A stretch of 64,000 nt of DNA from Clostridiales bacterium. Lineage in GTDB: Bacteria > Bacillota > Clostridia > Oscillospirales > Oscillospiraceae. Made by a program: the position numbers and the translations under genes. This document shows positions 1 to 64,000 of the stretch, in pieces. The stretch is taken from NCBI GenBank assembly GCA_014799475.1, contig JAAVHX010000017.1:130102-194101 (forward strand), written 5' to 3'. Below the pieces are notes generated by a model. The model did not search any database, had not been told where the DNA came from, and was given only the letters and a program-made list of their open reading frames with translations. Within the stretch, counting starts at the first letter, position 1. Each line of letters opens with the position of its first letter.

Positions 1-1
1 C

Positions 2-235
2 GAGGCGTGGGACAAGCTCAAGCCGGATAAAAGGCTTTGCCGGATCATGTATGACGCGCTCAAGCGCCAGTGCTGTAACCCGCAGTGGGCGGAGGAGGGC
101 GGCAAGTATATCCCGATGTTCTCCACCTGGCTCAATCAGCGCCGGTGGGAGAATCAGGGCGTGGACTTGTCCCTGCTCCAGGCCACCCAGCCCCAGCGCT
201 CCAGCGGCCGGGTGAAGGATCTGGAGGTGCTGTGA
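2..235 (+). CDS. phage replication/replisome-organizer-like protein, C-terminal part (5' truncated by window edge)
   Basis: Open frame from base 2; C-terminal ...PMFSTWLNQRRWEN... resembles phage replisome organizer C-termini; followed directly by a helicase gene. Confidence 0.55.
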   Translation, partial: EAWDKLKPDKRLCRIMYDALKRQCCNPQWAEEGGKYIPMFSTWLNQRRWENQGVDLSLLQATQPQRSSGRVKDLEVL

Positions 236-528
236 TGAGGCGCTGCAAGATTTCGGTCGGCTGCAAAAGGGCGGACAAGCTCTGCTGTACAGACTGCTCC
301 GACAAGACCTGTCAGGCCCGGTGCCAGAACAGCCCCAGTCGATGCAAGTGCTGGGAAGAGGGCCCACCGCCTCGGCAGAGGGAACGAAAAGTGAGTTCGC
401 TCCAGGTGGCCTGGCTGTACAGCCAGGGCTTTTCCCAGGCGGAGGTCGCGCGGCGGCTGGGGTGCTGTAGAAATACAGTGATTGCGATTCTGCGTGAGTT
501 GGGGGTGGATTGCCGTGGACAAGCTTGA
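235..528 (+). CDS. small Cys-rich protein with C-terminal helix-turn-helix
   Basis: ATG overlaps the upstream stop (tgATGa); CxxxxxC...CC..C...C motifs, then QAEVARRLGCCRNTVIAILRELGV HTH. Confidence 0.55.
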   Translation: MRRCKISVGCKRADKLCCTDCSDKTCQARCQNSPSRCKCWEEGPPPRQRERKVSSLQVAWLYSQGFSQAEVARRLGCCRNTVIAILRELGVDCRGQA

Positions 529-1897
529 TCTGGCCCGCACTGGGGGGTTCAGCGCCCAGCTGTCCGTCATCGGCTCCATGCTCATCGACGACCGCTGTAT
601 ACCGCTGGTGCTGTCCAAGCTCGCCCCGGATGATTTTGTGGACGGCACCTGTCGGGCCACCTTTTCCGCTATCCGTAAGCTGGTTCAAGAGGGGCGGCCC
701 GTCGATCCGGTGACGGTGGTGGATGCCATGAAGGGCGGAGATAAGTACACGGGCTGGGTGAGGGATGCCATGGAAATCACGCCCACCGCCGCCAATGTGG
801 AATCCTACATACCCATGGTGCGGAACTCCGCCACGCTGTACCGGATCCGGGAGATGGCGGACAAGATCCTCGAGTGCGTGGATCTGGAGGACGCCGAGCC
901 GCTGGTGCGCAAAATGTCCTCGGCGCTGTCCGCCACGGATCGTATGCCCCGCATGACCGGCCCGGAGCTGGCCGCCAATTTCCTGGAGCGGATGAGCAGC
1001 GAGGACAAGCCCAAATATCTGCCCTGGGGGATCCCCACCGCAGACCGGGCCACCTACGCAGAGCTGGGCGACATGATCCTGCTGGGTGGGTACGCTTCCT
1101 CAGGCAAGACGCTGTTGTCCATCCTCATGGCCATGGCTCAGGCCAGGGCCGGGTACAAGGTGGGCTACTACAGTCTGGAGACCAAGCCGGAGAAGATGGC
1201 GGATCGAATGTTTTCCTCCCTGGCGAGGGTGCCCATGGGACAAATCAAATCCCGGACGTTTAGTACATACGAGTGGGAGAAGTTCGCCGATGCGGCCAAC
1301 CGCGTGGCTACGGTCTGCCCCTTTGACATCATCCGGGCGTCGGGCTCCACGGTGGACGATGTCACCGCCGACGCCATCGGGCACGGATACCAGATTGTCT
1401 ACGTGGACTATGTCCAACAGCTCACGGTGGCCGGGATGCGCACCGACAATCCGCGCATCGTGGTAACGGAGGTCAGCCAGCGGCTCAAGCGCTTTGCTCA
1501 AAGCACCGGCACAGCGGTGGTGGCCCTGGCCCAGCTTTCCCGCCCGCCTAAGGAGGAGAAGAGCGGCGACTATATTGCGCCCACCCTGCACTCGTTCAAG
1601 GAATCGGGCCAGCTAGAGCAGGACGCGGACGTGGCCTTCCTGGTTTGGGCGACGGATCCTAACAACAATAGATCTAACCGAATGTTTAAGATTGGCAAAA
1701 ACAAGGAAGGATCCCGTGAATCGGTGGAGCTGGCCTTCTACGGCGACACCCAGACCATGGTGGAGCTGGCACCTGAACCGGATTATTCGGTGGCGGCGGA
1801 GTTGGCAGCCAAGGGGCGGGCCGTTCAGCAGGCTAACCGGGCCAAGGCATACCAAGAAGTGAAGGTAAAGGATAAGGATATTCCCTTTACAGACTAA
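515..1897 (+). CDS. DnaB-family replicative helicase (phage)
   Basis: N-terminal DnaB-like domain, GGYASSGKT Walker A, VYVDYVQQL Walker B, QLSRPP...LKESGQLEQDADVAFL; likely GTG start at 515. Confidence 0.85.
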   Translation: MDKLDLARTGGFSAQLSVIGSMLIDDRCIPLVLSKLAPDDFVDGTCRATFSAIRKLVQEGRPVDPVTVVDAMKGGDKYTGWVRDAMEITPTAANVESYIPMVRNSATLYRIREMADKILECVDLEDAEPLVRKMSSALSATDRMPRMTGPELAANFLERMSSEDKPKYLPWGIPTADRATYAELGDMILLGGYASSGKTLLSILMAMAQARAGYKVGYYSLETKPEKMADRMFSSLARVPMGQIKSRTFSTYEWEKFADAANRVATVCPFDIIRASGSTVDDVTADAIGHGYQIVYVDYVQQLTVAGMRTDNPRIVVTEVSQRLKRFAQSTGTAVVALAQLSRPPKEEKSGDYIAPTLHSFKESGQLEQDADVAFLVWATDPNNNRSNRMFKIGKNKEGSRESVELAFYGDTQTMVELAPEPDYSVAAELAAKGRAVQQANRAKAYQEVKVKDKDIPFTD

Positions 1898-1920
1898 GAT
1901 TTGATTTGGAGGTACATACC

Positions 1921-2181
1921 GTGGGAACATCGAGTAAAAACACCGCCAAGACCGCGACGGTGATGAATCTGATAAGCAGACGGCCGCAACCGAAGGCGCC
2001 GGCCATTGGAAATGTGTCCGATTCGGACACAACTGACAGTCTGCCGGCTGCCCGTGAACAGATCGAGTACATTGACATCGACCGCATTGACGACGACCCC
2101 CGCAATTTCTACGAGCTGCTGATGTTTACCGAGGATGACCAGGTGTTTTACATCGCGATGAAGGTGGTGAAGGCCGTATGA
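1921..2181 (+). CDS. chimeric ORF: ParB-like N-terminus joined to an unrelated C-terminus (possible tail-gene remnant)
   Basis: GGAGG RBS before GTG at 1921; IEYIDIDRIDDDPRNFYEL resembles the start of a ParB N-terminal domain, but the domain stops and LMFTEDDQVFYIAMKVVKAV runs straight into DUF2634. Confidence 0.5.
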   Translation: MGTSSKNTAKTATVMNLISRRPQPKAPAIGNVSDSDTTDSLPAAREQIEYIDIDRIDDDPRNFYELLMFTEDDQVFYIAMKVVKAV

Positions 2182-2606
2182 GCATTTTCCCCATGATCTC
2201 TCCGCCGGCGGCCCAGGAGGCGCAGTCCCAGACCCTGCCGCTGTGCAAAGAGGTAGCCTGGGATTTTGAGCACGACGTGCCTATTTTCCGGGGCGGCGAG
2301 CCGGTGGTAGTTACCAAAAAAGAGGCCTTGAAGGTGTGGATCTGGCGGGCGCTGCGCACCCCCAGGTTCAAGTATGAGATCCACACCTGGGCCTACGGTT
2401 CGGAATTTGAAAGCCTGCTGGGACAAGCCTACAGCGACGCGGTCAAGACCGCCGAGGCCCCCCGGTATCTTCGAGAGTGCCTCATCATCAATCCGTATAT
2501 CAAAGAGGTCAAGGACATCTCGGTCACATTTGAAGCCGCCAAGCTCACCGTAAAGGGGACGGCGGTGACTATCTACGGGGAGGTGAATTTCTATGCCATT
2601 GTTTGA
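2178..2606 (+). CDS. DUF2634 (XkdS-like) phage baseplate protein
   Basis: ...VVTKKEALKVWIWRALRTPRFKYEIHTWAYGSEFESLLG...; position before baseplate J. Confidence 0.8.
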   Translation: MSIFPMISPPAAQEAQSQTLPLCKEVAWDFEHDVPIFRGGEPVVVTKKEALKVWIWRALRTPRFKYEIHTWAYGSEFESLLGQAYSDAVKTAEAPRYLRECLIINPYIKEVKDISVTFEAAKLTVKGTAVTIYGEVNFYAIV

Positions 2607-3642
2607 GGGCACAACGCCGGAAACCATTCTGGAGCGCATTTTAGGACGGATGGATACCGACCTCCAGACCCGGGAGGGCTCCTATGCCTACGACCAGGCC
2701 GCGCCCATCGCCTTTGAGATCTGGCGGGTGCTCATGACGCTGGATGAGCTGATCGAGGCGTTCTACGTCAACGAGAACAGCGGTCAGTATCTGGATGCTC
2801 ACGCCAAGCTGTTTGCTATGGCGCGGCGGGAGGGCACGAAAGCGGCGGCGAAGATCAATCTCTTTGGCCGGGATGGGACGACGATTCCCGCCGGGACAGC
2901 CTTTTACACCGGCAGCGGCCTGGAGTTCCAGATGGCGGCGGACGCCACCATCCGAGGCGGTTCTGCCGCAGGGTACCTGCGGGCGGCAGAGGTGGGCCAG
3001 CGGTACAACGTGCCCGCCGGTGACATCGGTCAGATCCTGCGCACCCTCCCCGGGCTGGAACGGTTTGAAAGCGAGGCAGCGGACGGCGGCACCGATCCAG
3101 AGACTGACGCCGCCCTGTACGAGCGCCTGGACGAGAAGCGCAAGCGCCCTCCCACCAGCGGCAACCCCGGCCACTACCGGGAATGGGCGCTGAGTGTGGA
3201 CGGGGTGGGGGCTGTGCGGGTCACCCCGCTGTGGAAAGGCCCGGGCACCGTCAAGGTGCTCATCGCGGGCTATGACCGCCGCCCGGTCGACGAGGCGGTG
3301 ACAGATGCCTGCGCCAAGTACATCGAGAGTCAGCGGCCTGTGGGGGCGAACGTCACCGTGGCCTCCGCCAAGGCCGTGGAGGTGAACGTGTCCGCCCGGG
3401 TGGTGCTGGAGGCCGGTGCGTCCCTGGCGGCGGTGGAAGAGGCGTTTGTGTCCGAATTGGACACATACCTGGCGGAGACCGCCTTTGAGGAGTTTACCGT
3501 TTATGCCCACCGGGTGGGAGCGCTGCTGATGGGCGTCAACGGGGTGGTGGACTACCGGGAGCTGACCATTAACGGCGAGGCAGGCAACCTGGAACTGGAC
3601 ACGGACAGCGTGCCAGTGACGGGGGAGGTGACGCTGACGTGA
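2593..3642 (+). CDS. baseplate J/gp47 (XkdT-like) protein
   Basis: 349 aa; typical ...EGSYAYDQAAPIAFEIW...GT.IPAGT.F..., RPPTSGNPGHYREWALSVDGVGAVRV. Confidence 0.88.
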   Translation: MPLFEGTTPETILERILGRMDTDLQTREGSYAYDQAAPIAFEIWRVLMTLDELIEAFYVNENSGQYLDAHAKLFAMARREGTKAAAKINLFGRDGTTIPAGTAFYTGSGLEFQMAADATIRGGSAAGYLRAAEVGQRYNVPAGDIGQILRTLPGLERFESEAADGGTDPETDAALYERLDEKRKRPPTSGNPGHYREWALSVDGVGAVRVTPLWKGPGTVKVLIAGYDRRPVDEAVTDACAKYIESQRPVGANVTVASAKAVEVNVSARVVLEAGASLAAVEEAFVSELDTYLAETAFEEFTVYAHRVGALLMGVNGVVDYRELTINGEAGNLELDTDSVPVTGEVTLT

Positions 3643-4262
3643 GGGAGCTCATGAGTTACCTGCCGGAAAACTATCCGGACAGCCGGGAGACGGTTGCCTT
3701 TCAGGAGGCCCTCCAGCCGGAGGTGAATATCCTCTGGGAAACTAGGGATGACTTTCTGGCTCAGCTGAATCCGTACAGGGCTACCTGGGGGCTGAACTAC
3801 TGGGAGGACGCGCTGGGGCTTAGAGCCTGTCAGGGGCTTTTACTTGACACTAGACGGCGGCAGGTGGTGGCCAAGCTCCAGGGCCGGGCCACCACGACGC
3901 CGGCTGTGATACAGACCGTGGCGGAGACCCTCCTGGGGTTTAAGGTGAAGGTCATCGAGTATTTCAGCGAGTACCGGGTGGAGCTGGAAGTGGATTCAGG
4001 AGGAATGCTGCCTGCCGGAGTGCCGCAGCTGAAGGAACGGCTGCGGGAAATTATGCCCGCACATCTGGACTGGGGGCTGGTGCTGCCCACCTGGAATTTC
4101 ATCCCCATCCGCGCGGCACTCGGCCCCCGCATTGGCCGCTCCGCGCCGCCGGCGTACCGCGCCCAGCTGCCCCCGGGGAAGATCCATGCGGCGGCCGCGC
4201 TGGGCATACGGTACAGTACAGTCACATTACCTTTGAAGGAGGCTAAAGCCGATGGGCTATAA
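3639..4262 (+). CDS. DUF2313/YmfQ-like (XkdU) phage tail protein
   Basis: LMSYLPENYPDSRETVAFQEALQPEVNILWETRDDFLAQLN; order after baseplate J. Confidence 0.8.
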   Translation: MRELMSYLPENYPDSRETVAFQEALQPEVNILWETRDDFLAQLNPYRATWGLNYWEDALGLRACQGLLLDTRRRQVVAKLQGRATTTPAVIQTVAETLLGFKVKVIEYFSEYRVELEVDSGGMLPAGVPQLKERLREIMPAHLDWGLVLPTWNFIPIRAALGPRIGRSAPPAYRAQLPPGKIHAAAALGIRYSTVTLPLKEAKADGL

Positions 4263-4926
4263 CGTATACATGACAAAGGCCGGGTACGCCCTCCAAGCGA
4301 AACTGTTCGCCGAGGGCGGTGAGCTGGAGATCACCCGGGTGGAGGTGGGCTCCGGCGTCTTGCCGGAGGACGCGGACTGGCGGACGCTGACAGGGCTGGT
4401 GCAGTCCCGCGCCACGGCCACTTCCACCGACCCCCTGCGGCGGGACTGCACGGTGAGCCTGGAAATCGAGTACCGCGCAGACCTGAGCGAGACCGAGGAA
4501 CCCTTCCAGATCAATGAGTTCGGCGTGTTCGCCATCGGGGCGGAGGGAAAGGAGGCGCTGATCCTCTACGGGGATTTGAGCGACTGCCCGGACACCGCCG
4601 TGCCGCTGAAATACGGCGGGTGCGTCCGGCGATACCCGGTGCTGATGGAGATCGGCCCGGACGCCGGGGCGAAGCTGGACTACCCGGCAGGGGCGTGGGT
4701 GACCTGGGAGGATCTGTCCGAGGCCATCCAGACCCACAACGTGGACAGGGAGGCCCACCCGTATCTGCTGGGGCTGTACGCGGGCGTAGATGCCAGGCTC
4801 GCCCTGGTAGAGCTGATGTACAACACGGACGTCTCCGGCAACCCGTACACGGTGACGTTCGAGACCCTAACGGGTCTGATCTGCACCGGCGTGTGGAACA
4901 CCGCGCTGGCGCGGTTGGAATTTTGA
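4252..4926 (+). CDS. phage tail-collar/fibre protein (DUF3751-like)
   Basis: MGYNVYMTKAGYALQAKLFAEGGELEITRVEVGSG; TAVPLKYGG. Confidence 0.6.
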   Translation: MGYNVYMTKAGYALQAKLFAEGGELEITRVEVGSGVLPEDADWRTLTGLVQSRATATSTDPLRRDCTVSLEIEYRADLSETEEPFQINEFGVFAIGAEGKEALILYGDLSDCPDTAVPLKYGGCVRRYPVLMEIGPDAGAKLDYPAGAWVTWEDLSEAIQTHNVDREAHPYLLGLYAGVDARLALVELMYNTDVSGNPYTVTFETLTGLICTGVWNTALARLEF

Positions 4927-4940
4927 GGAGGTGAGGGAAT

Positions 4941-6809
4941 ATGGCAATTGTGAAATTGGGCAGTAAGGCGGTGGGTAGCACCGTCAAGCTGAATGGGGGC
5001 GTCGTGGCCAGGGAGTTCCTGGTGGTGCACCAGGGCCTGCCGGGAACGATGTATGACGCGAGCTGTGATGGCACCTGGCTGTGGATTAAAGACGCCTATG
5101 ATAGACGTGTGTGGAATAACTCCATGTACAACATATATAGTAGCGCTGACGTCAATAAATACCTCAATAACACGGTCATAGGACTGTTTGACGCTGACAT
5201 CCAGAAGCACATCAAAGAGGTAAAAATCCCCCATGTTTCCTCCATATCGGGAACCGATGGCACCTATAGCGTTGCGTCCGGGGCAAGCGGCTTGTCGTGC
5301 AAATTATTCTTATTGTGTACTGATGAAGTTGGCTATCACAGAAAATACGCAATATGCGGCGCAGAACTTAATTATTTTGAGGGGCTTGGCGGTGGTGCGA
5401 CCCAAAAACGTGTTGTAAAATTTGGCGGGGTGGCTTCCGATTGGTGGCTGCGCGACCCAGACACTTATGGCGGGACCAACAGCCAAGGCGGCGCTGTTTG
5501 CGTTAATATGGCTGGCGGTATGATGAGCGGTAATAACGTCACGTCGCTGAGCGGCATTTGTTTCGCTGGAGTTTTTGACCCAGATTTGTGGGTCGACGAT
5601 GACGGCACCATCACCACCAATACGCCCCCCACTACGCCCGTCGGCCTTTCCATCCCCGCGCAGATCAACGGCGGCAGCACCATCACCCTCTCCTGGGGCA
5701 CCGCCACCGACGCCGAGGACAACCTGGAGGGCTATAAGGTGGAGCGCAGCCTGGACGGCGGCACCACCTGGACGCAGATTTACCAGGGCGGGCTGACCAG
5801 CACCACCAACATTGTGCCCTTCGGCACTGACTCCGTGATCTACAGGGCCAAAGCCTACGACAGCGAGGGCCTGGAGTCCAACTGGAAAACCAGCGCCCAG
5901 GTCACCGTCATCAACAACACCGCGCCCACCGTCCCCGGGGGACTCACCGTGCCGGAGGCGGTCCAGGGCGGCCAGCCGCTGGCCATCTCCTGGGGCGCGT
6001 CGACCGACGGCGAGAACAACCTGGCCGGGTACAGTCTGGAGCGCCAGGTGGACGGCGGGGACTGGGAGACGGTCTACTCCGGGCCGGAGCTGTCCTTCAC
6101 CGACCAGATCACAAAGGGCTGGCTTACCGTGGCCTACCGGGTGCGGGCCTATGACACCGCCAACGCCTACAGCGGCTTCGCCGTCGCTGAGGCCAGGGAG
6201 GTCAACAACAATACGCCTCCCGCCATCACCTGCGAGTACCCCGCAAATACCCCCCTGGGGGTAAAGTCCGAGGGCTTCGCTGTGGGCTACTCCGTGGACG
6301 ATGAGGAGGGTGACGCGGTCACCGTCACCGAGGCGGTGGACGGCGGGTTGTGGCGGACGTTCGCCGTGGAGCTGGGGAAGGCCAACCGCTTCACCCTGGA
6401 TGGCGAGGCGTTTATGAAGCTGCTGAACGGGCGGCATACCCTGTCCATCACCGCCGCCGACGATGCGTCCAGCGCGGTGCACAGCCTGAGCTTTGAGAAG
6501 CTGGTGACCGCCGCGTCCGTCACCCTGGCCCAGCCCATGGAGGCCGACGGGCCGATCAGCGTGTGCGTGCTGTCGGTGTCCGGCTTCATCCCGGCAGACG
6601 CGGAATACAGCGTGAAAGTGACCAACAACGCCCTGGATGAGGAGCCGGTGTGGGAGGACTGCACCGCCGCCGTGAGGGCAGGGATCAACCACGTCTTTGA
6701 GAACGAGACCGCCGCCAACGGCTTCGCGTTCAACTTCCGGCTGAATGTTGAGCGCGGCGAGAGCGGGATCGGCGGATATTTAACATCTATCCAAGGGGGG
6801 TTCCAGTAA
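4941..6809 (+). CDS. phage tail fibre/adhesin with N-terminal DUF6273 (lectin-like) domain and fibronectin type III-like repeats
   Basis: WWLRDPDTYGGTNSQGGAVCVN...GVFDPDLWV DUF6273-like; repeats NTPPTTPVGLSIP..ITLSWG / NTAPTVPGGLTVP..LAISWG. Confidence 0.75.
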   Translation: MAIVKLGSKAVGSTVKLNGGVVAREFLVVHQGLPGTMYDASCDGTWLWIKDAYDRRVWNNSMYNIYSSADVNKYLNNTVIGLFDADIQKHIKEVKIPHVSSISGTDGTYSVASGASGLSCKLFLLCTDEVGYHRKYAICGAELNYFEGLGGGATQKRVVKFGGVASDWWLRDPDTYGGTNSQGGAVCVNMAGGMMSGNNVTSLSGICFAGVFDPDLWVDDDGTITTNTPPTTPVGLSIPAQINGGSTITLSWGTATDAEDNLEGYKVERSLDGGTTWTQIYQGGLTSTTNIVPFGTDSVIYRAKAYDSEGLESNWKTSAQVTVINNTAPTVPGGLTVPEAVQGGQPLAISWGASTDGENNLAGYSLERQVDGGDWETVYSGPELSFTDQITKGWLTVAYRVRAYDTANAYSGFAVAEAREVNNNTPPAITCEYPANTPLGVKSEGFAVGYSVDDEEGDAVTVTEAVDGGLWRTFAVELGKANRFTLDGEAFMKLLNGRHTLSITAADDASSAVHSLSFEKLVTAASVTLAQPMEADGPISVCVLSVSGFIPADAEYSVKVTNNALDEEPVWEDCTAAVRAGINHVFENETAANGFAFNFRLNVERGESGIGGYLTSIQGGFQ

Positions 6810-7321
6810 TGGGCTTGAACATCATCAGGACGGACAGCGTGCGCGACCGGGCGCTGGCAAACAGCGGCATCACCCCGCCCAGGGACTGGGGTGACGTGGA
6901 GCAGGTGCGGGCGGCCAAGCTTCAGGAGATCTCCGCCGCCTGCAATGCCGCCATCACCGCTGGGTGCGACGTGACCCTGACGGACGGCTCCACCGGGCAT
7001 ATCTCCCTGACGGCGGAGGATCAGATCAACCTCTCCACGGCCACGCAGGCGGTAGGGCAGGGGGCGGCAGGCTACCCCTACCACCTGGACGGCCAGTTGT
7101 GCACGCTGTACCCGGCGGCGGAGATCATGGCCATGGCCCAGGCGGCCACAGCTCACAAGCTCTACCACACCACCTACTACAACCACTTGGCCGCCTGGGT
7201 GCGGCGGTGCGGAACCGTGGGCGAGGTGCAGGCCGTTGCATATGGCGCACCGCTGCCCGAGGATTTGGCGGCCAATATGGCGGAGATTTTGGCGGCGGCG
7301 GGAGGTGGCGGCGATGTGTAA
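6809..7321 (+). CDS. DUF4376-like phage protein
   Basis: VRAAKLQEISAACNAAITAGCDVTLTDGSTGHISLTAEDQINL. Confidence 0.6.
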   Translation: MGLNIIRTDSVRDRALANSGITPPRDWGDVEQVRAAKLQEISAACNAAITAGCDVTLTDGSTGHISLTAEDQINLSTATQAVGQGAAGYPYHLDGQLCTLYPAAEIMAMAQAATAHKLYHTTYYNHLAAWVRRCGTVGEVQAVAYGAPLPEDLAANMAEILAAAGGGGDV

Positions 7322-7730
7322 CTGGAAAGGGCACGTGATCCGCTGGCTGTGCGGCGGCGTACTGTACGGGCTGCTGGAGATCCTGTGGCGGGGCCACACC
7401 CACTGGACGATGATGGTGCTGGCGGCGGCGCTGTGCATCCCGCTGGATCTGGCCAACGAGCATATGCCCTGGGCGTTGCCCCTGTGGGTGCAAGCGATCC
7501 TGGGCGGGCTGGCCATTACCGCCGGGGAGCTGCTGGCGGGGCTTATCCTCAACGTCTGGCTGGGGCTGGACATCTGGGATTACTCGGAGCTGTGGGGCAA
7601 TCTCTGGGGGCAGATTTGCCCGCTGTACACGGCGCTGTGGTGCCTGCTGGCCGGGCCTGTGATCGTGGGCTTCGACTGGATCGACCACTGGCTTTGCGGC
7701 GGGGAGAGGCCGAAATACAAAATCTTTTGA
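7314..7730 (+). CDS. CmpB-like putative ABC-transporter permease family membrane protein (phage-borne)
   Basis: Multi-TM; GGVLYGLLEILWRGHTHWTM...ITAGELLAG...LWGQICPLYTALW is typical of the ABC_trans_CmpB family; ATG at 7314. Confidence 0.6.
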   Translation: MCNWKGHVIRWLCGGVLYGLLEILWRGHTHWTMMVLAAALCIPLDLANEHMPWALPLWVQAILGGLAITAGELLAGLILNVWLGLDIWDYSELWGNLWGQICPLYTALWCLLAGPVIVGFDWIDHWLCGGERPKYKIF

Positions 7731-7746
7731 AAGGGGTATTTTTACG

Positions 7747-8229
7747 ATGGAAAAGACAATCAATCAGGCCAAAGCGGCTCTTGTCGCAGTGATGGGCCTG
7801 CTCACCGGCCTGTGGGGCTGGCTGGGTTGGCTGGTGGTGGGCTGGATCTGCTGCATGGCCCTGGATTATCTCACTGGGTCGCTGGCGGCGGCCAAGGAGG
7901 GCCAGTGGTCCAGCGGCAAAGCCCGGGAGGGCATCTGGCACAAGTGCGGCATGATCGTGGTGGTTGCGGTTGCCGCCGGGGTGGATATGCTGCTTGCCCT
8001 AGTGCTGGCCAACCTGCCGCTGGTGACGCTGCCATTTGAATACGCGGGGCTGGTATGCCCCATTGTGCTGGTATGGTACATCGTGACGGAGCTGGGCAGC
8101 ATTGTGGAGAACGCGGTGGCCATGGGCGCGGTGGTGCCCGCATGGCTGGTGAAGCTGCTGGCCATGAGCAAAAGCGCCGTGGACAGTGCGGGGGACAAGC
8201 TCAGCGGTGACGACAATGAGCAACGATAA
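7747..8229 (+). CDS. phage holin family protein
   Basis: MDYLTGSLAAAKEGQWSSGKAREGIWHK...ELGSIVENA, multi-TM, directly before endolysin. Confidence 0.85.
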   Translation: MEKTINQAKAALVAVMGLLTGLWGWLGWLVVGWICCMALDYLTGSLAAAKEGQWSSGKAREGIWHKCGMIVVVAVAAGVDMLLALVLANLPLVTLPFEYAGLVCPIVLVWYIVTELGSIVENAVAMGAVVPAWLVKLLAMSKSAVDSAGDKLSGDDNEQR

Positions 8230-9526
8230 GATCATCTGGGACAAGCTCATTGCCGCCGGCCTGACGCCGGCAGGGGCAGCGGGGCTCCTGGGCAACCTGT
8301 ACGCCGAAAGCGGGCTGAACCCCCAGAACCTCCAGAATACCTACGAGGCAAAGCTGGGCTTTACCGACGCCACCTATACGGCAGCGGTGGATAACGGCAC
8401 CTATACCAACTTCGCCAAAGATTGCGCCGGGTACGGCATCGCCCAGTGGACATACAGCACCCGCAAGGCGGCTCTGCTAGCCTACGCAAAGGGCCAGGGC
8501 CGCTCCATCGGCGACCTGGATATGCAGGTGGGGTATCTGCTTCAGGAGCTGCAAAGCCTATTCCGCAGTGTGTGGGACAAGCTCTGCACCACCACCAGCG
8601 TCCGGGAGGCGTCCGACTGCGTGCTGCTCCAGTTCGAGCGGCCCGCCAATCAGAGCACGGAAAACTGCGCCCGTCGGGCGGCAATTGCCCAGGAGTTCTA
8701 TGACAGATTCACGGGAGGGAATACCATGAATTTCATCATGACCGCAGCGGCGCTGTGCGCCAAAGCGTTGGACATCGCCAGGAACTATATGACCAGCTAT
8801 ATGCTGGGGCCCTGGGGGTGGCCCGCCACCGACAAGATGATCACCAGGGCCACCACCAACGGCTCCAACGCGCAGACCAACAAACAGTGGCTGGCTAAGG
8901 CCAACGCCATCAAGGGGAAGGGCTTCCTGTTCGACTGCGTGGGCCTCATCAAGGGCATCCTCTGGGGCTGGATCGGCGACCTGTCCCGCACCTATGGCGG
9001 CGCGGGGTACGCCTGCAACGGCGTGCCCGACTACGACGCCAAAAAGATGATCGACTGCTGCCGGGAGGTGTCCACTGACTTTTCCCGGATCGTCCCCGGC
9101 GAGGCCGTGTGGATGGATGGCCACATCGGCATCTATGTGGGCGGCGGCGTGGTGGTGGAGTCCACGCCCAAGTGGCAGGGCGGGGTGCAGTGCTCCACGC
9201 TGGCCAACACGGCGGGGTCGCAAAAGCTCCCCGGGACGGTGGGCAGCCGGACGTGGACAAAGCACGGAAAACTGCCGTGGGTGGATTATACTGCGGCGAA
9301 AGAAATCAACGAGGAGGACGATGATATGCAGACCTATGAACAGTGGAAGGAGTACATGGACCGCTACCGCCAGGAGCTGAGGGCGGATCACGATCAGTGC
9401 TGGGCAGAGAGTGAACTGGCTGCAGCGGTGGCGGCGGGCATCACAAACGGTGCGCGCCCCCACGATCTGGTGACCCGCGAAGAGGCGGCCATCATGGCGC
9501 TGCGGGGGATGCAGCACAAAGAGTGA
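8216..9526 (+). CDS. two-domain endolysin: phage tail-tip-lysozyme-like domain plus NlpC/P60-like domain
   Basis: IIWDKLIAAGLTPAGAAGLLGNLYAESGLNPQN...GYGIAQWT; then FDCVGLIKGILWGW...GEAVWMDGHIGIYVGGGVVVEST. Confidence 0.8.
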   Translation: MSNDKIIWDKLIAAGLTPAGAAGLLGNLYAESGLNPQNLQNTYEAKLGFTDATYTAAVDNGTYTNFAKDCAGYGIAQWTYSTRKAALLAYAKGQGRSIGDLDMQVGYLLQELQSLFRSVWDKLCTTTSVREASDCVLLQFERPANQSTENCARRAAIAQEFYDRFTGGNTMNFIMTAAALCAKALDIARNYMTSYMLGPWGWPATDKMITRATTNGSNAQTNKQWLAKANAIKGKGFLFDCVGLIKGILWGWIGDLSRTYGGAGYACNGVPDYDAKKMIDCCREVSTDFSRIVPGEAVWMDGHIGIYVGGGVVVESTPKWQGGVQCSTLANTAGSQKLPGTVGSRTWTKHGKLPWVDYTAAKEINEEDDDMQTYEQWKEYMDRYRQELRADHDQCWAESELAAAVAAGITNGARPHDLVTREEAAIMALRGMQHKE

Positions 9527-9562
9527 GCAAAATCCCAGGCGCGTGGGATTTTGAGCAAAAGA

Positions 9563-9590
9563 GGGGCCGGGGATCATTCCCCGGCCCCTT
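9563..9590 (+). terminator. intrinsic terminator after endolysin
   Basis: ggggccgggga-tca-ttccccggcccc followed by tttt. Confidence 0.85.
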
Positions 9591-9600
9591 TTCTATTTAG

Positions 9601-11355
9601 CCAATAACATATCAACCAACAGGAAACTGGGCGGGCAAGACGGTGGCCACCGCCCGGGGACAGTATACGTTTGAAGGGGAGGAGTACCAGCTCATCGATC
9701 TGCCCGGTACTTACTCGCTGGCGGCCCACTCTCAGGAAGAGGCGGTGGCCCGGGATTACATCGAAAGCGGCCAGGCGGACGGGGTGGTGGTGGTGTGCGA
9801 CGCCACCTGCCTGGAGCGCAATTTGATCTTAGTGCTCCAGGTGCTGGAGCTGACGGGTAATGTGCTGGTGTGCGTCAACCTGCTGGATGAGGCAGAGCGG
9901 CTGGGGATCGAGGTTGACCTGCCCGCCCTGTCAAAGCGGCTGGGAGTGCCTGTGGTGGGCACCGCCGCCGGACGGCAGGAGGTGCTGGCTGATTTGAAAG
10001 CCGCCATTGCAGGACTGGTGAAAGAGGAAGCGCCCGCCGCCCCCAAACGGGCGCCCTGCGAGCGGGTCACCCTGGCGGAGCGGTACGCCGCCCAGGTGGT
10101 GCGCAGCGAAGAAGCGGCCCGCCAGCGCCGCCAGCAGCGGTTGGACCGCCTGCTCACCTCAAAATCCACCGGCATCCCCCTCATGCTGCTGCTGTTTGGA
10201 TTGGTGGTGTGGCTGACGGTGGCGGGGGCCAATGTGCCCTCCGCCATGCTCACCGCCCTGTTTGCCTGGATCGGGGAGGGCTTGGAGGGCTGGCTGTCCA
10301 GCGCCCCGGCGTGGTTGTCCGGGGTGCTGCTGGACGGGGTGTACCGGGTGACCGCCTGGGTGGTGGCGGTGATGCTGCCCCCCATGGCCATTTTCTTCCC
10401 CCTGTTTACCCTGCTGGAGGACCTGGGCTATCTGCCCCGGGTGGCCTTTGTCATGGATCACGCTTTTCAAAAGTGCCGTGCCTGCGGCAAACAGTGCCTG
10501 ACCATGTGTATGTCCATTGGCTGTAACGCCTGCGGCGTCACCGGCTGCCGCATCATCGACAGCCCCCGGGAGCGGCTCATCGCCATCCTGACCTCGTCCC
10601 TGGTGCCCTGCAACGGCAAATTCCCCACCCTCATCGCCCTCATTACCCTGTTCTTCGTGGGCGGGCGGGGCGGACTGCTGGCCTCGGCGGAGGGGGCGGC
10701 GCTGCTGCTGGGGGCGTTGGTGCTGGGGGTGGCGGGGACGCTGGCTTGCTCCCGGCTGCTGTCCGCCACGGTGCTCAAGGGGATGCCCTCCTCCTTTGCC
10801 CTGGAGCTGCCCCCCTTCCGCAAGCCCCGGGTGGGGGAGGTGGTCGTCCGCTCGGTGCTGGACCGCACCCTGTTCGTGCTGGGCCGGGCGGTGTCGGTGG
10901 CGGCCCCGGCGGGAGCCGCCATCTGGCTGATGGCAAACGTCACAGTGGGGGGCGCCTCCCTGCTGGCCCACTGCACCGGCTTTTTGGATCCCTTTGCCCG
11001 GCTGTTCGGGCTGGATGGGGTGATTTTGATGGCATTCATCCTGGGCTGGCCCGCCAACGAGATCGTACTGCCGGTGATGCTCATGGCCTACTTAGCCACC
11101 GGCAGTCTGGTGGAGATCGACGACCTCACCGCCCTGGGCCAGCTCCTGGCCCAGCACGGCTGGACCTGGCTGACGGCGGTGTGCACGATGCTGTTCTCCC
11201 TGTTCCACTGGCCCTGCTCCACCACCTGTCTGACCGTCTACAAGGAGACGGGCAGCGTGAAGTGGACGGCGCTGGCCATCGCCCTGCCCACGGCGCTGGG
11301 GCTGGCGCTGTGCCTGTGTGTGGCCACGGCGGCGCGCCTGCTTGGGCTGGCGTAA
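9601..11355 (+). pseudogene. feoB: ferrous iron transporter B, 3' fragment lacking the N-terminal G1/Walker A region (interrupted by prophage)
   Basis: ...TGNWAGKTV, G3 DLPGTYSL, DATCLERNLILVLQVLE, CVNLLDEAE, then FeoB membrane domain (RVAFVMDHAFQKCRACGKQ; SCNACGVTGCR-like segment; GWPANEIVLPV; CSTTCLTVYKETGS). Confidence 0.9.
9604..9642. other. prophage/feoB junction (putative attR)
   Basis: Prophage lysis gene and terminator end at 9590; a feoB reading frame (TYQPTGNWAGKTVATARG...) is open only from 9601, right after an in-frame TAG at 9598. Confidence 0.75.
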
Positions 11356-11358
11356 TAT

Positions 11359-11398
11359 GCAATCGCGGCGGGGAAGTCCTCGCCGCGATTGCTTTTTG
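11359..11398 (+). terminator. intrinsic terminator after feoB
   Basis: gcaatcgcggcg...cgccgcgattgc followed by ttttt. Confidence 0.85.
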
Positions 11399-11562
11399 TC
11401 CTGCGGTGTGCTATACGCCCCCGGCCTGTCCCAAAGAACAGGATAAGGGCAAATGCATAACCGGCGGGCGCAGGATATGGGGCGATAACCAACAGGGCGG
11501 CGGGATAGGTAGTCACTCTCTACTCCTGCCGCCCTGGTTTGAATTAACTCGATAAACTGGAA

Positions 11563-12348
11563 CTACACATACATAGACCAATCCGCCGCAATCTGGTCAA
11601 GTTTTCTCCGAATTGCCAGTTTCCAATCTCCCTCCTTATGCTCCCACAATGCCAGCAGTTCCTCCAGAAGAGCCAGCTCAATAAACCGTTTATGAAAAAC
11701 CTCCCGTTCTTCTGGAGCAAGGCCCGCTAATTGTGAGTGATAACCCTTTTGTGCAAACTGCAAATAGGGAACTCCCTCATCGAAACGTCCCAAATGCCAA
11801 AGTTCCATGCCGTGACCTGCGGCTATGGGATTACAAATTAAACTTTGATTTTGCAGACTAAGGACTTGATTTTGATAGGGAAGAAATAAGTCCCTCACAT
11901 CGTTACTGAATTGTGTCTGCCGAGAAAGAAATGTATCTGCTGTCATCTGCTCCATTTGAGGTAGAACCTTGCGTTCTATCGCATGGGTGATGTCCTGCCA
12001 CACCGCTTCAAAATAGTCCAAGCCCTCGTCAAGTAGCCGCACATAGCTCCAGTTTAAGTCTGAAACAGGTTTTCCTTCTACTCGCCAAAGCCTCTCCCTG
12101 TCACACCGGAGCCAAGTGAGAGGTGCAAAACGTGGAAAGATGTAGCATATAATCTCACCGTGGATGCGGTCGGTGTCAAAGGATATTTCGTCAATCCACT
12201 CCTTACGCACACGCAAAAAACGTTTGTAAGGGCGCGGATAGGACTGGAACCCCAAGGGCTGCAAAAATGCCTTCAGCCGCTTCTGTGCCAGCTGTCTGCC
12301 TTCTCTTATGGTGAGCTTGTGTTCCATCCCTTTTTCTCCTAACGTCAT
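11563..12348 (-). CDS. hypothetical protein
   Basis: 261 aa ORF, low-GC relative to neighbours, no antisense competitor of plausible composition. Confidence 0.65.
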   Translation of the reverse strand: MTLGEKGMEHKLTIREGRQLAQKRLKAFLQPLGFQSYPRPYKRFLRVRKEWIDEISFDTDRIHGEIICYIFPRFAPLTWLRCDRERLWRVEGKPVSDLNWSYVRLLDEGLDYFEAVWQDITHAIERKVLPQMEQMTADTFLSRQTQFSNDVRDLFLPYQNQVLSLQNQSLICNPIAAGHGMELWHLGRFDEGVPYLQFAQKGYHSQLAGLAPEEREVFHKRFIELALLEELLALWEHKEGDWKLAIRRKLDQIAADWSMYV

Positions 12349-12529
12349 ATGCCGATTTATCGGTTAGCTTACTGACCTAAGTATAGCACATCTTCCAGCC
12401 GAAAACAATTCCCGTTCTATGTCCGTTTCGATTGCGTTTATAAAGAAAAAATTACACTTGACAAAACGCTTTCTGCTGGGCGCTGCGGAGCGATCGCTGG
12501 AGCGAGTGCGCATAAATGTGAAAAAACAC

Positions 12530-12567
12530 AAAAAGTACCGCCGGTCACAGGACCGGCGGTACTTTTT
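12530..12567 (-). terminator. intrinsic terminator downstream of O-antigen-ligase-like gene
   Basis: aaaaagtaccgccggtc-acag-gaccggcggtacttttt. Confidence 0.85.
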
Positions 12568-13990
12568 GCGTGGGTTTTGGCAGTTTGTTTTGTGCTTGAA
12601 GCTGATCCCAGAACTGCATCCCCACGATAATGATGAAGATGGCCACCGCCGGGGCCACCAAAACGTGGCCCGCGATGGCGGAAATGGCGCAGCCGGCCAG
12701 GGTGCAGTACAGGGCGGTGCAGCAGGAGAGGCTCGCCAGCCGCTGGGCGGAGCGCTTGAAGAACTGGACGATGGACCAGATGATGAAGGCCAGATAGGGC
12801 ACATAATACAGGACAAAGCCCAGGATGCCGTGGCGGATCAGGATGGAGGGGGGATCCATCTCGATCATATAGTGGACGTTACGGCTGTAGGAGGAGACGC
12901 CGGCGTAGCCGATGCCCAGCAGTTTGGCCAGGATGCCGCCCTCGGTGTATACCTGGACGGCGGGGGACGCGCTGATAAAGCGGCGGCTGAGGATCTGGTC
13001 GACCCTCTTCATGAATGCGTGGGAATCAATGAACTCATACAGCCAGGTGCCCCGGCAGGCCGTCTGGAGTTCCTCGTTCCAGGAGGCGGTGGTGATTTCC
13101 GGCTCATTGTCCAGCAGCGGGAAATAGACTTCACGCAGGTATCGCATGAGGGGGGAATTGATGAGGAAGATGACCAGGGTGACCAGCAGTATGGCACCCA
13201 TGGCAATCGCCTGGATCTTGCGCGTCCGGCCGGGGTCCCGGCGCAGGGCCCACAGCGTCCAGGCAAAGGCGGCGGCGCAGTACAGGGTGGTGAAGCCGAA
13301 GATGATCTTGGTGCCTAGGAAGTTGGCGCTGATGGACACCGCCAGCAGGCCCCACACCGCCAGGGCGCCCTTCCACCAGGTCTTTTTGGTGACCTCAGGC
13401 AGCACCCGCAGGCAGTGGAGGATGGTGAAGGGGCCGGTGATGGCCAGGATGCAGCCCACCTCGTTGGCGGCGTAGAACCAGCCGCCCACCCCGTAGCCGG
13501 AGTTGGCGTAGGACAAAAAGCTGGTGTTGGTGATATAGGAGATGGGGATGACGCTGGCGTACAGCGCGCCCGTCCAGGCGATGATCCGCACGGAAACCAG
13601 CATCCCGAACTGCCGGTAGATGGCCCAGAAAAAGAACAGCACGAAGGGGAAGAAGAAGGTCTTGACCACGTCCTTCATATTGCTCACGCACAGCGACAGT
13701 CCGCCCAGGGAGAACATATAGGCCATGAACAGCACCAGATAGGCAATCAGCGCCCCGATGAAAATCATCCACTGCTTTTTTCCCGGGAAATCGCTGATGA
13801 ACACGGCGTAGAGGAAGGCGAACCCCATAAACAGGGAGCGGATCACGATGCCAACAGTGATGGGTATGCCAGCCTGGACCGCCAGGCCGGTGAACACGTC
13901 CAGCAAGGGTTGGCAGAGGATATAGACAGCCAGGACCGGGGGCAGCCAGGTGCGGGAAGAATCCTGGACCCGTGCGCGTAGATTTGCCAT
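12545..13990 (-). CDS. O-antigen ligase/polymerase-like multi-TM protein
   Basis: 481 aa, about 10 TM, ...YANSGYGVGGWFYAANEVGCILAI...VHYMIEMDPPSILIRHGILGFVLYYVPYL typical of Wzy/WaaL family. Confidence 0.75.
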   Translation of the reverse strand: MANLRARVQDSSRTWLPPVLAVYILCQPLLDVFTGLAVQAGIPITVGIVIRSLFMGFAFLYAVFISDFPGKKQWMIFIGALIAYLVLFMAYMFSLGGLSLCVSNMKDVVKTFFFPFVLFFFWAIYRQFGMLVSVRIIAWTGALYASVIPISYITNTSFLSYANSGYGVGGWFYAANEVGCILAITGPFTILHCLRVLPEVTKKTWWKGALAVWGLLAVSISANFLGTKIIFGFTTLYCAAAFAWTLWALRRDPGRTRKIQAIAMGAILLVTLVIFLINSPLMRYLREVYFPLLDNEPEITTASWNEELQTACRGTWLYEFIDSHAFMKRVDQILSRRFISASPAVQVYTEGGILAKLLGIGYAGVSSYSRNVHYMIEMDPPSILIRHGILGFVLYYVPYLAFIIWSIVQFFKRSAQRLASLSCCTALYCTLAGCAISAIAGHVLVAPAVAIFIIIVGMQFWDQLQAQNKLPKPTQKVPPVL

Positions 13991-14313
13991 AAAAAACCTC
14001 CAAATACCTAAACGGGGCCTGTCTGCGGCCCTCGGTATGTTTGACGGAACAACTTCAATAGTATAGTATAGCGTGGCGGATAATGCAATAAAAAATGTCG
14101 AAAAAGATTGTTAACATTTTGCAAAGCCGAAAAAGAAATCCTGCCGCGTCAACGCGCGGCAGGATTTCAATATGGAAACAATTAGAGTGCCGCTTCATCG
14201 CCGCAAGCGTCATATCCTTCGCTTCCGCCTTTGGCGGAAGCTCACTCATTTTGCTGCGGCGCCTCTCCCCTATAAGCCTGGAGAGCGGCTTTATGGGGGC
14301 CCTAGGCAGCGCC

Positions 14314-15495
<1,182 letters not shown>

Positions 15496-15540
15496 GATAT
15501 GTTTGCTCCTTTCTTTCTTCTGGGATGGAAAGAGGCTGAG

Positions 15541-15568
15541 AAAGCCCCGCCGGAATTCGGCGGGGCTT
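15541..15568 (-). terminator. intrinsic terminator of the SAM riboswitch expression platform
   Basis: minus strand aagccccgccgaattccggcggggctttct. Confidence 0.85.
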
Positions 15569-15583
15569 GGATGGTCAGTCTTT

Positions 15584-15673
15584 CCTCATCTCGCGTTTCC
15601 GCCGGATTTGGCACCTTGCGAAGCAGGTTGCCGTGGTTTCATCGGGCCGGTCCCTCCACCACTCTTGATAAGG
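15584..15673 (-). ncRNA. SAM-I (S-box) riboswitch upstream of metK
   Basis: minus strand CCTTATCAAGAGTGGTGGAGGGACCGGCCCGATGAAACCACGGCAACCTGCTTCGCAAGGTGCCAAATCC...GATGAGG; P1 pairs CCTTATC/GATGAGG. Confidence 0.95.
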
Positions 15674-15752
15674 GTCATTCAATTGTTCGTCCTTATTATA
15701 CCACGCTGTGTCCCACTGTCAATGGACAATTGGAAAAAACGGAAAATTTGTG

Positions 15753-17147
15753 TCAGGCGCGCAGGGGCAAAATTTCCCTCCGGTATACCCGGAGCATAAA
15801 GACGGCACACAAAACGGCGGAAATCAGCTCGGAGACGGGGAAAGACAGCCATGCCGCCCGCAATCCGAAGATATGGGAGAGGATATAGGCCACAGGGAGC
15901 AGCACTGCCATCTGGCGCACCACGGACACGGTGAGGCTGAGTACGCCGTGGCCCAGCGCCTGGAACACCGCCGTGGCCACCACATCAAACCCCGCCAGTA
16001 GGAAGCTGATGGAGATCAGCCGCAGAGCGGGGATGCCGATGTCCAGCAGATCGCCGGTGATGTCGCCCTCCGACTGGAAGATATCCAGCAGCTGGCCGGG
16101 GAAGATTTGGAATACCGCCAGACCGATAAGCATTAGGATGGTAGCGTACATGACGGCCAGCTTGATGGTCTTGACGATCCGGTCGGGCTTGCGGGCGCCG
16201 TAGTTGTAGGCCACGATGGGCACCATGCCGTTGTTCAGGCCAAACACGGGCATAAAGAAGAAGGACTGAAGCTTGAAGTACACGCCGAACACCGCCGTGG
16301 CCGTGTCGGTAAAGGCGATGAGGATCTGGTTCATGCCGAACACCATCACTGAACCGATGGACTGCATGGCAATGGAGGGCAGGCCCACGGAGTAGATGGC
16401 CTTGATGGTGGGCGGGTGAGGGCGGAAGCCTTTGAAGGACATTTTAATGTCCGGGTTGCGGGTGGTGTTGAAGAAGACGGACACGCCGCAGCCCAAAAAC
16501 TGGCCAATGACGGTGGCCAGGGCGGCCCCGGTCACCTCCATCCGAGGGAAGGGCCCAAGTCCGAAGATGAGGATGGGATCCAGGATGATATTGGTGAGCG
16601 CCCCCACCGCCTGGGCGATCATGGTGTAGAAGGTGCGGCCCGTAGCCTGGAGCAGCCGCTCCATGAGCACCGCGTAGAACAGGCCCATGCTGGCGCCGCA
16701 GCAGATGGTCAGATAGTCGGTGCCGTAGTCAATAATGCCGGGGATGTCGGTCTGGACGGCGTAGAACAGCCGGGAGCAGGTGAGCCCCAGCACCACGAAC
16801 ACCAGGCAGCTCAGCGCCATGAGAAAGACGCCGTTGACCGCCGTGCGGTTCACCTTTTCCCGGTCGCCCTGGCCCAGGCTCCGGGCCAGCAGGGCGTTGA
16901 CGCCCACGGCGGTGCCCACGCCCACCGCGATCATCAGGTTTTGCACGGGGAAAGCCAAGGACACGGCGTTGAGCGCGTTCTGGCTGATCTGAGGGTCCAG
17001 GCTGATCTTGGACACGAAATAGCTGTCCACCACGTTGTAAAATGCCTGAACCATCATGGAGATCATGATGGGGATGGCCATGTTCAAAAGCAGCCGGTTG
17101 ACCGGCATGACGCCCATTTTGTTTTCGCCTTCTGGGTGGTTCAACAA
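15753..17147 (-). CDS. MATE family efflux transporter
   Basis: 464 aa; MPVNRLLLNMAIPIMISMMVQAFYNVVDSYFV; 12-TM pattern. Confidence 0.93.
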   Translation of the reverse strand: MLNHPEGENKMGVMPVNRLLLNMAIPIMISMMVQAFYNVVDSYFVSKISLDPQISQNALNAVSLAFPVQNLMIAVGVGTAVGVNALLARSLGQGDREKVNRTAVNGVFLMALSCLVFVVLGLTCSRLFYAVQTDIPGIIDYGTDYLTICCGASMGLFYAVLMERLLQATGRTFYTMIAQAVGALTNIILDPILIFGLGPFPRMEVTGAALATVIGQFLGCGVSVFFNTTRNPDIKMSFKGFRPHPPTIKAIYSVGLPSIAMQSIGSVMVFGMNQILIAFTDTATAVFGVYFKLQSFFFMPVFGLNNGMVPIVAYNYGARKPDRIVKTIKLAVMYATILMLIGLAVFQIFPGQLLDIFQSEGDITGDLLDIGIPALRLISISFLLAGFDVVATAVFQALGHGVLSLTVSVVRQMAVLLPVAYILSHIFGLRAAWLSFPVSELISAVLCAVFMLRVYRREILPLRA

Positions 17148-17275
17148 AAAACGCCTCCTCTTTCTAAAATCATGTTTTCACAAGGCAATCATTATAGTGG
17201 AAAGGGATTTTATTGTCAATGGGGAGGGGGATTTTTTGTCTGAATGCCTGAAAAGCGAATTTGACCGATCGGGAC

Positions 17276-17330
17276 TTGACAAACTCGATATTCGAGAATA
17301 TACTGAACACATGATACTCGATATTCGAGA
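17276..17330 (+). promoter_or_regulatory. sigma-A-type promoter with two identical palindromic operators upstream of padR
   Basis: TTGACA (17276-17281) - 17 nt - TATACT (17299-17304); ACTCGATATTCGAGA at 17283-17297 and 17316-17330. Confidence 0.8.
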
Positions 17331-17345
17331 AAGGGGGCGTGGGAG

Positions 17346-17660
17346 ATGCCCAGGGCGAAATTCCAGACTTTGACGGAGCAGATGTTCTACATCCTGCTGT
17401 GCCTGCGGGAGGAGTGCTGCGGGATGGACATCCTGGACAAGGTGCCCGCCATGACCGGGGGGAGGGTCAGCGTGGGCTCGGGCACGCTGTACAACCTGCT
17501 GGAGCAGTTTTGTACGGAGGGTATGATCCGGGAGACCCGTGTGGAGGGCCGCAAGCGCAGCTACCTCCTCACGGCCAAGGGGAGAGAGATGCTGGACAAG
17601 GAGTATGAGCGCATCCGCGCCCAGGCGGAGGACTACCGCGCGGCGTTTGGAAAGGAGTGA
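17346..17660 (+). CDS. PadR family transcriptional regulator
   Basis: MPRAKFQTLTEQMFYILLCLREECCGMDILDKV...VGSGTLYNLLEQF. Confidence 0.92.
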   Translation: MPRAKFQTLTEQMFYILLCLREECCGMDILDKVPAMTGGRVSVGSGTLYNLLEQFCTEGMIRETRVEGRKRSYLLTAKGREMLDKEYERIRAQAEDYRAAFGKE

Positions 17661-19021
17661 CCCCCATGAAAGAGACAAAACGCAGGTATGAAATGTTTTC
17701 GATTTTCCACCGCGCCAGGCTGGAGCAAAGGCTGGCCAAAATGGCGGAAAAAGGCTGGCTGCTGGATGAGATCGGGCAGGTTTTCTGGACCTACCGCCGG
17801 ATCGAGCCGAAAAAGCTGACCTTCTCCGTGTGTTATTTCCCCGAGGCGTCGTCCTTCGACCCGGAACCCTCGGAGGAACAGCAGACCTTTTACGACTTCT
17901 GCGGGCAGACCGGCTGGAGCTTGGCGGCGGCCAGCGCCCAGCTCCAGGTGTTTTATAACGAGCGGCCCGACCCCGTCCCCATCGAGACCGACCCGGTGAC
18001 CGAGGTGGATTCCATCCACCGCATGGCGAAAAAGAGCTTCCTGCCCCACCGTTTTGCGGTGATGGCAGGGCTCCTGATGTACGGCTTTCTGTTGACCGAC
18101 CTGTGGAACACGGACCCCGTCCGCGTCCTGACCAACGGCAGCCTGCTCTGGACCTGTATCGCGCTGCTGGGGCTCTTAGTGGTGTGCACCCTGGATGTGG
18201 GCCGCTATTTCCTCTGGCACGCCAGGGCAAAAAGGGCGGCGGAGTGGGGGGAGCTGCTGCCCGGCCCCGGTCACGCACAGATGAATCGGATTGCGCATCT
18301 ATGGATCGTAGCCTCCTTGGTAGCAAGCCTCCTGTCCGTCCCCAGGCTCACCGCCGCGATCATCGGGGTGCGCGCCGTGCTCGGCTGCGCCATTGCGTTT
18401 CTGATCTACGGCGGCACGCAGCTGCTCAAGCGCCAGAAGAAGCCCGTTTCCACTGGCCAGCGCTTCTACCTCGCGGGCTGCGTCATCCTGTCCATTGTCG
18501 TGATGACGGCGGCGCTCTGGCTGGAGCAGGAGGGCAGGAGCCGCAACTGGTTCGGGGACGGCTGCGCCACCTATGAGGAGGACGGACACACCTATGTGGA
18601 TCATCAGGACGACCTGCCCCTGACGCTGGAGGATCTGATGAGCCCGGGCTATGACCGCTATATCCGGGAGCTGCAGGTGGATGAGTCCGTGTTTGCGGCC
18701 AAATACGTGATCCGCCAGGGCCAGCGGTATGGTGAGGAATATGACGGCTCGGTCCCGGAGCTGTCCTACCGCATCATCCGGGTGAAGGTGTCGGCCCTGT
18801 ACGGCCTGTGTCGGGAGAGCCTGCTCCGCCGCTGGGACTATGTCTCCGTGGACCCCGCCCCCTGGGGGGCGGCGGAGGCGTACCGCTGGTCGCCCACAAA
18901 GGGCGGCAGGAGCGTTTTCCTGCTGTGCTATCAGGACCGCATTGTGGAGATCACCTTTGATTTTCAGTGGGACATCACCCCAGAGCAGATGGCCATTGTG
19001 GGCGAAAAGCTAGGCGGCTGA
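17657..19021 (+). CDS. DUF2812 domain-containing membrane protein
   Basis: ATG near the padR stop; MLWLDEIGQVFWTYRRIEPKKLTFSVCYFP-type DUF2812 N-terminus; usual PadR partner. Confidence 0.82.
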   Translation: MTPMKETKRRYEMFSIFHRARLEQRLAKMAEKGWLLDEIGQVFWTYRRIEPKKLTFSVCYFPEASSFDPEPSEEQQTFYDFCGQTGWSLAAASAQLQVFYNERPDPVPIETDPVTEVDSIHRMAKKSFLPHRFAVMAGLLMYGFLLTDLWNTDPVRVLTNGSLLWTCIALLGLLVVCTLDVGRYFLWHARAKRAAEWGELLPGPGHAQMNRIAHLWIVASLVASLLSVPRLTAAIIGVRAVLGCAIAFLIYGGTQLLKRQKKPVSTGQRFYLAGCVILSIVVMTAALWLEQEGRSRNWFGDGCATYEEDGHTYVDHQDDLPLTLEDLMSPGYDRYIRELQVDESVFAAKYVIRQGQRYGEEYDGSVPELSYRIIRVKVSALYGLCRESLLRRWDYVSVDPAPWGAAEAYRWSPTKGGRSVFLLCYQDRIVEITFDFQWDITPEQMAIVGEKLGG

Positions 19022-19105
19022 GCCGCTCTAAGCGCGGCGGGGAGGCCCTCCCCGCTGTTTATGGACGCGAAGCGAAAAAACCCCGAAATTTTCCCAAACA
19101 TGGGG

Positions 19106-19134
19106 TTGACAACTCCCAGCAAAAGGGATATACT
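19106..19134 (+). promoter_or_regulatory. sigma-A-type promoter for leader/ABC exporter operon
   Basis: TTGACA (19106-19111) - 17 nt - TATACT (19129-19134). Confidence 0.8.
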
Positions 19135-19173
19135 GGGCAACGCTGTATCAAATCATGAAAGGAGGCGCGCGAT

Positions 19174-19263
19174 ATGCTGAAGACCGTATACACTGTGATC
19201 GGGTTTAAGACTGGCAAGGGCATGGGACTCTTGGGATTTTCGCGCGTCTTTGGGGTGGGATAG
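19174..19263 (+). CDS. 29-aa putative leader peptide MLKTVYTVIGFKTGKGMGLLGFSRVFGVG
   Basis: Strong RBS (gaaaggagg) upstream of ATG; lies between promoter and intrinsic terminator before the ABC exporter genes. Confidence 0.65.
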   Translation: MLKTVYTVIGFKTGKGMGLLGFSRVFGVG

Positions 19264-19299
19264 GCTTTTCCCTTCCTCAATGTGTATCTGCTTGTGCGC

Positions 19300-19335
19300 G
19301 GCGTCCCTCTGTCCAGAGGGACGCCTTTTGTATTG
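19300..19335 (+). terminator. intrinsic terminator/attenuator between leader ORF and ABC exporter
   Basis: ggcgtccctct-gtcc-agagggacgcc (11-bp stem) followed by TTTTGTATTGATTTT. Confidence 0.85.
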
Positions 19336-19365
19336 ATTTTGGCTTGAAGAGGAAAGGAGAACGGT

Positions 19366-21207
19366 ATGGAATCACAGACGAAACTGTCCCGGCAAGAAAA
19401 GACCGACCTGATCCTGCGCCATCTGCGGGGGAATTGGGGCTTCTTCGCCGGGGCCATCCTGCTGGCCTGGATGAACACCGCCTGCAACGCCCTGGTGCCC
19501 CAGATCATCAGCTTCACCGTGGATTCGGTGCTGGGGGGCAAGGACCCCAAGCTGCCCGGCTTCCTCCGGGCGCTGCTGCCGCTGGACCGGCTCCGGGCGG
19601 ACCCGTGGTCCTTCCTGTGGCTGGCGGCGGGGGCGGTGGTGTTGGCCGCCGCGGTGCGGGGCGTGTGCATCTACGGGATGCGGGTCAATCTGTCCAAGGG
19701 CTCCGAGGGCTTTGTGAAGGCGCTCCGGGACAACCTGTACAGCCACATCCAGCGCCTCAGCTTTCAGTGGCACACCGCCCACGCCACCGGCGACATCATC
19801 CAGCGGTGCACCTCCGACGTGGAGGTCATCCGCACCTTCGTCTGCAACCAGCTGATGGAGGTGATCCGCACGGTGTTCCTCATCGCGCTGTACACCGTCA
19901 TCATGCTGCGCATGAACTGGCGGCTGGCCCTGGTGTCGCTGGCGTTCATCCCCATCACGGGTATCGCCTCCGGGGTGTTCTACGGCAAGATCTCCTCCCG
20001 GTTCAAGGTGGCCGATGAGGCGGAGGGGGAGCTGACCACCTGCGCCCAGGAGAACCTCACCGGCGTGCGGGTGGTGCGGGCCTTTGGGCGGGAGCGGTTT
20101 GAGATCGACCGCTTCGGCAAGAAAAACGACCACTTCTCCGCCCTGTGGGTGGAGCTGGGCAGTGTGCTCAGCGTCTACTGGGCCTCCGGCACCCTGCTCA
20201 CCTCCCTCCAGGTCATGGCGGTCATCGCGGCGGGGACGGTGGCGGCGGTGGACGGCTCCCTCTCCCTGGGGGACTTCATGGCCTTCGTCACCTACAACAG
20301 CGCCCTGGCCTGGCCGGTGCGCTCCCTGGGCCGGGTGCTGTCCGACATGAGCAAGGCGGGCGTGTCCATGGACCGTGTGGGTTACATCCTCAACGCCTCG
20401 GAGGAGGCCGACCAGCCCGGTGCCAAACGGGTGAAGCTGGGCGGCGACATCGTGTTCGACCACGTCACCTTTGGCTACGAGGGCCAGAGGGTGTTGGAGG
20501 ACGTGTCCTTTACCATCCCCTGGGGGAGCACCTTCGCCATCCTGGGGGGCACAGGGTCGGGCAAGTCCACCCTGGTCCATCTGCTGGACCGGCTGTATGA
20601 CCTGGGGGAGAACCAGGGTAAAATCACCATCGGCGGGGTGGACATCCGGGACATCGAGCGGGAGGAGCTGCGCCGCCAGATCGGCCTGGTGCTCCAGGAG
20701 CCCTTCCTGTTCTCCCAGACCATCCGGGAGAACATCGCCGCCACCCGGCCGGACGCCTCCGAGGAGGAGCTGCGCCGGTGCGCCCAGATCGCCTGCGTGG
20801 ACGAGGCCATCACCGAGCTGGCCGACGGCTACGACACGGTGGTGGGTGAGCGGGGCGTCACCCTGTCCGGCGGGCAGAAGCAGCGGGTGGCTATCGCCCG
20901 GATGCTGCTGCAAAGCGCCCCGGTGATGGTGTTCGACGACTCCCTGTCCGCCGTGGACGCGGAGACGGACGCGAAGATCCGCGCCGCGCTGAAGGAGCGC
21001 ATGGCGGAGGCCACCGTCATCCTCATCTCCCACCGGGTCACCACCCTGATGCAGGCCGACCGCATCCTGGTGCTGGACGGGGGAAAGGTGGCGGACATCG
21101 GCACCCACGCCGAACTGATTGCCCGGCCGGGTATTTATAAGGAGATCTACGACATTCAAATGAGCAGCGACGACAGGGCGCTCATTGAGGAAGGGGGGGA
21201 GGCGTAA
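19366..21207 (+). CDS. ABC transporter permease/ATP-binding protein (half of heterodimeric exporter; degenerate catalytic site)
   Basis: GGTGSGKST Walker A, LSGGQKQRVAIARM signature, VMVFDDSLSAVD Walker B with Asp in place of catalytic Glu. Confidence 0.93.
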   Translation: MESQTKLSRQEKTDLILRHLRGNWGFFAGAILLAWMNTACNALVPQIISFTVDSVLGGKDPKLPGFLRALLPLDRLRADPWSFLWLAAGAVVLAAAVRGVCIYGMRVNLSKGSEGFVKALRDNLYSHIQRLSFQWHTAHATGDIIQRCTSDVEVIRTFVCNQLMEVIRTVFLIALYTVIMLRMNWRLALVSLAFIPITGIASGVFYGKISSRFKVADEAEGELTTCAQENLTGVRVVRAFGRERFEIDRFGKKNDHFSALWVELGSVLSVYWASGTLLTSLQVMAVIAAGTVAAVDGSLSLGDFMAFVTYNSALAWPVRSLGRVLSDMSKAGVSMDRVGYILNASEEADQPGAKRVKLGGDIVFDHVTFGYEGQRVLEDVSFTIPWGSTFAILGGTGSGKSTLVHLLDRLYDLGENQGKITIGGVDIRDIEREELRRQIGLVLQEPFLFSQTIRENIAATRPDASEEELRRCAQIACVDEAITELADGYDTVVGERGVTLSGGQKQRVAIARMLLQSAPVMVFDDSLSAVDAETDAKIRAALKERMAEATVILISHRVTTLMQADRILVLDGGKVADIGTHAELIARPGIYKEIYDIQMSSDDRALIEEGGEA

Positions 21208-23036
21208 TGGCCGCGTTTGACGAAAAAGAATATACAAAGGACTTTGACTGGGCCATTTGGAAGCGCCTGCTGCCCATCCTGGGCCGGTTCAAGTTCGCGT
21301 TCCTGGGCTTGATGGCCTTCAACGGCCTCACTGCTCTGCTGGACGTGGTCATCCCCCTGTTCCAGCGCTTCGCCATCGGCAACTTCATCGAGACGGGCGC
21401 ACTGGAGGCTTTTGCGCCCTTTGTGCTGGCCTACCTGGGGGTCATCCTTCTCCAGAGCCTGCTGGTGATCGGCTTTGGCCGTATGTCCATGTATTTGGAG
21501 ATGTATCTGGGCCGGGATATGCGCCGGGAGCTGTTTGAGCACCTGCAAAAGCTGTCCCTGTCCTTCTACAACGTCACGCCGGTGGGCTACCTGCTCACCC
21601 GGGTGATGAACGACACCAACCGTATCGCGGGCATGATCGCCTGGGGGCTGGGGGATATGATGTGGGCGCTGCTCTATGTGCTGGGCGTGTTCGCCGCCAT
21701 GGCCATGCTCAACTGGCGTCTGGCTCTGGTGGTCATCGTCATCGTGCCTGTGGTGGCGGCGCTGACGGGCTGGTTCCAGCCCCGCATCCTCCACTGGAAC
21801 CGCAAGGTGCGCAAGCTCAACTCCAAGATCACCGGCGCATTCAACGAGGGCATCACCGGCGCCAAGACCTCCAAGACCCTGGTCATCGAGGATCAGAGCA
21901 TCAAGACCTTCCGGGAGCTCACCGACTCCATGCGGGGCTCCGGCGTGCGGGCCTCCCGGCTCAACGCGGTGTATATCCCCGTGACCCTGTTTTTCTCCAC
22001 CATGGCGGTGGCCATCGTGCTGCTGCGGGGCGGGTATCTGGTGGCGGACCAGGTGCTGGACATCGCCACCCTGTCCGCGTTCATCACCTACGCCATGGGC
22101 ATTTTCGAGCCCGTCCAGAGCATCGCCGGCAACCTGGCGGAGTTCATCGCCCTCCAGGCGTCCATCGAGCGGGTCACCGACCTGCTGGGCGAGGTTCCCC
22201 AGATCACCGACACGCCGGAAGTCATCGAGAAGTACGGCGACAGCTTCAACCCCAAGCGGGAGAACTGGGAGCCCCTCAGCGGCGAGATCGAGTTCAAAGA
22301 CGTGACCTTCCGCTACCCCGACGGCGGGGACAACGTGCTGGAGCACTTCAACCTGCACATACCCGCGGGGGCCACCGTGGCCATTGTAGGGGAGACGGGG
22401 GCGGGCAAGTCCACCCTGGTGAACCTGGCCTGCCGGTTCTTCGAGCCCACCGAGGGTCAGATTTTGATCGACGGCAGGGATTACCGGGAGCGCAGCCAGC
22501 TTTGGCTCCACTCCAACATCGGCTATGTGCTGCAAAGCCCCCATCTGTTCTCCGGCTCCGTCCGGGACAACATCCGCTACGGGCGGCTGGACGCCACGGA
22601 TGAGGAGATCGAGGCGGCGGCCCGGGCCGTGTCGGCGGACAAGGTGGTGGCCAAGCTGGAGCAGGGCTGGGACAGCAACGTGGGCGAGGAGGGCGACCGC
22701 CTGTCCACCGGCGAGAAGCAGCTCATCTCCTTTGCCCGGGCGGTGCTGGCCGACCCGCGCATCTTCGTGCTGGACGAGGCCACCTCCTCCATCGACACCC
22801 AGACCGAACAGTATATTCAGAGCGCCATCGACCACCTGCTGCGGGACCGCACGTCCTTCCTGATCGCCCACCGCCTGTCCACCATCCGCAAGGCGGATAT
22901 GATCCTGGTGGTGCGGGACGGCAGGATCGTGGAGCAGGGCACCCACCAGTCCCTGCTGCGGGCCCGGGGCTACTATCACGATTTGTACAGCAAGCAGTTC
23001 GCCGAGGAGAACGCGGCGAAGGTGCTGGGGAAATAA
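21207..23036 (+). CDS. ABC transporter permease/ATP-binding protein (second half-transporter)
   Basis: GETGAGKST Walker A, IFVLDEATSSID Walker B; start overlaps upstream stop. Confidence 0.93.
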   Translation: MAAFDEKEYTKDFDWAIWKRLLPILGRFKFAFLGLMAFNGLTALLDVVIPLFQRFAIGNFIETGALEAFAPFVLAYLGVILLQSLLVIGFGRMSMYLEMYLGRDMRRELFEHLQKLSLSFYNVTPVGYLLTRVMNDTNRIAGMIAWGLGDMMWALLYVLGVFAAMAMLNWRLALVVIVIVPVVAALTGWFQPRILHWNRKVRKLNSKITGAFNEGITGAKTSKTLVIEDQSIKTFRELTDSMRGSGVRASRLNAVYIPVTLFFSTMAVAIVLLRGGYLVADQVLDIATLSAFITYAMGIFEPVQSIAGNLAEFIALQASIERVTDLLGEVPQITDTPEVIEKYGDSFNPKRENWEPLSGEIEFKDVTFRYPDGGDNVLEHFNLHIPAGATVAIVGETGAGKSTLVNLACRFFEPTEGQILIDGRDYRERSQLWLHSNIGYVLQSPHLFSGSVRDNIRYGRLDATDEEIEAAARAVSADKVVAKLEQGWDSNVGEEGDRLSTGEKQLISFARAVLADPRIFVLDEATSSIDTQTEQYIQSAIDHLLRDRTSFLIAHRLSTIRKADMILVVRDGRIVEQGTHQSLLRARGYYHDLYSKQFAEENAAKVLGK

Positions 23037-23049
23037 ACGTAATAAGCAA

Positions 23050-23076
23050 GTCTCCCGCCGCGAAGCGGCGGGAGAC
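23050..23076 (+). terminator. intrinsic terminator-like hairpin after ABC exporter
   Basis: gtctcccgccgc-gaa-gcggcgggagac. Confidence 0.65.
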
Positions 23077-23102
23077 TGTATTTCGTACGGGAGGTTTGTA
23101 AC

Positions 23103-23591
23103 ATGGAATTGTGGGATGCGTATGACGTGAACTTCAACAAGATCGAGGGCAAAACCCTGGTCAGGGGCGAGCCGGTCCCCGACGGGGTATGCCACCTGGT
23201 GTGCGACATCATTGTAAAGCACACCGACGGGACATATCTGCTGATGCAGCGGGACCCGCGCAAGCACTACGGCGGACTGTGGGAGGCCACGGCGGGCGGC
23301 TCGGCCCTGGCGGGGGAGACACCGGCAGAATGCGCCATGCGGGAGCTGCGGGAGGAGACAGGCATCATCTCCGAGGATTTAGTTGAAGTGGGCACAGTGA
23401 CCGACGAGGAGGTCCACGCCATTTATGTGGAGTTCCAGTGTATGACCGGCTGGGACAAAGGCGCGGTGACGCTGCAAGCGGGCGAGACCGTGGACTTCAA
23501 ATGGGTGAGCCGAGACGAATTGCTTGCCATGCGGCGGGACGAGCTGCTGACGGAGAGAATGGAGAAGTTCATTGAGGAATTAAGGCGATAA
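23103..23591 (+). CDS. NUDIX hydrolase
   Basis: GGSALAGETPAECAMRELREETGI NUDIX box. Confidence 0.92.
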   Translation: MELWDAYDVNFNKIEGKTLVRGEPVPDGVCHLVCDIIVKHTDGTYLLMQRDPRKHYGGLWEATAGGSALAGETPAECAMRELREETGIISEDLVEVGTVTDEEVHAIYVEFQCMTGWDKGAVTLQAGETVDFKWVSRDELLAMRRDELLTERMEKFIEELRR

Positions 23592-23601
23592 TGCCAAAAA
23601 G

Positions 23602-23637
23602 AGAGCCTGCCGCGCTGCGGCAGGCCCTCTTTTTTTC
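23602..23637. terminator. bidirectional intrinsic terminator
   Basis: agagcctgccgc-gct-gcggcaggccctcttttttt between convergent genes. Confidence 0.8.
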
Positions 23638-23642
23638 ATACG

Positions 23643-24386
23643 TTACGCTTGCACATTCACCTGTGGAACCGAGACGGGGGCGCTCATATCCACGGCTACG
23701 ATCTGGGTCACGGTGGAAGAATAGCCCTGGACGGCGGCGTCAATGGATTTCTGGGCGGTGACGCCCAGCTGCTCCGCCTGCATACGCAGCTCCATTTTGG
23801 TGGCGGTGAGCTGGTCGGCTTGGCGGTTGGCGATCTCCGTCTCCTGGAAGTACCCGGACTCCCGAATGGCCCGCATGGCCGCGTTTTTGCGCAGCTCCTG
23901 CTGGATGCGCTGAGCCTCCCGGCGCTTGTTCTCCTGGATCAGACGCTTTTGGCGGGCCCGGGACAGCTGCTCCCGGCTCAGCTCCAGCTTCTTCTTGTTG
24001 GCCCGGGTCACCGCCTTTTTCAGCTGGGAGACGGCGGCCCTGATTTGGTCGGCGTGGTCGGGGTCGGAGCGCTGGGCGGCCTCCAGCTGGGAGATGCGGC
24101 GGCGGGCATAGCCCGCGGCGGAGCTGGCCTGCCCCTGGGTGCGGGCACGGCTGATCCGGGCATAGGCCTCCAGGGGCGCGTCGCCATACCGGGGGGTGGC
24201 CTTGGCCAGCTTGAATTTCTCCCGCTGGGCGTCCGCCTTCTCTTTGGCGTCCCGGATCATCTCGGTGAGGGAGGAGGTGCGCTCTTCCCGCTTCTTCATG
24301 GACTGCGCCAAAAGCTCGCTGTACTGGCCCTCGGCCTGATCCGCCTGCTCATCCCGGCCGATGCCGGAGATCGGTTGAATCGCCAT
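23643..24386 (-). CDS. hypothetical coiled-coil protein
   Basis: 247 aa, long K/R/E/Q/A-rich helical central region, terminator immediately downstream. Confidence 0.7.
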   Translation of the reverse strand: MAIQPISGIGRDEQADQAEGQYSELLAQSMKKREERTSSLTEMIRDAKEKADAQREKFKLAKATPRYGDAPLEAYARISRARTQGQASSAAGYARRRISQLEAAQRSDPDHADQIRAAVSQLKKAVTRANKKKLELSREQLSRARQKRLIQENKRREAQRIQQELRKNAAMRAIRESGYFQETEIANRQADQLTATKMELRMQAEQLGVTAQKSIDAAVQGYSSTVTQIVAVDMSAPVSVPQVNVQA

Positions 24387-24457
24387 ATCCTGCCCCCCTT
24401 TCCAATCCTTCTACCTGTATATCGGCCAAATTCAGGGAGAAGGAAAGGGGGAAACCA

Positions 24458-25870
24458 CTATTTTTTTTCGCCCCGGGGCCGTAAAGGTGTGCCCTCGGCG
24501 GACATACGCCGGAACAGGCGGGCCAGGATGATGACCGCGGCGGCGGCCAGCACCACCTCGGCCACAGCCTGGGCGCAGGCCAGGCCGTACAGGGGGACGA
24601 AGTAATTGAGGACATACAGCGCGGGGATCTCCAGCACGATCTTGCGCAGGATGGCGAACAGCAGGGAGTACTGTCCCAGGCCGCAGGCCTGGAACACGTT
24701 CACCGCCAGGAAATCCATGGCCAGGAAGGGCTGGGCGATACACATACGGCGCAGGAACCGGGAGCCATAGGCCACCACGGCGTCAGTCTTCATGAACAGG
24801 CCGATGAGGGCGCCGGAGGCAAAGAAATAGCACACCGACACCGTAACCATGAAGGTCAGGGCCACCTTTTGCGTAAACTGGACGGCCTTTTTCAGCCGGG
24901 GGACGTTTCCGCTGCCGTAGTTATAGCTCACCAGCGGCATCAGCCCCTGGGACATTCCCTGGGAGATGTACATGGGGATCATGTTGATCTTGTAGGAGAT
25001 GCCCATGGCGGCGATGGCGTCCGGCCCAAAGCCGGCGGTGAAGTTGTTGAGCACCGTCATGCCGGTGACGTTGAGCAGATTCTGGATGGAGGCGGGTATG
25101 CCCACGCCGAATACTCCTTTTACGATCTCCCTGCGGGGCCGGGCCATGGCCGGGTGGACGCAGACGAAGGTTTTGCCCCGCCGGACGAACAGCAGCACGA
25201 AGAAATACAGGCAGGCAAAGCAGTTGGACAGGAAGGTGGCGCAGCCCGCTCCGGCGGCCCCCATATTGAGCCCCCAGGGGAGGATGAAGATGGGGTCCAG
25301 CACGATGTTCAGCAGGCAGCCGCTCATGGTGCCGATGCTGGCGTGGAGGGTGGCCCCCTCCGAGCGCACCAGATAGGCCATGACCACGTTGAGGATGGCG
25401 GGGGCGGCCCCGCAGGTGGTGGTCCACAGCAGGTACTGCGCGGTGGCGGCGGTGGTCTCCGGGTCCGCGCCCAGCAGGACCAGCAGCGGGGCGCGGAAAA
25501 CGGTGGCGAAGAGGGAGAACAGCAGGCCGCAGACCAGGGCGCAGTAGAAGCCGAAGGCGGAGCTGCGCCGCACGGTGTCGTAGTCTTTTGCCCCCAGGGC
25601 GCGGCTCATCATGCTGGAGGAGCCCACGCCGAAGAGGTTGTTTACCGCGTTGAAGGCCAGTAGCACCGGCGCGGCCAGGGTGACGGCGGAGTTTTGGATG
25701 GAATCTTGCAGCATCCCCACGAAATAGGTGTCCGCCAGATTGTAGAGCACCATCACCAGCGAGCTGAGGACGGTGGGAATGGACAGGGTGAGTACCGCCC
25801 TGGGGATGGATATGCGCTCAAAAAGTTCGGATTTTTGCATACTTTCCATGGATGCGCCTCGCAGGTTCAA
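24458..25870 (-). CDS. MATE family efflux transporter
   Basis: 470 aa; IPRAVLTLSIPTVLSSLVMVLYNLADTYFVGML. Confidence 0.93.
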   Translation of the reverse strand: MNLRGASMESMQKSELFERISIPRAVLTLSIPTVLSSLVMVLYNLADTYFVGMLQDSIQNSAVTLAAPVLLAFNAVNNLFGVGSSSMMSRALGAKDYDTVRRSSAFGFYCALVCGLLFSLFATVFRAPLLVLLGADPETTAATAQYLLWTTTCGAAPAILNVVMAYLVRSEGATLHASIGTMSGCLLNIVLDPIFILPWGLNMGAAGAGCATFLSNCFACLYFFVLLFVRRGKTFVCVHPAMARPRREIVKGVFGVGIPASIQNLLNVTGMTVLNNFTAGFGPDAIAAMGISYKINMIPMYISQGMSQGLMPLVSYNYGSGNVPRLKKAVQFTQKVALTFMVTVSVCYFFASGALIGLFMKTDAVVAYGSRFLRRMCIAQPFLAMDFLAVNVFQACGLGQYSLLFAILRKIVLEIPALYVLNYFVPLYGLACAQAVAEVVLAAAAVIILARLFRRMSAEGTPLRPRGEKK

Positions 25871-25891
25871 ATTTTTGGTTTACCGGAATAC

Positions 25892-27424
25892 TCAATGACT
25901 CCCGCCCCCCCGCCGGGGCTGCTCCTTTAAATATGCCCCGGCGTCCTTGAAAAAGCCGGCGGCGATGAGGACGATGACCGCCCCGATGGGGAAGGCGGCG
26001 ATAATGCTCACCGACTGGAGGCTGCTCATGGAGCTGTCGGAGAACACGAGGGCGATGGGCAGGGCGATGAGGAGCAGGCACCACATCAGCTTCACCGCCC
26101 AGTGGGGGGACTCATCCTGTCCCAGCCTGCGGTAGCTGTAGCAGGAGGCGATGAGGGCGATGGAGTCGAAGGAGGTGGCGTAGAAGGCCACCATGGCGGC
26201 CAGCACCAGGACAAGAACCAGCACCGGGCAGGGCAGGGTCTTTATCATGGAGATGATGAGGGCGTACAGGTCGCCCGTCTCGTTGTACTGGGCGATGAAG
26301 TCCGCCGCTCCGGACATCTGCTGGCCCAGGGAGTAATTGCCCAGCACGATGAAGCTGACAATGGTGGAGCCCACCCCAAAGCCGTAGCCCCCCAGGATGG
26401 TCTGCCGCACCGTCCGCCCCCGGGAGATGCTGCCGATGAAGAAGGGGGCGGCCACGCACCACACCATCCAGTACGACCAGTAGAAAATCGTCCAGTTCTG
26501 GGGGAAGGAGGTGGCGCGCTGGGGGTCGGTAAAGGTGGCCAGCTCGAAGAAATGCCCGATCATCCGGCCCAGGGCCTCCAAGCCAGTCTCGATGATGTAC
26601 CGGGCCTTGCCGCCAAAGAGCAGCACATAGGCCAGCAGGCCGAAGAACAGCCAGATGCAGGACTTGGCCAGCAGGCTGATGCCCTTGAAGCCGTGGAGCA
26701 GGGAGTAGGTGTACACCGCGCAGGTGGCCGCCAGGATGAGGACGGTGACCAGCTCCCGGCTCAGGGGGATGTGGAACAGCTCGTCCAGAATGCCCGCCAT
26801 CAGCGGGGTGGCAAGGCTGAAGGTGGTAGACGTCCCCGCCAGCAGGGCGAACACCGCCAAGAGGTCGATGAACCGGCCCGGTACGCCGTCGGTGTGCTTT
26901 CCCAGGATGGGGCGGCAGGCCTCGGAGTACCGCTGCCGCTCCCGGCGGCGAACGTGGAGCATGAAGCCGAACGCCGCCGCCAGCATGAGGTAAAACCCCC
27001 AGGGGATGAGGCTCCAGTGGAAGATGGGGAACACGCTGGCCCAGTCCTGGACAGAGCCCAGCTCAGCGATATGGGGATCCACGGCGTACAAAATCCACTC
27101 GGAGAAGGAGTAGAACAGGATGTCCGCCGCCAGCCCCGCCGTGAACATCATGGAACCCCAGGTGAAAAAGGAGTATTTGGGCCGTTCCTCCGGCCCGCCC
27201 AGCACGATGCCCCCGTATTTGGAGAGGGCGGCGAACAGGGACAGCAGGAACACGCCCAGCCCGATGATGAGGTACCAGACGCCGAAGGTGTCCCCCAGCA
27301 GGAAGCGGATCTGGCCCAGCACCTGGTTGGAGCGCTCCGGGAAGGCGAGGAACAGCGCGCTCAGGGCCAGGATGCACCCCAGGGGGGCCAGGGTGATGGC
27401 CCAGTCGATTTTCTTCCGCTCCAC
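25892..27424 (-). CDS. BCCT family (betaine/carnitine/choline) transporter
   Basis: 510 aa, GSMMFTAGLAADILFYSFSEW, TIFYWSYWMVWCVAAPFFIGSISRGRTVRQ. Confidence 0.9.
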   Translation of the reverse strand: MERKKIDWAITLAPLGCILALSALFLAFPERSNQVLGQIRFLLGDTFGVWYLIIGLGVFLLSLFAALSKYGGIVLGGPEERPKYSFFTWGSMMFTAGLAADILFYSFSEWILYAVDPHIAELGSVQDWASVFPIFHWSLIPWGFYLMLAAAFGFMLHVRRRERQRYSEACRPILGKHTDGVPGRFIDLLAVFALLAGTSTTFSLATPLMAGILDELFHIPLSRELVTVLILAATCAVYTYSLLHGFKGISLLAKSCIWLFFGLLAYVLLFGGKARYIIETGLEALGRMIGHFFELATFTDPQRATSFPQNWTIFYWSYWMVWCVAAPFFIGSISRGRTVRQTILGGYGFGVGSTIVSFIVLGNYSLGQQMSGAADFIAQYNETGDLYALIISMIKTLPCPVLVLVLVLAAMVAFYATSFDSIALIASCYSYRRLGQDESPHWAVKLMWCLLLIALPIALVFSDSSMSSLQSVSIIAAFPIGAVIVLIAAGFFKDAGAYLKEQPRRGGGSH

Positions 27425-27425
27425 G

Positions 27426-28148
27426 TTACTTCACCTCGTCCAGATACGTTCGGTAGCTGGGGTCCAGCGCCGCCAGCTCGGCCAGGCTGTCCACCTCCGC
27501 GATGTCCCCGGCTTCCATGGGGAACACCCCCAGCCGGTACTCTTTGGGATAACAGAACAGCGCCACATCGTCCCAGTAGATGTCCCGGCTGTGCCGTCCC
27601 TCAAATTCGATCTCCAGGTGTCGCCTGAGCCGCCGGCCGTCCTGGGCGCTCCACCGGGAGACGCTGTAGAGCTGCCAGCCGTGTTCGCCCCCGGTGCGGC
27701 TGCACGAGGACACCACGCCGTCCTCCACGGTGAGCAGCCACTCGTCCGTGGGAGCGTCCGTCCAAACGGCGTTGTAGCCGGAGCGCTCAAACTCTGGGGC
27801 CAGCACCCGGGGGTCGCGGATGATGAGGTCCGCGTCGGTGATGATGGCGTCCTCCAGGTGCTCCCGGGCGGCGTAAAGAGAGGAGATGTTGTTGCAGGTA
27901 TTGTACCAGGGGTTTTCGATGAGCGTTACGCTGGGGTATTCCCGCTCCAGGACCTTGAACTGCTCCTTGAGGTAGCCCACGACAATGTAAATCTCATGGA
28001 TCCCGTTTGCCATCAGGCCTTGTATCACGGTGTCGATCATCCGCGTGCCGTTGACCCGCACCAGGGACTTGGGGGTGGTCAGGGTGACGGGCCGCATCCG
28101 CTTGCCCTCCCCGGCGGCTACGATGACGGCCCGCTTGGCGGTGTTCAT
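27426..28148 (-). CDS. nucleotidyltransferase, LicC-like (choline-phosphate cytidylyltransferase candidate)
   Basis: AVIVAAGEGKRMRPVTLTTPKSLVRVNGTRMIDTVIQGL; adjacent to LicA-like kinase and BCCT transporter. Confidence 0.85.
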   Translation of the reverse strand: MNTAKRAVIVAAGEGKRMRPVTLTTPKSLVRVNGTRMIDTVIQGLMANGIHEIYIVVGYLKEQFKVLEREYPSVTLIENPWYNTCNNISSLYAAREHLEDAIITDADLIIRDPRVLAPEFERSGYNAVWTDAPTDEWLLTVEDGVVSSCSRTGGEHGWQLYSVSRWSAQDGRRLRRHLEIEFEGRHSRDIYWDDVALFCYPKEYRLGVFPMEAGDIAEVDSLAELAALDPSYRTYLDEVK

Positions 28149-29113
28149 GGCAATGCCTCCCCCAGACGCTCCAGCTCCCGCCGGACGATTTCGCAGTAGT
28201 CCCGGGCGTAGCGGTACTGGGCCAGGGAATAGGCCCCGAACTCCACCCCCAGGGAGCGTTTGTATTCGCACCAGTTGCTCCACAGCAAACCGCACACGGC
28301 GATGTAGCCGTAAATCTTGATCCGGGTCAGCGGGGGACAGCCCCCAATGAAATACTGGTCGATGAGCTTGTCCGCCTGCTCCCGGCCGTACATGGCGTAG
28401 ATGCAGAACATGGCGATGTCCACATGGGGGTCCTGCATGGCGGCGTACTCCCAGTCGATGAGGCGGATCTCCTCCTGCCCTTGCCCGTTCTGGAAGAACA
28501 GGAAGTTGTCCGGCACGGCGTCGATGTGGGTGAGTACCTTTTTCCCCGCATGGGCGTCCAGGAAGGGCTTTAAGCGGAACACGCGCTCCTTGGTCTCCCG
28601 GTAATCGGGATAGGCGGAGGGCCGGCCATCCCACAGGGATTCGTAGAAGTCGATGTGGCCGAACAGGTCGAATTCGTGGTCTGCCCGGAGCCCCAGCCCA
28701 TGGAAAGAGCGCAGCTTGTCCATACAGGCGGCGGTTTCCCGCCCATTCATGGGGTCGCAGGTGCGGGCGCCTTCGATGAACCGGGAGATCTTGTAGCCGC
28801 TGTCCGGGTCGATGTAGAGCACGTCCTCGCACAGCCCACGGCCCTGGATGAGACGGTACACCGCCGCTTCCGACCGGCGGTCGATGAGCCGTCCGGTGCC
28901 CTCCCCGGGGACGCGCATGATGTATTTCTCCCCCCGGCAGGAGAAGAGGAAGGAGCGGTTGGTCATGCCCTTTTTCAGGGCGGAGACGCCGGTGACCTCC
29001 TCCGGATCGGCGCGGAGCACCGTCCCGATCACCTCCAAGTCGTGGGGGGTGAGCAGGCCGAACCGGGCGGTATCCGCCGGGGCCCGGAAATTGTCATGAG
29101 CTTGTGTGTTCAT
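28145..29113 (-). CDS. choline kinase, LicA-like (phosphotransferase/APH fold)
   Basis: KKGMTNRSFLFSCRGEKYIMRVPGEGTGRLIDR; LTHIDAVPDNFLF; RLIDWEYAAMQDPHVDIAMF. Confidence 0.88.
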   Translation of the reverse strand: MNTQAHDNFRAPADTARFGLLTPHDLEVIGTVLRADPEEVTGVSALKKGMTNRSFLFSCRGEKYIMRVPGEGTGRLIDRRSEAAVYRLIQGRGLCEDVLYIDPDSGYKISRFIEGARTCDPMNGRETAACMDKLRSFHGLGLRADHEFDLFGHIDFYESLWDGRPSAYPDYRETKERVFRLKPFLDAHAGKKVLTHIDAVPDNFLFFQNGQGQEEIRLIDWEYAAMQDPHVDIAMFCIYAMYGREQADKLIDQYFIGGCPPLTRIKIYGYIAVCGLLWSNWCEYKRSLGVEFGAYSLAQYRYARDYCEIVRRELERLGEALP

Positions 29114-29140
29114 TCAGCTGTTTCCTTCCAATGTCCGAAA

Positions 29141-29175
29141 GCCCCCGGTCTGTTCCAGTAGAGCGGACCGGGGGC
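29141..29175 (-). terminator. intrinsic terminator downstream of YidC-fusion operon
   Basis: gcccccggtc...gaccgggggc, T-run on minus strand. Confidence 0.65.
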
Positions 29176-29191
29176 CTTTGTCTGCGTTTTA

Positions 29192-31300
29192 CTACCGCCC
29201 AATTTCCCCGCCGGACGGGCTGTGGGAGGCGATTTGGCCGGGATAGCGGCGCTCCAGGCGGTGGATGATATACTGGGCCCCCGCCTGGCCGCTGCGGCCC
29301 AGGTTGTAGAAATGCTGCTGTTTCAGCGCGGCGATGCGCTCCTTGTAGTCCTCCTGATGGGCCAGCAGCTCCTCCACCACGGGGGCCAGGTTTTTGACCT
29401 CGTCCTTTTCCACCTGACGGCCCACCTTGGGGCGGGCGGTGATGTCAAAGGGGACCAGGGGGATCTTCTGCCAGTCCTCGTTGACCACCTTCATCTGGGT
29501 GTTGATGAACAGGGAGGGCTTATCGGTGGTGAAGGAGAACTCGAAGGCGATGCCGCTCCAGTCGGTGATGACCAGGTCGGCGGTGTACACCGTCACGTTG
29601 GAGGAAAAGTCCGTCTCAATGATAAAGTCGTCTCCCACCTTGTCCTGATACCGCTGGATGATCTCCTTCATCCGCGTGGGGAACCGGCGCACATACTGGG
29701 GATGGGGCCGGATGACGATGCGGTATCCCCTGCCGCACAGGGCGTTTACCAGGTCGTCCAGGCAGGAGTCCATGATGTTGTCGTACTGCCAGGAGGGGGC
29801 GATGAGGATGGTCGTTTTCTCGTTTGACCCCTTGTCCATGGCGGTATACGCGGCGATCATGTCGTCGATGAGGCCGTAGCCGCACTCGATGATCCGCTTT
29901 TTCTTCACGTGCCGCAGCTTCTCAATGGCCCGGGCCTCAATGGCCTGCTCCCGGCTGACCACCAGCAGGGTGTCGTAGGCGTCCAGCGCCCCGGTGCGGT
30001 AGGCCAGGTTGTCGCTGCTGCACCCGTGGTCCATAAAGACATACTCCACGTTCTCCTTCACCCGGGAGCGTTTGATGTGGTATTTTTCCAGGTCGGGGGT
30101 GGTCATCACCACCATGTCCGCCTCCAGCTTCATCATCAGGGAGATCAGCCGGGTCTCGTCCACGTAGTAGGGCCGGATGCGGGGCTCGTTTTTCTGGAAG
30201 ATGGCGTCCTCCGGGTCGCTGGTGACATAGTGGATGGTCAGATCGGTGTTTTTCAGCAGCGCCTCGATGAGGGCGCTGAAATACTTGTAGAACCCGCTGC
30301 CCTCGGAGTAGAACATGATCTTCATGTTCCCCTTGTTTTCCTTGGAGAAGAACTCCTTGTAGTACTTCTTGGCCAGGGCGGCGTTTTGCCTCTTCCGCTC
30401 CCGATCCTGGGCGGCGGAGCGCTTCATTTCCTCCAGCAGGGCGTAGTCGATGTACTGCTTGGGGGAGTAGACGGCGTTGCACAGGAACATGACCCCGATG
30501 GAGAACAGGTTGCCGAAGGTCCAGTACAGCCCCACCCCCGCCGGGACGATAAAGGCGAAGAAGGTGGAAAAGGCGATCATGAACAGGGTCATGCCCCACT
30601 GGGACAGCTTGTTCTGCTCGATTTGCAGCACGTTCACCTTGTTCTGCACCCAGCACATGACGAGGGCGGACAGCCCCGCCAGCACCGGGATGAGGAACAG
30701 GGCATCCAGAGTGCGGACGCTGGGGGTCTCGGCCAGGTTGATGCCGAAGAAGGTCATACGCAGATCCTGGATCCGGGCAATGGCCTCCGCCGAGCCGGGG
30801 ATGGAAGCAAAGGCGTCCGGCATGGCCCGCACCCGCTCCACCACGGAGAGCTGGGCGGTGGAGCCCAGCTCGTCCACCGTCACCGACATGAGCTGGGCGG
30901 TCTGGGCCACAAAGGCCCGCTGGAGCTCCGGGGTCAGGTGGAGGATGTGTTTTAAGGGCTTGTACACCACGTCCAGCAGGCCCAGGATGATGGGCAGCTG
31001 GAGCAGCAGGGGGATGACCCCCGCCATGGGGTTATAGTGCTCCTGCTTGTACAGGGCGGATTGGGCGTCGATGAAGGCGTCGCTGTCGTCCACATATTGA
31101 TAGCGGAGCATATCCAGCTGGGGCTTCATCTTCACCATTTTGATCGAGTTTTTCTGCACCAGCAGGGAGATAGGGAACATGACCGCCTTGGTCAGCAGGG
31201 TGAAGGCCAGGATGGCGATCCCGTAGTTGCGAAACAGCCAATAGCAGCCGTACATCAGCCAGCCAAGCGGCGTCCCAATGATCGTATTGATGAGTTCCAT
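29192..31300 (-). CDS. fusion protein: YidC/Oxa1-type membrane insertase domain + CDP-glycerol glycerophosphotransferase (TagF-like) domain
   Basis: N-term FRNYGIAILAFTLLTKAVMFPISLLVQKNSIKMVKMKPQLDML...GVGLYWTFGNLFSIGVMF (YidC); C-term MKIMFYSEGSGFYKYFSALIEALL...YVFMDHGCSSDN...RPHPQYVRRFP...VITDWSGIAFEFSFTTDKPSLFI (glycerophosphotransferase). Confidence 0.88.
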   Translation of the reverse strand: MELINTIIGTPLGWLMYGCYWLFRNYGIAILAFTLLTKAVMFPISLLVQKNSIKMVKMKPQLDMLRYQYVDDSDAFIDAQSALYKQEHYNPMAGVIPLLLQLPIILGLLDVVYKPLKHILHLTPELQRAFVAQTAQLMSVTVDELGSTAQLSVVERVRAMPDAFASIPGSAEAIARIQDLRMTFFGINLAETPSVRTLDALFLIPVLAGLSALVMCWVQNKVNVLQIEQNKLSQWGMTLFMIAFSTFFAFIVPAGVGLYWTFGNLFSIGVMFLCNAVYSPKQYIDYALLEEMKRSAAQDRERKRQNAALAKKYYKEFFSKENKGNMKIMFYSEGSGFYKYFSALIEALLKNTDLTIHYVTSDPEDAIFQKNEPRIRPYYVDETRLISLMMKLEADMVVMTTPDLEKYHIKRSRVKENVEYVFMDHGCSSDNLAYRTGALDAYDTLLVVSREQAIEARAIEKLRHVKKKRIIECGYGLIDDMIAAYTAMDKGSNEKTTILIAPSWQYDNIMDSCLDDLVNALCGRGYRIVIRPHPQYVRRFPTRMKEIIQRYQDKVGDDFIIETDFSSNVTVYTADLVITDWSGIAFEFSFTTDKPSLFINTQMKVVNEDWQKIPLVPFDITARPKVGRQVEKDEVKNLAPVVEELLAHQEDYKERIAALKQQHFYNLGRSGQAGAQYIIHRLERRYPGQIASHSPSGGEIGR

Positions 31301-31343
31301 ACCGTTGTGACGACACCTCGTCTTTCCGTGGGGACGGCCCCAT

Positions 31344-31844
31344 TCATTTCCGTGGGGCGGTGCAGATGTGCAGGGCCCGCTTCAGCTCCTCCACCTTTTT
31401 GCGCTCCTCCGCCAGCAGGCGGCGCAGCTCCCGGTTTTCAGCGGCCAGGCCGCCCTCGCCCCCCGTCTCGTCAAAGGGGTCGGCGGGAGTGTCGGGAAGG
31501 GAGACAGGTTCCGTCGCGTATGCCCGCTCCGCCGCCGGGGCGGGGGAGGGGGAAGCCTGGGCCTGGGGGGCGGCGGGCTCCAGCTCGTAATCGCCGTAGC
31601 CGGTGTCGTCATCGTCGTCCATGGCATAGGACTGGAGGCTGGCGCGGCTGCTCCGGCCCTTGGAGAATTTGCGCTTCAGTTTGCGCAGGTAGAAGCTGAA
31701 GCCCGCGCCCGCCGCGATGGCCACCCCCGCGATAAGCTGGATCATATAGGTCATGGCGGACGGGTCGATATAGGCGGATACCGTCGCCGGGGACAATGGC
31801 CGCCCACGGACCAAAAGGCAGGTGAACAGGGCAAGTGTGTTCAT
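31344..31844 (-). CDS. small membrane-anchored protein with C-terminal coiled coil
   Basis: SAMTYMIQLIAGVAIAAGAGFSFYLRKLKRKFSK TM anchor; C-term ENRELRRLLAEERKKVEELKRAL. Confidence 0.7.
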   Translation of the reverse strand: MNTLALFTCLLVRGRPLSPATVSAYIDPSAMTYMIQLIAGVAIAAGAGFSFYLRKLKRKFSKGRSSRASLQSYAMDDDDDTGYGDYELEPAAPQAQASPSPAPAAERAYATEPVSLPDTPADPFDETGGEGGLAAENRELRRLLAEERKKVEELKRALHICTAPRK

Positions 31845-31860
31845 GGAGTGACCTCCTATT

Positions 31861-33666
31861 TTACCAGACGTGGGGTTCTAGCGGGGTGAGCTGGGTCAGG
31901 TTCCAGTTGGAGAAGTCGTTGCCGTCCCCGCGGATCACGTAGGTGCCCATATACGCGTCCCGGGTGGTCAGGGCCTCGTCGTACAGCAGCATCCAGAAGG
32001 TGCGCGTCATATCCTCGTCCTCGCCGATGGACTCGATGGTCCGGCCGTATTTTGCGGTGTCCAGCCCAAACCACCCGGCGATGGAGGCCCGGAGGTTGTC
32101 CTGGCAGATCTGCTTGTGGGACAGCGCCATGGGCTGGCTGGTGTCGGCGTGGGCGGGCTTGATGAGCAGGGGGAGCAGCCGGGGGCCGTCCAGGCGGCTC
32201 AGGCCCTGGGTGGTGGTGGTCCAGCCGTCCGCCGACCAGTCGGGGTAATCGGCGGCGTGGTCGGTGGTGATGACCACGGTGGTGTCGTCATAGACGCCCT
32301 TTTCCCGCAGTTCGTCCAGGTATTGGAGGATCATCTCCATATTTCCCACCATCTGGTCGTGCTGGCCCGCGGAGTCCCACCTTGTCTCCACCCGCTCCGC
32401 CGTCTCGCCCATGTTGAAGGGGTAGTGGGCGCCCTGAAGATGGTAGAAGCGGAAGCACCCGGTCAGCTGGTCGCTGACGCTCAGGCCCTGGGCGCGGTAG
32501 CGGGCCCAGAATTCAGGGTCGTCGATCTGGTAGAGATCTCCGCTGGGGGCGGTCTGGACCGCGTCCAGGTCGCCGGTATAGAGCTGGAAATAGGGCTTGA
32601 GGGCCTCCGGCGCGTAGCGGTAGGCGGACAGTTCCAGCATTTTTGTCAGCATGATCCGGCGGCTGTAGCGCACCGTGCTCTGGCCGATGTTGTCGATCTT
32701 GCCCTCCACGTTGTCCATCTCGCCAACCACGTCGCCCACGTGGGAGTAAAGCCCCACCTGACAGCCCGTATCATGGAGGTCGGACAAAAAGGAGGAGCGC
32801 CCCCACGCCCGGCGGAAATAGTCCCGCTTGCGGATCTCGAAGGGGGCGGCGTCATCGTCCCGGACGCCGGTGAGCAGGTAGGTGACGGAGGCATAGGTGC
32901 GGCTGAAGCTGCCGGTGAAGTCCTGATAGCTGGTGAAGCCGCCCAGCTCCGCCTCCCACTCCGGGTGCTGGGCGATCAGGTCGTCCAGATAGGAGCGGTC
33001 GCAGCGGTCCAGCAGAAAGACCACCACATTCTGAGAGGGAGCAAGCTCAAAAATGCCCTGGGTGGAGAGATAGCGCTCCTGGAGCGCGGAGAGGTTAGTG
33101 GTATTCATCAGGCTAAAGAGGGCCACCGCCTGCATCGCCGCCAGCAGCAGGGACACGGTTTCCAGCGTCCGCGTCCACAGCCTCCGGCTGAAGTACAGCA
33201 GGAGGAACACGGCTCCGATGACGATCATCCAGACCACAAGGTTCTTCAGCATGGTCCCCCTGTAGTTCTGCCACGTCACCGAGGTGCCGTCCAGCGTGCC
33301 GTGATCCACGTTCCAAAAGTTCCCCTGGAGGTAGCCCGCCAGGGTTACCGCGAAAAGGAGGGACACGGCGTAATTGAAGGGTTTGCCCCGGAGCAGCAGC
33401 AAAACAGCCAGCAAAACGGCAAAAATCCCCAGCCCCGCCAGCGCCAGGACAGGCGCCAGCAGGCTGAAGGGAAAGGTCATATCGCCGGTATTTTGCAGAT
33501 ACAGCTCACAGGGGCCAAAGAAGATGAACGTGAACACGCAGTTCAGCGCACAGGCGGCGGCAAGGAACAAGCGGGTCCGAAAGGCCCGCTTGTCCATCCA
33601 AAGCGCGCTCCATTTTCTGCCGACGGAAGCTTTCAGCTCTTGGAGCATAGGATCGGTTCCTCCCAA
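31861..33666 (-). CDS. sulfatase/alkaline-phosphatase-superfamily membrane protein
   Basis: N-terminal TM segments; NVVVFLLDRCDRSYLDDLIAQHPEW; DDTTVVITTDHAADYPDWSADG. Confidence 0.75.
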   Translation of the reverse strand: MGGTDPMLQELKASVGRKWSALWMDKRAFRTRLFLAAACALNCVFTFIFFGPCELYLQNTGDMTFPFSLLAPVLALAGLGIFAVLLAVLLLLRGKPFNYAVSLLFAVTLAGYLQGNFWNVDHGTLDGTSVTWQNYRGTMLKNLVVWMIVIGAVFLLLYFSRRLWTRTLETVSLLLAAMQAVALFSLMNTTNLSALQERYLSTQGIFELAPSQNVVVFLLDRCDRSYLDDLIAQHPEWEAELGGFTSYQDFTGSFSRTYASVTYLLTGVRDDDAAPFEIRKRDYFRRAWGRSSFLSDLHDTGCQVGLYSHVGDVVGEMDNVEGKIDNIGQSTVRYSRRIMLTKMLELSAYRYAPEALKPYFQLYTGDLDAVQTAPSGDLYQIDDPEFWARYRAQGLSVSDQLTGCFRFYHLQGAHYPFNMGETAERVETRWDSAGQHDQMVGNMEMILQYLDELREKGVYDDTTVVITTDHAADYPDWSADGWTTTTQGLSRLDGPRLLPLLIKPAHADTSQPMALSHKQICQDNLRASIAGWFGLDTAKYGRTIESIGEDEDMTRTFWMLLYDEALTTRDAYMGTYVIRGDGNDFSNWNLTQLTPLEPHVW

Positions 33667-33690
33667 CGGTTCGGTTTACATTGATACATT

Positions 33691-33719
33691 AATATACACT
33701 CAATGCCGGAGGATGTCAA
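33691..33719 (-). promoter_or_regulatory. sigma-A-type promoter for the sulfatase/TM/YidC-fusion operon
   Basis: minus strand TTGACA - 17 nt - TATATT. Confidence 0.75.
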
Positions 33720-33731
33720 CCCAAGCGCGGT

Positions 33732-35270
33732 TCAGGCAAAGTGCTCGACGTAGTAGGGAGAATATTTGGCGATCTCGTAGTCCAGGCTCTTAAAGCCCAT
33801 GCGTTCGGAGAGGGTGTCCTGATCGGAGAACAGGTTTACGCCAAGGCCCAGGCGGTCCCCCTCGATGTCAAAGCCCATGGCGGCCAGAATGGTGGGATAA
33901 TAGTCCAGTGTGGAGAATTCCCGGTTCTGGCGGCGGCTCACGTCCGGAAGCGGACAGGCGAGGTTCAGGAAGCAGTTGTACACCGTCCTGTTATAATACT
34001 CCAGGCCCTCCACCAGATTGGTGTCCATTCTCGGGTGGTCGCCCAGGACAACGATCACGGTGTCCTCATAGAAATCCTGCTGGGAGCACCACTCAAGGAA
34101 CTCGGCGATCTGCCGGTCGGCGCAGGCCACCACGTTGGCGGTCTGATTTTCATACTCGCTGCCGCACAACTCGCAGACATATCCGCCGATGTGGTGGGTG
34201 TCCACCGTCAGCATGGTGAAGTTGAAGGGTTGGTCGTCCTCGGCCAGCTTCAGCAGCTTGTCCTTGGCGATTTCGTACAGGATCTCGTCCTCAATGCCCC
34301 ACCAGGCGCGGTAATCCTCCGGGAAATAGCCCTCGTCTCTGGTGCTGAAGTAGTCGCAGACCTCGTAATTGCCGTGCTGCTCAAAATACTTCTTCCGCCC
34401 GGCAAACTCCCCGTCGGAGCCGCACAGGAACAGATTGCGGTACCCGTTTTTCTCCAAAATCTCGCCCAGGCTGACGCAGCCGGAGGCAAAATACTCCTGC
34501 TCGCCCATGTCGTTGTCCGCGATGGGGAAGGAGAAGGGGATGCCGGAGGTAGAGGACAGCAGAGCCGCCATGGTCCAGTTTGTCCCGGTGCCCGAGTGGG
34601 AGCCGCCCAGCAGCGTGGAGTTGGAGAAGGAGCAGTTCTCCTGGGCCAACGCGGTGAGGTTCGGGATATAATTGACCGGCTGCATCCCGCCCGCCTCCCG
34701 GGAGGCATAGGTGGTCTCCATGCTCTCCAGGTAGATGCAAAGCAGGTTCTTTTTCCGCCTCGGCGCCGTGATGCGCACGCTGTTGGGATCGACATAGTGC
34801 CGCTCATAGAGGGTGGAGGCGTCCGAGCGCAGCTTGGCATAGCCCAGGACATCCAGGCTGTCGTTCACGAATTTGCAGGTGTTGAGCAGGGAGAGCAGGG
34901 CGAACAGCGTCATCAGATGCCGCGCAAGGCTCAGCAGATCGACGCCGCGGCGCCAGCGGAACACGCTGACATTCGCCGTGATGACAACACGCCGCTGGAG
35001 GAGCAGGCACACCGTGCCGGCCAGGATAAACAAGGCCAGCACGATCAGAGAGGGGATGCAGGCGACCACCCCGTCCACCACGACGCCCAGCTCACTGCCG
35101 TCCAGGGGGGAAGCCATGGTGTACAAAATCTGCTGAAGGGTCACATCAAAGGTGGCGTTGACCCAGGCGGTGACGCCGAAGAATATGGCCGCCACCGCGA
35201 AGAGGATGCAGCTGATGACCAGCTCCACCACACGCCCGACGTGCTTTTTACCGGTTTTTTGCTTCTTCAT
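33732..35270 (-). CDS. LTA synthase / MdoB-like phosphoglycerol transferase family membrane protein
   Basis: NLLCIYLESMETTYAS...GSHSGTGTNWTMAALLSSTSGIPF...DTVIVVLGDHPRMD. Confidence 0.85.
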   Translation of the reverse strand: MKKQKTGKKHVGRVVELVISCILFAVAAIFFGVTAWVNATFDVTLQQILYTMASPLDGSELGVVVDGVVACIPSLIVLALFILAGTVCLLLQRRVVITANVSVFRWRRGVDLLSLARHLMTLFALLSLLNTCKFVNDSLDVLGYAKLRSDASTLYERHYVDPNSVRITAPRRKKNLLCIYLESMETTYASREAGGMQPVNYIPNLTALAQENCSFSNSTLLGGSHSGTGTNWTMAALLSSTSGIPFSFPIADNDMGEQEYFASGCVSLGEILEKNGYRNLFLCGSDGEFAGRKKYFEQHGNYEVCDYFSTRDEGYFPEDYRAWWGIEDEILYEIAKDKLLKLAEDDQPFNFTMLTVDTHHIGGYVCELCGSEYENQTANVVACADRQIAEFLEWCSQQDFYEDTVIVVLGDHPRMDTNLVEGLEYYNRTVYNCFLNLACPLPDVSRRQNREFSTLDYYPTILAAMGFDIEGDRLGLGVNLFSDQDTLSERMGFKSLDYEIAKYSPYYVEHFA

Positions 35271-35634
35271 TGTAGGGCTCCTCTTCTGGTTTGCTGATTT
35301 GTCCTGCGTCTGCTTCACTGCCGCTGTCCAGCCGGGTGATGTCCAGGCTGATCCGAATGTGCTTCGCGGCCCTGAAGAGCAGGGTGAGCAGCCAGGCGGC
35401 CAGCAGCGCGGCCAGGGTGTAGTGGGCGGAATCCACGGAATAGGAGAGGCCCAGCACCTTCTGGGGGACCGTCAGCAGCATCCGCGCCAGCGCGTAGTTG
35501 CAGCAGACGGTGATGCCGTATTGGACCAGGAACTCCAGAGACGGCTCAAAGGGCTTCCCCCGCCTTTTAAAATACAGATAGATGGACAGCATGGGGGCAA
35601 AGAAAAGATTGATAAAAATGGCCAGTTGAATCAA
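35248..35634 (-). CDS. small multi-TM hypothetical protein
   Basis: 128 aa, 3 predicted TM, translationally coupled to the LTA-synthase-like gene. Confidence 0.65.
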   Translation of the reverse strand: MIQLAIFINLFFAPMLSIYLYFKRRGKPFEPSLEFLVQYGITVCCNYALARMLLTVPQKVLGLSYSVDSAHYTLAALLAAWLLTLLFRAAKHIRISLDITRLDSGSEADAGQISKPEEEPYNEEAKNR

Positions 35635-35949
35635 AATATCTCATTCCATTCTGCGCTTTGTCAGCGGAGCGGACCGCCTCCGGCGGCACGCTTCGCCACT
35701 TCGCTTGGGATATTGTCGCTGTTTAGTTTAGCGCGCTTTCCAGTGGCTGTCAACAGGTTTTTTGATGGCCATTTTATAAATATTCCGCCGCCGCAACCGT
35801 CTTTTTCGGCATTTTGTGGATTCTTTATTGATCCTTTCGCAATTTTTTAACAAATCTAAATAAACCGTCGGCCTTGGGCGAAGATCAGGATAAACGGCCC
35901 CGCCGGCCCGCCGCCGCAAAAGAACGACAGGGTGTTTCAAGCATCGGGA

Positions 35950-37059
35950 CTAGGATGATTTATGAGACAGAGTGGACGCGAAGAGCCGTTCGACCTTGTT
36001 GTCAACGCGGCGTGCGACCCTTTTGACCAACCCCATATAGTGCCGTTCCAGCACGGCCATCCTGAACAGCTCGATGAGCGTGCAGCACAAGAATACAAGG
36101 AGGGCGGCCATCAGAGAATAGGGGATCAATACCGGGCTGTGGGCAAATGACGCGTTTCGGAACAGCGTGCCCCATAAAAAGGGGCGGACAAAATTGTTCT
36201 CGTGGATCAAATATACCCCGAAGGTGGCCGATGATATGCGGTTGACAACCCGGCTGCGGCCAATATCGATTTGCAGAAAGCCCAAAAACAGGAACAGGGC
36301 CGTCAGCACGGTGGGCAGCCGCTGCATATGGATCACGTAAACGGCCAAATTGGCGGCAGATGGAATTTTGGTTTCAAGCAGATCGGAAATAACGAAGGCC
36401 ACACCTGCCGTAAGCGCGGCGGCAAGGGCGCCCAGGAAGGCGGCCCTTGGGCCGATGGCTATTGTTTCGACATGAAGCCGGATATAGGCCGACACCGCGT
36501 ACAAGTAGGCAAACCACAGCAGATAGCTGCTTCCATAGGCGGAGCCGGAAACGGTTGGGATGATACACCAGCAGACGGTGAGCAGCGCCAGCATTTTCTG
36601 ATAATCCTGCTTGTCCAATCCCCTCAGGAGCTTGTTCAGGTACGGTGAGATGAGATACAGTACGAAGTATATGCTGGCAAACCACCACCCGGAATATGTA
36701 ATGGGGAAAAGGCAGTTGATCACCATCCTGATGCCGTAGGGGTTGGCCCCCGCCAGGGTGAACACAGCGAGGAAAAGGACGGAATAGGTCAAGATCTGGA
36801 GGGCGAGCTTCAGCGCCTTATCCGTCCTGAACGCGGCGGAGCCGATCAGAAAGTAGCCTGAAATCAGCACAAAAATATCCACGCCGAGGTTGCCGCCGAA
36901 GGTAAGGCACTGCGTCCACAGCCTGTTTACCGTAAGCTCGCCGCTGGGGAATTGGAAGCCGCCATGGGTGGAAAAGTGGCAGATGATGATCAGCAGCATG
37001 GCAATGATCCGGAGCAGCTCTATATTTGATTGCCTCTCGGCGGGCCTATCTGTTTGCAA
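35950..37059 (-). CDS. acyltransferase family (acyltransferase 3) membrane protein
   Basis: RQSNIELLRIIAMLLIIICHFSTHGG; about 10 TM. Confidence 0.9.
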   Translation of the reverse strand: MQTDRPAERQSNIELLRIIAMLLIIICHFSTHGGFQFPSGELTVNRLWTQCLTFGGNLGVDIFVLISGYFLIGSAAFRTDKALKLALQILTYSVLFLAVFTLAGANPYGIRMVINCLFPITYSGWWFASIYFVLYLISPYLNKLLRGLDKQDYQKMLALLTVCWCIIPTVSGSAYGSSYLLWFAYLYAVSAYIRLHVETIAIGPRAAFLGALAAALTAGVAFVISDLLETKIPSAANLAVYVIHMQRLPTVLTALFLFLGFLQIDIGRSRVVNRISSATFGVYLIHENNFVRPFLWGTLFRNASFAHSPVLIPYSLMAALLVFLCCTLIELFRMAVLERHYMGLVKRVARRVDNKVERLFASTLSHKSS

Positions 37060-37083
37060 TACCCTCTCCCCCTGACAGAAAAG

Positions 37084-37111
37084 ATAAAGCGGGAAAATCC
37101 CGCTTTATCGG
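37084..37111 (-). terminator. intrinsic terminator downstream of PRTase-like gene
   Basis: gataaagcggga-aaa-tcccgctttatc. Confidence 0.7.
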
Positions 37112-37178
37112 AAAATAGTAGGAATTTTTTTGCGCGTCCTGCGGCCGTGCGTCCCCTGCGGTCATGGAAGGACGACGG

Positions 37179-37820
37179 CTACAGCGCGTCGTAGCCGTAC
37201 TTGTCGATGACGGCATCCAAGGGCTGGCCCATCTTGCAGAGAGGGCACTCGTCGGGGCGGTAGCTGGCATAGCCGGGGAGATCGTCAGTGCTGAACAGGG
37301 ACACGACCGGCATCCCGTCTACCTCCTTCACATGGCTATAGATAGAGGTGATCCCCGCTACGTTCCCCTTATAGTACTGAACGCAGCGCATCCCCTTGCG
37401 GACCGTGCTGCCGGTGGTGACGGAGGCGAGCAGGAGCAGCACGTTTTTCCCCTCCAGCATAAACCGGGCGTTGTCTCGGAAAATGAGTTTTCCATCGCGG
37501 CTCAGGTTCTCCCGAAGCAGGTAGATCTCTTTTCCGGCGTTGATGGAGCGGTTGCCGCCCTGAGTGAGCTCCTGGCCCAGACAGGTGCCGATGACCCGGG
37601 TCCCGTCCATGCACAGGATGGTGTCCACCATGGTGTTGCGGATCAGATCCCGCTGGGCCAGCTGACGGGCCACCGCCTCCGCCGCCCGGAGGCAGGACCG
37701 CTGCTCGGTGACGTCGATGAAGTAGTTGGTGTGGCTGTTTCTGGTTGCGAAGTGGCCCTTGGCCACCCGCAGGGAGACGCTGCCGACGCTGACGGGAATT
37801 TTAAAGAAATTGGGGTTCAT
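37179..37820 (-). CDS. phosphoribosyltransferase-like protein
   Basis: LRENLSRDGKLIFRDN...GKNVLLLLASVTTGSTVRKGMRCVQYYKG (PRPP-loop-like); C-terminal CPLCKMGQP. Confidence 0.7.
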   Translation of the reverse strand: MNPNFFKIPVSVGSVSLRVAKGHFATRNSHTNYFIDVTEQRSCLRAAEAVARQLAQRDLIRNTMVDTILCMDGTRVIGTCLGQELTQGGNRSINAGKEIYLLRENLSRDGKLIFRDNARFMLEGKNVLLLLASVTTGSTVRKGMRCVQYYKGNVAGITSIYSHVKEVDGMPVVSLFSTDDLPGYASYRPDECPLCKMGQPLDAVIDKYGYDAL

Positions 37821-38501
37821 GGCCTTTCCTCCTCGTTTCCGTAGTGGGGAATGATTCCCCCCTAAATATACCATACTTCCCGGCGGTTGTCCAGATTATT
37901 TTGTGCAGATTTGACAAAGGGGCACCCACTAATATTAGTTTGCAGGAACCACTAAGGTTTCCGCAAGCTAATTTTTTTATGCCCATCCCTGTGGGATAGC
38001 TCTGTATTTGTCCATGCTCAACGTACCTCCTGCGGATAGTATAGCTCATTACGCTGCGTCACGAGCAAGACCTTTTTCGCAATCAGTGATAGAAATGATC
38101 CCATTTATCGTATTCGAGCGGGCGGGATGAGCGGGACCGGTGAAAAAGGGGCCGCTTCCTGGTGAAGCGGCCCCTGATTTTTTTAAAACAGCGCGAAAAG
38201 CCCTTGGCCTTCCACTTGCTGGAAGGTTTATGATGGCCTTGAACAGTCGGTCAAAGTACATCTGGAAGGGGAGGGATTCCCGAAAACCTGGTGGGCCCGG
38301 TGTCGGCGACCATTGCGTCCGCGGCGCGGTGAACATGCCGGCCACAGAGGCGTGGCTGTGGTGCTAGGCCGTCCTGCTGGCAATTTAGGCGAGGAAGCTG
38401 TACAGGGAGATGGAGCCGCCATTGCAGTCGGGCACCGGATCCGGGTAGTTGCAGGTGGCGACGGCCAGCATATTATGTTTCCCCCTTTGCGGATTCGGAA
38501 A

Positions 38502-39017
38502 TTACAGTTCTAAATCGACATGATATTCATCATCAATAAGCAGATAGTTTATACCGTGTTTTTTGCACATATTGAGTGCTTGGGCATTGTCTTGCAATGC
38601 GGATTCCATTGTGTAATCCGCATCATCAGGCCTTTGCTCAATCACACTTGCATAATTTTTTATATCATCAAAATGGGACCGAATGTATTGTTGGCTCAAT
38701 ATCAAGCATATGTATTGGATCTTAGGCAGGTAGCTTTCATCAAAATCTGTTTTCCAATCAAAGGGTATATAGCACCCTTCAACAATCAGATTTTGCTCAT
38801 TTTCAATGGCTGTTTTGACCATTTCCCGCACAATCGGCCATAGATACTCTGTTAATGCTGTATCGCCGCTCATTGGAGTTAATTCTGTGTTTCCGCTTCG
38901 AATAAGCCCCATTTTTAGATGATCTATGGACAAGTATGGGTACTTATATTTTTCAAGGAGTTGCTGTGCCAGGTTCGTTTTGCCTGTATGCGATGCGCCG
39001 CCGATCAAAATAACCAT
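38502..39017 (-). CDS. P-loop ATPase/kinase-like protein
   Basis: VILIGGASHTGKTNLAQQLLEKYKYPYLSIDHLKMGLIRSG Walker A; AT-rich island. Confidence 0.75.
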   Translation of the reverse strand: MVILIGGASHTGKTNLAQQLLEKYKYPYLSIDHLKMGLIRSGNTELTPMSGDTALTEYLWPIVREMVKTAIENEQNLIVEGCYIPFDWKTDFDESYLPKIQYICLILSQQYIRSHFDDIKNYASVIEQRPDDADYTMESALQDNAQALNMCKKHGINYLLIDDEYHVDLEL

Positions 39018-39117
39018 TTTTCTCTCCTCGCAAACTTTAATTTATCACTCTGATCATATCATGGCCAATGCGCGCATTCAAGGGGGATTTGAGAAGATGA
39101 ATGATGTTATGCCGCCG

Positions 39118-39891
39118 TCAGATTCCCGCGTATCGTGCCAATACCGCCAGGACGATCAAATGGAGCGGGTAGAGGATGTAAAATACGATCCCTGGGACCT
39201 TCATCTTCCGTGTGCCGTTATAAAATACCAGCGCGATGAAGGCCATGGGCGCCAACGGATATTGCAGGCAGCAGATCACGGCGGGGATCAGCCTGATGAT
39301 CCGCTTGGAGCGGAAGCAATAAAAGATAGCGGTCAGCAGCACCATGGACACACCGTACTCCGGGCGCAGCATCAGCGCCCAGAACAGGCCGCACAGCGTC
39401 AGAAGCATTTGCAGGATGACCCGGTCTATCATCTGCTGTGTTTCCACCCTGCGCATAAAATACAGCATGACCAGACAGAATGTCAGCCCCAGTACAGGGC
39501 TCTGCCGGGAAAAGTCCAGCAGCCGCCCGCTCATGGCAAAATCATAGGCAAACTCACCCACCGCGGCGGTTGCCGCCACCCGGATGAGGTAGCGGCGGAA
39601 ATCCGATGTGTGCAGGAAGCCCTCCACCAATAAAAACGCGAACAGGGGCACCGCCAATCCGGCCAGCGCGTCCATCACGCCCGCGAGACCCACCCAGGCC
39701 ATCAGCTGGCTGTCTGTGTCCATAGCGGCCATCAGGCTCTCCTGGGTATAGGTATCCAGCCGGATCACCGCGTTTTTCAGGATCACGGTATTGGCAGAGG
39801 CCATCACCATGATCAGTGCCGCTGCGTATTTCAACCATTGCTCCGGCACCTTCAGGAACCGGCGAGCGATTTTTTCCCGAATTTTATCCAT
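39118..39891 (-). CDS. TraX family protein
   Basis: KYAAALIMVMASANTVIL...AVPLFAFLLVEGFLHTSDFRRYLIRV; FYNGTRKMK..FYILYPLHL. Confidence 0.85.
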   Translation of the reverse strand: MDKIREKIARRFLKVPEQWLKYAAALIMVMASANTVILKNAVIRLDTYTQESLMAAMDTDSQLMAWVGLAGVMDALAGLAVPLFAFLLVEGFLHTSDFRRYLIRVAATAAVGEFAYDFAMSGRLLDFSRQSPVLGLTFCLVMLYFMRRVETQQMIDRVILQMLLTLCGLFWALMLRPEYGVSMVLLTAIFYCFRSKRIIRLIPAVICCLQYPLAPMAFIALVFYNGTRKMKVPGIVFYILYPLHLIVLAVLARYAGI

Positions 39892-40024
39892 AGCCAGCCA
39901 TCCTTTCCTGCGGGCATATGCCCGCAGGCCCCCACTGGTGGGGGCCTGCTAAAGAGGGATGGATACCGTCCCCGCGGCGCGGGGTGCCGGTATCCATCCC
40001 GTTTTTCTGGGGGTAGAAGAAGCG

Positions 40025-40906
40025 CTATCCCTTGACGGCTCCGCTGACGCCCTCGGCGTAGTATTTCTGCGTCGCCATAAACAAGGTTGCAATGGGGATC
40101 GAGATGACGACGGCCGCTGCGGCAAACGCGCAGAACCACTGGTCGATATATTCCCGTTCCAGCATCTGGTACATACCGACCGCCACGGTGTAGTAGTCCT
40201 TGTTGGGTCCGCACAGCACCTTGGCGAGCATGAAGTCCTTAAAGGGACCGGCAAAGGAGGTCAGCAGGGTGTAGACGATGATCGGCTTGCTCAAGGGCAT
40301 GATGATCCTGGTCAGGACGCCCCAGTTGGTGGCGCCATCGATCCGTGCCGCCTCGTCCAAAGCGATGGGCACCGTATCAAAGAAACCTTTGGCGATGTGG
40401 TAATCCACACCGGCGCCGCCGGCGTAGACGCAGATCATGGCCACGCGCAGCATGGGGCCCTCGGTCCAGCCCAGCATCTTGATGATGTAGTATACAGCGA
40501 TCATGGACATAAAGCCGGGGAACAGCTTGATGACCATGGCCACATTCATCAGGGGCTTTCTGGCCGGGAAGCGCAGGCGAGACAAAGTGTAGGCCACCGA
40601 TACCACGAAGAACGTGGAGATCAGGCAGCTTACCGCCGCGACCAGCAGTGTGTTCAGCAGCATCTGGGGGAAGTTGAACACGGAGAAATCGGTGAACAGC
40701 TTTATGTAGTTCTTCAGGGAGTACGACGAGGGGAAGAAGGTGGAGCTGTAGGACCCCTGAGTACCCCGGAAGCTGGTCATGATGACCCAGAAGATGGGGA
40801 TCAGCCAGATGAAGGCCAGCGCGGCCAGGAGCACATGGGCCAGCACGACCATGATGCGCTTGCCCAGCGGGCGCTTTCTTTTGCGCAAGGCGGTTTCGTT
40901 GCTCAT
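40025..40906 (-). CDS. carbohydrate ABC transporter permease (MalG-like)
   Basis: EAARIDGATNWGVLTRIIMPLSKPIIVYTLL EAA loop. Confidence 0.92.
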   Translation of the reverse strand: MSNETALRKRKRPLGKRIMVVLAHVLLAALAFIWLIPIFWVIMTSFRGTQGSYSSTFFPSSYSLKNYIKLFTDFSVFNFPQMLLNTLLVAAVSCLISTFFVVSVAYTLSRLRFPARKPLMNVAMVIKLFPGFMSMIAVYYIIKMLGWTEGPMLRVAMICVYAGGAGVDYHIAKGFFDTVPIALDEAARIDGATNWGVLTRIIMPLSKPIIVYTLLTSFAGPFKDFMLAKVLCGPNKDYYTVAVGMYQMLEREYIDQWFCAFAAAAVVISIPIATLFMATQKYYAEGVSGAVKG

Positions 40907-42264
40907 CGGAAGCCCTCCTCGTCCTTGTAGGATTTGCTGAACCGGAACGTCAGCAGAGACACGGCGCTCAGCGACACGAAGGTCAGTATGCCGATGACCG
41001 CGCCCACATCGTAGTACCGGTTATCGATCGTCAGCTTGTACAGCCAGGTGATCAGCAGATCCGTACTGCCCGCCGTGGATTCCACCGCCCGCGGCAGGCC
41101 CGCGCTGGTCAGGAAGATCACGTTGAAGTTGTTGATATTCCCGGTGAAGGTGGTGATGAGGTACGGCGTAGTGACGAACAGCACGTAGGGCAGGGTAATC
41201 TTAAAGAACATGACCACCGGGTTCGCGCCGTCCACGCGGGCCGCTTCGTACAGCTCCGGCGGGATGTTCTGCAAGATGCCCGTCATCTGGAGCAGCGCGT
41301 AGGGAACGCCCACCCAGATGTTGATGAGAACGACGGAAGCCCGCGCCCATGTGGTGTCCGTAAAGAAGGGCAGGGGCGCGTTGATCAGCCCCATGTTCTG
41401 CAGCAGCACGTTGACCGCGCCGGTGGGCTGGAGCATCTGACGGATGATCAGCAGCGTAACGAAGTGGGGGACAGCCACGGTCAGCACAAAGCAAAACCGC
41501 CAGAACTTCTTTCCCCGGATCTCCTTCCAGTTGATGAACAGCGTCAGGATGAGCCCCGCGAAGTAGTTGGTGAAGGTGGCGATGACAGCCCAGGAGAAGG
41601 TCCAGCCCAGCACCGGCCAGAAGGTCCGGCCCAGGTCGCCGCCCATGTTCAGCATCCGCTTGAAGTTGTCAATGCCCACCCAGTCAAAGAGCACCAGCTT
41701 GTCATTGAGCACGCTGTAGTTGGTGAAGGCCATGCTGGTCATGAACAGCAGCGGCAGGATGGTGAACATCAGGATGCCCGCGATGGGCAGAAGCAGCAGG
41801 GTCTTGTGCAGATTGCCGTCCAGCAGGCCCCTGGCCTCCTCGCGGAGGGAGATGGCGCGGCCATTTTGGCGGAACTCCAGCTCCGCCGCGTAAGCGCTTC
41901 GCAGGGAGATGCGGACCATCAGCACGGCGCACAGGATGATGGCCAGGGTGATGATGCCGTACAGCAGGATCACCAGGGAACGGTCGCCGTCCACGTACTC
42001 AAAGATGTTTCTGGCCTCGTTCCAAATCTTCTGCTGCTCCATGTCGCCCAGGGTGATCAGCTTGCCCAGGTTGTAAAAGCCGGACTCGATCATGTAAAGG
42101 ATAATCGCGGCCTCGATAGCAAGGAACATCAAGCCTTTGACGATCTGTTTCCTTGTCAGGCAGCCCAGGCCCCAGATGACTGCGGACAGCTTGACCGCAA
42201 TGGAACCATCCTTCAGGGCGCTCCTCACGGTAATTTTCCTCTCAGGGCATCCCTGTTCCGCCAT
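40903..42264 (-). CDS. carbohydrate ABC transporter permease (MalF-like)
   Basis: EAARVDGANPVVMFFKITLPYVLFVTTPYLI EAA loop. Confidence 0.92.
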   Translation of the reverse strand: MAEQGCPERKITVRSALKDGSIAVKLSAVIWGLGCLTRKQIVKGLMFLAIEAAIILYMIESGFYNLGKLITLGDMEQQKIWNEARNIFEYVDGDRSLVILLYGIITLAIILCAVLMVRISLRSAYAAELEFRQNGRAISLREEARGLLDGNLHKTLLLLPIAGILMFTILPLLFMTSMAFTNYSVLNDKLVLFDWVGIDNFKRMLNMGGDLGRTFWPVLGWTFSWAVIATFTNYFAGLILTLFINWKEIRGKKFWRFCFVLTVAVPHFVTLLIIRQMLQPTGAVNVLLQNMGLINAPLPFFTDTTWARASVVLINIWVGVPYALLQMTGILQNIPPELYEAARVDGANPVVMFFKITLPYVLFVTTPYLITTFTGNINNFNVIFLTSAGLPRAVESTAGSTDLLITWLYKLTIDNRYYDVGAVIGILTFVSLSAVSLLTFRFSKSYKDEEGFR

Positions 42265-42309
42265 AAGCTCTTCCCTCCCATGTCAATTTTTGTATCTCAG
42301 CGCACCCGA

Positions 42310-43605
42310 TCAGCTGACGCCGGAGGTGTTGGCAGCCGCATTAAAGGCCTCGGTCTTCTCGGCGGCGTTGTCGTGGGTCACGGCGCCGTCGCGCAGCTCA
42401 ACGCCCATGCTCTCGGCGGGCGTCCAGTAGAAGGACATCTCGGTGAAGGACCCGCGGGCCACGGCGATGCCGCTGACGGTCTCAGAGTCGGCGCGGCAGG
42501 TGGGATCGTCCTTGACCTCGTTTATCAGCTGATTCTCGCAGGGCACGTAGCCGCGCAGCTCGTAGTGCAGCTTCTGGCCCTCATAACCGGCCAGGTACAT
42601 CGCCAGGTTCAGGGAGACCTCGGGGTACTTGGTGGTGGACTTCACGCCCACGGCTTTGGCGGAGGTGAAGGGACGGATCTGGGAGTTCGCACCGTCGATC
42701 ATCACGGAGGGCAGGGGAGCCACGCCGTAGTTCTCGCCCAGGATCTCCTGAGTCTGGGTCGCCTGCCAGGTGCCACAGACATAGGCGTCACAGTTGCCCT
42801 CGCGCATCATGCCGATGGCGTCGGAGGGCTCGGCTACGATGAAGTTGGGGTTGGCCACCAGGTCCACCAGCAGATTGGTGACGGCCACGCCCTTGTCGCC
42901 GCCGAGATCGATGCCAGCCGCGCGGTCCTGACCGTTGGGGCCGAAGAAGGTGCAGCCGTTGGCCAGATAGAAGGCCGCCAGATAGTAGCCATTGGCCAGG
43001 GGGAAGGCCACTTTGCCCTTCTCCAGCATGGCATCCAGGCTCTTGGCGTCGTCCTCAGAGAAGACGCTCTTGTCGTAGTACATGAAGTAGGTATCGGTGG
43101 TGATGGGCACGCCGTACAGGCCGCCGTCAAAGTTCAGGGTGTCCACCAGGGAGGCGGGGTAGTTCTCCTCCACGAACTGCTTATAGGTCCCGCCCCACTC
43201 GGTCAGGGCGTTGGCCTGGCACAGGGTCTCCAGACCGGTGGAGCCGAACAGGAACACGTCGGCGGCCTTGTCCACGTCCTGGGTGACCAGCTTCTTGGCG
43301 TCGGACTCGCTGCAGACGCCGTAATCAAAGGTGATGTCCCACTCGGGGTGCTCCTCGTTGAACTTGTCGCACATGGTGACCACCCAGGCGCCCAGCTCAG
43401 GGTTCTGGTCCTCGGACGGGGTCCAGATGGTCAGGCTGACCTTCTCCGGCCCGGCATTGGGATCGGAGGAGGGGGTTTGTTCGCCGCTGCTGGAGGGAGT
43501 GGACGGCTGGTCGTCGCCGGTGTTGCTGTCTTTCTTGCCGCAGGAGGACAGCAGGCCAATGACCATGCAGCAGGCCAGGAGCAGTGCTAATAACTTCTTT
43601 TTCAT
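42310..43605 (-). CDS. extracellular sugar-binding lipoprotein
   Basis: Lipobox LLSSCGKKDS; solute-binding family 1 pattern; start of transporter operon. Confidence 0.92.
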   Translation of the reverse strand: MKKKLLALLLACCMVIGLLSSCGKKDSNTGDDQPSTPSSSGEQTPSSDPNAGPEKVSLTIWTPSEDQNPELGAWVVTMCDKFNEEHPEWDITFDYGVCSESDAKKLVTQDVDKAADVFLFGSTGLETLCQANALTEWGGTYKQFVEENYPASLVDTLNFDGGLYGVPITTDTYFMYYDKSVFSEDDAKSLDAMLEKGKVAFPLANGYYLAAFYLANGCTFFGPNGQDRAAGIDLGGDKGVAVTNLLVDLVANPNFIVAEPSDAIGMMREGNCDAYVCGTWQATQTQEILGENYGVAPLPSVMIDGANSQIRPFTSAKAVGVKSTTKYPEVSLNLAMYLAGYEGQKLHYELRGYVPCENQLINEVKDDPTCRADSETVSGIAVARGSFTEMSFYWTPAESMGVELRDGAVTHDNAAEKTEAFNAAANTSGVS

Positions 43606-43639
43606 TTCGTCTTCTCCTTATTTTGATTATTTTGCACAG

Positions 43640-43708
43640 CGAAACAGTTGTATTTTGCTGTTTCGTTTATACGGAAGTAAGTATAGCACTACTTGCTCCC
43701 TGTGTCAA
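43640..43708 (-). promoter_or_regulatory. promoter and downstream palindromic operator of sugar transporter operon
   Basis: minus strand TTGACA (43703-43708) - 17 - TATACT (43680-43685); inverted repeat CGAAACAG(10)CTGTTTCG at 43640-43665. Confidence 0.7.
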
Positions 43709-43873
43709 CCAGAATTTTTGTGAATTATCGACAATTTATTTGCCTTTTTCATTGACACTTGTGCAGTCTGTGGGTTATAATAGCGGTTACTGACAGTTTA
43801 TCCTTCTATCGTTTCTTTAGTATGTTTCGTAATGTTCAAGCGCCGGCGCCCCCGGCGGAGAGGAGAAAAGCGT

Positions 43874-44668
43874 ATGAAAGCGAATTACCACACGCACACT
43901 GAGCGCTGCCGCCACGCCCAAGGTACAGAGCGCGATTACGTGCAGGAGGCGCTGAAGGCGGGCGTCTCCGTCCTTGGATTTTCCGACCACGCCCCCTTCC
44001 CGGACCATGACTTCGGCCTGCGGATGCTCTATGGGGAACTGCCCGCCTATATCGCCGCCGTTGACCAGTTGACCCAGGAATATATTTCTGATATAATCCT
44101 CTATAAAGGGCTGGAGATCGAGTATCTCCCTCAATATCTGTCCTATTACGAGGAGCTTCTGACCAAGAAAAAGCTGGATTACCTGATCCTGGGGGAACAC
44201 TTCTATCTGGATGCCCACGGGGAGATGCACAACATTTATTTCGCCGAGAGCACTGCGGACTACCTGGATTACGCCCGGGCGATCGAGGCGGCGCTGAAGA
44301 CCGGCTGCTTCCGCATGGTGGCGCACCCGGACCTCTTTACCCTGACGAAATTTGCCTGGGACCGGAACTGCGACGAGGCTGCGGAGCGGATCATCGAGGC
44401 CGCGGACCGCAATGGCGTGGTCCTGGAGTACAACGCCAATGGCCTGCGCCGGGGTGTCCACGACTACCCGGACGGCCCCCGGCTGATGTACCCGCATCCA
44501 AAATTCTGGGAAAAGGTGGTAGGATCCGGCATACCGGTGGTCATCGGCTCCGACTGCCATGAGGCCAAGCAGGTCTGGGACGGCTGTATGCCCACCGCCC
44601 GGCAGATGCTGCTGGATCTGGGAATTACTCCTCTGGACTATGTGGAGGGATTGGGACCGAAATCATAA
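43874..44668 (+). CDS. PHP-domain histidinol-phosphatase family protein
   Basis: MKANYHTHTERCRHAQGTERDYVQEALKAGVSVLGFSDHAPFP; GSDCHEAKQV. Confidence 0.88.
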   Translation: MKANYHTHTERCRHAQGTERDYVQEALKAGVSVLGFSDHAPFPDHDFGLRMLYGELPAYIAAVDQLTQEYISDIILYKGLEIEYLPQYLSYYEELLTKKKLDYLILGEHFYLDAHGEMHNIYFAESTADYLDYARAIEAALKTGCFRMVAHPDLFTLTKFAWDRNCDEAAERIIEAADRNGVVLEYNANGLRRGVHDYPDGPRLMYPHPKFWEKVVGSGIPVVIGSDCHEAKQVWDGCMPTARQMLLDLGITPLDYVEGLGPKS

Positions 44669-44683
44669 ACAATGGAGAGTTAA

Positions 44684-45697
44684 ATGAACATACGGGATAT
44701 TGCGCGACTGGCTAAGGTTACCCCCGGCACGGTGTCTAAGGTGCTGAACAACTACCCGGAGATCAGCGAAGCCACCCGGCAGCACGTTATGCGGATCATC
44801 GAAGCGAATCAGTACGATCCCACCGTCAATCTGCGCACCGGGAAGTCCTCTCCCGCCCATACGCGGGTGGGCATTTTTCTGGAAAGCGTATTCAACCCGC
44901 TCTATTCCTATATGGAGCACATGATCTCCCGCCATGCCTATAACGCGGGATATACGATTTTCGCGTTCCACGACAACTTCTACCAGCAGGATAAGTGGGA
45001 GAAATACCAGGAGCTGGCAGCCTACGCTGCCGCCAATAAGCTGACGGCCCTTATCTATATCGGAGGCAACTTCGGAGACCTTTCGGCAGAGCAGATGGAT
45101 GTGCTGGGGTGTCCGGCGATCTTCATCAATACCGTTCTTCCCCTGCCCGCGGACAACGCCCGGTATTCCAGCGTCCAGGTCAACCACTACGACGCGGCCT
45201 TCGCGCAGATGGGCTATCTGATCCGGCAGGGGAACCGGGAAATCTGCACGGTGATCTCTTCTTCCATTGACAACAGCGTTTACGGCGTCCGGGCCGAGGC
45301 ATACCGGGCCGCGCTGCGGCGGCATGGGTTGGAGAAAAACCTGGAGGCTTTTCTGGAGAGCGATTATGACGGAAATAAGGCTTATCTGGCAGTGTCCGAA
45401 TATCTGGCCGCCCACCCGGACACCACAGCGGTGTGCAGTGTGACCGATTACATTGTGCCGGGCATCCTCCGCGCTATCCATGATGCTGGAAGGGTCCCGG
45501 GGCGGGATGTGGCGGTCATTAGCTTCGACGGCACTGGCGGGCTGGAGCACTGCATCCCGTCCGTGACCACCTTTGAGCAGCCCAGGGAGGATATGGTGGA
45601 ATTTGTCTCTGACTTGCTCTTTGACCTCATCAGCGGGAAGCGAAAGCACCAGCACGTGATTTTCCAGGCGAAATTTGTCAAGGGAGAATCCTGTTAG
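44684..45697 (+). CDS. LacI family transcriptional regulator
   Basis: MNIRDIARLAKVTPGTVSKVLNNYPEISEATRQHVMRIIE. Confidence 0.93.
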   Translation: MNIRDIARLAKVTPGTVSKVLNNYPEISEATRQHVMRIIEANQYDPTVNLRTGKSSPAHTRVGIFLESVFNPLYSYMEHMISRHAYNAGYTIFAFHDNFYQQDKWEKYQELAAYAAANKLTALIYIGGNFGDLSAEQMDVLGCPAIFINTVLPLPADNARYSSVQVNHYDAAFAQMGYLIRQGNREICTVISSSIDNSVYGVRAEAYRAALRRHGLEKNLEAFLESDYDGNKAYLAVSEYLAAHPDTTAVCSVTDYIVPGILRAIHDAGRVPGRDVAVISFDGTGGLEHCIPSVTTFEQPREDMVEFVSDLLFDLISGKRKHQHVIFQAKFVKGESC

Positions 45698-45855
45698 CGG
45701 GAATGGCCGGGGCCTTTGCCTTGTTTTCCGCCGCAATGCTTTTCCAAAGAAAACCAGCGCCTGAAATTGAATACGCTTCCAAATCCTGCGGATAATACAG
45801 AGGAAGCGACACAAAAATATGCCGTGCATGCACGGCAGGACGCAGGAGGAAAACC

Positions 45856-46065
45856 ATGAAAGCGACTGGGATCGTGCGCCGCATCGACGATCTGGGCCGG
45901 GTGGTGATCCCCAAGGAGATCCGCCGCACTATGCGTATTCGCGAGGTCGATCCGTCACAGATAACGTTACAGCGGCTGGAACAGGTACGTAAGGAAAAGG
46001 CTGTCCAGCGGGGCGGATTTGAAAAGAAGATCCTACTCAAAGAGGTTGTGGAGCAGGTGGACTAA
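45856..46065 (+). pseudogene. chimeric remnant: AbrB/SpoVT N-terminus fused to a pyrophosphohydrolase-like C-terminal tail
   Basis: MKATGIVRRIDDLGRVVIPKEIRRTMRIRE (AbrB/SpoVT) abruptly followed by ITLQRLEQVRKEKAVQRGGFEKKILLKEVVEQVD. Confidence 0.6.
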
Positions 46066-46143
46066 TTGCCGAACTTTGGCCGCTTTTTAAGGCTGACAAA
46101 TATCGTATCGTTTATTACTCAACCGTCTTTTGGACATAAAATC

Positions 46144-46178
46144 AAGCCCCGGGAATTCGAGTATTCCCGGGGCTTTTC
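46144..46178. terminator. intrinsic terminator between convergent genes
   Basis: aagccccgggaat...attcccggggctttt. Confidence 0.75.
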
Positions 46179-46218
46179 TTTTGTGATCCGGAATCCGCGG
46201 CGGACGCCGCCGCAGGCG

Positions 46219-49191
46219 TCAGGTTCCTTCCGAGCCCTGCGCCTGCGCCAGACGGTTGTCCAGCACCTGTCCGATGGTCGCCTTCAGGTTGTCGATCTGA
46301 ACCGGCTTGGCGATGTGGGCGTCCATGCCGGACTCGATGGCGTCCCGCACGTCATCCACAAAGGCGTTGGCGGTCATGGCGATGATGGGGATGCGCCGGG
46401 CCTCCGGGTGGGTTCCGGCGCGGATGGTCCGCGTTGCCTCGTATCCGTTCATCACCGGCATCTGCACGTCCATCAGGATCAGGTCATACCGGCCGGGCTG
46501 GGAGGCCTCGAACTTCTCCACGGCCTCCTGACCGTTGCCGGCGGTGTCGCAGACAGCGCCCAGGCTGGTGAGGATCTTGACCAAAATGATCCGGTTCACC
46601 TCGATGTCGTCCACGACCAGGATGTTCTTGCCCAGGACGACATCGGACTGACTGATTTCCGCCTTCTTCTGCCCGCCCATGACCCGATGGATCGCATCCT
46701 TGAAGGTGCTCATAAAGAAGGGCTTGGGCATGAAATGATCCACGCCGATCTCCATGGCCTCCTGCTCGATCTCCCCCCAGTCGTAGGCGGTGAGCAGCAG
46801 GATGGGTATCTTCTCTGGGTAGTTCTTGCGGATGAGCCGGGCAGTCTCCAACCCGTCCAGGCTGGGCATCTTCCAGTCCAGCAGAATGAGGTCATAGGGG
46901 CGCCCCGCCTCCCGGGCCTCCCGCATCATCCGGATGGCAGTTTCGCCGTCAGTGGAGTAGTCCGTGACCACTCCCGTCCGGGACATGGTTTTAACGATGT
47001 TGCGGCAGACCTCCTCGTCGTCGTCCGCTATAATCATCCTGTCAACGCTGTGGTCGGCCCAGAACCTGGGATTGTCCTCCCGCTCCTGGATGCGCAGCTC
47101 CAGCTCCACGGTGAAGGTGCTGCCCTCGCCCAGTCTGCTCTCCACATGGATGGCGCCGCCCATCAGATCCACCAGGCTCTTAGTGATGGCCATGCCCAGG
47201 CCCGTACCCTGGATCTCGTGGGTGGCCTTGGTCTCTTCCCGGGTGAAGGGGTCGAAGATCACTTTCTGGTAGTCCTCGCTCATGCCCAGGCCGTTGTCCC
47301 TGACCGTGAAGCGGACGCGGCTGTAGTTGTTGACCACCTGGGGCAGCTCCTCCACCCGCATTTCGATGGTTCCGCCCTCCGGCGTGTACTTCACCGCGTT
47401 GGACAGCAGGTTGATCAGGATCTGGTTGATGCGCAGCTTGTCGCCCAGCAGGTGCTCATAGGCCAGGTGGGAGACAGAAATGTCAAAGGCCTGGTTCTTG
47501 GCCTTGGCCTGAGGCCGGATGATGGTGTTGATCTCGTCAATGACCTCGGCCAGGTGCATCTCGGAGATGTTCAGCGTGGCGCTGCCGCTCTCGATCTTGT
47601 TCATGTCCAGCACATCGTTGATGAGCCCCAGCAGATGCTGGCTGGCCGCGTCGATGCGCTGGGTGTACTCCAGTACCATGCCGGGATTGTCCGCCTCGTC
47701 CCGCATCAGGGCCAGGAAGCCGATGATGGCGTTCATGGGGGTGCGGATATCATGGCTGACACTGCCCAAGAAGGCGGTCTTTGCGTCGCTGGCGGCCCGG
47801 GCCATCCGCAGGGCGTCCGCCAGGGAGTCCTGGGTCCTTCGCTCCTGGGTCCGGTCGGAGATGTAGACCACCCGCTTCCTGCGGCCCTGGATGTCGGCGC
47901 AGTAGGCTTTTTCCAGAAAATACTTGTGCTCGCCGGTTTGGGGATTGACTCGCTCGGTGCTTCTGGGCGGCGCCGCCTCCCCGGGGGCCAGGGAGCATAC
48001 CTTGTCATAATATGCCATGACCGCCGCGGCGTCCCCCTCCATGTCGGAGGCCTGGAGGGCGTCGATCACATGCCTCCCCTTCACGCCCAGCACCCGCTCC
48101 ACATTGGGGCTGACGTACTCCAGCTCCTCCGTCTCATGATCCAGCATCATGTATACATCGTCCGTATTGCGGGAGAGGTATGTCGTGAAGACTTCGAACA
48201 ACCGGGTCTGATATTCGGTCTCCCGATCCTTGGCCCTGAGATCCTTGTTGGTGCGCCAGATCAGCAGGGCAAGCACGGCGCAGATCACCAAGATGAGGAG
48301 AAGCATCCACATCGTCATCTGGGTGTCCCGCAGCATCTGGTCCGCTTCCTCCCGGATGACCTCCACTGGAACGATGGAGAGCAGATACCAATTGTCCACG
48401 CTTTCCAGCGGGGTGTAGGTGTAGACAAATCTGCCGTTGTCCCCGTCAAAGATGATGGAACCGGTCTCCTGGGCTTCTATCGCCGCCCGGAAGGCATCGA
48501 CGTCCTCCTGGGGGCTGTGGATGTCGGCGAGGGCGTCAAACACGTTGGCATAGACCCGCGCGCCGGTGGACGGGGCAGAGCGCAGAAGGATGTCCCCATT
48601 TTGGCTCAAAATGTACCCGTATCCCTGCCCATCGTAAAGGGAGAGGGAGAAGGTCTCCAGCACGGTGCTCCGGTCATAGCTCTTTTGAACCAGCCCAGGA
48701 TGCCCATTCTGGAAGGTAAAGGTTTCGTAAAAGGCGAATTTCGGAACGCCGGACACGAGCCCGACGTAGTTGTCGCGAATGCCGCTGCCGGACAGGCTGC
48801 GGTATTCGTCCAGCTCCTGCGGCTCCGTGTGCATGACCTTGCCGTGGTTGCTGCTGGTGGTCCACTGATCCTCCAGACATATCACCGCGAAATTCGCGTC
48901 CGCCTCCGCAAAAACGCCCAACAGATCCTGGTCGTCCGCTGAGACATCGTGCCCGTGCTGGGAAAAGTACTCCGCATAGCTGTGCAGGCGCTCCCGATCC
49001 ATGGAAATGAAATTGTCGAAGGACTGCTTCTGCTGCAGGGTCACGTTCATGACGTCCTGGATCGCGGAATCCGTCAGGTTGTTCTGCAGATTCCGGAGAT
49101 AGCGCACCGCACCCGCCATGATGATCCCCATGCAGGCAACGATCAGGATGACCAGCAGCGGACGCTGGTTTTTTTTGATCTTCTCGATCAT
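46219..49191 (-). CDS. hybrid sensor histidine kinase (extracellular sensor-TM-PAS-HisKA-HATPase-REC-REC)
   Basis: N-terminal TM-flanked sensor region; SVSHDIRTPMNAIIGF H-box; GTGLGMAITKSLVDLMGG; LILLDWKMP and LILMDVQMP receiver Asp sites. Confidence 0.93.
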   Translation of the reverse strand: MIEKIKKNQRPLLVILIVACMGIIMAGAVRYLRNLQNNLTDSAIQDVMNVTLQQKQSFDNFISMDRERLHSYAEYFSQHGHDVSADDQDLLGVFAEADANFAVICLEDQWTTSSNHGKVMHTEPQELDEYRSLSGSGIRDNYVGLVSGVPKFAFYETFTFQNGHPGLVQKSYDRSTVLETFSLSLYDGQGYGYILSQNGDILLRSAPSTGARVYANVFDALADIHSPQEDVDAFRAAIEAQETGSIIFDGDNGRFVYTYTPLESVDNWYLLSIVPVEVIREEADQMLRDTQMTMWMLLLILVICAVLALLIWRTNKDLRAKDRETEYQTRLFEVFTTYLSRNTDDVYMMLDHETEELEYVSPNVERVLGVKGRHVIDALQASDMEGDAAAVMAYYDKVCSLAPGEAAPPRSTERVNPQTGEHKYFLEKAYCADIQGRRKRVVYISDRTQERRTQDSLADALRMARAASDAKTAFLGSVSHDIRTPMNAIIGFLALMRDEADNPGMVLEYTQRIDAASQHLLGLINDVLDMNKIESGSATLNISEMHLAEVIDEINTIIRPQAKAKNQAFDISVSHLAYEHLLGDKLRINQILINLLSNAVKYTPEGGTIEMRVEELPQVVNNYSRVRFTVRDNGLGMSEDYQKVIFDPFTREETKATHEIQGTGLGMAITKSLVDLMGGAIHVESRLGEGSTFTVELELRIQEREDNPRFWADHSVDRMIIADDDEEVCRNIVKTMSRTGVVTDYSTDGETAIRMMREAREAGRPYDLILLDWKMPSLDGLETARLIRKNYPEKIPILLLTAYDWGEIEQEAMEIGVDHFMPKPFFMSTFKDAIHRVMGGQKKAEISQSDVVLGKNILVVDDIEVNRIILVKILTSLGAVCDTAGNGQEAVEKFEASQPGRYDLILMDVQMPVMNGYEATRTIRAGTHPEARRIPIIAMTANAFVDDVRDAIESGMDAHIAKPVQIDNLKATIGQVLDNRLAQAQGSEGT

Positions 49192-49442
49192 GTTTGGCCA
49201 CCTTCATCTTTTTGTTATTTGCGGGTGGGATCTCCAAATGCCCTATCGGTCTCCACATAATAAGTATAATCTTTTGATCCCAAAATGCAAGCCAATAATG
49301 CGGCTGGATAGCAGATCTGTTTTGGCAAAACTGCTTGCATTCTATGGATCTTTGGGCTATACTATGAGGAAATAGCAGGTTTTTTTGGCGTACCCTCAGC
49401 GGCGCGAGTGGACGGAAACTATTTACATGGGTGGTGGGTATC

Positions 49443-52400
49443 ATGTATCATTGCCATATTCAGTTCTGCTTGATTGGCAGACAGCGGGCCGTTTTTGAAA
49501 CAATCAAAGAAATGCCGCCGCTGGAACATTTTACGCATACCTTTGTAGAAAGCGAACGGCCGGAACCGGCGCTGTTGGCGCAGGCGGACGTGATTTTGAC
49601 CGATGTGCGGGACATGGACGCGGGGAAGGCCATGGAGCTGCTGACCGGGGGGATGAAGTCCGGAGCGGAGCTGATCGTGCTGGCCGGCGGGGAGCAGGTC
49701 CCGGCTCTGGCGGAGGTTGGATCCGCGATCAAGGACATATGGGTCATGCCTATGGGGGAGGAAGAGGTCCGGTTCCGCTTCCTGCGGTGGCAGCAGGGCT
49801 ATAAGCTGGGCAAGGATCACTGGCAGATCAACAGCTTTCTGGACGCCTGCATCGACACCACGCCCAACCTCATTTGGTTCAAGGACAACATCGGCATCCA
49901 TGAAAGAGTGAACGACAGCTTCTGCAAAGTAGTGAACAAAACCAAACAGCAGGTGCAGGGGCAAAGGCATGGCTATATCTGGGACATTGAGGAGGAGGGC
50001 TGCATCTGCGTCGAGTCCGAGTTCGAGGTGATCGAGCGGAGGGAGACCTGCGTTTTCGATGAGGCCATCCAGACCGGCGAGGGCGAAATGCTGCTGACGA
50101 CGTATAAATCCCCGCTGTACGACCTGGACGGGAGCGTGATGGGCACGGTGGGCGTGGCGATCAACGTGACCAAAGAACGGGCATATGAGCGGGAGATCAT
50201 GGAGAAAAGCCGGACGCTGGAGATGCTGTTTTCCACGACCAACTGCGGCGTGATATGCCACTCGGTGGATGGGGCCCGGATCCTCAGCATCAACGAGGCG
50301 GCCCTGAAGCTGCTGGACTACAGTTCCAAGGAGAAGATGCTGGAGGACGGGTTTTTTCAGGTGGCCCAGTCTGTGCTGGACGAGGATAAGCCCAAGCTGC
50401 GCGAGTGTATTGCCTCCCTGAAGAAAGCGGGGGACAGCGCCAGCGTGGAGTACCGGGTGCGGCATCGGGACGGCAAGATGCTGCATATCCTGGGGAACGT
50501 GAAGCTGGTGGAAGAAGGAGGAGAGCTGTTTTATCAGCGGTTCCTGGTGGACTATACCGCCCAAAAGCAGCAGGAGGAGCAGATGCGGGCCCAAAAGGAT
50601 CAGGAGATCCGGTATCAGGAGCAGATGCTTGAGGTATTCTCCACCTTCCTGTCCGACAATGTGGACGACGTCTATATGATGATGGATGGGGCGGGACACA
50701 AGGTGGAGTTTGTCAGCCCCAACATTGAGCGCGTCCTGGGTGTTTCCGCCAAGGCCGTTTTGAACGACGTGGCGGCGATCGGCCACGCCGAATATATCAC
50801 AGGACACGAGGTGGACAGCGAGTGCCTAGCCGCGCTGGAGCCAGGGATAGCGTTGGAGCCCAGGGAGACCAAACGTATCCATCAAAAGACCGGGGAAGAA
50901 AAATGGTTCCACGAGAGCATATACTGTGTGTCGGTGCAGGGAGTCAAAAAGATCGTCCTGTATATCTCAGACCGAACCCGGGAGAAAAAGGATCAGAACG
51001 TTCTGAGCGAGGCGCTGGAGATCGCCCAGGTGGCCAACCGGGCGAAAAGCGCGTTCCTCAGCAGCGTCAGCCATGACATCCGCACTCCCATGAACGCCAT
51101 TATGGGCTTTGTTACGCTGCTGAAGGAGGAGGCGGACAGCCCGGAGCGGGTGGCGGAGTACACCCAGAAGATCTCCGCCGCCAGCCAGCACCTGCTGGGC
51201 CTGATCAACGATGTGCTGGACATGAACAAGCTGGAGAGCGGCAGCGCGGTGCTGAACATCACGCAGTTGGATCTGGCGGAGGTCATCAAGGAGATTGATG
51301 CCATTATCCGGCCCCAGGCCAGGATGAAGGAGCAGCGATTTGAGATATCCGCCACCTCGCTGAGCGCTGAGAGGCTGCTGGGCGACAAACTGCGTATCAA
51401 CCAGATCCTTGTCAACATCCTGTCAAACGCGGTCAAGTATACACCCAACGGCGGCAGGATCAGCCTGAACGTGGAGGAGCTGCCTCAGGTGGATCGGAAC
51501 TACAGCCGCATCCGGTTCACCATCAGCGACAACGGCCAGGGCATAGGCAAGGAATACCAGAAGGTGATTTTCGAACCCTTTACCAGGGAGCAGGGCATGG
51601 CTTGGAACACGATGCAGGGCACGGGCCTTGGCATGGCCATCACCAAGAGCCTGGTGGATCTGATGAACGGCTCCATCAGCGTGAAGAGCAGGCTGGGCGA
51701 GGGGAGCACCTTTACCGTAGAGCTGGAGCTGCACATCCAGGAGACGGAGGACGATCCCGGCTTCTGGAGTGAGCACGGCGTGAAGCGGATACTGGTTGCG
51801 GATGACGATGAGGACATCTGCCGCAGCATCGGGGAAAAGATGGCGGATACCGGGGTGGAGATACAGTTTGCCGCCAACGGCGCCCGGGCCATCGAAATGA
51901 TCCGCAGTGCCCGGGAGAAGGGGCAGCCCTATGACCTGATGCTGCTGGATTGGAAAATGCCGGACTTGGATGGGCTTGCCACCGCCCGGCTGATTCGGAA
52001 GAACGACCCGGATGAGATCCCCATCCTGCTGTTCACCTCCTATGACTGGGGGAAGGTCGAGGAGGAGGCCCTGGAGGTCGGGATCAGGGATTTCCTGCCA
52101 AAGCCCTTCTTCATGAGTAATTTCAAGAATGCCGTGGGGCGAATGATGGATATGCGTCAGAAGGAAGCCCCCGCCGGCGACGCAAAAAGCGTGGTCAGTG
52201 GGAAGCGCGTGATGGTGGTGGACGATATCGACGTCAACCGGATGATCCTGATCAAGATCCTGACCACGCTGGGCGCACAGTGTGACGAGGCGGTGAACGG
52301 GCAGGAGGCGGTGGAGAAATTCGAGACCTCCCGGCCTGGTGAGTATGACATGATCCTGATGGACATCCAGATGCCCGTTCTGAACGGATACGAGGCCACC

Positions 52401-52595
52401 CGAGCCATCCGGGCAAGCGCGCACCCTTCGGCGCAGAAGATCCCGGTCATCGCCATGAGCGCCAACGCTTTCGTGGACGATGTGCGGGAGGCGCTGCAGG
52501 CGGGCATGGATGCCCATGTGGCCAAGCCCATTATGATCGGGCAGATGGAACGCACGATACAGGAAGTATTGGACCGCAGGAAAAAGCAGGCATAG
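49443..52595 (+). CDS. cytoplasmic hybrid histidine kinase (pseudo-receiver-PAS x3-HisKA-HATPase-REC-REC)
   Basis: SVSHDIRTPMNAIMGF; GTGLGMAITKSLVDLMNG; LMLLDWKMP, MILMDIQMP; N-term MYHCHIQFCLIG domain. Confidence 0.93.
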   Translation: MYHCHIQFCLIGRQRAVFETIKEMPPLEHFTHTFVESERPEPALLAQADVILTDVRDMDAGKAMELLTGGMKSGAELIVLAGGEQVPALAEVGSAIKDIWVMPMGEEEVRFRFLRWQQGYKLGKDHWQINSFLDACIDTTPNLIWFKDNIGIHERVNDSFCKVVNKTKQQVQGQRHGYIWDIEEEGCICVESEFEVIERRETCVFDEAIQTGEGEMLLTTYKSPLYDLDGSVMGTVGVAINVTKERAYEREIMEKSRTLEMLFSTTNCGVICHSVDGARILSINEAALKLLDYSSKEKMLEDGFFQVAQSVLDEDKPKLRECIASLKKAGDSASVEYRVRHRDGKMLHILGNVKLVEEGGELFYQRFLVDYTAQKQQEEQMRAQKDQEIRYQEQMLEVFSTFLSDNVDDVYMMMDGAGHKVEFVSPNIERVLGVSAKAVLNDVAAIGHAEYITGHEVDSECLAALEPGIALEPRETKRIHQKTGEEKWFHESIYCVSVQGVKKIVLYISDRTREKKDQNVLSEALEIAQVANRAKSAFLSSVSHDIRTPMNAIMGFVTLLKEEADSPERVAEYTQKISAASQHLLGLINDVLDMNKLESGSAVLNITQLDLAEVIKEIDAIIRPQARMKEQRFEISATSLSAERLLGDKLRINQILVNILSNAVKYTPNGGRISLNVEELPQVDRNYSRIRFTISDNGQGIGKEYQKVIFEPFTREQGMAWNTMQGTGLGMAITKSLVDLMNGSISVKSRLGEGSTFTVELELHIQETEDDPGFWSEHGVKRILVADDDEDICRSIGEKMADTGVEIQFAANGARAIEMIRSAREKGQPYDLMLLDWKMPDLDGLATARLIRKNDPDEIPILLFTSYDWGKVEEEALEVGIRDFLPKPFFMSNFKNAVGRMMDMRQKEAPAGDAKSVVSGKRVMVVDDIDVNRMILIKILTTLGAQCDEAVNGQEAVEKFETSRPGEYDMILMDIQMPVLNGYEATRAIRASAHPSAQKIPVIAMSANAFVDDVREALQAGMDAHVAKPIMIGQMERTIQEVLDRRKKQA

Positions 52596-52660
52596 GGGCC
52601 GGCCAGGCCGCCGTATGGCACATGGCGCTGCCTTTTCACAACATTGGGGGTGGAATCAAG

Positions 52661-55030
52661 ATGTATCATTATCACATCCAGATTTGCTTTGTCGGGCCCC
52701 GGAAGGAGCTGTGGACACCCATCAAGGACGAGCAGGCGCCGGAGGGCTTCACCTGTGCCTGTCTGGAAAGCGCCCGGGCAGAGGACGCGCCGCTGGAGCG
52801 CGCGGATCTGATCCTGGCGGATCTTCAGGCCTTGGGGGCGCAGGCGCTTGGCCCGCTGCTTTCCGGCAGGAGGGAGGATGCCGGACTGATCGTGCTGGCA
52901 GTTGGAGAACAGTTTCCGCTGCTGTCCCCACATCTTGGGCAGATTGCGGACATCTGGACGCTGCCTATGTCGGAGGAGGAGCTGCGCTTCCGCTTCCGGC
53001 GGCGGCTGGATGGTCTGCGGGCGGAGCGGGAGATTCAGCGCGGCAAGGAGGTCGCTGACGTTTTTTCCTCTTTCCTGGCCAATGACGTGGATGACGTGTA
53101 CATGATGTTCAACGGCACAGGGGATCAACTGGAGTACGCCAGCCCCAATATGGAGCGGGTGCTGAGCATCACCCGAGAGGAGGCCGCCCAGCATGGCTTT
53201 GGCTGGATGGGTCAGGCCCAATACATCACCGGCCATGCCGTCGGCCGGGAGGAGCTGCTTCAGATGGAGCCGGGCTCCACGTTTGGTGTTATGGAGACCG
53301 AGCGGGTCGATCCTAAGACCGGCGAACGCAGGTGGTTTTATGAGAGCATATACTGCGTGTCGGTGCAGGGCATCAAAAAAATCGCATACTACATCTCTGA
53401 CCGCACCAAAGAGCACCAGGCGCAGAGGACCCTCAGCGAGGCTCTGGACATGGCCCAAGTGGCCAGCAAGGCCAAGAGCGCCTTTTTGAGCAGCGTCAGC
53501 CACGATATCCGCACCCCCATGAACGCCATCATGGGCTTTGTGGAGCTGCTGCGGGAGGAGTCGGACAACGCTGAGCAGGTGCTGGAGTATACCCAGAAGA
53601 TCTCCGCCGCCAGCCAGCATCTGCTGGGCCTGATCAACGACGTGCTGGACATGAACAAGATCGAGAGCGGCAGCACCGTGCTGAACATCGACCAGCTGAA
53701 CCTGGCGGAGGTCATCGAGGGGCTGAACACCATTATCCGCCCCCAGGCCAAGGCAAAGGATCAGACATTTGAAATCTTTGTCTCGGCCCTCGCTCACGAG
53801 GATCTGCTGGGCGACAAGCTGCGCATCAACCAGATCCTCATCAATATCCTGTCCAACGCGGTGAAGTATACCCCCAAGGGGGGCAGAATTGAGCTGCGGG
53901 TGATGGAGCTGCCCCAGACCGACAGCAGGCACGACCGTATCCGGTTCGTGGTCAGCGACAACGGCATGGGCATGAGCGAGGACTACCAGAAGGTGATCTT
54001 TGACCCCTTTACCCGGGAGCAGTCCACCATGCTGAACAAGATCCAGGGCACGGGGCTTGGCATGGCCATCACAAAGAGCTTGGTGGATCTGATGAACGGC
54101 TCCATCAGCGTGACCAGCAGCCTGGGGGAGGGCAGCACCTTCACCGTGGAGCTGGAGCTGCGCATCCAGGAGGAGAAGGGCGCAGACCCCAAGTTCTGGG
54201 AGACCCACGGCATCACCCGAATGATCGTGGCGGACGACGACGAGGATATATGCCGGAACATCGTCAAGCGCATGGGCAGGCTGGGGGTGGAAACTCATTA
54301 TGCTATCCATGGTGAGGATGCGCTTCAGGCAATCAAGGCTGCCTGGGAGGCGGACCGGCCCTATGACCTGATCCTGCTGGATTGGAAAATGCCCGGTCTG
54401 AACGGGCTGGAGACCGCCCGACTCATCCGAAAGAACTACCCGGACAAGATCCCCATCCTACTGTTCACCGCCTATGACTGGAGCGATATCGAACAGGAGG
54501 CCATGGAGGTGGGCATCCGGCACTTCCTGCCCAAGCCCTTCTTCATGAGTAATTTCAAGGAGGCTGTCCAGCGGATGCTGGAGGGTCGGTCGGCCTCCGC
54601 CCAGCCGAAGGAGAAGCGCAGCGCCATGAAGGGCTTGCACATCCTGGTGGTGGACGATATCGAGGTCAATCGGATCATCCTGACCAAGATCCTCACCACT
54701 CTGGGGGCTGAGTGCGAGACGGCCTGCGACGGCCAGGAGGCGCTGGAAAAGTTTGAGCGATCCCAGCCCGGCCAGTACGACATCATTTTTATGGACGTGC
54801 AGATGCCTGTGCTCAACGGGTATGAAGCCAGCCGGGCCATCCGTGCCAGCGCCCACCCACGCGCCGGTCAGGTTCCTATCATCGCCATGACGGCCAACGC
54901 GTTCATGGACGACATCCGGGACGCGCTGGAGGCGGGGATGGATGCCCATGTATCCAAGCCTATTGTGATCGAGCAAATGGAGGCCGCCGTACAGGAGGTC
55001 TTAGAGCGCAAAGGACTTCTGAGCCGCTGA
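52661..55030 (+). CDS. cytoplasmic hybrid histidine kinase (pseudo-receiver-PAS-HisKA-HATPase-REC-REC)
   Basis: SVSHDIRTPMNAIMGF; LILLDWKMP, IIFMDVQMP; N-term MYHYHIQICFVG domain. Confidence 0.93.
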   Translation: MYHYHIQICFVGPRKELWTPIKDEQAPEGFTCACLESARAEDAPLERADLILADLQALGAQALGPLLSGRREDAGLIVLAVGEQFPLLSPHLGQIADIWTLPMSEEELRFRFRRRLDGLRAEREIQRGKEVADVFSSFLANDVDDVYMMFNGTGDQLEYASPNMERVLSITREEAAQHGFGWMGQAQYITGHAVGREELLQMEPGSTFGVMETERVDPKTGERRWFYESIYCVSVQGIKKIAYYISDRTKEHQAQRTLSEALDMAQVASKAKSAFLSSVSHDIRTPMNAIMGFVELLREESDNAEQVLEYTQKISAASQHLLGLINDVLDMNKIESGSTVLNIDQLNLAEVIEGLNTIIRPQAKAKDQTFEIFVSALAHEDLLGDKLRINQILINILSNAVKYTPKGGRIELRVMELPQTDSRHDRIRFVVSDNGMGMSEDYQKVIFDPFTREQSTMLNKIQGTGLGMAITKSLVDLMNGSISVTSSLGEGSTFTVELELRIQEEKGADPKFWETHGITRMIVADDDEDICRNIVKRMGRLGVETHYAIHGEDALQAIKAAWEADRPYDLILLDWKMPGLNGLETARLIRKNYPDKIPILLFTAYDWSDIEQEAMEVGIRHFLPKPFFMSNFKEAVQRMLEGRSASAQPKEKRSAMKGLHILVVDDIEVNRIILTKILTTLGAECETACDGQEALEKFERSQPGQYDIIFMDVQMPVLNGYEASRAIRASAHPRAGQVPIIAMTANAFMDDIRDALEAGMDAHVSKPIVIEQMEAAVQEVLERKGLLSR

Positions 55031-55075
55031 ATAAGAGGCGCAGACCAGCCCACAGCCAGAAAGGGATGAGGCGCT

Positions 55076-56896
55076 GTGCGTCCATATCAGGAAGAATATA
55101 TCGCAAATGTCAAGGAGTATATTTCCTTGACCCTCCGGCCGGGGCCGGAGGATGGTTCACTGGAGGCATATACAAATCGGCTTCAAGCCCAGCGCCGGCG
55201 CAGGCGGCGGCTGGCCCGGCGGAATATGGAACTGCTGCGGGAAAAGCTGCTGCCCGCTTTGGATCATCTCTCCGAGGCGGACAGGGAGGAGCGGCAGACC
55301 CTCCAGGAATTTTCGGCCAAGCTGCTGGCCAGCCCTAAACAGGTCGATGTGGGCCTTGTTTGCCAGATTCAGGAGGCCCTGCTGGCGTTGGCCCGGCAGG
55401 AGGGGGATCGTTCGGATCTCATTGAGCACCTATACTGGCTGGGTATGGGGCGGTTTTCCCTGGCCAACAAGCTAGTGAACATGGATCAGGTGGAGGCGCT
55501 CTATTACGCCCGTGTCCGGGAATGCTTCCAGGAGGCAGCCTCTTACCTGAACCAGTTCGAGGAGATCGGGGACGACAAGACCCGCGGCTACATTATCCGC
55601 GCCACGGCAAACCGGGCCCTGGGCCGGTTCCCCACAGTGGGGGAGCGCACACGGAGACTAAAAGAGGCGCTGGAGGTGATGGAAAACCCGTACTACCGCG
55701 CCCTGGCCCCAAACCTGCCTTGGGAGCAGTATGTGAAAATGACCCACCAGCTGATGGTGAGCAGCATTTCCCATTCCAGAGAGGGGGCCATGACGGGCAA
55801 GGATGTGGCGGATATCATGCGGTCCGTCTACATCGTCTACCGGGACAGGCCGCCCACCCCGCGGCAGATATTCCACCGCTCCGCCATCGAGTTTTACTGC
55901 GGCATCCACGGCGTGGACCATTTACTCCAGCAGCTTGAGCGCCAGATAGACGCTGCGGACAGCCGGGATTTTTCCCCCGAGGGGATGTACGCCCTCATTT
56001 CTCTGCCGGCCTACTACTGCCTGTACCTGTCCCAATATCCGGAGCGGATGGGGGAGCGCGAGCGCTTCTATGTGGCTGGGCTGTACCGCCGCATCCAGTC
56101 CTATCTGGACGCATTTCCGCCCAGCCAGGAGGACGAAAACCTATTTTTCTATCTTCGGCAGCTCATTTGCACCTTTATTGAGATAGATCAGGGCATCCCC
56201 TACCGGGACTTCCTGCTGCGGCTGATGCGCCACTTTGCCCCGGAGCTGTATGTCCATGGCTGCATCGTGGCGGAGATGGCCCAGGTGCTGTGCGGCGTTC
56301 TCCTGGATCAGGATGACGGCTTCTTTGACGACATCCCTTTCATCCGGGACATTTCTGACCCGGATGAAAAGCGAAAGGCCGTGCTGGCCTATGCTGCGGG
56401 CTGCGGGCTGTTTCATGACGCGGGCAAGGTGAACTGCCCGGAGCTCCACACCCGCACGGCCCGCCGGTGGTTCCCTGTGGAGGATGAAATGGCCCAGCTG
56501 CACACCATTGCGGGGCACCAGCTGCTTGCGGATCGAGCGTCCACCAGCGGTTATGCCGCCGTGGCCCTGGGCCATCATGTCTGGTACGATGGGAACGCGG
56601 CGCTGAGTTATCCCGCCGCCTACCGGCGCAGCCAGTGCCCGGAGCAGCGGATAGTGGACGTGGTCTCTCTGGTGGACTCGATCGCGTACGGCCTGGACGA
56701 ATACTGGCCGGAGCCAGAGATCCGGCCTCTCTTTGACAAGGCGGTGAAAGAGGCCATTGCTTTGGGCGGAAGGCAGTTCTCTCCCCGTGTGACAGTCCTT
56801 CTGGAGGAGGAGCCGGTGCAGGCTGCGCTCTGGCGGGCTATGGAGGACGGGGCGTGTCAGGCGCGCCGCGAGATCTACCAGAGAAGCGGCAAATAG
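55076..56896 (+). CDS. HD-domain (divergent HD-GYP-like) protein with long helical N-terminal region
   Basis: CGLFHDAGKVNCPELHTRTARRWFPVEDEMAQLHTIAGHQLL...ALGHHVWYDGNAALSYP. Confidence 0.8.
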   Translation: MRPYQEEYIANVKEYISLTLRPGPEDGSLEAYTNRLQAQRRRRRRLARRNMELLREKLLPALDHLSEADREERQTLQEFSAKLLASPKQVDVGLVCQIQEALLALARQEGDRSDLIEHLYWLGMGRFSLANKLVNMDQVEALYYARVRECFQEAASYLNQFEEIGDDKTRGYIIRATANRALGRFPTVGERTRRLKEALEVMENPYYRALAPNLPWEQYVKMTHQLMVSSISHSREGAMTGKDVADIMRSVYIVYRDRPPTPRQIFHRSAIEFYCGIHGVDHLLQQLERQIDAADSRDFSPEGMYALISLPAYYCLYLSQYPERMGERERFYVAGLYRRIQSYLDAFPPSQEDENLFFYLRQLICTFIEIDQGIPYRDFLLRLMRHFAPELYVHGCIVAEMAQVLCGVLLDQDDGFFDDIPFIRDISDPDEKRKAVLAYAAGCGLFHDAGKVNCPELHTRTARRWFPVEDEMAQLHTIAGHQLLADRASTSGYAAVALGHHVWYDGNAALSYPAAYRRSQCPEQRIVDVVSLVDSIAYGLDEYWPEPEIRPLFDKAVKEAIALGGRQFSPRVTVLLEEEPVQAALWRAMEDGACQARREIYQRSGK

Positions 56897-56949
56897 CGCG
56901 GTTTTCTGTTTCCAATCAGGGGAAATGGTAAAAGTATATGTGGATAAGG

Positions 56950-56986
56950 AAAAGCGGTGAGCCATTTATGGCTCACCGCTTTTCTC
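56950..56986. terminator. bidirectional intrinsic terminator
   Basis: aaaagcggtgagcc-atttat-ggctcaccgctttt. Confidence 0.85.
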
Positions 56987-56994
56987 CTAAACGA

Positions 56995-59900
56995 TCAATT
57001 TTCTGTGGCTGCCCGGCTGTCCAGAACCTGCTGAATCGTTGCCTTCAGCTTATCGATCTGAACCGGCTTCGCGATATGGGCGTCCATACCGGAGTCAATG
57101 GCGTCCCGCACATCGTCCACAAAGGCGTTTGCCGTCATGGCAATGATGGGTATGGTCTGCGCGAAAGGATGGCCGCTTGCCCGGATTGCCCTTGTGGCTT
57201 CGTAGCCATTCATCTCCGGCATCTGTATGTCCATCAGGATCAGATCATACCGGTCAGGCGCGTCCATGAATTTCTCCACGGCCTGCTGACCGTTGTAGGC
57301 GGTGTCACATTCGGCGCCCAGGGTGCTGAGGATTTTGACCAGAATGATCCGGTTGACCTCAATATCGTCCACGACCAGGATGTGCATCCCCTTGACCACA
57401 TCGGACTCCTGGCGCTTGGCCTCCTTTGCGCGGCCCATCATGAGGCGGACGGCCTCTTTAAAGGTGCTCATGAAGAACGGCTTTGGCATGAAGTGGTTTA
57501 CGCCGATCTCCACGGCCTCCTGCTCGATCTCCCTCCAGTCGTAGGCAGTCAGCAGCAGGATGGGGGTCTTGCTGTCGTTCCGGATCAGACGGGCGGTTTC
57601 CAGACCGTTCAGCCCAGGCATCTTCCAATCCAGCAGGATCAAATCGTAGGGCTGCCCCGTCTCCTGGGCCTCGCGCACCATCTGGACGGCGCGCTCACCC
57701 CCAACGGCATAGTCCGTGGACACGCCCACGGCCGCCATCGCCTTGACGACATTGCGGCAAACCTCCTCGTCGTCGTCCACCACGATCATCCGAGCGATAT
57801 GGTGATCGATCCAGAAGTTGGGATCGTTCTCCTGCTCCTGTATGCGCAGTTCCAGCTCGACAACGAAGGTGCTTCCCTCGCCTAATTTGCTGTCCACTTT
57901 GATGCTGCCGCCCATCAGATCCACCAAGCGCTTGGTGATGGGCATCCCCAGGCCGGTGCCTTGGGTCTCTTGGGTGGCCTTGGTATCCTCCCGGGTGAAG
58001 GGGTCAAAAATCACCTTCAGATAATCCTCGCTCATGCCCAGGCCGTTGTCGCTGACGGTAAAGCGGATGCGGCTGTAATTGTCCACCACCTGGGGCAGCT
58101 CCTCCACCCGCATCTCAATGGCTCCGTTCTCCGGCGTATATTTCACGGCGTTGGACAGCAGATTGATGAGGATCTGATTGATCCTCACCTTATCGCCCAG
58201 CAGGTGCTCGAACTTCAGGCGGGAAGTGAAGATTTCAAAGGTCTGCTTCTTCGCTTTGGCCTGGGGCAGGATGATCGTGTTGATCTCTGCAATGATCTCG
58301 GCCAGATCCATCTCAGCCAGGCTCAGCGTGGTGCTGCCGCTTTCGATCTTGTTCATGTCCAGCACGTCGTTGATGAGGCCCAGCAGATGCTGGCTGGCGG
58401 CGTCAATGCGCCCGATGTATTCTCTGACCGTCTCCGGATGATCCGCCTCGTCCTTCATCAGGGCCAGGAACCCGATGATGGCGTTCATGGGGGTGCGGAT
58501 GTCGTGGCTCATGCTGCTCAGGAAGGCGGTCTTGGCCTCGCTTGCGGCCTGGGCCATGTGCAGGGCGTCCTCCAGGGCCGCCTTCTGCTTCTGTTCCTTG
58601 CGGACGATCTCGTCAATATTCCGGAATCCGGCCAGCACAATGGGCGCTGTCTGGCCCTCCACCTGGTGCGCCACATAGGTAAACTGGTAATCGTGAACTT
58701 CCTCGCCATCCCGGACGCGGTAGGTTCCCGTATACTCCGGGCTGGAGGCCAGCGCTTCCCGAACCCGTTCCAGGGAAAGCGACTCCGTCATATAGTCTTT
58801 ATCCTCATCAAAGACTCGGTTTTCAATGTACAGGCGCACGATCTCATCATATTGGAACGCCTCATCCTTCTTCCAGCCCACCCCGAGGGGCTGATAGCCG
58901 GCCTCCTTCACCACCCGGACGGCGGCGGTCTTCACGTTCAGTGAATAGACGTTCAGGTAATCCCGGCTCAGGGCGTTGACGATCGCCAGCTGTTCCTCCA
59001 ATTCCTGTTTGGACTGTTCTGTCATCTGGAGGCGCATATTGTTCCACCAGGAGCGCAGATAAAAGAAGACGATCACAACGATGGCCAGGGCGGCCAGCGC
59101 GGACAGCAGGAGGATCATCGCTGGGTGGGCGGCCATATATTGGAGGAAGGCCACATTTTCCGGCGTACCGGCGGTATACTCGGTGATCAGCCGGCTGAGC
59201 ACATCATCCGGCACCTGCTGGATGCACTTGTTCAGGATGTTGACAAGCTCATGGTCGCCGCTGGCGGGGATATACATATTGAATACGATCTGATCGGAAT
59301 CAAGTATGCGGAACCGAAGGGAATTTGTGGTGTCGCTGTTCACAAAGCACTGCGCCGCATGGGTACGCATAAAGGCGGCGTCCGTTTTCCCCTCCAAAAC
59401 GGCTTGTATCACCTCTTCCTGGCTTGAACAGGGCAGGATGCGGGCGCCTTTGAACTCCTCATACTCCAAGGGCAGACCCACCAGACCCTCCAGCACGGCC
59501 AGGGACGAGACTGGCCCGCTGTGATTCTTACGAGTTATCAGGGCTGTACCCGTATTCATATAGGTGTTGGTCAGAAATCCGCCGCTGGCATATTCCTTTT
59601 CCGTGGCGGCGGACTGCTGCCAATCGATCACCACATCCACGCCGCCGCTCTCTATGAGCTGTTCGTATTCCGCGTTGTCCTTCGGCACGATCATCTCATA
59701 GGGCAGTTCGGCTATCTGCATCAGACTGTCAAAGAACCGCGGCTGGATCCCCTTCAGCTCTCCGCCCTCCGCGTAGGAATAGGGCTTCCGGCCGGGCATA
59801 GCCGTTACAGTGATCCGCTTCTCCCCGGAACGCACCGCCTCTATGTAATCCAGTTCCCGCTGAGTAAAGTCAATACTGCTGGGGGAGGACACACCGTTTC

Positions 59901-60690
59901 CATAATATTTGTTGTACAGATTGTTCGCCCAGTAGTCTCCCTCGTGGAGATTCATCTGAGAGAGGGCATAGTTGATCTCATCCAGAAGCTCCTGGTCGTC
60001 CTTCCGTGTGATGGCATAGAAATAGTCGATGTGGGTGGTATCCAGGACTCTCTCGCCCTGCGCCCGGCGCAGGTTGCTGGTAAGGATCGCGTCAATCTCG
60101 CCGCTCTGGAGCGCCTCCTCCAGCTCACTGGAGTACTCGTATTCCCGGGTCTGATAGGTAAAGCCGTTCTCCTCCGCAAAAGTGGGCAGGGTCCGGTTCT
60201 GACTGCTGCCGGACAACAATCCCACTGTCATGCCGTCGTATGTGCTGTAATCTCCGGAGATGATGTCTGCGTTGTCCTCCCGGACGGACAGCACCGTGCT
60301 GTTGCGTTCAATGGAATCGGAGAACCCGAAGAGCTCCGTCCGCTCCCGGGTCTTTCTGGCGGAGGTCACCACATCGATCTCACCGTTCAGCAGCATGGAC
60401 TGCATTTCCTCCCAGGTGTTGTCATAGCCGACAAACTCGAAATTCAAATGGGAGTACTGGGAGATCAGATTCAGCAATTCAATGCCGTAGCCGGTGTAGT
60501 TGCCATCGTCGTCCTTCATGTGGTAGCCGTCAAAGAAGAAAATGCCCGCTTTCACCGTTCGGTTATTTGCCGGTGCTTCTGCGGCTGTGGCCGGGATGCT
60601 GGATGAGAGCAGCACAAAGCATAGAAACAGCGTGAGGATTTGTCTGACATATGGCTGGTTGAGCAGATGCTTCTTGCGTTTTCTGTTCAT
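56995..60690 (-). CDS. BvgS/EvgS-type hybrid histidine kinase (two periplasmic-binding-like domains-TM-HisKA-HATPase-REC-REC)
   Basis: Two SBP_bac_3-like modules (VKAGIFFFDGYHMKDDDGNYTGYGIELLNLI... and ITVTAMPGRKPYSYAEGGELKGIQPRFFDSLM...), TM, SMSHDIRTPMNAIIGF, LILLDWKMP, LILMDIQMP. Confidence 0.93.
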   Translation of the reverse strand: MNRKRKKHLLNQPYVRQILTLFLCFVLLSSSIPATAAEAPANNRTVKAGIFFFDGYHMKDDDGNYTGYGIELLNLISQYSHLNFEFVGYDNTWEEMQSMLLNGEIDVVTSARKTRERTELFGFSDSIERNSTVLSVREDNADIISGDYSTYDGMTVGLLSGSSQNRTLPTFAEENGFTYQTREYEYSSELEEALQSGEIDAILTSNLRRAQGERVLDTTHIDYFYAITRKDDQELLDEINYALSQMNLHEGDYWANNLYNKYYGNGVSSPSSIDFTQRELDYIEAVRSGEKRITVTAMPGRKPYSYAEGGELKGIQPRFFDSLMQIAELPYEMIVPKDNAEYEQLIESGGVDVVIDWQQSAATEKEYASGGFLTNTYMNTGTALITRKNHSGPVSSLAVLEGLVGLPLEYEEFKGARILPCSSQEEVIQAVLEGKTDAAFMRTHAAQCFVNSDTTNSLRFRILDSDQIVFNMYIPASGDHELVNILNKCIQQVPDDVLSRLITEYTAGTPENVAFLQYMAAHPAMILLLSALAALAIVVIVFFYLRSWWNNMRLQMTEQSKQELEEQLAIVNALSRDYLNVYSLNVKTAAVRVVKEAGYQPLGVGWKKDEAFQYDEIVRLYIENRVFDEDKDYMTESLSLERVREALASSPEYTGTYRVRDGEEVHDYQFTYVAHQVEGQTAPIVLAGFRNIDEIVRKEQKQKAALEDALHMAQAASEAKTAFLSSMSHDIRTPMNAIIGFLALMKDEADHPETVREYIGRIDAASQHLLGLINDVLDMNKIESGSTTLSLAEMDLAEIIAEINTIILPQAKAKKQTFEIFTSRLKFEHLLGDKVRINQILINLLSNAVKYTPENGAIEMRVEELPQVVDNYSRIRFTVSDNGLGMSEDYLKVIFDPFTREDTKATQETQGTGLGMPITKRLVDLMGGSIKVDSKLGEGSTFVVELELRIQEQENDPNFWIDHHIARMIVVDDDEEVCRNVVKAMAAVGVSTDYAVGGERAVQMVREAQETGQPYDLILLDWKMPGLNGLETARLIRNDSKTPILLLTAYDWREIEQEAVEIGVNHFMPKPFFMSTFKEAVRLMMGRAKEAKRQESDVVKGMHILVVDDIEVNRIILVKILSTLGAECDTAYNGQQAVEKFMDAPDRYDLILMDIQMPEMNGYEATRAIRASGHPFAQTIPIIAMTANAFVDDVRDAIDSGMDAHIAKPVQIDKLKATIQQVLDSRAATEN

Positions 60691-60739
60691 TGTCTCATGT
60701 CCCTTTTCTGTTCATCTTAGAATCTGTATTCATAAGCAG

Positions 60740-60772
60740 GGCTGTGGCCTTTTTACAGTCACAGCCCTGCTG
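60740..60772 (-). terminator. intrinsic terminator-like hairpin downstream of 60820-63225 kinase gene
   Basis: cagggctgtg...cacagccctg. Confidence 0.6.
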
Positions 60773-60819
60773 TATATAAATACTTCGCCGTGGTGCCGCG
60801 CCTGATGCGGAGCCCTTCA

Positions 60820-63225
60820 TCACATTGCCCGTGTGCCCTTATGCTCCAGCACATCGCGGATGGTGCTCTCCAGACGGTCAAGTCCGATGGGTTTCGCCAC
60901 ATGGGCGTCCATCCCGGCGTCCAGAGCGGCCCGGATATCGTCCACAAACGCATTGGCTGTCATCGCGATGATGGGCACGGTCTTGGCCGATGGGTGATCT
61001 GCCGCGCGGATCGCCTGGGTCGCCTCGTGGCCGTTAAGGTAAGGCATCTGCACATCCATCAGGATGAGGTCGTACTCGCCGGGCCTGGAGGCTATGAACT
61101 TCTCCACCGCCTCCTGCCCATTCTCCGCCGTGTCGCATTTCGCACCCAAGGCAGTCATGATCTTCACCAAGATCATCCGGTTGACGTCGATGTCATCCAC
61201 CACAAGCACATATCTGCCCTTTACAATGCTCTCTCCGGCGGCAGCCGGAGCCTTCTTCTCCTCCGAGCCCATCATCCGCTGTACAGCCTCCTGGAAGTTC
61301 CTCATGAAAAAGGGCTTGGACAGGAAGTATTTGATCCCTGCCGCCGCGGCCTCCGCCTCAATGTCCGCCCAGTCGTAGGCGGTGAAGAGCAGGATGGGAG
61401 TATCCGCTGTAGAATTGAGCCGGATCAGTCGGGCCGTGGCCAGACCGTCCAGATCGGGCATCTTCCAGTCCATCAGAACCAGATCGTAGGGCCGGCCATC
61501 CTCCTGTGCGTTTTGGAGCATTTCAATGGTTCTCGCGCCATCGTTGGCATACTGGACGTCCACCCCTGTCCCTGCCATCTTCCGAACGATGTCGCGGCAA
61601 ATGTCCGCATCATCGTCCACAATGAGCAGACGCCGTATATTGTGTTCCGCCCAAAACCGCAGGCCATCGTTCCTGTCCTCTTGGATGCGCAGCTCCAGTT
61701 CGACCTCGAAGATACTGCCCGCGCCCACAGCGCTTGTCACTCTGATCGAGCCATCCATCAAATCCACCAGACTCTTTGTGATGGCCATGCCCATACCCGA
61801 GCCCTGCATCTTGTTCCACGCTGTACTCTGCTGGCGGGCAAAGGGGGTAAAGATAGCTTTCTGGCACTCCTCGCTCATACCCTGACCGTTATCGCTGACA
61901 GCAAAGCGGATGCGGGCGTACTCCTTATCTACCTGGGGCAGCTCGGTGACCCACATTTTGATCTTGCCGCCGGTCTGCGTATATTTCACCGCGTTAGACA
62001 GGATATTGGTCAATATCTGGCTGATGCGCAGCTTATCGCCCAGCAGATCCTCATGGATCAGGCTGACGGTAAATATCTCAAAGCTCTGATACTTGGCCTT
62101 GGCCTGGGGGCGGATGATGGTGTTGAGTTCATCCATCAGATCTGCCAGGTTCAGCTCAGAGATGCTTAAGGCGGCCTTACCGCTCTCCATCCGGCTCATA
62201 TCCAGCACATCGTTGAGCAAACCCATTAGGTGCTGGCCGGCGGCGGATATCTTCTGAGCGTATTCCAGCACACTGGCCGGATTGCTGGCCTCCTCGCGCA
62301 ACAGGGCGGAAAACCCCATGATAGCGTTCATGGGGGTACGGATATCATGGCTGACGTTGCTCAAAAAGGTGCTCTTTGCCTTGTTTGCCACCTGCGCCAT
62401 CTCCAGCGCCCGACCTAACTCTTCCCGGCTTTTCTGCTCCCTGGTTCGGTCAGAGATATACACCATGTTCTTTTTGGCACCCTGTACGGATACACAGTAC
62501 ACACTCTCACGGAACCACTTTTCCTCGCCGGTCTTTTGGTCGATCCGCTTCGTCTCCATGGGCTCAAGCGCCATGCCCGGTTCCAGGGCCATCAGGCCTT
62601 CGTTTCCCACCTCATACCCAGTAATGTATTCGGCGTGCCCGATGGCCCATGCGTCATTCAAAATATCCTCCGCGGAGACGCCCAGCACTCGCTCGACATT
62701 GGGGGTGACAAACTCCACCGTCGTCCCTGTCTCATTCAGTATTAGATAGACGTCATCTACATTGTCGGACAGGAAGGCGGAAAATATCTTAAACAGCTGT
62801 TCCTGATACTCGATTTCCCGGCCTTTCTCCTCCCATCCCAACCGATCCTGCAGCTTATCCATCATCAGGATCTGCTGCCGCTTTTCAAAACGGAACCGAA
62901 CCTCTGCCGCGGACATGGGCACAGTCCAGATATCCGTCACGCTCCCACCGATTTCGGCCAGCGCGGCCACCTGCGTCTGTCCGGCCAGCAGGATCAGCTC
63001 TGCCCCCGCCCTTTTTCCGGCGGTCAGCACCGGCAGAGTCTTTCCGGCATCCATGCCCCGCAGATCCGCAAAAATCACGTCCGCCTGTGCCAGCAGCGCC
63101 GTATCCGGCTCCACGCTCTCCGCAAAGGTATGTGTAAAATGCTCCAGCGGGGGCGCCTCCTTGATTCGTGCCCATATGTCCTGCTGCCCGCCAATCAAAT
63201 AAAACTGTATATGATAATGGCGCAA
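60820..63225 (-). CDS. cytoplasmic hybrid histidine kinase (pseudo-receiver-PAS-HisKA-HATPase-REC-REC)
   Basis: NVSHDIRTPMNAIMGF; LVLMDWKMP, LILMDVQMP; N-term MRHYHIQFYLIG domain. Confidence 0.93.
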   Translation of the reverse strand: MRHYHIQFYLIGGQQDIWARIKEAPPLEHFTHTFAESVEPDTALLAQADVIFADLRGMDAGKTLPVLTAGKRAGAELILLAGQTQVAALAEIGGSVTDIWTVPMSAAEVRFRFEKRQQILMMDKLQDRLGWEEKGREIEYQEQLFKIFSAFLSDNVDDVYLILNETGTTVEFVTPNVERVLGVSAEDILNDAWAIGHAEYITGYEVGNEGLMALEPGMALEPMETKRIDQKTGEEKWFRESVYCVSVQGAKKNMVYISDRTREQKSREELGRALEMAQVANKAKSTFLSNVSHDIRTPMNAIMGFSALLREEASNPASVLEYAQKISAAGQHLMGLLNDVLDMSRMESGKAALSISELNLADLMDELNTIIRPQAKAKYQSFEIFTVSLIHEDLLGDKLRISQILTNILSNAVKYTQTGGKIKMWVTELPQVDKEYARIRFAVSDNGQGMSEECQKAIFTPFARQQSTAWNKMQGSGMGMAITKSLVDLMDGSIRVTSAVGAGSIFEVELELRIQEDRNDGLRFWAEHNIRRLLIVDDDADICRDIVRKMAGTGVDVQYANDGARTIEMLQNAQEDGRPYDLVLMDWKMPDLDGLATARLIRLNSTADTPILLFTAYDWADIEAEAAAAGIKYFLSKPFFMRNFQEAVQRMMGSEEKKAPAAAGESIVKGRYVLVVDDIDVNRMILVKIMTALGAKCDTAENGQEAVEKFIASRPGEYDLILMDVQMPYLNGHEATQAIRAADHPSAKTVPIIAMTANAFVDDIRAALDAGMDAHVAKPIGLDRLESTIRDVLEHKGTRAM

Positions 63226-63266
63226 GGTTTACCCCCCTCATTGGAATTTCCGGTATTCCCAGAAAG

Positions 63267-63301
63267 GATCCGATCCCTATATCCCAGAAAAGGATCGGAT
63301 C
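63267..63301. terminator. inverted repeat, possible terminator between HD-GYP and kinase genes
   Basis: gatccgatcc...ggatcggatc perfect 10-bp inverted repeat. Confidence 0.45.
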
Positions 63302-63311
63302 GTCCGGCCTG

Positions 63312-64000
63312 TCACCGGGTGGCTACCGTCTCTTCGAGTTCCCGGTAAAATTCGAAGAGCTGCTCCTCCACGCTGCAAAAACTGTCCAGCAAGCGGGGGT
63401 TGAACTGGCCGCACTGCCCGGTCAGGATCATCTCGAGCACTTTCTCCCTGGGGAACGGCGGCTTGTAGACCCGCCTGCAGCTCAACGCATCGTAAACATC
63501 GGCCAGGGCGACCACCTGCGACCACGGAGAAATGGCGTCCCCCGCCAGCCCGTCCGGATAGCCTTTCCCGTCCCACCGCTCATGATGGTGCCGGGCGATG
63601 TCGCAGGCATAGTCGTAGATCCCACTGTCCTGCAGCTGGGGGATGCGCTCCAGGATGCTCACACCCTGTGTGGTGTGGCTTTTCATGACCTCGAACTCCT
63701 CGTCGGTAAGCTTTCCCGGTTTGCAGAGCACAGCGTCCGGAATGGTGATCTTTCCTACATCGTGCATGATGGAGGCCAGGGTGATGTTCTCGATCTCTTC
63801 CTGGGTCAGATCCATCCCGAACTCGGTGTTTTCCAGTATTACCCGTGTAATGGCGCTGATCCGCTGGACGTGTCCGCCGGACTCCTCGTTTCGGAACTCG
63901 ATTGCTGTGGCCAGCGCCTCGATCATCCCCTGATTGAGCTCAATGATCTTCTTCTGCTGCTTCAACAGCTCGATGTTCTGGCTTTCCACCACGCCGCTCA
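63312..64000 (-). CDS. HD-GYP domain protein (5' end beyond window; probable response regulator)
   Basis: SGGHVQRIS...MHDVGKITIPDAVLCKPGKLTDEEFEVMKSHT..GVSIL...ARHHHERWDGKGYPDGLAG; frame open to window edge. Confidence 0.9.
   Translation of the reverse strand, partial: SGVVESQNIELLKQQKKIIELNQGMIEALATAIEFRNEESGGHVQRISAITRVILENTEFGMDLTQEEIENITLASIMHDVGKITIPDAVLCKPGKLTDEEFEVMKSHTTQGVSILERIPQLQDSGIYDYACDIARHHHERWDGKGYPDGLAGDAISPWSQVVALADVYDALSCRRVYKPPFPREKVLEMILTGQCGQFNPRLLDSFCSVEEQLFEFYRELEETVATR

Follow-up and report, generated by a model that had tools for sequence, protein, structure and literature searches.

The window analysed here, a 64,000-nucleotide stretch of a contig from a gut bacterium of the Clostridiales, carries on its minus strand an open reading frame of 702 codons without interruption (31300 to 29192), whose product joins a YidC/Oxa1 domain to a TagF-like transferase domain. 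The first-pass annotation had read this single frame, without giving a strand, as a fusion of YidC with a member of the glycerophosphotransferase family, and the fusion proved genuine: both Pfam domains lie over their gathering cut-offs, with 60KD_IMP (PF02096) at residues 26-275 (30476..31225, minus strand; 118 bits, E 5e-34, cut-off 35) and Glyphos_transf (PF04464) at residues 324-664 (29309..30331, minus strand; 50 bits, E 3e-13, cut-off 22.1), and the motifs quoted at the time (MDHGCSSDN, RPHPQYVRRFP and VITDWSGIAFEFSF) are all present. Since the same architecture occurs at full length in 80 public loci, a frameshift, an assembly mis-join or a similar artefact is ruled out. The AlphaFold2 model of the protein (pLDDT 89.5, pTM 0.71) places YidC-like long helices first, then a linker helix, and a GT-B domain last.

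The genes around the fusion lie on the same strand, and many of them recur with it across the 81 loci counted here, namely the window locus and the 80 others. Immediately upstream is a gene for a small membrane protein whose transmembrane helix is directly preceded by a YIDP motif (sml3; 31344..31844), homologues of which are found near the fusion in 37 of the 81 loci. It is preceded by a gene for an AlkP-superfamily membrane transferase with N-terminal transmembrane helices (31861..33666), which is near the fusion in 50/81 loci. This AlkP protein has five invariant residues (T257, D220, H414, D469 and H470), and its model (pLDDT 89.8) matches the folds of PbgA/YejM, MCR-1, LtaP and LtaS; among 60 related genomes, a homologue is present in eight of the nine that bear the fusion and also in G031, whose contig stops 135 bp past the AlkP gene. 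A second AlkP protein, of the LtaS/OpgB-like phosphoglycerol-transferase type (33732..35318), adjoins this group of genes, is conserved in the closest relatives only (a neighbour in just 4 of the 81 loci), and its membership in the unit is uncertain. Downstream of the fusion follow a choline kinase-like protein of the LicA type (28145..29113; PF01633/PF01636), a MobA-like nucleotidyltransferase that we read as a LicC-type cytidylyltransferase (27426..28160; PF12804/PF00483), itself a recurrent neighbour, and a BCCT transporter, probably for choline uptake (25892..27424; PF02028, 396 bits; a neighbour in 15 loci as clustered). Judged by this context, the kinase and carrier would be specific for choline and the nucleotidyltransferase for CTP. 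The lic-type set is thus complete, its three genes adjoining one another in an operon-like block with the fusion, and homologues of the kinase occur in only 6/60 related genomes, each time beside the fusion. Two further neighbours were seen in other loci. A signal peptidase I gene, missing in the window, is near the fusion in 20 loci (e.g., L042, 9393-9968), often between the YIDP gene and the fusion, and the YIDP protein of such loci has a signal-peptide-like start and is a possible substrate. In Ruminococcus-related loci (L095, 8623-9891, and six others), a divergently oriented lipoprotein-type gene adjoins the fusion, and its product (cluster c7) is presumably CapA-like.

The 80 further full-length loci, identified by a scan of GTDB species genomes, encode proteins of 41-95% identity and are spread over three phyla, Bacillota, Actinomycetota and Spirochaetota, with carriers in Clostridia, Erysipelotrichaceae, Coriobacteriales, Eggerthellaceae, Bifidobacteriaceae and Treponema. 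Most of them come from metagenome-assembled genomes, and cultured carriers include Clostridium aminobutyricum and Bittarella massiliensis. This spread is patchy: the fusion is present in 8 of 36 relatives of the window's genus and in one genome of another family, and at E 1e-60 it was found in only five of the 388 genomes drawn from the class, the window's own among them. When compared with 20 canonical YidCs, the YidC halves of the fusions form one clade (SH-aLRT 100).

What varies between these loci is the set of genes that would supply an activated headgroup. Choline kinase genes are found in 23 of the 81 loci, phosphonate genes in 4, a PLP-enzyme together with a nucleotidyltransferase in 6, PhnW-like genes in 2 and a nucleotidyltransferase alone in 7, and the donor type changed at least nine times on the tree of the fusion. 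The phosphonate modules comprise phosphonopyruvate decarboxylase (TIGR03297), an iron alcohol dehydrogenase and a PEP mutase (TIGR02320) in one chain with cytidylyltransferase domains; elsewhere, the replacement is a protein that combines a nucleotidyltransferase with a CobD/HisC-like enzyme, or else a PhnW-like aminotransferase paired with a cytidylyltransferase-like protein. Donor genes can differ even within a genome: G015 encodes two fusions, with a phosphonate operon behind one and a LicC-like gene behind the other. The property that these modules have in common is a CMP-linked headgroup. No recognised donor gene was found within 6 kb in 39/81 loci, many of which are on cut contigs, nor in 20 of the 59 loci with at least 4 kb of downstream sequence, which counts against the reading proposed below. 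Donor genes are enriched within 5 kb of the fusion relative to 5-10 kb, a comparison that is partly circular, as the query genes were picked from the same neighbourhoods, and that we do not use as proof. In a few loci (L077, 7181-8539; L078; L091), a protein that combines a CTP_transf_like domain with a GFO/IDH/MocA oxidoreductase domain is encoded beside the fusion and suggests some CMP-linked group.

In the TagF-like half, H425, R531-P-H533-P and D580-W-S582 (the latter within T579-D-W-S) are invariant in 75 sequences, and the best fold match of the modelled GT-B domain is S. aureus TarL with CDP-ribitol (8va1). A profile search with the C-terminal domain alone returned no TagF from the PDB and only one chance match, and a phmmer search with the same domain likewise returned no TagF match. 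The genome of the window, which is 87% complete, yielded neither a further PF04464 gene nor a LicD gene (PF04991), the fusion itself does not match LicD, and most fusion-bearing relatives in the genus are also without LicD. Because the window genome has no LicD, the TagF-like domain is its best candidate for a phosphocholine transferase. The donor is most likely CDP-choline, and in relatives CMP-phosphonates or other CMP-headgroups, rather than CDP-glycerol.

As for the YidC half, it has five predicted transmembrane helices, matches YidC structures in PDB profile searches (4utq, 3wo7) and scores 110.8 bits against the NCBIfam YidC model TIGR03592 (cut-off 84.3). The first-pass annotation had drawn attention to a lysine where YidC proteins usually carry the groove arginine. 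This lysine (Lys38) is indeed present, but it is shared by 22 of the 26 canonical YidCs compared and by 79 of the 81 fusions (the other two have Arg, so that the position is basic throughout); it is thus ordinary for clostridial YidCs, and we give the substitution no weight as a diagnostic oddity. Seven polar residues are invariant and specific to the fusions, namely N51, Y89, Q101, Q219, N220, N264 and N275. By predicted helices and topology, not by a three-dimensional structure, most of them are placed on the cytosolic side, where the transferase must sit. A canonical yidC was found elsewhere in the genome (46 contigs), in an rnpA-yidD-yidC-jag block, where the first-pass annotation had advised to look; the fusion is therefore not the genome's only YidC.

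A search with the C-terminal domain alone also revealed relatives, in other Clostridia, in which the same domains are joined differently. In one genome (G304), a 430-aa protein consists of a transmembrane segment with the motif YIDPGTGSM followed by a TagF-like domain, and it adjoins a 912-aa protein which joins YidC to a sulfatase (AlkP) domain, with the domains of both proteins over the Pfam cut-offs. This permuted pair occurs twice on one contig, once by phosphonate genes and once by BCCT, LicC and LicA genes; by the latter, there is also an MttB-family methyltransferase with a likely corrinoid protein (L127, 11009-14853). Seven further YIDP-TagF-like proteins were found in ten regions that we read, most of them directly adjoining a YidC-AlkP gene, and all nine have the RPHP motif and a YidC-AlkP protein close by. 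The YidC-AlkP proteins, present in 11/388 genomes of the class, measure about 860-940 aa and are often in tandem beside the YIDP-TagF-like gene (L126, 5623-9646; L127, 5269-9314; L142-L146; L150). The YIDP segment at the head of the permuted TagF-like protein is related to that of the small protein in the window; profile comparison gives this similarity weak scores (best E 1.5e-4, with most values above 0.01), and it also rests on position and topology. As regards a common origin of the two types of YidC fusion, an AU test gave p 0.52 on very long branches and so favours neither a shared nor a separate one. The same four parts are thus joined in two ways, as AlkP, YIDP and YidC-TagF or as YIDP-TagF and YidC-AlkP, and both arrangements lead to the same predicted topology, with the transferase inside and the AlkP domain outside. 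When domains swap fusion partners, this is classically taken to mean that they work together, and its occurrence here argues that the AlkP, YIDP, YidC and TagF-like parts do so. At the groove position, the YidC-AlkP proteins have N, Q or S in 15/15 cases, the basic residue being absent, which argues against classical insertion in the permuted form.

We propose, with a probability of about 0.6, that the fusion is a membrane-bound headgroup transferase acting in one machine with the YIDP and AlkP proteins, and that its YidC half is the membrane core of this machine and perhaps a conduit. The proposal builds on what the sequences show: a conserved fusion, donor genes that are linked to it and replaced between loci, permuted fusions and conserved active-site residues. 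Which donor and acceptor are used, in what order the steps run and what YidC does we infer as follows. Choline would be imported by the BCCT carrier and turned into CDP-choline by the adjacent kinase and cytidylyltransferase, and the cytosolic TagF-like half would then move phosphocholine to a membrane acceptor, either a lipid or a lipid-linked glycan. The YidC half would hold this acceptor next to the active site, and the acceptor's headgroup might cross the bilayer through the YidC groove. The outward-facing AlkP enzyme, which would form one complex with the fusion and the small YIDP protein, could, like MCR-1/EptA or LtaS, take the headgroup from the lipid and pass it to an envelope polymer, while in relatives the machine would be fed with phosphonates or other CMP-linked groups. 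The AlkP enzyme might also work independently. A conduit role is physically plausible given that insertases, E. coli YidC among them, scramble lipids in vitro, and scrambling by YidC has been proposed as an overlooked role (PMC10491306); it is from this in-vitro activity that we extrapolate. The more ambitious idea, that a YidC-family domain which once inserted proteins now moves lipid headgroups, in a relay from the inside to the outside by which choline, phosphonates or other groups are put on the envelope, is possible and we put it forward tentatively. That the YidC module serves an envelope enzyme as a membrane platform or in the handling of lipids, much as the first-pass annotation suggested, remains the best reading, with CDP-choline taking the place of CDP-glycerol as the most likely donor and with a machine of four parts.

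This reading has to be weighed against others. In one of them, the YidC half does no more than anchor the transferase, which, like the LicD of pneumococci, would act at the cytosolic face and decorate a glycan linked to undecaprenyl or DAG. Export of the product would then fall to an ordinary flippase or ABC transporter, and the AlkP enzyme would add another group outside. PF04464 enzymes usually bind membranes peripherally, and some relatives of the fusion sit in polysaccharide clusters that also encode ABC-2 transporters, glycosyltransferases and UDP-sugar enzymes, both of which are in keeping with an anchor. However, an anchor would not need a complete YidC domain of five helices in which polar residues (N51, Y89, Q101, Q219, N264 and N275) are invariant and specific to the fusions, and a YidC domain is joined to an AlkP enzyme as well in the permuted form; we consider it rather doubtful that anchoring is all there is to it.

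Nor do we favour a true TagF/TagB-type enzyme which uses CDP-glycerol to prime or extend poly(glycerol-phosphate), with the choline genes modifying that polymer by another route. Membership in PF04464, the LtaS/OpgB-like genes nearby and an unlinked TagD-like cytidylyltransferase gene at another place in the genome (98 bits, short of the cut-off of 165 bits) speak for it, but the genome offers no alternative choline transferase of the LicD type, relatives have CMP-phosphonate modules in place of the choline genes and the C-domain profile found no TagF in the PDB, which makes poly(glycerol-phosphate) synthesis by the fusion unlikely. Another possibility, raised in the first-pass annotation, is that the YidC half serves as a dedicated insertase or chaperone for the neighbouring AlkP and YIDP proteins, fused for co-assembly. 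While these neighbours are membrane proteins and the groove residue stays basic in all window-type fusions, a canonical YidC is at hand in the genome, an enzyme replaces the usual free cytosolic tail and the permuted form has lost the basic residue, unlike insertases; with this loss in particular weakening the case, we regard it as very unlikely.

The transferase machine is uncharacterised as far as the literature could be searched, and its donor pathways are of known kinds. In line with the earlier remark that no characterised protein joins the two domains, we found no paper describing either type of YidC fusion in the open-access literature searched. The fusion is a widespread, unstudied protein whose C-terminal enzyme probably decorates the cell surface with phosphocholine, or with phosphonates in relatives. 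A conserved, swappable unit of four parts is a concrete candidate transferase for CMP-activated phosphonates, whose later tailoring steps and route onto surfaces have been called enigmatic (PMC6697681). The fusion is also a natural test case for tasks of YidC-type domains other than protein insertion, and suggests that such domains have found a second use in the decoration of bacterial envelopes.

Each part of the unit has counterparts in known systems. With the YidC/Oxa1 insertases (SpoIIIJ, YidC2 and E. coli YidC), the fusion has in common the 60KD_IMP domain, the five-helix core and the basic groove residue, but it differs from them in being joined to a GT-B transferase, in forming its own clade and in its fusion-specific invariant residues. 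Its C-domain resembles the CDP-polyol phosphotransferases TagF and TarL (PF04464) in the GT-B fold and the HG and RxHP motifs, whereas its sequence is too far for a PDB profile match and the genes linked to it activate choline or phosphonates instead of making CDP-glycerol or CDP-ribitol. The AlkP protein has the N-terminal transmembrane helices, outward AlkP domain and invariant threonine and metal ligands of LtaS, OpgB, EptA/MCR-1 and PbgA; unlike them, it belongs to a unit with YidC and a CMP-headgroup transferase, and is fused to YidC in the permuted form. Choline uptake, kinase and cytidylyltransferase are also found in the Lic system of pneumococcus and Haemophilus (LicA, LicC, LicD), but at the window locus LicD is missing and the YidC-TagF-like protein stands in its place. 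Finally, the Pnt phosphonyl tailoring clusters (PMC6697681) fuse PepM to cytidylyltransferases and activate phosphonates with CMP, as some of the fusion loci would do; in the neighbourhoods shown for them, the paper points to LicD-like phosphotransferases or glycosyltransferases, whereas in the fusion loci the candidate transferase is linked to YidC.
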